NCBI GenBank assembly: GCA_013151865.1 | Contig: JAADHN010000083.1 | Location: forward strand, 1-33,068 | Length of the DNA stretch: 33,068 bases | Direction of reading: 5' to 3' | Source of the DNA: Kiritimatiellota bacterium | Lineage (GTDB): Bacteria; Verrucomicrobiota; Lentisphaeria; Oligosphaerales; JAADHN01 | Shown: piece by piece, positions 1 through 33,068 of the stretch | Position numbering within the stretch: position 1 is the stretch's first letter | How the letters are laid out: the number at the start of each line of letters is the position of its first letter | The notes under the pieces: model-generated | What the model saw: only the letters and a program-made list of their open reading frames with translations | Told to the model about the DNA's origin: nothing | The model's database searches: none | Made by a program: the position numbers and the translations under genes

Positions 1-181
1 TGCCCGTGGTCGAGAGCGGCTGATTTGCGTCTTCCCGTCTTCCCGCTTTGCGGTCGGCAGTCCCGGCTTCGCGCCCGCTGGGGCCGGCGCGGTGATCGGA
101 ACCGGTTTTTTTGCGACGCAGTCGTCGGCGGCATGGGCGGCGCGCGAACCATCCGGGTCAGTCCGGAAGGCAGGGCTCCCA

Positions 182-3100
182 ATGCAAACACACAACGACC
201 CCTCCGGTCCCGGCGGACAGGTTCCCGCGCCGGTGTTTCTCACCTTGCGGCGCCTCATTCGACGCGCCCGCTGGATGTTGCTTTGGCGTGGGGTCTGCGT
301 CGTTGTGGCCGTCACCGTGGGAGTGCTTCTCCTGCTCATGGGGGCGGATGCAACGCTGGGCCTCTATGCGGTCTGGGTCCGTTGGGGCTTGTCCCTGCTG
401 TTGTACGGTGCAGTCGGAACGGCCGCGTGGATCTATTTGGTCCGCCCCCTCGCTCGCAGCTTCACTCTGACCGGGATGGCCCGGGTTGTCGAGAAACGGC
501 ACCCGGAATTTCACGAAATCCTCAGCTCCGCGGTGGAACTTCTCACCAGCACGGACAGTCCGGAATTGCGGGGTTCCGAACGACTTGTGCAGGCCGTGGT
601 CGAGGGCGCCGCGCGCGAAGCGGGCCGGGTTCGTCCCGAGAAGGAATTGTCGCTCCGGAATTTGCGCGCTTACCTGGCCGTTACGGCTTTTACCCTGGCG
701 CTCCTGGCAACGCTGTTTCTGATTCGCCCCCGTGAAACGGCTTTTCTGATCACTCGCGCTTCGGCGCCGTTCCTGAATGTGCCGAACCTGAGGGCCCTCG
801 ATTTGGATGTGCGCCCCGGAGATGTCGTGGTTGCTGTCGGCAAGGCCCTGCAGATTCAGGTTCGACCCCGGCGGCGGGGCAGACCGAAACGAGTCGTTCT
901 GGATCTTTTCCCGACCGACGGAACTCCCACCACGGTCTCGATGAAAGCAGACGTCGAGCACGGCCGTTCCAGGTATGTCTGGACGTCCCAACCGTTGCTT
1001 GCCGGTTTCGTGTACCGGGTCCGCGCCGACCGGGCCGTGTCGCGATTCTACCGGGTTCGCGTCGAGGCCCCCCCGGCTGTCGAGCGAATTCGAATTGCTT
1101 TCGAATACCCGGCCTACACCGGCCGCTCACCGGGGGTCGAGGATGACGCCCCGGGCGCCATCCGTGCGTTGGCCGGGACTCGGGTCCGTCTCGGGATTCG
1201 CGCCGGAAAACCGTTGCAGACGGCCGTCCTCCGGATCAACGGCGCGATCGCTCCCTCCGTGGAAAGTCGTCCGGGTCCGGATTCGAACGCATGGGAATTC
1301 GTTTGGACTTTGGTCCCGGAAATGACCGGGGCCTGGACCGTGGCCTTGTTCGACCGCGACGGCCTGGAGGGTCTCTCGCGGCCGCATGCTCTCGAGGTGG
1401 CGACCGATGCACGCCCCACCGTCCGAGTCGAGGTACCGACGCAACAGGAGCTGAAACTGCCGCCCTGGGGCGCGCTGCCCATACGATTCGTGGCCGAGGA
1501 CGATTGCGGCCTCGCCGCCCTGCACCTGCGGGTCCGGGGCGGCGGTCGCCTGCTGGCCGAGGTCCCCATCGTCCTGCCTGCGGGCGACCGAGGTGACGGC
1601 CCGGTGCGCTTCTACCGGGGGCAGTGCAGTCTGGCTCTTTCGGCACTGAAATTGGGCGAGTTGCGTCGAGTGACCTTCCGGCTGCGCGTCCGAGATACTT
1701 TGCCGCACGGCGCCGGCGGCCCTCAGACGGGAACTTCAAAGATTTTTCGGATCGATATCCAGCGCAGCGCCCCCGATTACGTTCAACAGGAACGGACTGC
1801 CGGCGCCAAGGCCTTGACCCAGGGCATCGGGGCCGCACGGCGCGAACTCAGCGGGGCGCGCGACAGCGTGCAGAAGGCTGCTCGGGCCATGGAAAAGGAA
1901 CGGCAATTGGCTCCGGAGACCGCAGCCCGACTCGAAGCGGCCCGCAAACGAATCGACGCGGCATCGCGGACGCTCGAAAAAGCCTTGCAGGCCGCCACCA
2001 CGCCTCTATTCAAGGCCCCGGCCGACGAACTTCGCAAGCTCGCCCGCGAAAGTCTGCAACAGACCGCCCGCAAGCTGGCAGACACGGCTGTCGAGCCCAA
2101 CCATGCGCAGGCGCAGGAGCTGGCGCGCCAAGCCACCGGCGACTTGTGGCGGGCCCAGCAGGATCTGAAAAAGGTGCAAGACGATATCCAACGCCTTGCC
2201 CGGGCGGCGCGTCGGGCCGAGGTGGTCCAGGCTTTGGCCCAAACTCAGACCGAACTCACCGCCCGGCGATTGGGTCTCGATGGAGTCCCCGAACGCGTCC
2301 GGGCCGTGTCCGAGAAGGCTTGGCGGCAGGCTCAGACGTCCGTGGCCCGGAGATTGGCACAGATGATCGCCCCCGAAGAAAAACTGGCGGCGACCCTGAT
2401 CGCCGTCGACCGTGAGGCAGCCCGTGACCTCGCCGCGAATGTCCGTCGTTTGGCCGATGACCAGGAGGGACTCGCCCAAGCCGCTTCACGGCAGGCTTTG
2501 CGTCCGGCCGAAGCCCGACGAATGCAGGAACTGGCGCGTCGGCAGCAGGCATTGGCGGCACAGGCGGCCCTGCGTCCCGACGCGGCGGCTGCGGCGCCCC
2601 CGATGCAGGCCGCGGCCCGGCGTTTGGCGGAAGGCCGCCCCGAGAAGGCCCTCGAGCGCCAGGAACAAGCCCGCCAGGTGCTCGAGAAGGCTGGTGCTGC
2701 CGCGGGCCGGGACCGGCGCCCCGTCCAACAGGCACAGTCGCAACCGCCCGCCGGCGAGCGCATCCCGCAATCGGAACAAGACTTGGCGCAGTTGTCCGCA
2801 GCTCAGGCCGAGTTGGCCCGGGAGACCGGGGCGCTTGCGCGGGTCGAACAGGTCGCGCGTGATGCTCAAAGGGAGCGGTTGCTCCGCAACTTGGCCCGAG
2901 TCCAGGACGCCCTGGCTCGGCAGATGAAGGAACTGGCCGGAGAGACCCCCGACGTCGTCCCCGCCCGACGGGCCGGACAAGCGGCGGAGCAGGCCGCCCG
3001 GGCCGCGGAAGCTTTGAAAAAGCCGGCTGTGGAAGAGGCCGCCCGGGCCGCCCGCCAAGCCGCACAAGCGATGGCGCAGACGCGCCAAACCCTTGCTGCC

Positions 3101-4234
3101 GCGGCATTGCAGCCGTTCCGACCCGCCGTCTCGTCCGCTCCTGCCGGATCGAAGCGCGCCCCTGTTCCCGGGGAGCAGACGCCGGCGAGTACGGCGGAGG
3201 CTGGCGCGTCGCAACAGGCGGATGCCGCTCCGGCCGTTCCCGACGGGGCCGACGCGTCCCGGGCCGGTCGGAAGCGGCCCCCCGCCCCGGCCTCGGCCCC
3301 TGAAAAAGGGGAACAGGCCGCGGCTCTCGCACAGCGTGCTGGAGAATTGGCTGCCGAACAGGGCCAGGTCGCGCGGGCGATCCAGCAGATGGCTCAAGGC
3401 GCTGCGGACGAGGCCTTGGCCCAGCAGCAGGCCCTTGCCGCCGCTCGAACTGCGGCGGCCGCCCGCCGGGCCCGACAGTTGCAGGAGCACGCGCGTCTAC
3501 TCAAAATGACTCCGAATGGCGCGGAAGCAGTCCGGTCGCTCGATTCGGCCCGCCAGGCCGCAACCGCCGCCGCGCAATCTTTGGCGGATGCCGCGGCTTC
3601 GGGTCGGTCCGTCCCCGCCGTCCCGTCCGCTCCGGCGCTCGGGGATCGGTCCCCGACACAACGTGGGAATGGGACGGGAAGATCAAGTAGGGTCCAGGCC
3701 CGCCAAGCCGCGGCGGCCCGTGACCTCCGGGAAGCCGCCAAGGCCCTGGAGGCGTTCGCCCGGGCCGAGAGGCTCGGCGCGGAACAAGCCGTGCCGAGCG
3801 GCGCCCCATCCTCGGCCCCGGCGGGAGGTGCGAACCCCGCACTTGCGCGGGCGTTCCGAGCCGCGGGCAAGAGTGCGAACAACGGCGCTCCCGAAAGCGC
3901 GGCCGAGGCCGCATTCGCCCTGCAAACGGCTGCAGCGCAAGCCGCGGCAAGGGTGAAGGACCTGGGCGGCCGCCTCGAACCTCATTCCGGTCAAGCTCCC
4001 GGACCCGACTCTCGGGAGGGGGTCGACGAGCAGGTGGTGCAGGCGCCGCCGCCCGAAGTCCGGCGCCTTGGGATTTCCGCCACGGACTGGGGTCGGCTTC
4101 CGGGCGAACTCCGCACTCAGATCCTCGAGGCGGGCCTCCGGAACATGCCATCGGAGTACCGTGAACTCATCCGGAGCTATTTCCGGGAATTGGCCCGGCG
4201 CACCGCGCGGAACGGAACGGACCTTCGACCATGA
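182..4234 (+). CDS. DUF4175-like large membrane protein with long coiled-coil tail
   Basis: The product is 1350 residues. Three hydrophobic segments near residues 36-55, 66-86 and 163-181 anchor it in the inner membrane. A beta-rich, probably Ig-like region follows (about 200-550). Residues about 560-1290 are dominated by Ala, Gln, Arg and Glu and look like long helical coiled coils broken by Pro/Ala linkers. The last 50 residues are a compact conserved-looking tail (GISATDWGRLP, then YRELIRSYFRELARR). This layout matches the large DUF4175-like proteins that planctomycetes encode beside MoxR/DUF58/BatA genes; that placement is from memory. I chose the ATG at 182 because GGAAGG (165-170) precedes it and the stretch from the GTG at 92 does not look like a protein N-terminus. 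The stop overlaps the next start by 4 nt (ATGA), so the two are probably translationally coupled. Biochemical function is unknown; a role in cell-envelope integrity is inference. Confidence 0.85.
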   Translation: MQTHNDPSGPGGQVPAPVFLTLRRLIRRARWMLLWRGVCVVVAVTVGVLLLLMGADATLGLYAVWVRWGLSLLLYGAVGTAAWIYLVRPLARSFTLTGMARVVEKRHPEFHEILSSAVELLTSTDSPELRGSERLVQAVVEGAAREAGRVRPEKELSLRNLRAYLAVTAFTLALLATLFLIRPRETAFLITRASAPFLNVPNLRALDLDVRPGDVVVAVGKALQIQVRPRRRGRPKRVVLDLFPTDGTPTTVSMKADVEHGRSRYVWTSQPLLAGFVYRVRADRAVSRFYRVRVEAPPAVERIRIAFEYPAYTGRSPGVEDDAPGAIRALAGTRVRLGIRAGKPLQTAVLRINGAIAPSVESRPGPDSNAWEFVWTLVPEMTGAWTVALFDRDGLEGLSRPHALEVATDARPTVRVEVPTQQELKLPPWGALPIRFVAEDDCGLAALHLRVRGGGRLLAEVPIVLPAGDRGDGPVRFYRGQCSLALSALKLGELRRVTFRLRVRDTLPHGAGGPQTGTSKIFRIDIQRSAPDYVQQERTAGAKALTQGIGAARRELSGARDSVQKAARAMEKERQLAPETAARLEAARKRIDAASRTLEKALQAATTPLFKAPADELRKLARESLQQTARKLADTAVEPNHAQAQELARQATGDLWRAQQDLKKVQDDIQRLARAARRAEVVQALAQTQTELTARRLGLDGVPERVRAVSEKAWRQAQTSVARRLAQMIAPEEKLAATLIAVDREAARDLAANVRRLADDQEGLAQAASRQALRPAEARRMQELARRQQALAAQAALRPDAAAAAPPMQAAARRLAEGRPEKALERQEQARQVLEKAGAAAGRDRRPVQQAQSQPPAGERIPQSEQDLAQLSAAQAELARETGALARVEQVARDAQRERLLRNLARVQDALARQMKELAGETPDVVPARRAGQAAEQAARAAEALKKPAVEEAARAARQAAQAMAQTRQTLAAAALQPFRPAVSSAPAGSKRAPVPGEQTPASTAEAGASQQADAAPAVPDGADASRAGRKRPPAPASAPEKGEQAAALAQRAGELAAEQGQVARAIQQMAQGAADEALAQQQALAAARTAAAARRARQLQEHARLLKMTPNGAEAVRSLDSARQAATAAAQSLADAAASGRSVPAVPSAPALGDRSPTQRGNGTGRSSRVQARQAAAARDLREAAKALEAFARAERLGAEQAVPSGAPSSAPAGGANPALARAFRAAGKSANNGAPESAAEAAFALQTAAAQAAARVKDLGGRLEPHSGQAPGPDSREGVDEQVVQAPPPEVRRLGISATDWGRLPGELRTQILEAGLRNMPSEYRELIRSYFRELARRTARNGTDLRP

Positions 4235-5340
4235 CCCCGACGTATGCATCGGTGGCGCAAACCTGCCGGCGACCCCGGCCGTTCCGGTTGTCGCGCGGAT
4301 TGCCGGTCGGCCTGCTGATCGTCGGCTTGCTCGAGATCGCCCCGAACACCCGGGCCGACCGCCCGGCGGCCGGTCTCAGTCGTTTCGAGGCGCCGGTAGA
4401 CGCCGCCGTAAACCAGGCACTGGAATACCTGGCTTCCCAGCAGCTCGAGGATGGTTCTTTTCCGGCGCACATGAGCCGCAACACCGCCATTGCTTCGTTG
4501 TGCGTCATGGCGTTCTTGGCGCGTGGAGACACGCCCGAAAGCCGTCGATTCGGGCCGACAGTCAATCGCGGCATCGATTTTGTGCTCCGTTCCGCCGATG
4601 ACAAAGGGCTTCTGGTCGGGACAGAACGGTCCTCGGGCCCCATGTACAGTCACACCATTTCCACCCTGATGCTTTGCGAGGTGTCCGGTATGGTCTCACC
4701 CGAGCGCCAAGCACGCATCGACGCCGTCCTGCCGCGCGCCCTGGCGATCATTATCGAGGCCCAGAAACGGCCGAAATCCGCTCGCTTCCGCGGGGGGTGG
4801 CGATATCAGCCGACCAGCAGCGACAGTGATATTTCCTGCACCGGCTGGGCCCTCATGGCATTGCGGTCCGCCCGGAACAGCGGTGCCGCGGTGCCCAGGA
4901 GCGCGGTGGACGCCGCCATCGCTTTTGTCATGCGTTGTCGAAACAGCGACGGTGGGTTCGGCTACCAACCGGGCGGGGGGTCCGGTCCGGCCCGTACCGG
5001 CACGGCCCTTCTCTGTCTCGAGTTGTCCGGACAACATGGGAGCGAACCGTGCCGGAAAGCGGGTGATTGGATACTGAAGAACCTGCCCCTGAACGAGAAC
5101 GACCAGTTCTATTATTACGGACTCTACTACACGGCCCAGGGCATGTTTCAATTGGGGGGGGCATGGTGGGAACAATTTGCGACTTGGATGTTCGATTCTG
5201 CCTTGAAACGACAGAAACCCGACGGGTCGTGGCCGGCGGGGCATTCGAACGAGGAAAAGGCCGGACCCTGTTATTCGACTGCCATGACCGTCCTCGCCTT
5301 AAGCGTCGTGTATCGGCAGCTTCCCATTTATCAGCGCTGA
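4231..5340 (+). CDS. Secreted prenyltransferase/squalene-oxidase repeat protein
   Basis: The product is 369 residues. It starts with a basic stretch and a hydrophobic core (GLPVGLLIVGLLEIAP), then a plausible signal-peptidase site near TRA-DRP, so export is likely. The rest consists of alpha/alpha-barrel repeats of the prenyltransferase/squalene-cyclase fold, marked by QQLEDGSFPA, NSDGGFGYQ and QKPDGSWPA and regularly spaced aromatic helices. The Asp-rich catalytic motif of true squalene-hopene cyclases (DXDD) is not visible, so this is a fold-level assignment, not a cyclase call. The start codon overlaps the stop of the upstream DUF4175-like gene, which indicates one operon and probably a shared envelope function. 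It may bind an isoprenoid or a peptide; that is speculation. Confidence 0.85.
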   Translation: MTPTYASVAQTCRRPRPFRLSRGLPVGLLIVGLLEIAPNTRADRPAAGLSRFEAPVDAAVNQALEYLASQQLEDGSFPAHMSRNTAIASLCVMAFLARGDTPESRRFGPTVNRGIDFVLRSADDKGLLVGTERSSGPMYSHTISTLMLCEVSGMVSPERQARIDAVLPRALAIIIEAQKRPKSARFRGGWRYQPTSSDSDISCTGWALMALRSARNSGAAVPRSAVDAAIAFVMRCRNSDGGFGYQPGGGSGPARTGTALLCLELSGQHGSEPCRKAGDWILKNLPLNENDQFYYYGLYYTAQGMFQLGGAWWEQFATWMFDSALKRQKPDGSWPAGHSNEEKAGPCYSTAMTVLALSVVYRQLPIYQR

Positions 5341-5341
5341 G

Positions 5342-5359
5342 CCGTGCTGCAACGCACGG
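5342..5359 (+). terminator. Hairpin directly after the operon stop (terminator-like)
   Basis: CCGTGC and GCACGG form a perfect 6-bp stem around a 6-nt loop, starting 2 nt after the TGA of the squalene-oxidase-repeat gene. No T-tract follows, so a classical intrinsic terminator is not established. The position fits the end of a two-gene transcript. Confidence 0.3.
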
Positions 5360-5545
5360 GATCTCGCAACGCATGACCATGGCGAACACGATTCGGTTAC
5401 CGGACCCGTGTGCGCCTCTTGTGCGCGACAGGTATATTGGGCGCCGTCTCTGACTCCAGCGCAGCCCGCCCGGTTCGTCGCTCTTGGCGGCCAGGCCGGT
5501 GTGCGCGCGGAGTTCCTCATAACCGTAAGGAGCTGGGAACACAGG

Positions 5546-7744
5546 ATGCGCTTGATTCGCAGAGGTCCGGATCGCTCGTCGTGTCGTCCGGCGTTCCGAC
5601 TCGTCGCGGTCGTTCTGGCAGTCGTCGTCGGCGGGCTTTTCGGCGAGGAACCGCCGGCGCCTCGGCAGGCCGTGGACGGATTGCCGAGGCAGCATCTGCC
5701 GTTCGCCTGGCGTTCGGCGCCGGTTTGGGGCGGTGGGGCCGTGATGACCGTGGAAATCAGTCCCCACGATCCGAATTTGATTTTGGCGGGAAGCGACGTG
5801 GGAGGTGTATTTCGCAGTGAAGACGCCGGCCGCTCCTGGCGGTCGGCGAGCAGAGGGCTGGACACGCGCGGCGACCGGGCGGTCGCCGACTTCCTATGGG
5901 ATGGGGCCGACCCCGCCGTGGTGTACTTGGCCGCGGGCGAATGCTTCGGGAGACCCCGGGGGAGGTACGGCGGACTGTGGCGCAGTTCGGACTTTGGGAA
6001 ATCGTGGGTGCTGGTCTCGCGCGAAGTCCGATTCTCCGGGTTCGGCAGCCTCCGGCAATGGGGCAACGTGCTCACGTTCGATCCGGCGGACGGAAGTCTC
6101 TTGGCCGGGACGGCCTGGGACGGCGTGATGCGGTCCAACGACGACGGCCGCACTTGGGACCGTCTCGGGCTTGATGGGCGGTTCATCGTGGGCGTGGCGT
6201 ACGGTCCGAAGGGCACTCTGTATACAGCCGCATTTCCCACCAAGACGAGCCCGGGCGGGGTGTGGGTGAGTTCCGACCGGGGCCGGTCTTGGTCGGGGCG
6301 ACTTGCAAAGGAAAAAGTGCGCAGCATCGCGGCCGATTCGCACCGGGCCGGGCGAGTCTATGTTGCCGTCCGTGACAGGGGCGTGCTGGTTTCGGACGAT
6401 CACGGGGAGACTTGGCGGCTGAGCAACTCCGGTATCGAGGCGTTTCTCGACAAGCAGTGGGCCAATGCCGTGGCAGTGAATCCGGCGATCCCCGACAGGG
6501 TGTACCTCGCAGCCTGCGAGCGTTTCGGCGCGGTCCGTGAGTGGTGGCGGTGGCGGCACCCCGGCTTGTTCATGAGCCGTGACGGCGGGGCTCGGTGGGG
6601 GCCCATTGTCGGCAACGCGATGGTGAACGGCCGGTTCGATGCATCGGTGTGGCTGCGTCACGTGGACACGGGCGGTTGGTGGAAAAGTGCCGGGTGGTTC
6701 TGCTTCAATCCCATGGGATGGGCCGTTGAACCCAAACGGGGCGAACGCCTGTTCATCCATGATTTCTACGGGGTGTGGGCCAGCGACGACGGTGGCGTGC
6801 AGTGGCGCGCGGCCATGAACGGACTGGCGGTGACGTGTGCGCGGGCCATCGTGTGCGACCCGACGCGGAAAGGGCGTGCCTGGTTCGGATTCGCCGACGT
6901 GCAGTTGTTTCGCACCGACGATGCGGGTCGAAGCGTGCGGGTCCTGTCCGGTTATCCCACGTCCAATTGCACGAACCTGGCACTCGAGACGCGTCGGGGA
7001 GGGGCCACGCTTTACTCCGTTGCAGACCGGAAGCGTCTGGTGCTCAGCACGGACGGCGGCGAGACGTGGCGGGACGCTTTTGCGCAGCCGCCGAAAGGAT
7101 CGAAGTTGGGCGGGGCGGTCCTGGACTCGTTTCAACCTGACGGTCTCTACTGCGGCCGGTGGTACACGCCCGACGGGGGCCGCAGTTGGGCAGCGTTGGC
7201 TTTGCCGGAAGCCTGGCGTGGACAGGTCGTTCCGGACCCGACGCAAGAAAAGCGCCTGTACGCCTGGAGCCAACGCGGTGTGCGCAGATCGACGGACGGC
7301 GGACGCACCTGGGAAAACGCCGACCGCGGTGTTCCGGAGGTGCATCCCGGCAAGCGGATCATCCGTGCATTCGCGGTTTTGCCCGCAACCGGTCGCATAT
7401 TCGTCGGTTCGGACGTCCATGGTCTGCTTTGCAGTGACGACCGAGGCGAACATTGGCGGACACTTCTGCCGGACTGTTATGTGAGCGCCGTCGGGTGCGG
7501 CGTCGACGGCCGGACCGTGGTCGCGGGCGCTTGGCGGCCGTGGTTCGCGCCGGAAAGCCGGGATGCCCGGTTCCGACCCGGAGTGTTTCTGAGCCGGGAC
7601 GGCGGCGACACATGGCGGCGGATCGACGGTACGCTCGGGAACGTCGCCCCGCCGTCTGTACTGGTCGTCGACCCCACCATGCCCGGTCGGGTTTGGTTGG
7701 GAACATCCGGCAACGCCGTACTCATCGGCGAATTCGGTGAGTGA
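5546..7744 (+). CDS. Exported GH74-like/BNR double beta-propeller protein
   Basis: The product is 732 residues. The N-terminus has arginines followed by a hydrophobic core (residues 18-33), which reads as a signal peptide. Residues 55-100 resemble the start of GH74 xyloglucanases: WGGGAVMTVEISPHDPN, then GSDVGGVFR, where Asp84 sits where GH74 enzymes carry a catalytic Asp (from memory). Twelve intact Asp-boxes (S/T-x-D-x-G-x-x-W) begin at residues 91, 147, 197, 242, 283, 344, 413, 501, 541, 582, 630 and 683. A degenerate one at 457 ends in Val instead of Trp. Length and number of boxes fit two seven-bladed propellers. ATG 5546 is chosen for the signal peptide and the AAGGAG at 5527-5532; upstream in-frame starts give no such N-terminus. 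Substrate is not predictable; a non-enzymatic propeller is the alternative. Confidence 0.8.
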   Translation: MRLIRRGPDRSSCRPAFRLVAVVLAVVVGGLFGEEPPAPRQAVDGLPRQHLPFAWRSAPVWGGGAVMTVEISPHDPNLILAGSDVGGVFRSEDAGRSWRSASRGLDTRGDRAVADFLWDGADPAVVYLAAGECFGRPRGRYGGLWRSSDFGKSWVLVSREVRFSGFGSLRQWGNVLTFDPADGSLLAGTAWDGVMRSNDDGRTWDRLGLDGRFIVGVAYGPKGTLYTAAFPTKTSPGGVWVSSDRGRSWSGRLAKEKVRSIAADSHRAGRVYVAVRDRGVLVSDDHGETWRLSNSGIEAFLDKQWANAVAVNPAIPDRVYLAACERFGAVREWWRWRHPGLFMSRDGGARWGPIVGNAMVNGRFDASVWLRHVDTGGWWKSAGWFCFNPMGWAVEPKRGERLFIHDFYGVWASDDGGVQWRAAMNGLAVTCARAIVCDPTRKGRAWFGFADVQLFRTDDAGRSVRVLSGYPTSNCTNLALETRRGGATLYSVADRKRLVLSTDGGETWRDAFAQPPKGSKLGGAVLDSFQPDGLYCGRWYTPDGGRSWAALALPEAWRGQVVPDPTQEKRLYAWSQRGVRRSTDGGRTWENADRGVPEVHPGKRIIRAFAVLPATGRIFVGSDVHGLLCSDDRGEHWRTLLPDCYVSAVGCGVDGRTVVAGAWRPWFAPESRDARFRPGVFLSRDGGDTWRRIDGTLGNVAPPSVLVVDPTMPGRVWLGTSGNAVLIGEFGE

Positions 7745-7809
7745 GTGAACGTCGAAAAAAAGCGGGACACGGGGACGGAGTCCGGTTTCCCGCCGGCAAG
7801 GCAGTTCTT

Positions 7810-10800
7810 ATGAAAGCGTCCCGCACACTGGTCGTTCTTTTGGCGGCAAACGGGTTGACCACGGTGCCGATCTCGGCAGCCGCTCCGCAATTGTTCCCAT
7901 CTTCGGCTTCGGAAAAGCTGGCACGTCTTACCGTGCGCTGGGAAGATCCGGCCAAGAAAGAGGTTTTCGTGGTCGAGGGTGCACGCTATCAGTGCCGCGT
8001 CGGCACTTGGCCGGCCCGCATACTCTCGCTGCGGATCGACGGTCGGGACCTGCTGGGTTCCGAGGGTCTCGATTTTCTGGTCATGGACCGTGAGGGCGGG
8101 GTGTACCGCCCCGCCCCGCGGAACGTGGCGCCCCGCTGGAAGGTTTGGCAGGGACGGAAGTGGGGCTCGGCTCGGAACGGTCGGGCACGCATGAACGTCT
8201 GGAATGCCGGACTTTGGTACTGGGACGCACACCTGCTCGACATCCCGATGATGTCGGGCGCCGGCCTCGCCGCATTCGAGGCCGAGCCCGGAGAAACCGT
8301 CCGGGAGTGGGCGTTCAAGACCGGGGATGCCGGGTGGGAGGCCTTGCACAGTTGCACGCTGACGCCAACCCCGGACGGGACCGTCCTGCTCCAGCCCACG
8401 GGGGACGATCCGTATGTGCAGTCGCCGCCTGTGGACTTTCCCGGACCGCTCGTCGTCGAGTTTCGGGTCCGCACACGCGCGACGGGGGGCGGCTCGTTCT
8501 ATTGGGTCTCGGACGGGGCGGCCGGCTACCGGGCGCAACAAGTCGCGAGCGTCGACATTCCAGCGGACGGACAGTGGCACACGCTCCGGACCACGCTGCC
8601 GGTTTCCGGGCGGCTTCTGCGCTTGCGCTTCGATCCGCCGGGATCGAGCGGCAAGACCGAACTTGCCTTTGTGCGGCTCCGCAAAGTCGCGGCGGGACTC
8701 GATTCCGCGCAAGGGCCCTTGCGCGGCGAACTTGTCTTCCACGCCTTTCGGGACCAGTTGCGGATCGAATTCCGATGCGACCCGCCCGACGGCGCTCGGC
8801 CCCCCGTGTCCTTCATTTGGCAGGGCGCGGATGCGGCGTTCGCCGGCCTCGAATCGCTGGGCGAACGGTCCGTGGCCTGCCTCGGTCGGAGGCCTGCCGC
8901 GGCTGCTGTTCTGGCGCCGCCGGGGGGAATATTCGACGCCGAGGCCGGTGAAGCCCGGGCATCGCTCACCGGCCAACGCCCCGGGACATGGTGGGTCGTG
9001 CGCCCTGTTGCGGCGGGCCGTTCCCTTTCCGATCTTTTCCGGAACGATATCGCCCCGCTGCCGCCTGAGGCGGTACGGGTGCGGAACGGCCATTGGCTGG
9101 GCTGGGACCCGGCCGCCGGGTTGTACCGTGTCAGCAGCAGCATGGATCCCCGTGCCTACAGTTTCAGCAGCGCCTTCGATGTGCCCAACCGCCGAATGGA
9201 AATCGAAATTGCCATCCGGTCGAAGCGACCGCGCAACCTCATGCTCCAAAGCCGTTCGAACAGCGGCATTCTTCCGGCCACGGTCCTCACCGATTCGAAC
9301 GGATTCATGCTCCCGACACCGGTGCAGTCGTGCAAGAATTTCGGCGGCGAACGCGAGGAACCCGACGATTCGCCGTATGGCGACGCCTATTTCCCCGTAT
9401 CCGTCCGGGGCGACCGGGAAGAACACTTCCGCATCGTACACCTGTTTCAGCGCTGGGGCGACCACATGCTCAAGCAGGTCACGAGTATCCGGTTCTTCCA
9501 CATCTACTGGCACCTTTCCACCGGGATTTCGGAGTCCACCTGCTTCACCATCCCGCACTTTCAACTCAACGGCGTCTATGTCCGCATTCCGGATTACCGT
9601 CCGTACAGCGGCCCGTTCTGGGTGGGGCAGCCGCAGCATTCCTGCCTCACTTGGCCCGGGCTGCTCCAGTATCGCGCCGGCAACGTTCCCGTCCGCCTGA
9701 TGTACGATGAAACCCGGTTTTACTCGATCTCGCCGAATCTGGCCCGTTTTACCATGTTTTTTCACACCTCCGACGGCGCCGCCTCGGCCCGGGTCGAGGT
9801 CATGGAGATTCCCCAAAACGACGAACTCCGCACCTTCCTGCGCATTCGCTACGAATGGGCCCGTGCCGTGCGCATCGACGATGACGCGCGTCTCCAATTC
9901 CGCTGGCTTAACATCAACGACAAGCGCACGCCGGAATTGCTGCTGTGGACCGATTCCGACGGTAAGTTCCATACTCGGGCCGTCCGCGCCGACGGCAATC
10001 CCATGCTCGTGGGCGTCCCGGTCGCACCGCAGTTCGCCGTCGCCGGCTCTCACAAAATCCCCGGCGGCGCCCACGAACAGTACAGCTCCTTCGTTTTGGT
10101 CCGCGGTTTTCGGGCGCGTCTCGGCGGGCGCGACATCGAGCAACCGCACATCTCCGCGGAATACGGCAAACGCAACGGCAACTACTGGTTCGCCGCTCCG
10201 TCGCGGACACTGGCCATCGAGCCCGGCGATTTCATCGAGGCGGACCTCATGCTCATGCCCAGCGGCGACCCCACCGAGCCTTTGCTCAAGCCTGCCCGGG
10301 AACGGACCCGGTTCGGGATCGAGGGGCCGACCGTCGAAAAGATCGAGATCGGCAGGAAAATCGCCGATTTCCCCGCAACGATTGCTGCCGAAGACGATGT
10401 CGCCCGCTGCACATTGAGTGGCGGCCACAACGCCTTACCCTTGATCGTGACCGGGCTGTCCGCGCCGGGAGTCGCACTGCTGTGGGAAAACGGGATGTGG
10501 ATGGACCCGCAATCGCACGGCGGCGACGGCATCCAGGTCAACCCGGACGGGAACGGCCGGTACAGATGGACGTTCATTATTCCGCTGCGCCACGGGATGA
10601 AACCGCAATTGACGGTTACCCGGGCCGAGTGCAGCACCGGCATCCGTCGCGTCCGCGACGTCAACGGCTTTCCCAGCCTGGAAAGCGACCGCTCGGGAAC
10701 GTTCCGGCTTCGGGCCCCCATGCTGTTCGCACCCGGGCGCAACGATGTCCGCAAAGGGTCCCCCATCGTCGGTTTCAAAGGCGAGGCGGAGTCGGTGCGC

Positions 10801-11055
10801 GCCATCCCCGTTCGGGCGACGCCCGATGCGGAGGCGGTCCAAGTTTGGGTGCGGGAATGGAGCGAGGCTCGCGTGGACCTGCACGTGGACGGTCCTGTCC
10901 GCCTCACTTTCGAACAGTTGGCGGACGACCGGTCGTACCGTGTCCGTGTCGGAGATCGCGAACTCCGCAAGATCGCTCGGGATCGACGAGTCTCGGTGCA
11001 TGTGGCCGCCGCTGCCGCCGTCCGGCTCGAACGGGTTTTTCCAATGGCTCGGTGA
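7810..11055 (+). CDS. Large exported protein of unknown function, carbohydrate-related
   Basis: The product is 1081 residues. I do not recognise a named family. The first 25 residues form a signal peptide (MKASRTLVVLLAANGL, cut near SAA-AP). Next comes a beta-rich segment with a phrase common in mutarotase-like supersandwich domains (WPARILSLRIDGRDLLGSEG). A jelly-roll-like stretch follows around residues 170-290 (AGWEALHSC, then FPGPLVVEFRVRTRATGG, then DGQWHTLRTTLPVSG), as in carbohydrate-binding modules. The remaining ~790 residues are beta-rich and aromatic, with no recognisable catalytic signature. A GTG at 7741 overlaps the upstream stop by 4 nt, but the ATG at 7810 starts the signal peptide and is preferred. 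Its position after the GH74-like gene suggests joint transcription. Best guess is a glycan-binding or polysaccharide-acting protein. Confidence 0.75.
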   Translation: MKASRTLVVLLAANGLTTVPISAAAPQLFPSSASEKLARLTVRWEDPAKKEVFVVEGARYQCRVGTWPARILSLRIDGRDLLGSEGLDFLVMDREGGVYRPAPRNVAPRWKVWQGRKWGSARNGRARMNVWNAGLWYWDAHLLDIPMMSGAGLAAFEAEPGETVREWAFKTGDAGWEALHSCTLTPTPDGTVLLQPTGDDPYVQSPPVDFPGPLVVEFRVRTRATGGGSFYWVSDGAAGYRAQQVASVDIPADGQWHTLRTTLPVSGRLLRLRFDPPGSSGKTELAFVRLRKVAAGLDSAQGPLRGELVFHAFRDQLRIEFRCDPPDGARPPVSFIWQGADAAFAGLESLGERSVACLGRRPAAAAVLAPPGGIFDAEAGEARASLTGQRPGTWWVVRPVAAGRSLSDLFRNDIAPLPPEAVRVRNGHWLGWDPAAGLYRVSSSMDPRAYSFSSAFDVPNRRMEIEIAIRSKRPRNLMLQSRSNSGILPATVLTDSNGFMLPTPVQSCKNFGGEREEPDDSPYGDAYFPVSVRGDREEHFRIVHLFQRWGDHMLKQVTSIRFFHIYWHLSTGISESTCFTIPHFQLNGVYVRIPDYRPYSGPFWVGQPQHSCLTWPGLLQYRAGNVPVRLMYDETRFYSISPNLARFTMFFHTSDGAASARVEVMEIPQNDELRTFLRIRYEWARAVRIDDDARLQFRWLNINDKRTPELLLWTDSDGKFHTRAVRADGNPMLVGVPVAPQFAVAGSHKIPGGAHEQYSSFVLVRGFRARLGGRDIEQPHISAEYGKRNGNYWFAAPSRTLAIEPGDFIEADLMLMPSGDPTEPLLKPARERTRFGIEGPTVEKIEIGRKIADFPATIAAEDDVARCTLSGGHNALPLIVTGLSAPGVALLWENGMWMDPQSHGGDGIQVNPDGNGRYRWTFIIPLRHGMKPQLTVTRAECSTGIRRVRDVNGFPSLESDRSGTFRLRAPMLFAPGRNDVRKGSPIVGFKGEAESVRAIPVRATPDAEAVQVWVREWSEARVDLHVDGPVRLTFEQLADDRSYRVRVGDRELRKIARDRRVSVHVAAAAAVRLERVFPMAR

Positions 11056-11225
11056 GACCGGCGACGCCTCGAGGGGCTTGTTTGGGGCCTCGTTTGTGGA
11101 CGATTGTCCAGAATGGCGGGCGGCATCGCAAGCCGCTGTGCCCGGGGGGCATCGCCGGGAAACCGCGGACAGACCAAACCGAATTGCACGCCTCGGCCGT
11201 GCCGTTTTCAAAGAAAGGGTGCACC

Positions 11226-12575
11226 ATGAACAATCGTCCGAATATCGTATTGATGGTCGCGGACGACCATGGCCGGGAGGCGCTGAATTGCTACGGCAAC
11301 CCGGCGATCCGCACACCGAACCTGGATGAACTTGCCGCCAACGGCGTGCGGTTCACGAACAGCTTCTGTACCACGGCATCGTGCGCGGCCAGTCGTTCGA
11401 CCATCCTCACGGGCCTGCACAATCATGCGACCGGGACCTACGGCCACACCCACGGCTGCCATCACTTTTCCTGCTTCGAGCATGTCCGGACGCTCCCGGC
11501 GCGGCTCAAAGCGGGCGGCTACCGGACGGGGCGCGTGGGCAAGAAACACTATGCCCCGGACGGCCTGTTCCCGTTTGATTGGTCGCCGCGGGAAGGGACA
11601 TTCGGTCGCGACGACGTGCGCATGTCGGAAAACTGCCGGGGGTTCGTCCGCGAGCCTGGGCCCTTCTTTCTCTATTGGTGCTCGCGCAATCCGCACCGGG
11701 CCGGCGTCCTGGAAGAGCATCCTCTGCGTCCGAACCACTTCGGGAACCCCGCGGAATCGTTTCCCGGCGACCGTGAGCAACCGTACTCGGAAGCGGACGT
11801 ATCGATCCCGCCGTTCCTGAGCGACCTGCCGGAGGTCCGGGCGGAATTGGCCCAGTATTACCAGTCCATTGCCCGACTGGACCGGGGCGTTGGGCGCCTG
11901 CTGGCCGTGCTCCGAGAGGAGGGTAAACTGGACAATACGGTCGTGATCTACATTTCCGATAACGGCGCGGCGTTTCCCGAAGCCAAGACCACTCTCTACG
12001 AGCCGGGCATGAACCTGCCCTGCATTGTTCGTAGTCCGTTGCACCGGAACCGGGGAACGACATGCGACGGGTTGATCACGTGGGCGGACATCGCCCCCAC
12101 GGTCCTCGATTTCGCCGGACTCCTGGACACGCCGGAGGACTTTCACGGTCGGTCGTTCGGCGGAATCGTCGACCAACCGTCCCCCGCCGATTGGCGCGAA
12201 GAAGTTTTCGCCTCCCACACCTTTCACGAAATCACCAACTACTATCCGATGCGTGTGGTGCGCACAAAACGCTATAAATTCATCTGGAACATCGCCTGGA
12301 AACTGGACTATTCGTTTGCGAGCGACTTGTGGGCTTCCGCCTCGTGGCAGGCGGTCTTGCGCGCCGGGGCGGAGCGGTTCGGTTCCAGAACGGTGGACGC
12401 CTACGTGCACCGCCCCAGGTTCGAGTTGTACGACCTCGCGACCGATCCGAACGAGACGATCAATCTGGCCGGCCGCCCCGGATACCAGCAGGCGACAGCC
12501 GATTTCGTGGAGAAATTGAAGGCGTTCCAGCGCGAAACCAACGATCCTTGGCTGCACAAATGGACTTATGAATAG
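11226..12575 (+). CDS. Sulfatase, heparan N-sulfatase (SGSH/S1_8)-like
   Basis: The product is 449 residues, a full-length type I sulfatase. Asp13-Asp14 (MVADDHG) and Asp245-Asn246 (YISDNG) are the metal ligands. Cys53 in SCAASRSTILTG is the residue converted to formylglycine; the motif is CxAxR rather than the commoner CxPxR, and both are accepted by maturation enzymes. HHFSCFEHVRTLP, VGKKHYAPDGLFPFD and PFFLYWCSRNPHR align closely with my memory of human N-sulfoglucosamine sulfohydrolase, so subfamily S1_8 is likely. It would hydrolyse N- or O-sulfate from a sulfated sugar. ATG 11226 has an AAAGG-type ribosome site, and upstream in-frame codons read like non-coding DNA. The N-terminus goes straight into the core fold, so there is no signal peptide and the enzyme is probably cytoplasmic. 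Confidence 0.92.
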   Translation: MNNRPNIVLMVADDHGREALNCYGNPAIRTPNLDELAANGVRFTNSFCTTASCAASRSTILTGLHNHATGTYGHTHGCHHFSCFEHVRTLPARLKAGGYRTGRVGKKHYAPDGLFPFDWSPREGTFGRDDVRMSENCRGFVREPGPFFLYWCSRNPHRAGVLEEHPLRPNHFGNPAESFPGDREQPYSEADVSIPPFLSDLPEVRAELAQYYQSIARLDRGVGRLLAVLREEGKLDNTVVIYISDNGAAFPEAKTTLYEPGMNLPCIVRSPLHRNRGTTCDGLITWADIAPTVLDFAGLLDTPEDFHGRSFGGIVDQPSPADWREEVFASHTFHEITNYYPMRVVRTKRYKFIWNIAWKLDYSFASDLWASASWQAVLRAGAERFGSRTVDAYVHRPRFELYDLATDPNETINLAGRPGYQQATADFVEKLKAFQRETNDPWLHKWTYE

Positions 12576-12709
12576 TCCATGTCCGTTTTTCCAATTGGAC
12601 GAGTGAGGCACTGCGCCCGAGGCGGACCACGCATCCCGACTGTTGGGGGACTTCGACCAACGGGAGTACGTGCGCCGGACCAGGTCGCCGCGAGATGAGG
12701 ATGCAGCGG

Positions 12710-13864
12710 ATGAACAAAAGCTTCACCATGACGGAGCGGGTTCGAGTCGGGTGCTACTATTTCCCCAATTACCACGTCGATCCCCGCAACGAAGCGGTGC
12801 ATGGCCCGGGATGGAGTGAATGGGAGCTGGTGCGCCGGGCCGAGCCGCGTTTTCCCGGGCACACCCAGCCGTGCGTCCCTGCCTGGGGCCATGAGGACGA
12901 GGCCGATCCGCGGGTGATGTCCCGCAAGATCGACGCCGCCGCGGACCACGACATCGACTTTTGGATTTTCGACTGGTACTGGTACGACGACGGTCCATTC
13001 TTGGAACGCGGCCTCGAACAGGGCTTCCTGAACGCCCCGAACAACGACCGTCTCCGGTTCTGCTGCATGTGGGCCAACCACGACTGGCTGAACATTCATC
13101 CGGCCAGGCGCACGGATGTGCGCCAGGTTCTCTACCCAGGGCAAGTGGGCGACGCCGCGTTCGAGACGCTTACCCAACACGTGATCGACCGCTACTTTCG
13201 ACACCCTTCGCATCTGCTGATCGACGGCCGTCCCTATTTCTCGATCTACGAACTGACCCGGCTCTTGGCCGGCTTCGGGTCGGTTTCCGCGACACGGACC
13301 GCGCTGGACCGGTTCCGCGACAGAACGCGTGCCGCCGGTTTTCCGGACCTGCACCTTAATGCCGTGGTGTGGGGACGTCCTGTCCTGCCGGGGGAGGAGA
13401 AGCCCGCGGACGCTGCACGGCTCGTGGCCGATCTGGGGTTCGACAGCGTGACCTCGTATGTGTGGATCCATCACGTGCCGTTGAACGATTCCCCGTTCAC
13501 GGCCTACGAACAGGTGCGGGATGCCTATTTCCAGTACTGGGACGACGCCCGCGTTCGATTCGGCGTGCCCTATTTTCCCAATGTAACCGTGGGCTGGGAC
13601 TCGAGTCCGCGCACCGTTCAGTCCGACCGGTGGGCGCCGGTCGGCTACCCCTTCACCAACATGATCGGCGGAAGCACGCCGGCCGCCTTCGAAACCGCCC
13701 TGCGTCTGGCCCGGGACCGACTTGAAGACAGCGGGGACAAGCGCATCCTGACCGTCAACGCTTGGAACGAGTGGACCGAGGGCAGCTACCTGGAACCGGA
13801 TGCGGAGTACGGCATGGCCCGACTCGAGGCGTTGCGGGCCGTCTTCGGCGCTCCGTCCCGGTGA
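12710..13864 (+). CDS. WbsX/GH99-like domain protein
   Basis: The product is 384 residues and matches the Pfam Glyco_tran_WbsX (GH99-like) pattern along its whole length. Markers are CYYFPNYH at residue 15, GPGWSEWELVRRAEP followed by RFPGHTQP, then FWIFDWYWYDD, CCMWANHDW and NAWNEWTEGSYLEPD at 350. Related GH99 enzymes are endo-alpha-mannosidases/mannanases that use acidic residues in a TIM barrel; WbsX itself was named from O-antigen clusters. Hydrolysis of a mannose-containing glycan is therefore plausible but unproven. Four in-frame ATGs lie close together (12695, 12701, 12710, 12728). I chose 12710 because GAGG at 12697-12700 is well spaced. There is no signal peptide. It lies 134 bp after the sulfatase on the same strand, so the two may act on the same imported oligosaccharide. 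Confidence 0.85.
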   Translation: MNKSFTMTERVRVGCYYFPNYHVDPRNEAVHGPGWSEWELVRRAEPRFPGHTQPCVPAWGHEDEADPRVMSRKIDAAADHDIDFWIFDWYWYDDGPFLERGLEQGFLNAPNNDRLRFCCMWANHDWLNIHPARRTDVRQVLYPGQVGDAAFETLTQHVIDRYFRHPSHLLIDGRPYFSIYELTRLLAGFGSVSATRTALDRFRDRTRAAGFPDLHLNAVVWGRPVLPGEEKPADAARLVADLGFDSVTSYVWIHHVPLNDSPFTAYEQVRDAYFQYWDDARVRFGVPYFPNVTVGWDSSPRTVQSDRWAPVGYPFTNMIGGSTPAAFETALRLARDRLEDSGDKRILTVNAWNEWTEGSYLEPDAEYGMARLEALRAVFGAPSR

Positions 13865-13867
13865 CGG

Positions 13868-13948
13868 CTCGGTCTCCCGGCCGAGGGTTCGGTCCGGGGC
13901 CGGCGCGAGCCGGGGCGGGCGCGCGCCCGGACCGCTGCCCCGGGGCAG
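13868..13948. repeat. Three consecutive GC-rich inverted repeats
   Basis: Three separate hairpins follow the GH99-like stop within 85 nt. The first is CTCGG/CCGAG (13868-13885, 8-nt loop). The second is GGTCCGGG/CCCGGACC (13891-13933, with further GC pairing inside). The third is a perfect 14-bp palindrome CTGCCCCGGGGCAG (13935-13948). No T-run follows any of them. They may end or attenuate transcription between the GH99-like and UroD-like genes, protect the 3' end of the upstream mRNA, or be REP-type repeats. The rest of this 215-bp gap shows nothing further. Confidence 0.5.
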
Positions 13949-14079
13949 AGGTGGCGTCAAATGTCAAGAGTACCGGGAAAAGGCGTAGGGCCCACGACGA
14001 GACGGATAAAAACAGTCTCCGTGTCCGCCCTTTTCACGGATGAAATGACATTGCAGAAGCGGAGCGCTGGAGAAAACAC

Positions 14080-15126
14080 ATGACTTCGCGGGAACGTCTC
14101 TTGGCTGCTGCCCGGCATGAAAAAGTGGATCGGGTGCCGGTGGCGCCTTTCGGTCTCGGCCGTCTGCCGCCCGGCGGGGCTGTGACTCGGGAACTCATCA
14201 GCCGAACCGACCCCTTCCTTACCTGCGGTATCGGCAATCCGTTCTTGGGGAAAGCGGCCCGGGCGGAAAGTGTCCAGGACGGGAACATGACCGTCACGAC
14301 CTGGCATACCCCGCTCGGGGACCTGGTCCATAAACGGGCGCATACCGACATCACCAGCGCCACTGTCGAGTTCCCGCTCAAGACGGTGTGCGACATTGAA
14401 AAGCTGCTGTCGATCCCGTTCGAGCCGGCCGAGCCCAACCCCCCTGCTTTCCTCGCACTCAAGAACGAATTGGGCCAGGAAGGGGTGGCCCTGGCCGGGA
14501 TCGGTACGGCCGTCTGCCTGCCTGCGGCATGGTTCTCGCCGGAAGACTTCTGCCTGCTGTGGGCCGACGCGCCGGACGCCATGAAACAGTTGGTCGACGT
14601 CGCTGCCGAACGCCTGAACGATTTCGTGCTCAAGGCCTGCCGGGCCGGGGTCGCGGACTACCGGCTCGTGGGCGGCGAATACGTCACGGTACAGCTGGGG
14701 CCTTCCGCCGTTCCCGACCTGCTCCGTGGACCGGACGCCGAGCTGGTGGAAATCATCCACCGCCACGGCGGCATTGCGTATTACCACAATCACGGTCCGT
14801 GCATGGGGTTCCTGGACGATTTCGCCGGACTCGGCATCGACTACCTCGACCCGCTCGAAGCACCGCCGTGGGGCGACGCCGACCTCGCAAAAGCGGCGGC
14901 AGCGCTCCGAAGTCGAGTTTGCATGGTCGGCAACCTGGATGACATGGAAGTGATCGAACGCCTGTCCGAAGCGGAGGTCAAAGCCATTGCCACGGAACGA
15001 TTGGAGGCCGCCGGGACACGCGGCTTCGTGCTCGGCGGCACGGCCTCCGGAACCTACACGGAGCCCGCCGCGCGAAACTTCATCGCCATGGTCGACGTGG
15101 CCGAAAACTTCGGATGGCATGACTGA
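14080..15126 (+). CDS. Uroporphyrinogen decarboxylase-like (MtaA/CmuA-type) protein
   Basis: The product is 348 residues. The N-terminus (MTSRERLLAAARHEKVDRVP) and C-terminus (GNLDDMEVIERLSEAEV, then GTRGFVLGGTASGTYTEP) are typical of the UroD superfamily. The RQAGR substrate motif of haem-pathway HemE is absent, so this is not uroporphyrinogen decarboxylase. His236, His238 and Cys241 (YHNHGPC) lie where UroD-like methyltransferases carry zinc ligands for thiol methyl transfer; that assignment is inference. UroD-like proteins of unknown role are, from memory, frequent in sulfatase and glycosidase neighbourhoods of planctomycetes and relatives. ATG 14080 has GGAG upstream at good spacing. There is no signal peptide, so it is cytoplasmic. 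Possible roles are O-demethylation of a methylated sugar or an uncharacterised decarboxylation/retro-aldol step. Confidence 0.8.
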   Translation: MTSRERLLAAARHEKVDRVPVAPFGLGRLPPGGAVTRELISRTDPFLTCGIGNPFLGKAARAESVQDGNMTVTTWHTPLGDLVHKRAHTDITSATVEFPLKTVCDIEKLLSIPFEPAEPNPPAFLALKNELGQEGVALAGIGTAVCLPAAWFSPEDFCLLWADAPDAMKQLVDVAAERLNDFVLKACRAGVADYRLVGGEYVTVQLGPSAVPDLLRGPDAELVEIIHRHGGIAYYHNHGPCMGFLDDFAGLGIDYLDPLEAPPWGDADLAKAAAALRSRVCMVGNLDDMEVIERLSEAEVKAIATERLEAAGTRGFVLGGTASGTYTEPAARNFIAMVDVAENFGWHD

Positions 15127-15219
15127 CTCGGGAGACGACGAGCGCATCAAGAGCGCAAGAGCGGCAACTGTTCCGGAAGTCCTCGGCGATCGGCGGACGG
15201 GAGCCGACGCCCACAACCC

Positions 15220-15226
15220 AAGGAGG
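15220..15226 (+). promoter_or_regulatory. Strong Shine-Dalgarno site for the beta-CASP gene
   Basis: AAGGAGG lies 4 nt before ATG 15231, an almost perfect anti-16S match. It fixes the start and shows that this organism uses classical ribosome sites. Confidence 0.8.
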
Positions 15227-15230
15227 TACC

Positions 15231-16637
15231 ATGAACGTTTCTTTCCAGTCTTTCGGCGGCGCGCGTGAGGTGACCGGTTCCAAACACCTGCTGCGCGTCG
15301 ACGGCCGGAACGTCCTGCTGGATTGCGGCATGTTCCAGGGGCGTCGGGCCGAGGCCTTCGAGAAAAACCGGCGCCTGCCGTTCGCTCCGGCGGAACTCGA
15401 TTGCGTGGTGCTCAGTCACGGCCACCTTGATCACTGTGGAAACCTGCCCAGCCTGCCGCTCGACGGGTACGACGGGAACGTTTATGCGACCCCGGCCAGT
15501 CGCGACATTGCCAACTTGATCCTTATGGATACGGCCCACATCATGGCCAAGGACTACGAGTGGCTGAGTCGTCACGAACCGGGCAAGAAAGCCTATCGCC
15601 CCATCTACACCGAGCGCGATGTGGTCCGCGTTCTGGATCATTTCATCACCGTCAACTACCGCCGGCCGTTTCCGCTCTGCTCCGGGGTCGCTTGCGAATT
15701 CCGCAATTCCGGGCACATCCTGGGGTCCGCTGTCGCCACAGTGACGTTTCGGGACGGAAGTCGTGAGCGGCGGGTCGCTTTCACCGGCGACCTCGGCCGG
15801 CCGGGAATGCCGATCATTCCGGATCCCGAACCGCTGCCCGAAGCCGATTACCTGATCTGCGAAAGCACGTACGGCAACCGACGGCACGACCCGCTCGAAC
15901 ACGCCCGGCGTCAATTGGCTGAAGTCATTCGAGACACGGTCGACAAAGGCGGCAAAGTCATTATTCCGTCGTTTGCCGTGGGCCGCACCCAGGAGCTGGT
16001 TTATTTCCTCCACCTGCTCAAGGACGAAAAGAAGATACCGGACCTCGACGTGTTCGTGGACAGCCCCATGGCGGTGAATGCCACCGGGATTTTCAAGGTT
16101 CACCAGGAATGTTACAACGAGACCGTGCGGCAGGCCTTCCTGGACCATCACAAGGACCCGTTCGGGTTCAACAAGCTGCACTACATTACCGATGTCGAGG
16201 ATTCCAAGAAGCTCAATGACCGGCTCGACCCGTGTATCATCATATCGAGCAGCGGTATGTGCGAGGCCGGAAGAATCCTGCATCACCTCAAGAACAACAT
16301 TGCCGACTCGCGGAATACGATTCTCATTGTCGGCTTCATGGCGGCGCACACTTTGGGACGCGCCATTGCGGACCGGAAGTCGACAGTGAAGATCTTCGGG
16401 ACCCCGTATCCATTGCGTGCCCGGGTCAAGATTCTCAACACGTTCAGTGCGCACGCGGACTTCGAAGACATTCGGTCGTACGTGGCTGCCATGAACCTGG
16501 ACCGGCTCCGGCGGGTGTTTCTGGTGCATGGCGAGCCCGCCGCGCTGGAGCACCTTGCCCAGGTGTTGCTCGAGGTCGGGGTTCGGGCCGTCACAATCGT
16601 CGAACCGGCGGAGACGTACGAACTCGATCTGGCGTAG
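15231..16637 (+). CDS. MBL-fold beta-CASP RNA-processing nuclease family protein
   Basis: The product is 468 residues. The metallo-beta-lactamase zinc motif HGHLDH is at residues 63-68, His162 lies in SGHILGSA and Asp187 in FTGDLG. The beta-CASP and RMMBL segments follow with IPSFAVGRTQE (245-255), SSSGMCEAGRILHHL (339-353), NTFSAHAD (403-410) and LVHGE (431-435). All expected zinc ligands of the CPSF73-type family are present. Members cut RNA as endonucleases or 5' exonucleases; the length (450-470) fits the bacterial YSH1-like branch rather than RNase J. The substrate in this organism is unknown. It stands 104 bp after the UroD-like gene and 203 bp before priA and has no visible functional link to either. 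Confidence 0.93.
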   Translation: MNVSFQSFGGAREVTGSKHLLRVDGRNVLLDCGMFQGRRAEAFEKNRRLPFAPAELDCVVLSHGHLDHCGNLPSLPLDGYDGNVYATPASRDIANLILMDTAHIMAKDYEWLSRHEPGKKAYRPIYTERDVVRVLDHFITVNYRRPFPLCSGVACEFRNSGHILGSAVATVTFRDGSRERRVAFTGDLGRPGMPIIPDPEPLPEADYLICESTYGNRRHDPLEHARRQLAEVIRDTVDKGGKVIIPSFAVGRTQELVYFLHLLKDEKKIPDLDVFVDSPMAVNATGIFKVHQECYNETVRQAFLDHHKDPFGFNKLHYITDVEDSKKLNDRLDPCIIISSSGMCEAGRILHHLKNNIADSRNTILIVGFMAAHTLGRAIADRKSTVKIFGTPYPLRARVKILNTFSAHADFEDIRSYVAAMNLDRLRRVFLVHGEPAALEHLAQVLLEVGVRAVTIVEPAETYELDLA

Positions 16638-16840
16638 GGCGCCTGTGGCGGACCCACCCCCTTGCGGCCGGGACGCGGGGTGAGGCGGCCTTGTCCGGTC
16701 CCGTTTTCGGGGATTTCCCTGTCGACCGATCTCCCTCGCCCGGAGAACGCCCGGCAGGGCGGCCGTGAGGGAAAGAATTTGGGGAGGAGCGAGTTCGCGC
16801 CTCCCGGAGGGGCGCCCGCAAGCCAGGGACCAACCTGCAC

Positions 16841-19069
16841 GTGCACGTAGCCAAAGTCGTCGTCAACTTGTCTTTGGACCGGGAGTTCGACTACCGGGTC
16901 CCGCCGGCGCTGGTCGACCGGGTTCGGGTCGGATCCCGGGTTCGCGTGCCGTTCGGTCGCGGTAAGAGCGTGAGGACCGGGTACGTGGTGGGACTGGCCC
17001 GCGAGTCGGCGTACCCCAAGCTCAAGGACGTCCTCGCCGTCGAGGGCGAGCCGGAGCTGGTTTCTCCCAAACTTCTCGATTTGGCCCGGTGGATGGCCGG
17101 GTATTACTGTTGCGCTCGGGAACAGGCGGTCCGGGCGTTGCTCCCCGCGGTGGTGCGTGCCGGCAAGGTCAAACGAAAAACCCGAAAAGGCCTGCGCCTG
17201 AATCCGGACAAGGACTTGGGCGAGGAATTGCCCAAACTCCAGAAACGCGGGCGCAAGCAGGCCGCCGTGCTTCAGGCACTGGTCCGGCATGGCGGGGCCG
17301 CGGCGCTGATTACCCTCAAGCAGGAAACCGGGGCGAGCCCCGCCGTGTTCAAGCGACTCGTCGAGAAAGATCTGGCCGTACCCACTGAAGACGCTGTGGA
17401 CCGCGATCCGTTTGCCGACGATGTAATCTTGCCCACCCGACCTCTCACCCCCACCGGCGAACAACGCAAGGCGATCCACGCTGTGATCGAGGCCGTTCAG
17501 GAACATCGTTTCGCCGTGTTCCTCCTCCATGGCGTCACGGGGAGCGGCAAGACGGAGGTCTATCTGCAGACTCTTTCTCGAGTGCTCGAATTGGGGCGGG
17601 AAGCCATCGTGCTTGTCCCTGAAATCTCGCTGACTCCGCAGACCTGTGAGCGGTTCCGGGCCCGGTTCGGCGACTTGGTCTCCGTGCTTCACAGCGGGCT
17701 GAGCGACGGTGAACGGTTCGACGAGTGGACCCGGATTCACGAAGGGCGGGCCAAGGTGGCGGTGGGCGCCCGTTCCGCGCTGTTCGCGCCGTTTCGCAAC
17801 CTTGGCCTGATCGTGGTCGACGAAGAACACGAGAACACTTACAAACAGGACGAAGCACCCCGCTACCACGCCCGGGATACGGCTGTGGTCCGGGCGAAAC
17901 TGGAGAATGTCGTGGTGGTGCTCGGTTCGGCTACTCCTTCGTTGGAATCCTTCGCCAATGCGAAGTCCGGCAAGTATATCCGTTTGAATCTGACCCGCCG
18001 CGTGGACGGACGCAGGCTACCGAAGATGGAGCTGGTCGACATGCGCGCCGAGGCCGTGTTGCAAGGGGGCGCCCGTATTTTTTCCCGCCGATTGACTGAT
18101 CTGATCCGCGAGCGTCTCGAGAATCGGGAACAGACGATCCTTTTCCTTAATCGGCGGGGTTATGCCACCCATTTGATGTGCACCCATTGCGGCTTCGTGG
18201 CCGAGTGTCCCGACTGCAGTGTGGCGTACACCTATCACCGCGAGCGCCAGCAGTTGGTGTGTCACCTGTGCGGCGGGATCGAGACCGCGCCCTTCGTCTG
18301 CCCGAAATGCCGAGATCCCGAGATTCGCTACACCGGTCTCGGTACCGAAAAGCTCGAAGCCGTGGCCCGGAACCTTTTTCCCAAAGCCGTGATCGCCCGG
18401 ATGGATTCGGATACCATGGTGCGCCGGAATGCGTACAAGAAAACCTTGCTCGCCTTCCGGGCCGGGCGCATCGACATCCTGCTCGGGACGCAGATGATCG
18501 CCAAAGGCCTCGATTTCCCGAAGGTCACACTCGTCGGGATTATATTTGCCGATCTGAGCCTCTATATTCCCGATTTCCGCTCCGGCGAACGGACCTTTCA
18601 ATTGCTGACCCAGGTGGCCGGACGCGCCGGGCGCGGCGAACTCCCGGGGCGCGTGCTGGTTCAGAGCTACACGCCGTTCCATCCCGCACTCCAGGCCGCC
18701 ATGCGCTACGACTGGAAGGCGTTCTACCGAGATGAACTCGAGGCGCGAACTGCGCTCGGCTTTCCGCCGGCCATGCACATGGTCCTGATTCATTTTCGGG
18801 GGGGCGACGAGCAGAAAGTGCGGGCCGCGGCCGAGGAATTCGCCGTCGCGATCGCTCCGGCGTTGCCGGCGGACGTTCGCGTCGCCGGCCCCGTGCCCGC
18901 GCCGACGTACAAAATCCGGGGTCGCTACCGGTATCAATTGCTGTTGCGCACGCCGGCAATCGTCCGCCTGACCCGTATTCTCCGCAAACAACTGATCGGG
19001 AAGGATGCGGTCGCCGGCGATCCGGACGTGGAAGTCTACGCCGATGTCGACCCTTTGGCGATGCTGTGA
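16841..19069 (+). CDS. priA: Primosomal protein N' (replication restart helicase PriA)
   Basis: The product is 742 residues, a normal PriA length. The N-terminus (MHVAKVVVNLSLDREFDY) is the 3'-DNA-end-binding domain. Walker A is GVTGSGKT at 231-238, the Walker B/DEAH-type box is DEEH at 327-330 and the SATPSLE motif follows at 363. The zinc-binding insertion has all eight cysteines (447, 450, 456, 459, 474, 477, 487, 490). Motifs V and VI are GTQMIAKGLDFP (549) and QVAGRAGRG (591). PriA reloads the replicative helicase at stalled forks in the cytoplasm. The start is GTG, the most upstream start in frame and the correct place for the family. No good ribosome site sits at normal distance; GGAGG at about 16806-16811 is too far away, which suggests weak initiation. 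Confidence 0.96.
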   Translation: MHVAKVVVNLSLDREFDYRVPPALVDRVRVGSRVRVPFGRGKSVRTGYVVGLARESAYPKLKDVLAVEGEPELVSPKLLDLARWMAGYYCCAREQAVRALLPAVVRAGKVKRKTRKGLRLNPDKDLGEELPKLQKRGRKQAAVLQALVRHGGAAALITLKQETGASPAVFKRLVEKDLAVPTEDAVDRDPFADDVILPTRPLTPTGEQRKAIHAVIEAVQEHRFAVFLLHGVTGSGKTEVYLQTLSRVLELGREAIVLVPEISLTPQTCERFRARFGDLVSVLHSGLSDGERFDEWTRIHEGRAKVAVGARSALFAPFRNLGLIVVDEEHENTYKQDEAPRYHARDTAVVRAKLENVVVVLGSATPSLESFANAKSGKYIRLNLTRRVDGRRLPKMELVDMRAEAVLQGGARIFSRRLTDLIRERLENREQTILFLNRRGYATHLMCTHCGFVAECPDCSVAYTYHRERQQLVCHLCGGIETAPFVCPKCRDPEIRYTGLGTEKLEAVARNLFPKAVIARMDSDTMVRRNAYKKTLLAFRAGRIDILLGTQMIAKGLDFPKVTLVGIIFADLSLYIPDFRSGERTFQLLTQVAGRAGRGELPGRVLVQSYTPFHPALQAAMRYDWKAFYRDELEARTALGFPPAMHMVLIHFRGGDEQKVRAAAEEFAVAIAPALPADVRVAGPVPAPTYKIRGRYRYQLLLRTPAIVRLTRILRKQLIGKDAVAGDPDVEVYADVDPLAML

Positions 19070-19224
19070 CGTCGGCGCGCGGGTTCGGAGACGGGGATCG
19101 ATGTCGCGCAAGACACATCGAACGGGCGATTGGCGCAGGGAGCGCTGGCGCGGCATTTGTCGCTGTACGGAAGACGCTCTGTCGTCTCGAGGTCCATCGG
19201 TGAAACTCAGCGAGGATCGGTGGC

Positions 19225-20145
19225 TTGATACCTGTTCTTGAAGCAATGTTGTTGCCGCTGGCGCTCTCCACACCGTGGCGTAGCGCCGTGCACTGGGCCG
19301 GCCGGCTCTTGTTCATCGCGGTTGCGGTATATGTCGGATTCGGGCTTCTCCTGGTTCTGTACCAGGGGCAGCTCGTGTTCGTGCCCGGCCGGGAGGTGAC
19401 TGCCACCCCGTCAAGCGTGGGGTTGAGCTTTGACGACCTCCGGCTGTCCGTGGGCGGACCGGGGGACTATATCCACGCATGGTATGTGCCGGGACCGGAT
19501 GGGCCGGAGCGCGGGACCGTTCTGATCTGTCACGGAAACGCCGGCACCCTCAGCGACCGCCTCGACACGATCCAGGACTTCCATCGCATGGGGTTTGCCG
19601 TGCTGATCTTCGATTACCGCGGCTATGGGAACAGCCCGGGACGCCCCAGCGAGAAAAAGACCTACGCCGATGCCGAGGCGGCGTGGCGCTACCTGGTCGA
19701 CACGCGCAAGACGGCCCCGGAGCGGATTTGCCTGTTCGGTCGTTCCCTGGGCGGGGCCGTGGCGGCGCGGCTCGCCTTGGGCCGGAATCCCGGGGCCCTC
19801 GTGCTCGAGTCGACATTCACATCGGTTCCGGACATGGCCCGCAGACTCTACCCCCTGTACCCGGCTCGACTGTTGGCTCGCATCAGGTACGACACCCTCT
19901 CAATCGTGGGGCGACTCACCTGTCCGATCATTGTCGTGCATAGCCCCGACGACGAAATCATCCCGTACGAAATGGGCAAACGGTTGTTCGCCGCCGCGCC
20001 GGGGATCAAGCGGTTCATCGAGATCGAGGGCGGCCATAATGAGGGCTTCATTACCTCTGGTACGGCCTACCTGGGTCCGCTCGATGCGGCGCTGGCGGAG
20101 TTTTTTCCTCGGGTTACGGTTGCCCCGAAGCAGCGGCCACAGTAG
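19225..20145 (+). CDS. Membrane-anchored alpha/beta hydrolase (ABHD12/13, BEM46-like)
   Basis: The product is 306 residues. One transmembrane helix (27-46, RLLFIAVAVYVGFGLLLVLY) is followed by YQGQLVFVPG, the usual lead-in of the BEM46/ABHD13 group. The catalytic triad is complete: Ser174 in GRSLGG, Asp243 in HSPDDEIIP and His271 in GGHNEGF. The oxyanion-hole motif HGNAGT is at 103. It is probably a serine esterase, thioesterase or lipase facing outward from the membrane; the substrate is unknown. The TTG at 19225 is preceded by GAGG (19212-19215) at good spacing and is preferred. ATG 19246 is the alternative and would keep the membrane helix. It lies 155 bp after priA. Confidence 0.9.
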   Translation: MIPVLEAMLLPLALSTPWRSAVHWAGRLLFIAVAVYVGFGLLLVLYQGQLVFVPGREVTATPSSVGLSFDDLRLSVGGPGDYIHAWYVPGPDGPERGTVLICHGNAGTLSDRLDTIQDFHRMGFAVLIFDYRGYGNSPGRPSEKKTYADAEAAWRYLVDTRKTAPERICLFGRSLGGAVAARLALGRNPGALVLESTFTSVPDMARRLYPLYPARLLARIRYDTLSIVGRLTCPIIVVHSPDDEIIPYEMGKRLFAAAPGIKRFIEIEGGHNEGFITSGTAYLGPLDAALAEFFPRVTVAPKQRPQ

Positions 20146-20280
20146 ATCCGGGAAACAAGACGGCTCGGTTCGCCGAGAATCCGTCCGCCACGCGGTTCTT
20201 GCGCAATTCACGCATCCTCCTGAATTCAAACACAAGTCTGGAGAGCGATGTTTCCGGGGAGCCGTTATTCAAGGGCTGTC

Positions 20281-20310
20281 GCACGGGGGGCGTGGACCGG
20301 TCCCCCGTGC
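20281..20310. repeat. Strong inverted repeat, 9-bp perfect stem
   Basis: GCACGGGGG and CCCCCGTGC pair around a 12-nt loop. The inner GGACCGGTCC (20294-20303) is itself a perfect 10-bp palindrome, so two alternative folds exist. It lies 136 nt after the alpha/beta hydrolase stop and lacks a T-run. It shares CGCACG and GCGTGGAC with the 29-bp repeats ~120 bp downstream, so it could be a degenerate relative of them. Confidence 0.5.
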
Positions 20311-20397
20311 AATGCGTGAGCCGGACTCCAAGACCTGTCGCAGAATCTGCCGAACCGCTCGGGGGCCGCCGGCGCACCGCGCCGTGGCTAAACGAAG

Positions 20398-20487
20398 AAG
20401 GAAGCCGCACGCGCGTGGACGGACCGTTTTGGTGGTGCCGCTCCCGGACCATGAAAACAAGGAAGCCGCACGCGCGTGGACGGACCG
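20398..20487 (+). repeat. Two identical 29-bp repeats separated by 32 bp (CRISPR-like unit)
   Basis: Positions 20398-20426 and 20459-20487 are identical over exactly 29 bp; the flanking bases differ on both sides. The interval 20427-20458 is exactly 32 bp and unique within the window. The repeat begins AAGGAAGCCGCAC, has the perfect palindrome CACGCGCGTG in its core and ends GGACGGACCG. Both the 29/32 spacing and the ending resemble type I-E CRISPR repeats, whose consensus (from memory) has CCGCxC-GCGxGGA and ends in ACCG. With only two copies, no AT-rich leader and no cas gene in the window, a small dispersed repeat is equally possible. Confidence 0.6.
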
Positions 20488-20718
20488 CCGTAGGGTTTTC
20501 CTGCGCCGCTTGCCTGCGGAGATCGCGAGTTCCAGGTGCTCGCGTCGGCTCCTTGAGTATTGATACTGATCGTCTCGAAACAATCCGGACCGCACGCCGA
20601 CTCGCAGGCTCTGCAACATTTTCCGGACCGTTCTGAGATGCTTCGCAAAACGAGAAGTCCTCCATTAAAGCCGTGCGCGCACCGCAGATTGTTCCGTGTT
20701 GTCGCTCGGGGAACGGAC

Positions 20719-23124
20719 ATGATGAATCGCCGTCTCGTTTTTGTGAAATGTGCCGCCGGGTGTCGGGCGGCAGTCCTGACCGGCCTGCTCCCGTTCGTCC
20801 TGGTCGGGGCCGACGCCCACCGAAACGAACTGAACAACCCGGGCTTCGAGGAGAACGCCGGGGGAGGAGCGCTTGTCGCCTGGACTCTCTATGGACGCGG
20901 GTACGCCGTGGACACGGAGGTCGTCCACGGCGGCCGGGCTGCCATCCGCTGTACCGCGCAAGGAGAAAGAGACGGAATGGGGGTGCGCCAGGTGATCCGG
21001 TACGCCAAGCCGGATCGGCGTCCCATTGTGGTCGGGGGCTGGAGCCGGGCCGAACGCGTTGGCGGGGGTGGAGACTACGCGGTCTACCTGGACATCATCT
21101 ATGAAGACGGCACGCCGTGGTGGGGCAAAACTTGTACATGGTCCAGGGGCGACCACGACTGGCAATACGAAGCCCGGGTCTATTATCCGGCGAAACCGGT
21201 CCGGGAAATCCGGACGTTCGTATTCCTGCGCCGCACCACGGGCACGGCCTGGTTCGATGATGTCGAAGTCTGCCGGGGCGGCCTTCACTTCACCACGCAC
21301 ACCGAAGCCTGGGACTATCCCCGAACGCCGAACGGAGTTTTCATCGCGGCCGACCTCACCGCGGCGGCCCGCTGGCGTTGCGAATTCCGCAGCTCAGACG
21401 GCAAAACGCTGGCCGAGTTCACCGGAGCGGGGAAGAGCGTAAGCGTCCGGCAACCCATTCCGGGCGGAGTGCGTCCCGCGAATGTGCGCTTGACGGCGCG
21501 CACCGATCCCGGAGACGTCGCGGAACTCACGCTGCCTCTGCCGCCGTATCCGAAGTCCCGTAATCCGGTGCGTTCCGGGTACGTGGTTTGGAGCCGGGAC
21601 AGCATGAAAAGAATCCGTCCGGGCGAGGTCCCCGCCTCGCTGCCGGTTGCCGACCACGCCGAACTCAGCTTGGCCCGCAACGAGCACGAGGGGACCCAAC
21701 TCGCGGTGACGCCGGCCGACGGCGTGGAACTGCGCGGAGTTGCTGCCGAAATCGGTCCGTTTCGGGACGGCGCCGGGCGGACGTTCCCCCGCAGCGGCCT
21801 GCGACTGTACCGGGTCGGCAACATATGGGTCTCGACGCCGTCGGGCCACCCACTTGCGCCGCAGGCGCCCGGCTGGCGCCCCGAGGTCCTGCTGCCCTTC
21901 AAGCCCTTCGACGCCCGCGGCGGGGCGACACAAACCGTGTGGATCGACGTGTTCGCACCGCCGGAAACACCCCCGGGACGCTATCGGGGGACCGTGACGT
22001 TCCGACCGGGGAATGCGCAGCCGACAGCTTTCCGGCTCACATTGCGAGTCCGGCGCTTCACATTGCCCGTCACTTCCCACATGAAGACCGCATTCTGCAT
22101 CATGGACGGCTTCACCCGGAAAACCTACGGAAAAATCACGCCGGCCCTGCGCAAACGCTGTTTGGACATCATGCTTGACCACAGATTGAACCCGGACGAC
22201 ATTTCGCGTACCGAACCGCCGGCGGTTGCGGACCTCGAATATGCTCGAAAACGCGGCATGAACGCCTTCAATGTGCTCAACCTGGTCCCCAAACCCAAAG
22301 GAGATCCGTTGTGGGTCTGTTATGCACCCCGCAACGCCTACGGACCTGCTTTCCTCGAAGAACTGCAGGCGCGGCTGGATCCGTTCGTGGCGGAACTGCG
22401 GCGGCGCGACCTTGCCGGAGCGGCCTACGTCTACGGTTTCGATGAGCGCCGGGAAGACTACGACCCTGTGATCCGCCAGGTCTTCCGATTCGTCAAGACC
22501 CGTTACCCGGAAATCCACACGTTCACCACAGCCGCCTATCTCTACGACCGCCGCAAGAAAGATCCGGACGGTCCGGAAGATTTCGTGGATTGGTATTGCC
22601 CGCTCACTTCACGGTACGATCCCGGGGTCTCGGATCGGCTCCGCCGCCGCGGAAAGCAGGTGTGGTGGTACGTCTGCTGCGGGCCCCGGCACCCGTATGC
22701 GAACTTCGCATCCGTGGACTACCCCGCCATCGAAGGCCGCTTGCTCGGCTGGATGACTTATGGGTACCGGGTCGACGGCCTCCTCTACTGGCATGTCAAT
22801 TACTGGCGCGGGAACCGGATTATCACGGACGACTCTCCGTATCTCGACTGGAAGTCCACCTGTATCGCCCGCATGACCGGCGACGGCTGTCTCATCTATC
22901 CACTGCCCGACGGGCCGGCCGGCTCGATCCGGCTCGAGAACATCCGCGACGGGATTGAGGACTACGAGTACCTTGTGCTGCTGGCCCGGGTCGCCGGCCA
23001 GTCGGCCGCCGCCGAACTCTTTCAGCGACTCGTGACAGATATGACCCATTTCAGCCGTGATCCGTCCCTGCTCCGCCGGGTCCGGGAGGCGGCCGCCGCG
23101 GCCATTGAATCTCGACTGCCGTGA
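20719..23124 (+). CDS. Exported DUF4091/GH123-like glycosidase
   Basis: The product is 801 residues. A signal peptide covers about residues 1-33 (AAVLTGLLPFVLVGADA). A beta-sandwich carbohydrate-binding-like domain follows (LNNPGFEENAGG, then WTLYGRGY and TAWFDDVEV, about 37-187). A second beta domain spans about 285-450 with VDLxA-type wording (AELSLARNEHEGTQLAV). The catalytic TIM barrel lies at about 455-700 with Asp575-Glu576 in YVYGFDE, the Asp-Glu pair that GH123-type enzymes use for substrate-assisted catalysis. The DUF4091 hallmark IRLENIRDGIEDYEYL is at 737-752. Characterised GH123 enzymes remove beta-GalNAc; whether this one does is inference. ATG 20719 is chosen for the signal peptide and GGGGAA upstream. 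Two further hairpins lie just after the stop. Confidence 0.87.
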   Translation: MMNRRLVFVKCAAGCRAAVLTGLLPFVLVGADAHRNELNNPGFEENAGGGALVAWTLYGRGYAVDTEVVHGGRAAIRCTAQGERDGMGVRQVIRYAKPDRRPIVVGGWSRAERVGGGGDYAVYLDIIYEDGTPWWGKTCTWSRGDHDWQYEARVYYPAKPVREIRTFVFLRRTTGTAWFDDVEVCRGGLHFTTHTEAWDYPRTPNGVFIAADLTAAARWRCEFRSSDGKTLAEFTGAGKSVSVRQPIPGGVRPANVRLTARTDPGDVAELTLPLPPYPKSRNPVRSGYVVWSRDSMKRIRPGEVPASLPVADHAELSLARNEHEGTQLAVTPADGVELRGVAAEIGPFRDGAGRTFPRSGLRLYRVGNIWVSTPSGHPLAPQAPGWRPEVLLPFKPFDARGGATQTVWIDVFAPPETPPGRYRGTVTFRPGNAQPTAFRLTLRVRRFTLPVTSHMKTAFCIMDGFTRKTYGKITPALRKRCLDIMLDHRLNPDDISRTEPPAVADLEYARKRGMNAFNVLNLVPKPKGDPLWVCYAPRNAYGPAFLEELQARLDPFVAELRRRDLAGAAYVYGFDERREDYDPVIRQVFRFVKTRYPEIHTFTTAAYLYDRRKKDPDGPEDFVDWYCPLTSRYDPGVSDRLRRRGKQVWWYVCCGPRHPYANFASVDYPAIEGRLLGWMTYGYRVDGLLYWHVNYWRGNRIITDDSPYLDWKSTCIARMTGDGCLIYPLPDGPAGSIRLENIRDGIEDYEYLVLLARVAGQSAAAELFQRLVTDMTHFSRDPSLLRRVREAAAAAIESRLP

Positions 23125-23552
23125 TGGGGGCACAAGCAATTGAACTCCACGAAAGGACCCCGAGCCCGGGGCCTCGGTCCTTGCCGGACCGTCGAGCCGG
23201 TCCTGTGACGTTTGACAGGCGGACAAGGTACAGGGCAAGGGAAGGGGATCGGGCGTTGGTCCAGGCACGCATTCGAGGCAGGGGGGCTTATCTGGAACGG
23301 TCAGTCTCGTAGCAAAAACGGTCGAAACGGCCGTCCTGGCACGTTCTTCCGTGCGCATCGTTCCCGGCCCCGCCGAATACCTGCCGCATCGCCGACCAAC
23401 GGCGCCTTTTTGGGGGACGCGCTCCGGCCCGCCCCCCGAGAGAGGCCGCCTCCGCTCCGCTCGGCATCTCCGGGCGATCGGAACATGGATCTTGCAACCG
23501 GCCCAAGAGACACAGAACCAACACTTGCCCCCGAAAAGGAGATCGGGCGTTT
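23125..23552. other. 428-bp non-coding gap between convergent genes
   Basis: The region separates the ends of the DUF4091/GH123-like gene (+) and the TIM-barrel gene (-). It holds the hairpins at 23153-23203 and a weaker hairpin with T-runs at 23527-23553. Short open frames cross it on both strands but none has a ribosome site or a recognisable protein pattern. Confidence 0.6.
23153..23203 (+). terminator. Twin hairpins after the DUF4091/GH123-like gene
   Basis: The first hairpin (23153-23182) pairs AAGGACC with GGTCCTT and continues with GAG/CTC after a two-base bulge. The second (23186-23203) is a perfect GGACCG/CGGTCC stem with a 6-nt loop. They begin 28 nt after the stop. There is no T-tract, so this is terminator-like rather than a proven intrinsic terminator. 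Confidence 0.4.
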
Positions 23553-23553
23553 T
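23527..23553 (+). terminator. Weak intrinsic-terminator-like hairpin plus T-run
   Basis: CCCGA and TCGGG form a 5-bp stem with an 8-nt loop, followed by CG and TTTT, with TTTTT a few bases later. Read on the plus strand it would stop read-through into the convergent gene, whose stop codon it abuts. Confidence 0.3.
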
Positions 23554-26500
23554 CACTTTTTAGTCCGATAACGCTTCATGACCTGGACGGTCAAAGCGAT
23601 ATCGGCGCCGGGATCTGTCGCGGCTGTCAGCTCCAGTTTATTGATGCCTCGCTTCAGCTTGGGGCTTTTGCCCCGGGGTGCGACCGCGATGCGCTCCGCG
23701 CCTCTGCGGACTTCGCAAGCGCCGGTCGCGCCGGTGTATTCGAGCACGTCGCCCGAGCGCAGCGCGATGGGAAAGATGAGCTTGCGTCGCCCGACCCTGA
23801 GCGCAGGATCGCGGAACGTCGCCGCGGCGCGATAGGCGTGCATGGCATCCACTTGGCAGTTCACTTCGCGGCCGGGGGGCAGGCCGTTGTAATAGAGGAT
23901 CAGGTATTCGACCGCGGAGAAATCGAAGTTCTGCTTCCGCAGCTCGAAGCTGACAAACCGCCAGCCGGTGAAGGTGACCGGCGTTTTCATATCGAAGTGC
24001 GCCCCTTTTGCATCGCGAAGCTGGAAGTACAACGTTTCGCCGAGTCCGTCGCCCCTGATCCAGAATCCGATACGGCTCTGTCCCGTCAGGTCCAGCGGTT
24101 TCGCGAAACGTCGCCCGCGCGCGCACCAGCCGCCCCCGTTGCGTGCCTTGGCCGTGTAGCGGAACGAGCCTATGCCGAACTTCTTCGACCGCCGTTCGAC
24201 GGTCAACTCATGGACGACTCCCTCGGCGGTGGGGACGCCGGAGCGTTCGCCGGAAACGACGTACTGCAAGTAATTGTTGTCCGGAGAGTTCGCGAAGGTG
24301 GCGAGATCGTCGAAACTGTCGATTACCAACGCGTTCGACGACTCATGGGGGCGCGTCGTCGTGGTGACGCTCTGCACGATCAGCTCGAAGTCGAGCGTAA
24401 CGCGTTTCCCGGCCTCGCGCGAGACGGTGGTCCAGCGGTTCTGCGCACCGTCCATCGCGATGATCTGACGGGGCGCATCGATTTCCCGTGCCATCTCCGC
24501 CCACTTCACTTCGCGAGCATTGCGCCGGTTTTTCAGCGGATCGCCGAACAGCCCGACGGTGACCATGGCGCGGGCGCGCACGTTTGCCTCGGGCGCGTTG
24601 CATGAAAACTCGACCGTGTTCTTTCCCGGCATCAGGCGGATTCTGTCGCCCTCGGGTTTCACGACTTCGAGCAGACGTCCTTGCCGTCCGAAAAGCCGGG
24701 CCGTCACGCCGTCGTACTCGAGGCAGCAGCCGGTGGGAATGGCGACGGGGAAGACCAGCGAACGGCCCCCCACCGCAATGCGGGGATTGATGATCGGACT
24801 CTCCACCAGCGGCAGGCACCGCACGGGGCTCAGGACGCAGCGGACCGTTTCGCCGGGCGGCACTTTGTTCACATACAGGTTCAGTTCGCGGATCGCGTTG
24901 TAGCGAGGCGTACTGCGGTAGACCGCATACCAGGACCGGTAAGGCCAGACGGCGTTGCGATAATCCTCGCCGTCGGGCTCCACCAGCTCGAAGTACCTCC
25001 AGCCCGTGAAATCCACCTTGATGTAATGCTCACCGTAAGCGTAGGTCAGGTGAACGGGGCTGCGCAACTGGAGGTTGAGGATTTCGCCTTTGCCGTCGCC
25101 CAGCACCCAGAGGCCCATGCCCTGTCGCCCGGTGAGATCGGCGGGCGGGTCGAACACCTTGCTCCACCGCGCCCAGGAAGGCGCGCCGGGTTTACCCGTG
25201 TTGGCGGCGGTCAGCACGGCGCCCGTGCTGCCCGCCTTCACGGGCTCGGTTGCGGTCTCGAGCGTGGCCCGCACGGCCCGGACGGCTTTGTGGCTACTGA
25301 ACTCGCCTGCTTCCGCGAACTCCGCAAGGACCAGGTCGGTGGGGGTGTCGTAGGGGCGTACGCTGTGCAGGGCCTGGATACGCAGGAACGGGACCTGCGC
25401 GCCGTAGGCGTTGGCGACGATCCAACGCCGGGAGCCGTCGTCGTCCCCGGTCGTCTTGTGACGCAGGTAGGCGCTGGGGCGCAACTCCCAACGCCCTTTC
25501 TCGTTCTGGCGCAGTGCGAACTCCGCACCCGTCCGGCGCAATTGCTCGCACACCGCCGCGTCGAAGTACTTGGCGCGGCGGAGCACCTCGTACTGCCGGG
25601 TGATGCTCGCCAAACGCGCCAACGCGGGCACGGTTCGCAGCGTGGTCGGCGACACTCCCTGGATGGAGACCCCAGAGCCGGTCCCCAGGCAACGCGCGCC
25701 CAGCAACTCGATGTCGTCGAAATAGGTGGGCTCCTGCGAGAAGCTGTGCCAGGTCTTGTATCGCCACCAACCCAGATGCGCAGGCAGGAAGATCTGCTCC
25801 AGCTTGCGGTTGGCTGTGGCGTGGATGTCGATGAAGGTTTTGTGACTCCGGTTCGGATGATCCCAGGCCCCGGCACGGGAGCGCACGTACCAGAGATGAT
25901 GGGGAAAGGTGCTCATTTCCGCCAGCACGGGACGTTTCAGATGGCGGAAAACCTCGAGGGTGAACTTGGCGGCGTAGTGCCAGGCCCAGGCGCGTCCCGC
26001 CACGGCGTCGCTGCCGTCGAGTGCGTCCAGGTAGAGCATGTCGAAACCGCACTCGTTGATCATGTCCGCCAGGTTGCGCGCCACTTCGTCGAAAAGCGTG
26101 GAGTCGCCATCGGGAACAAACAGCCCGAAGCATTCCCGCAAGTGATACACCTTTGCGCCCTTCGCATGGGCGGCAATCTTGGTGCCGAGAGCGCCGCGTC
26201 GGCACCGGGTGAAGGCGAACGGGGCGGTTTTGGACACGCCACGATATACGATCAGCTCGTCGCCGATGCGCAGAGTGGCGCTGTTGCGCAGGAAGAATCC
26301 TGTTGTCGCCGACATCGTTTCAGTGGTTTCCACGACCGGCACGGTTTCCGCCGAGGCGTCGAGCGGCGCGGCCAGCGTAAACACGGCGTCGACCCCCAGG
26401 CGCCTGTCCGGCACGGGGGTCACGTAGGGAGTGGATTTGCTGAGGAACTCGGAGTAGGTGTGCACGCCTGCCAGCATGCCGGCGGCGTGAATTCGGTCGA

Positions 26501-27341
26501 TCACCCTTTTCAGACTCGCACGCCCTGCAGGATAGCGCGTTGCGTCCGGCTTCCAATCGCCGTAGCGCACGGCGTTCATATTGATTTGGTTCAAGCCCAG
26601 TCGGTCCGCCAGCTCAATCACCTCGTCCACGTTGGCCTCGGTGACATTGCGACCGGCAAATAGATACGAACCGTGCGCGCCGGGTGCATCCATGGCAAAT
26701 GGTCCGCCGATGCGACTTTTCGGGATCCCGGGAGCGGACTCGACCACGGCTTTGAGAATTTCGCGCATCCGCCGGCGTCTGGCCACGATCACCGCCGCCT
26801 CGCCGCGCTCGAACCCGAAACGCGAGAAAGCGGTCGCCCGACCGACCCGGCCCATGCCCGGATGGCCGATTGCGAGTGTGAACTCGTTCAGGGCGGCCAC
26901 GCTCAATCCCCATCCCGCCGCGTGACTCTCGCGGGATAGAGACAAGTCTGCGAAAACCAGCTGGGTCACGTCCGTCCCCGTCACCTTCTCGACCGCCAGG
27001 TGCAAAGCCGCATCGATGGCGTCGACTTTGAGCACTGCTTCGGCTCCCGCCGACGCGAAAGTGGCGGTCAACCGTTGTCCCTCCAGTAGGAGAGCGGAGG
27101 GGGCATGGACCCTACCGCCTTGTCGCAGTCGCAGGAAGGAACGACCTTTCGGCGCCGTGGCTACCACTCGATCCCCGGGCTTGACGAACACCGACTCCAC
27201 GCGTCCGTTCGCGGCCAGACGGATACCGAACGCTCCGGTTTCGAGCGTCACCTGCCCCCGCAGCGCCCCGCCCGATACGACGAACAGGGAAACGAGCAGC
27301 GCGCGCTTCATCATACGGGACAGAGCGGGGTTCCGCAGCAT
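23553..27341 (-). CDS. Exported TIM-barrel glycosidase-like protein with duplicated C-terminal module
   Basis: The product is 1262 residues. A signal peptide covers 1-30 (MMKRALLVSLFVVSGG). A beta-supersandwich spans about 30-200, as at the N-terminus of many alpha-galactosidase-like enzymes. A TIM-barrel-like domain spans about 225-600 with HAAGMLAGVHTYSEF (285), DMLYLDALDGSD (434-445, candidate catalytic Asp439) and PVLAEMSTFPHH (Glu475). A small beta insert interrupts the barrel (about 350-400). Residues 730-935 and 1078-1256 are two copies of the same unit, a CBM-like jelly roll plus an Ig-like domain: DLTGRQGMGLWVLGDGKGE against DLTGQSRIGFWIRGDGLGE, and FTGWRYFEL against FTGWRFVSF. It is the only minus-strand gene here. 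No named GH family fits firmly; it looks clan GH-D-like. The start is fixed by AAGGAGGTG. Confidence 0.82.
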   Translation of the reverse strand: MLRNPALSRMMKRALLVSLFVVSGGALRGQVTLETGAFGIRLAANGRVESVFVKPGDRVVATAPKGRSFLRLRQGGRVHAPSALLLEGQRLTATFASAGAEAVLKVDAIDAALHLAVEKVTGTDVTQLVFADLSLSRESHAAGWGLSVAALNEFTLAIGHPGMGRVGRATAFSRFGFERGEAAVIVARRRRMREILKAVVESAPGIPKSRIGGPFAMDAPGAHGSYLFAGRNVTEANVDEVIELADRLGLNQINMNAVRYGDWKPDATRYPAGRASLKRVIDRIHAAGMLAGVHTYSEFLSKSTPYVTPVPDRRLGVDAVFTLAAPLDASAETVPVVETTETMSATTGFFLRNSATLRIGDELIVYRGVSKTAPFAFTRCRRGALGTKIAAHAKGAKVYHLRECFGLFVPDGDSTLFDEVARNLADMINECGFDMLYLDALDGSDAVAGRAWAWHYAAKFTLEVFRHLKRPVLAEMSTFPHHLWYVRSRAGAWDHPNRSHKTFIDIHATANRKLEQIFLPAHLGWWRYKTWHSFSQEPTYFDDIELLGARCLGTGSGVSIQGVSPTTLRTVPALARLASITRQYEVLRRAKYFDAAVCEQLRRTGAEFALRQNEKGRWELRPSAYLRHKTTGDDDGSRRWIVANAYGAQVPFLRIQALHSVRPYDTPTDLVLAEFAEAGEFSSHKAVRAVRATLETATEPVKAGSTGAVLTAANTGKPGAPSWARWSKVFDPPADLTGRQGMGLWVLGDGKGEILNLQLRSPVHLTYAYGEHYIKVDFTGWRYFELVEPDGEDYRNAVWPYRSWYAVYRSTPRYNAIRELNLYVNKVPPGETVRCVLSPVRCLPLVESPIINPRIAVGGRSLVFPVAIPTGCCLEYDGVTARLFGRQGRLLEVVKPEGDRIRLMPGKNTVEFSCNAPEANVRARAMVTVGLFGDPLKNRRNAREVKWAEMAREIDAPRQIIAMDGAQNRWTTVSREAGKRVTLDFELIVQSVTTTTRPHESSNALVIDSFDDLATFANSPDNNYLQYVVSGERSGVPTAEGVVHELTVERRSKKFGIGSFRYTAKARNGGGWCARGRRFAKPLDLTGQSRIGFWIRGDGLGETLYFQLRDAKGAHFDMKTPVTFTGWRFVSFELRKQNFDFSAVEYLILYYNGLPPGREVNCQVDAMHAYRAAATFRDPALRVGRRKLIFPIALRSGDVLEYTGATGACEVRRGAERIAVAPRGKSPKLKRGINKLELTAATDPGADIALTVQVMKRYRTKK

Positions 27342-27345
27342 CGCG

Positions 27346-27354
27346 CACCTCCTT
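27346..27354 (-). promoter_or_regulatory. Near-perfect Shine-Dalgarno site of the minus-strand gene
   Basis: AAGGAGGTG on the minus strand ends 4 nt before ATG 27341. It selects the upstream methionine rather than the two internal ones at 27314 and 27311, giving nine residues in front of the signal-peptide core. Confidence 0.85.
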
Positions 27355-27474
27355 CGTCAATCTTCCTCAGTTCGAACTCGTTCGGAACACAGGCGATCCG
27401 GCTCGGACAATGCAGGACGTTGTGCCGAGGCGCCTGCCGGAGAAAACCGGCCCGGCGGAACGGGGCCCCCTGTC

Positions 27475-27502
27475 AATATACGAGCGCACACACTGTCTAC
27501 AA
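27475..27502 (-). promoter_or_regulatory. Possible sigma70-type promoter for the minus-strand gene
   Basis: On the minus strand TTGTAG (27502-27497) and TATATT (27480-27475) are separated by 16 nt. The -10 box matches TATAAT at 5 of 6 positions, the -35 box only at TTG. It lies about 135 bp before the start codon. Confidence 0.25.
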
Positions 27503-27550
27503 CGGCGGGCGGTGTTCCAAGGGAACTCGGATCGAGCGTATTCATTGGTG

Positions 27551-27563
27551 GTTTCCCGGAAAC
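27551..27563. promoter_or_regulatory. Near-palindrome GTTTCCCGGAAAC (possible operator)
   Basis: The 13-mer has six bases on each side that are perfect inverted copies around one central base. It lies between the divergent starts, where a repressor or activator could control both genes. This rests on symmetry and position only; one copy was seen. Confidence 0.2.
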
Positions 27564-27782
27564 AAAGGGCCGCGTTGCGGGAAGCCTTGCAGCGGAATCG
27601 TGCCCGCCGGCGCTCTCGGGGTGTCCGCCCCAACCTTGAATCCGACCGGCATTCCTCGGGTCGGTCCGCCGGTTCGGGGTGCAATGACCGCCGGGCCCGG
27701 TATGGTACCCGCATAGATGTCGCTCGACTCGAGCCGGCGGTCGTCCCGAACGACCTGCCGACGAGCCCAGGAGATCAGCGCC

Positions 27783-30700
27783 ATGTTTCTCGCTCATCCG
27801 GATCTCACGCTGTCCGCCTTGACCGCGGTGTTGGCCGCGACTCCCGGGTCGGCCGCTCCTCCCGGGCATCCCAAGTTCGACGTTATCATTCGGGCCCCGG
27901 ATTTCACCCGTGGCAGCGTCAAGGCGGTTCCCCGGGGCGGCTGGGCCGACGGCGCGCCCATCATCCAGTGCGCCGACCGTTCGCCGGACTGGGCCGAGTG
28001 GCCTTTTCGGGTCGAGCAACGCGGTGTGTATCGCGTGTTCGCGGAGTTCGCAGCGGATACGAGTCGCCCGGTGACGCTGAGCATCGACGACGTGCCGGTG
28101 TCCGCCCGCGCTCTGGTGCAGACGACCGGCAGTTGGAAGTCCTCGAGCGCTCGATGGTTTCCCGCCGGGGTCGCTGTTCTGGCGCCGGGCCGGCACGTCC
28201 TGCGCATTCGTCGGCCGACGTGCATTCCGCACATCGTGGCCTTCGGCCTGAGCCGAGACCCGACCATCGACCCGGCGAAGGGCCCCCTGGCCCTCCCCCC
28301 GGAACTGTGGATTCAGGACGCGTATCCGATTCAGGACTGGATGATCTGGACCATCGGCGGTATCGAGCGATTCACGGTCCGGGACCGCACGTACCGCATT
28401 CACAACGGCGAACACGTCCTCAACCGCCCCATGTACGGAACGAACGGCCCGGAGACGGTATTCGCCGGGGACCGGCCCATACTCCTGTTCTGCCGCGGGC
28501 CGAAAACAAAACTCGGTCTGTTGCGATTCGAGTTGGTCAAGAACGAAAAACGGAAGTGGCTCGACGCTGCCGACGAGATCGACTTCACCTGGAACGGCGC
28601 ATGGGGCGAATGGCAGGTTCGGGATGCACTCACGGACGGGCAAACGCTGCGCCTGGCCACCGTTCCTCTGCCCGACGCGCCGGGCGCTTTGTTCCGGATC
28701 GAGGCGCCGCCCGGTCTCTCTTTCGACGCTTGGTTCGGTGGGGTCCGCGGCGACTATCCCGACAATCGGGCCGGGTTCGGCGCCATGCCGCTGGGCGATC
28801 CGGACGCGGATGCCGCCGGCAACGCGGTTGTCCCGGAAGGGCCGGCGGTGACCGTCCGCAACCCGGGAATAAGAAACGGCGAGTGTGTCGCCCTGGTCGC
28901 TGCGGGCTCCGCGGCGGAAGCATGGCGTGCAGTCGATGCGGCGAAAGGAAAAGGGCAGGCGGCCCGGGTCCGATTTGCCGGCGCCGGCAAGGCCCCGGTC
29001 TTCATCGCCGTCGCCGCGAATTCCGCAGCTTTGGCCGCGGTCCGGAGCGACCCGACCGAGGCCTGGGTTCGGGCGTGCCGGCATTATGCGAAAATTGCCG
29101 ACCGTTTGCGGACAGACACCCCCTCCGCGATCCTCGATGCTGCCGTGCGCAGCAACAATACGGCCATGGACGGCCAGTACCGCCCCCCCTCATTCCTGCA
29201 TGGCGCGTTGCGGTGGGGGACGGAGTGCGGCGGCTGGTACCTGGGCTGGCGCGGCTGGTACGGCCCGATCGTCGCGGGCGACTGGGAACGGGTGCGCGGC
29301 GCGGCCGAGATGCACTTCGAGCACCAGTTCACGGCCCCGGAGAGCGGTCGACTCAGTCGCGGAAAGATTGCCAATTTCGTCTCGTTCGACGGCTCCGGCT
29401 GCGACACGCGCACCGGCTACAATATGCAGGAGGTCTTTCTCGATCAGCTCCGGATGTACCTTGCGTGGACGGGCGATTTCGAGTTTCTTCTGAAACAATG
29501 GCCGCGGATCAAAGCGGCACTCGAGTACGAACGCCGGGAAATGGGGCGGGACTTGGACGGCTTGTACACGAATGCCGTCAATACGTGGATTTCGGACGGA
29601 CACCATTACAACGGCTGCGCCTGTACACAGGCCAGTGCGTACGCCGTGGCTCGGAACCGGTTTGCCGCGGAGGTCGCTCGCCGCGCCGGCGAAGATCCCG
29701 CGTTCTATGAAGCGCAGGCGGCCCAGACTCTTCTCGAGATGAACCACCGTCTATGGATGCCGGACAAAGGGTATTTCGCCGAATACCTGGACCGCGACGG
29801 AGTGCTGCACGACGCGGCCGAAGCCCCTACGGTCTATCATCCCATAGAAATGGGTGCGGCGGACCCGTTCCAGGCCTACCAGATGACCCGATACCTGGAC
29901 GAGCGGCTTTGGCGGTTCGGGGACCAGATTCTGGCCAACGACTGGTTCCCGGTCATCGTCACCAACGGTCTCCTCGGCTTCAATGAGACCCTGAACTCCG
30001 CCCTTGCGTATTATTACGCCGGTCGCTTCGAGCGGGGTTGGCGACTCCTGAAGACGTGCAGCGAGTCTACGGCCAGGGCGGCGGTGCCGGGCAGTATCAG
30101 TTGCTATGCCTCACGGGAAGGCGAGCAGGGATCGTACATCGACTTTACCGACGCGTCGAGTCTGTTGGCGCGGACGGTCGTCGAGGGTCTGTTCGGCCTT
30201 CGTCCGCAGTCGGACGTGGGCCGGATGGACTGGCTCCCGGGATTTCCCGGGGCGTGGGACCGCGCCGTGTTGCGGACCCGCGGGGTTTCGGTCCGGTTTC
30301 AACGGGAGGCCGGGCGCTCCGAGTACGTCCTGGAAACCGAGCGTCCCCTGGTTCATCGCCTCCGCCTGCCGCTGGACTGCGCCAACCTGCATGGGCTCGA
30401 AGTCAACGGTAAACCGGAACGCCCGCGGATTCGTCCCGGCGTGGGGCGTCCCTGGCTCATCGTCGAAACTGGTCCGGTCCGCCGCACGGTGGTCCGTTTC
30501 ACGGCCCGCGGGTCGCTCCCGGCATTGCGGGTTCCGCCGGCGGCGGCCCGTGGCGATTCGGTCCGAATCGAAGCGCCGGACGGCTTGACTCTGTTGGAAC
30601 TGCGAGACCCGCAAGGAATGTTCCTGCAGACCGCGGTGGGCCCTCATGCCATCGAGGCCGCGGTCGCCCGCGACGGCGGACCGCACACCGCGTTCGCTCG

Positions 30701-31763
30701 TGTCCGCGGCGGACCGGGCGAATGGTGGGCGCCTGTGGACATCCGCTGCACACCGCCAGTGGAAATCCGCGAACTCCGCATTGCCGCCGTTCCGGGCGTC
30801 TCCGGGGCCGGGCTGCATCTGCGGGTGACCAATCGACTCTCGCGTTCTCTGAAGGGCCAGGCCCGGGTCGTCGCTGCGGGTCAGCAGTGGACGACGGACC
30901 TGTCGCTGGCGGCTGGCGGCGAGGCCGTTCTCGACCTCCCCTTCGCGAAGAGCGCACAACTGCTTCCGGGCCGCACGCCGGTCGAGGTCGCTTTATGCGG
31001 CGCGACCGCCCGGGAAACGGCACGGCTCTGGCGTCTGTTCGACGCGTTCCCGAAACGGCGTGCGGCGTTCGCAAAAGAGTGTCGGATGCTGGATTTCCCG
31101 CGTAACTACGCCCTGGGCCGGGTTTTCACCCGGAAATACCCGCCCGGCCAGGGACCGGAACTCAACAATTGGACGTGGTACAAGACAGACTGCATCAATA
31201 CGGACGCTCTGCGCCGCCATGCCGAGAACGGGATATTGACCACCCGAGTGGGCGTGCCTTTCGGCGTTCGGACGTCCGGGCGGGACGGAATGTTCCTGTC
31301 GCGCTGGGCGCCGTTTCCGGAGAAAACGACGGTCGCCGTCGGCGCGCGCGTCGACCGGCTCTACCTCTTGTTGGCCAACCACACTCACAACAGTCAGACG
31401 CATATGATCCAGGCAGCCGTGACCCTGCTGTACAGCGACGGGTGTCGCCGAGTTGTGCCTTTGCGGAGTCCGCACGACATCGACGGAATGCTCCAGCACT
31501 ATTCCGACATGGCCCCGGAATGGATCGGGGGTAAAGACCGCGGTTGGTACGGGCACGGACGCGCTACGGGGGTCCATGCGGATGTAACGGACATTCCCGT
31601 GGACTCGACACGGGAGCTGCGCGCCTTCGAGCTGCGCTGCATCGCACGCGAGACGCTCGTCGGTTTGCTGGGGGCCACGGCGCACATACGAGGAGCTGCC
31701 GACCCGCGCGAATCGACACGAGGGAAAAACGCGGACGGAACGGGAAGATCGCGGACTCCGTGA
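27783..31763 (+). CDS. Exported six-hairpin glycosidase-like (DUF4450-like) protein
   Basis: The product is 1326 residues. A short signal peptide (1-25, LSALTAVLAATPGSAA) is followed by a galactose-binding-like beta domain (about 35-155). A supersandwich region begins near 195 with RTYRIHNGEHVLNRPMYGTN and AGDRPILLF, wording I associate with DUF4450 proteins. Residues about 430-810 form an alpha/alpha6 toroid: WGTECGGWYLGWRGWYGP (478), GYNMQEVFLDQLRMYLAWTG (545) and NDWFPVIVTNGLLGFNETLN (719), with several acidic candidates for catalysis. Beta domains follow, ending in a conserved-looking segment near 1160-1290 (LLLANHTHNSQTHM, VTLLYSDG). ATG 27783 has AGGAG 9 nt upstream and begins the signal peptide. 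Related toroids include rhamnosidases and glucosidases; the substrate is unknown. It lies 239 bp before the SGNH gene on the same strand. Confidence 0.82.
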   Translation: MFLAHPDLTLSALTAVLAATPGSAAPPGHPKFDVIIRAPDFTRGSVKAVPRGGWADGAPIIQCADRSPDWAEWPFRVEQRGVYRVFAEFAADTSRPVTLSIDDVPVSARALVQTTGSWKSSSARWFPAGVAVLAPGRHVLRIRRPTCIPHIVAFGLSRDPTIDPAKGPLALPPELWIQDAYPIQDWMIWTIGGIERFTVRDRTYRIHNGEHVLNRPMYGTNGPETVFAGDRPILLFCRGPKTKLGLLRFELVKNEKRKWLDAADEIDFTWNGAWGEWQVRDALTDGQTLRLATVPLPDAPGALFRIEAPPGLSFDAWFGGVRGDYPDNRAGFGAMPLGDPDADAAGNAVVPEGPAVTVRNPGIRNGECVALVAAGSAAEAWRAVDAAKGKGQAARVRFAGAGKAPVFIAVAANSAALAAVRSDPTEAWVRACRHYAKIADRLRTDTPSAILDAAVRSNNTAMDGQYRPPSFLHGALRWGTECGGWYLGWRGWYGPIVAGDWERVRGAAEMHFEHQFTAPESGRLSRGKIANFVSFDGSGCDTRTGYNMQEVFLDQLRMYLAWTGDFEFLLKQWPRIKAALEYERREMGRDLDGLYTNAVNTWISDGHHYNGCACTQASAYAVARNRFAAEVARRAGEDPAFYEAQAAQTLLEMNHRLWMPDKGYFAEYLDRDGVLHDAAEAPTVYHPIEMGAADPFQAYQMTRYLDERLWRFGDQILANDWFPVIVTNGLLGFNETLNSALAYYYAGRFERGWRLLKTCSESTARAAVPGSISCYASREGEQGSYIDFTDASSLLARTVVEGLFGLRPQSDVGRMDWLPGFPGAWDRAVLRTRGVSVRFQREAGRSEYVLETERPLVHRLRLPLDCANLHGLEVNGKPERPRIRPGVGRPWLIVETGPVRRTVVRFTARGSLPALRVPPAAARGDSVRIEAPDGLTLLELRDPQGMFLQTAVGPHAIEAAVARDGGPHTAFARVRGGPGEWWAPVDIRCTPPVEIRELRIAAVPGVSGAGLHLRVTNRLSRSLKGQARVVAAGQQWTTDLSLAAGGEAVLDLPFAKSAQLLPGRTPVEVALCGATARETARLWRLFDAFPKRRAAFAKECRMLDFPRNYALGRVFTRKYPPGQGPELNNWTWYKTDCINTDALRRHAENGILTTRVGVPFGVRTSGRDGMFLSRWAPFPEKTTVAVGARVDRLYLLLANHTHNSQTHMIQAAVTLLYSDGCRRVVPLRSPHDIDGMLQHYSDMAPEWIGGKDRGWYGHGRATGVHADVTDIPVDSTRELRAFELRCIARETLVGLLGATAHIRGAADPRESTRGKNADGTGRSRTP

Positions 31764-31814
31764 AGGACTGTCGGCTGAGTCGTGTCGCCCTCGGCAGCAG
31801 TGCTCGTCCGTGCT

Positions 31815-31832
31815 GGTTTGGGCCTGCAAACC
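31815..31832 (+). terminator. Small hairpin between the six-hairpin and SGNH genes
   Basis: GGTTTG and CAAACC form a perfect 6-bp stem with a 6-nt loop, 52 nt after the upstream stop. No T-run follows. It may mark the end of the upstream transcript. Confidence 0.25.
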
Positions 31833-31992
31833 GAACGAACGCCCGGTCCGGGCAATCCCTGTGGAGGGGCGATCCCGGCCGGCGGACCGAAGCGCTTATC
31901 GCAAGTCGACCCTCGGACACGTTCGACTGACGCGCCCCGACCAGAGTTGATGGAATTCGGCAGCTCGGTGTCTGCCGGGAAGATCGAGACGT

Positions 31993-31997
31993 GGAGG
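31993..31997 (+). promoter_or_regulatory. Ribosome binding site of the SGNH hydrolase gene
   Basis: GGAGG lies 5 nt before ATG 32003. It decides this start over the internal ATG at 32102, which would remove the signal peptide. Confidence 0.7.
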
Positions 31998-32002
31998 ATG
32001 CA

Positions 32003-33068
32003 ATGGCCCCTCTCACCTCTGTTTTTTGTTTTTGCACGCTCGGGGCCGCTGCCGCACCACCGCCCACCCCTGCGGTGGAACAAGAAGTGACGTCGGACTC
32101 GATGGTCCGGGTGGTCTTCACGGGCGACAGCCAGAGCTGCGGCCGAAATCTGGCCATCGACTTTCCCCAGCTCGTCAGCCGCGCCGTGCCGGTGCGGGTG
32201 ATCAATACGGCCGTGGGCGGCAGCAACTCGGATGCGTTGCTCGAACCGATGGGCGCCGATCATGTGCGAATCGCTCGCGGCGAACGAGTCTTATACGGCG
32301 ACGGGGTGCGGTGGGGCATGGGACCGTTCCCGGGAATGCGCGTCACGGTTCATGGGAAGACGTACACCATATCGGCCATCGACGAACATCCCGGCGGCAG
32401 GGCGGAATTGCTGCTGCTGGAGCCTGCCGTGGAAAGTTACGAAGGCCGCGACTGCCGTGTGGAGCCCGGCTGGCGGGTGCGCGTGGAAGAGCAGCGTCCG
32501 GATGTGGTCTGCCTCATGTTCATCAATGACGGGGCGATGGCCGCGCCGCGCCTGGCCAATTGGCGGGAAATGATCCGGCGCATTCGGGCCATGGGCGCCG
32601 TGCCGGTCTTGATGAGTCCGGTACCGGTCGACGACCGGGCGCACGGCGGCAATCATCCGGGAGACAACCGGACGGTGGCGCGCAATGCCGAAGCCGTCCG
32701 GCGTCTTGCCATCGCGGAAACGTGCTGGTTCCTGGATGTTTTTGGACTGACGATGGCCTTGGCCCCGCCGTTGCGCACGGTGGTGCGGGACGGTATCCAT
32801 CCGGACACCGACGGAAGCACGGCGATCGTCAACGGCCTGTTGCGCATCTTTGACCAATTGGGTTTGTTCGAGGCTCGCCCGTACGTCCGCGGTCGGGTGT
32901 TGACCGGTGCGATTGCACCGCTGCCCCGTCTCCTGGCCGAAGGCGTCAGGCCGTTCACCATCAGTCAGCCGGACCACCCCGATCCGGACCGCCAGGACAC
33001 CCGCGGCTTCTCGGTCGAGGCCCGAACCCGGAACGACGAGTACGGCCTCATCGCCAAACGCGACGGGC
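32003..33068 (+). CDS. Exported SGNH/GDSL hydrolase, truncated at the window end
   Basis: The frame is open from ATG 32003 to the last base, giving 355 residues with no stop, so the C-terminus is missing. The N-terminus (MAPLTSVFCFCTLGAAAA) looks like a signal peptide, though without a basic residue. SGNH blocks are in order: block I FTGDSQS with nucleophile Ser43 or Ser45 (GDSxS pattern), block II VGGSNSD (71-77), block III INDG with Asn175 but without the usual Gly before it, and block V DGIHPD with Asp263 and His266. Between blocks II and III lies an extra ~80-residue beta-rich stretch (83-163) containing VTVHGKTYTISAID. Such enzymes are usually carbohydrate O-acyl esterases or lipases; a deacetylase for the glycan attacked by the neighbours is plausible. 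GGAGG fixes the start. Confidence 0.82.
   Translation, partial: MAPLTSVFCFCTLGAAAAPPPTPAVEQEVTSDSMVRVVFTGDSQSCGRNLAIDFPQLVSRAVPVRVINTAVGGSNSDALLEPMGADHVRIARGERVLYGDGVRWGMGPFPGMRVTVHGKTYTISAIDEHPGGRAELLLLEPAVESYEGRDCRVEPGWRVRVEEQRPDVVCLMFINDGAMAAPRLANWREMIRRIRAMGAVPVLMSPVPVDDRAHGGNHPGDNRTVARNAEAVRRLAIAETCWFLDVFGLTMALAPPLRTVVRDGIHPDTDGSTAIVNGLLRIFDQLGLFEARPYVRGRVLTGAIAPLPRLLAEGVRPFTISQPDHPDPDRQDTRGFSVEARTRNDEYGLIAKRDG

Follow-up and report, generated by a model that had tools for sequence, protein, structure and literature searches.

The window, by which we mean the whole 33,068-nucleotide stretch of DNA analysed here, contains a 29-bp sequence (AAGGAAGCCGCACGCGCGTGGACGGACCG) that occurs twice in direct orientation within the 574-bp gap separating an alpha/beta-hydrolase gene from a GH123-type gene (Table 1). 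Direct reading and a pattern search both gave 0 mismatches between the two copies, so that the description in the earlier note of two identical 29-bp repeats enclosing 32 bp is exact; for the 29-bp pattern 0 matches were expected from 100 shuffles, and the similarity of the repeat pair reaches 32 bp at 97%. The unit includes a 10-bp perfect palindrome, and its core, CACGCGCGTG, is a simple GC palindrome. No cas gene was found near the unit among the eight window genes examined with Pfam and two further long reading frames, and Rfam gave no match to a known RNA family within the window.

Table 1. Positions of the repeat-interval-repeat unit and its neighbouring genes in the window
Feature	Position	Strand	Description
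alpha/beta-hydrolase gene	19225-20145	+	upstream neighbour of the unit
repeat copy 1	20398..20426	+	29 bp; in I-E orientation this would be the leader-side copy
interval	20427..20458	+	32 bp (33 if the G before it is included); unique, with a weak, imperfect hairpin
repeat copy 2	20459..20487	+	29 bp, identical to copy 1
GH123-type gene	from about 20719	+	downstream neighbour of the unit

Uniqueness of the unit and content of its interval

Searching the whole genome assembly (6,213,565 bases in 176 contigs, 97% complete) identified no third copy of the 29-mer at ≤3 mismatches and no relative of a 113-bp stretch comprising the unit, the best other match having an E value of 0.175. These results rule out a dispersed repeat and refute the REP-like alternative of the earlier note, as the 29-mer is confined to these two copies. 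A tandem repeat was likewise ruled out, there being no head-to-tail copies and no report of the unit by Tandem Repeats Finder. The false-CRISPR elements outlined in PMC5294841 (tandem, STAR-like and simple repeats) also mimic repeat-spacer architecture without cas genes, but the unit is not tandem, not dispersed and not of low complexity.

Two other elements lie in the same gap. Downstream of the hydrolase gene, positions 20281-20310 form a strong hairpin (GCACGGGGGG...TCCCCCGTGC) without a T run. A dispersed hairpin-like repeat of about 70-85 bp with CGTCTCG...CGAGACG ends is represented once at positions 20553-20657 (a model match, best conserved at 20563-20650); it occurs in both orientations, is apparently intergenic and has at least 117 matches in its own genome at E≤0.01; weaker matches were found in four of 24 same-order genomes, and the repeat had no Rfam match in the window.

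Since the unit lies upstream of the GH123-type gene, on its strand, and contains a perfect palindrome, the two copies could be paired regulatory operators of this gene. We consider this very improbable: 29 exactly matching bases are rare for operators, no similar site was found elsewhere in the genome at ≤3 mismatches, and no sigma-70-like promoter was detected near the unit on the + strand, that of the GH123-type gene.

The 32-bp interval did not reveal a source. It had no match among phages, and the plasmid matches were weak, partial and outside the interval. In IMG/VR its 20-mers gave 0 matches; one 18-mer and two 17-mers led to four stretches, the best of which agreed at 21/32 positions overall. 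Within its own genome the interval found only short, chance-level matches. The phage and plasmid comparison proposed in the earlier note thus yielded no convincing protospacer, nor did IMG/VR or the host genome. One same-order genome matched the interval at 23/32 positions, inside a coding gene; the other same-order DNA matches look like chance or coding matches, and the 21-mer matched in a Chloroflexi MAG occurs there once, within DNA dense with reading frames. No homologous locus that could represent an empty site was found among the genomes compared, which were of the same order or more distant.

Folded as DNA, the interval has a z score of about -2.5, and it is unremarkable in this respect because about 12% of the 32-mers of the window fold as well, which also rules out a hairpin-bearing mobile element. 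A longer, diverged duplication was ruled out because the interval is unlike its flanks. Finally, the interval, copy 2 and the DNA downstream were considered as the remnant of one gene and rejected: one frame is open, but it has no Pfam match at E≤10, and tblastn matches were at chance level only.

CRISPR systems of the genome and resemblance to type I-E repeats

The earlier note placed the unit in a gap without cas genes, which holds for the neighbourhood but not for the genome, since contig C22 carries a III-B locus encoding Cas10/Cmr2, Cmr3, Cmr4, Cmr6, Cmr1, Cas1 and Cas2, together with a CARF protein and a CRISPR-associated adenosine deaminase. The array of this locus has 37-bp repeats and a 40-bp spacer and lies at the contig end; its repeat is unrelated to the 29-mer and was ruled out as cognate. 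At this locus (L042:10593-12749), a 718-aa protein combines an adenosine deaminase domain with a Cas_NE0113 (CARF-type) match, and its neighbours are another CARF protein and a 473-aa Cas1 that is extended at the N terminus.

Among 387 searched genomes of the phylum, Cas6e is encoded by 28; stretches from 27 of these were examined and I-E arrays were found in 21, all of which have a main period of 61. A I-E repeat model built from 20 of the relatives' repeats identified canonical I-E repeats 61 bp apart on contig C123 of the genome studied here (E values of 7.5e-11 and 1.6e-9). This array (L193:3357-3540) comprises two full repeats between a partial one at the contig end and a truncated terminal repeat, with 32-nt spacers, and its repeat keeps 14/14 of the invariant I-E positions. 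The composition of C123 fits the genome, although it falls at the 94th percentile of distance. Because the array is genuine, 61 is the host's own I-E period. The search for cas3/cascade genes and a cognate array, as suggested in the earlier note, therefore recovered an array, whereas neither Cas6e, Cse1 nor a Cas3 above the cut-off was found in the assembly, whose only Cas1 belongs to the III-B locus. As the C123 array runs off its contig, the missing I-E cas genes are weak evidence of absence.

Like the I-E arrays of the phylum and order (the 21 extracted arrays and that of C123), the unit has a 29-bp repeat, a 32-bp spacer and a period of 61, within the I-E spacing of 28-29 bp direct repeats set 32-33 bp apart. 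The type I-E geometry recognized in the earlier note is thus real and equals the period of an I-E array on another contig of the same genome. The resemblance extends to the repeat itself: the 29-mer matches the closest I-E repeats of the phylum at 19/29 positions in register, including its 3' end ACCG, and only 2.8e-4 of 32,619 sampled 29-mers reach 19/29 or better against the 21 references. Similarly, its position-weight score is equalled by 4.5e-4 of the 3,995,010 29-mers scored in the genome, and among 1000 trials with column-shuffled I-E repeats 0.2-0.4% attain the real score. In addition, the last 8 nt (ACGGACCG), which occupy the position of the crRNA 5' handle, agree with those of the relatives (ATGGACCG) at seven of eight positions.

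Nevertheless, the position-weight log-odds of the 29-mer is -5.15 bits, and the negative value led us to reject it as a I-E repeat. Unlike the repeats of true I-E arrays, it keeps only 9/14 invariant positions, failing at columns 5, 6, 7, 19 and 23, and forms 3/6 pairs of the Cas6e stem (columns 6-11 with 16-21), compared with 6/6 in all 21 reference repeats. It agrees with the host's own C123 repeat at 14/29 positions, a value reached by 1.3% of 29-mers. The unit also has two copies only and no cas genes, and the AT-rich leader expected upstream is replaced by a GC-rich sequence, the GC content of the upstream 60 nt being 72% as opposed to 27-57% (0.27-0.57) in all 21 reference leaders. The resemblance to I-E repeats noted earlier is accordingly above chance when judged against the 20-21 extracted repeats, but does not extend to the conserved positions and the stem; on its sequence the 29-mer is I-E-like but not an I-E repeat.

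Origin of the unit

The departures just described bear on the suggestion of the earlier note that the unit is a relic array or a mini-array acted on in trans. A degenerate ectopic mini-array derived from I-E repeats could be either a CreA/CreR-type regulatory guide that acts in trans or all that is left of a second I-E array after its decay. The seven of eight agreement at the handle position favors such an origin, as does the end of the interval, whose last 14 nt (CGGACCATGAAAAC) equal the two ends of an I-E repeat from a relative joined without its stem; the latter was noticed post hoc and is given little weight, and 14-mers equal to stem-less I-E repeat ends occur five times in 2.0 Mb. However, the five invariant positions and three stem pairs that fail, breaking the in-register stem, do so identically in both copies. 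Decay would strike the copies separately, so the shared faults argue against an array decayed copy by copy. There is also no leader and no nearby cas gene, no partial self-target within the 33-kb window was convincing, and the repeat is not the host's own. Like the CreA/CreR ectopic repeats outlined in PMC9458426 and PMC12737573, the unit is a degenerate repeat pair around one spacer-like segment. Those elements are characterized by linked cas genes, diverged repeats and a partial match to a nearby promoter, whereas the unit is unlinked to cas, showed no self-target in the window and has identical copies, in contrast to the mutually divergent CreA repeats described in PMC9458426. Taken together, a relic array or mini-array is poorly supported, and we regard it as unlikely.

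To place the unit against the background of spaced repeats, exact direct repeats with periods of 20-300 were scanned in 104 stretches of the genome totalling 2,000,788 bases (about a third of the genome), leaving out rows made of N in L237. Spaced exact pairs of at least 20 bp occurred at 14 loci. Two of these are CRISPR arrays (L042, III-B; L193, I-E), seven, whose periods are multiples of 3, are probably coding, and four lie in tandem-type amplifications (L098, L062, L212 and L094 (1892)). Since the other 13 loci are otherwise accounted for, the unit is the only clean non-coding repeat-insert-repeat in the 2.0 Mb scanned. Among the pairs of at least 20 bp, only this unit and the real I-E array have periods of 59-63, and the other non-I-E spaced pairs of the genome are similar to I-E repeats at 7-15 of 29 positions.

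An isolated 19-bp exact pair with a period of exactly 61 was also observed in a relative (G231, contig C32, L145:9256-9335), where it lies about 765 bp upstream of a long ORF (854 aa, in the position of cas3) in a I-E operon. It is the only isolated period-61 pair across 433 kb of I-E neighbourhoods, resembles that genome's own repeat at 14-15 of 29 positions and is a possible CreR-like element.

The existence of spaced duplications of other lengths and periods in the genome is consistent with a local templated duplication, in which 29 bp were copied to a position 32 bp away during faulty replication or repair and the I-E likeness is a coincidence without function. The lack of a detected cas gene, leader or protospacer, the ease with which a GC-palindrome core is met by chance, the weak similarity of the host's own I-E repeat and the unremarkable interval all fit this explanation, which we consider a serious possibility though not the leading one. 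Against it, a length of 28-29 together with a period of exactly 61 is expected in about 0.1% of such pairs (a rough estimate), and a second coincidence, the I-E resemblance at about 3e-4 to 1e-2, is needed; the combined coincidence is thus about one in a thousand multiplied by 3e-4 to 1e-2, to be set against perhaps a few such pairs per genome. Furthermore, the other non-coding pairs sit in tandem amplifications, whereas this unit is clean.

The explanation that we rank first, tentatively and at somewhat less than even confidence, was absent from the readings of the earlier note: the unit may be the mark left by one off-target (ectopic) spacer integration event of the lineage's type I-E Cas1-Cas2. 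Off-target integration was reportedly observed in E. coli by Nivala et al. in 2018. In the proposed mechanism, I-E Cas1-Cas2 would insert a single prespacer of 32-33 bp at an intergenic position partly resembling a I-E repeat, the integration would duplicate the 28-29 bp target to give target copy, insert and target copy, and no further spacer would be added after this first integration. We infer both the role of Cas1-Cas2 as the maker of the unit and the foreign origin of the interval. Departures from I-E repeats that are shared by both copies are expected if one non-repeat site was duplicated; conversely, the identical faults imply either that the site was already non-canonical at the time of its duplication or that the resemblance is a coincidence.

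Non-canonical spacer integration outside arrays upon Cas1-Cas2 overexpression is attributed to Nivala et al. 2018 in PMC11788318 and PMC9456107, and PMC11687729 likewise cites non-canonical integration from that study (further literature: PMC8616872, PMC11394691, PMC12259127). Like the neo-CRISPRs so cited, the unit has two identical target copies flanking a single insert of spacer size, with an exact duplication of repeat length, outside an array. Unlike those products of overexpressed Cas1-Cas2, as they are presented in the citing papers, it occurs in a natural genome, no I-E cas gene was found in its assembly, and no IHF-like motif, which off-target integration sites are said to favor (PMC9456107), was found near the site; a single match with one mismatch lies about 1.4 kb away, where 0.83 were expected. 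Off-target integration and local duplication were therefore weighted closely, because the geometry is expected under integration, yet neither I-E cas genes nor a nearby IHF-like motif were recovered. A search of titles and abstract openings in the open-licence literature with limited terms found no report of natural off-target units of this kind.

Significance of the unit

The unit is not a working CRISPR array, and it is probably inert: since it has neither a leader nor a well-formed stem-loop, transcription as an array and cleavage by Cas6e are not expected. It may instead be a natural fossil of off-target adaptation, in which I-E Cas1-Cas2 placed a spacer in ordinary intergenic DNA of a wild bacterium, giving rise to a pseudo-array with one spacer, a view that we hold with some reserve. 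If the resemblance is a coincidence, the unit is a caution that a locus may have an exact 29/32 geometry without being a CRISPR. If integration did occur, it would provide a natural example of a process, spacer integration outside an array, that is otherwise known to us from the cited laboratory work, and it would suggest a simple genome-wide test, namely an excess of clean repeat-insert-repeat units of period 61 in I-E genomes. In that case, the one-spacer pseudo-array would represent a stage that could give rise to new arrays or to CreA/CreR-like guides.
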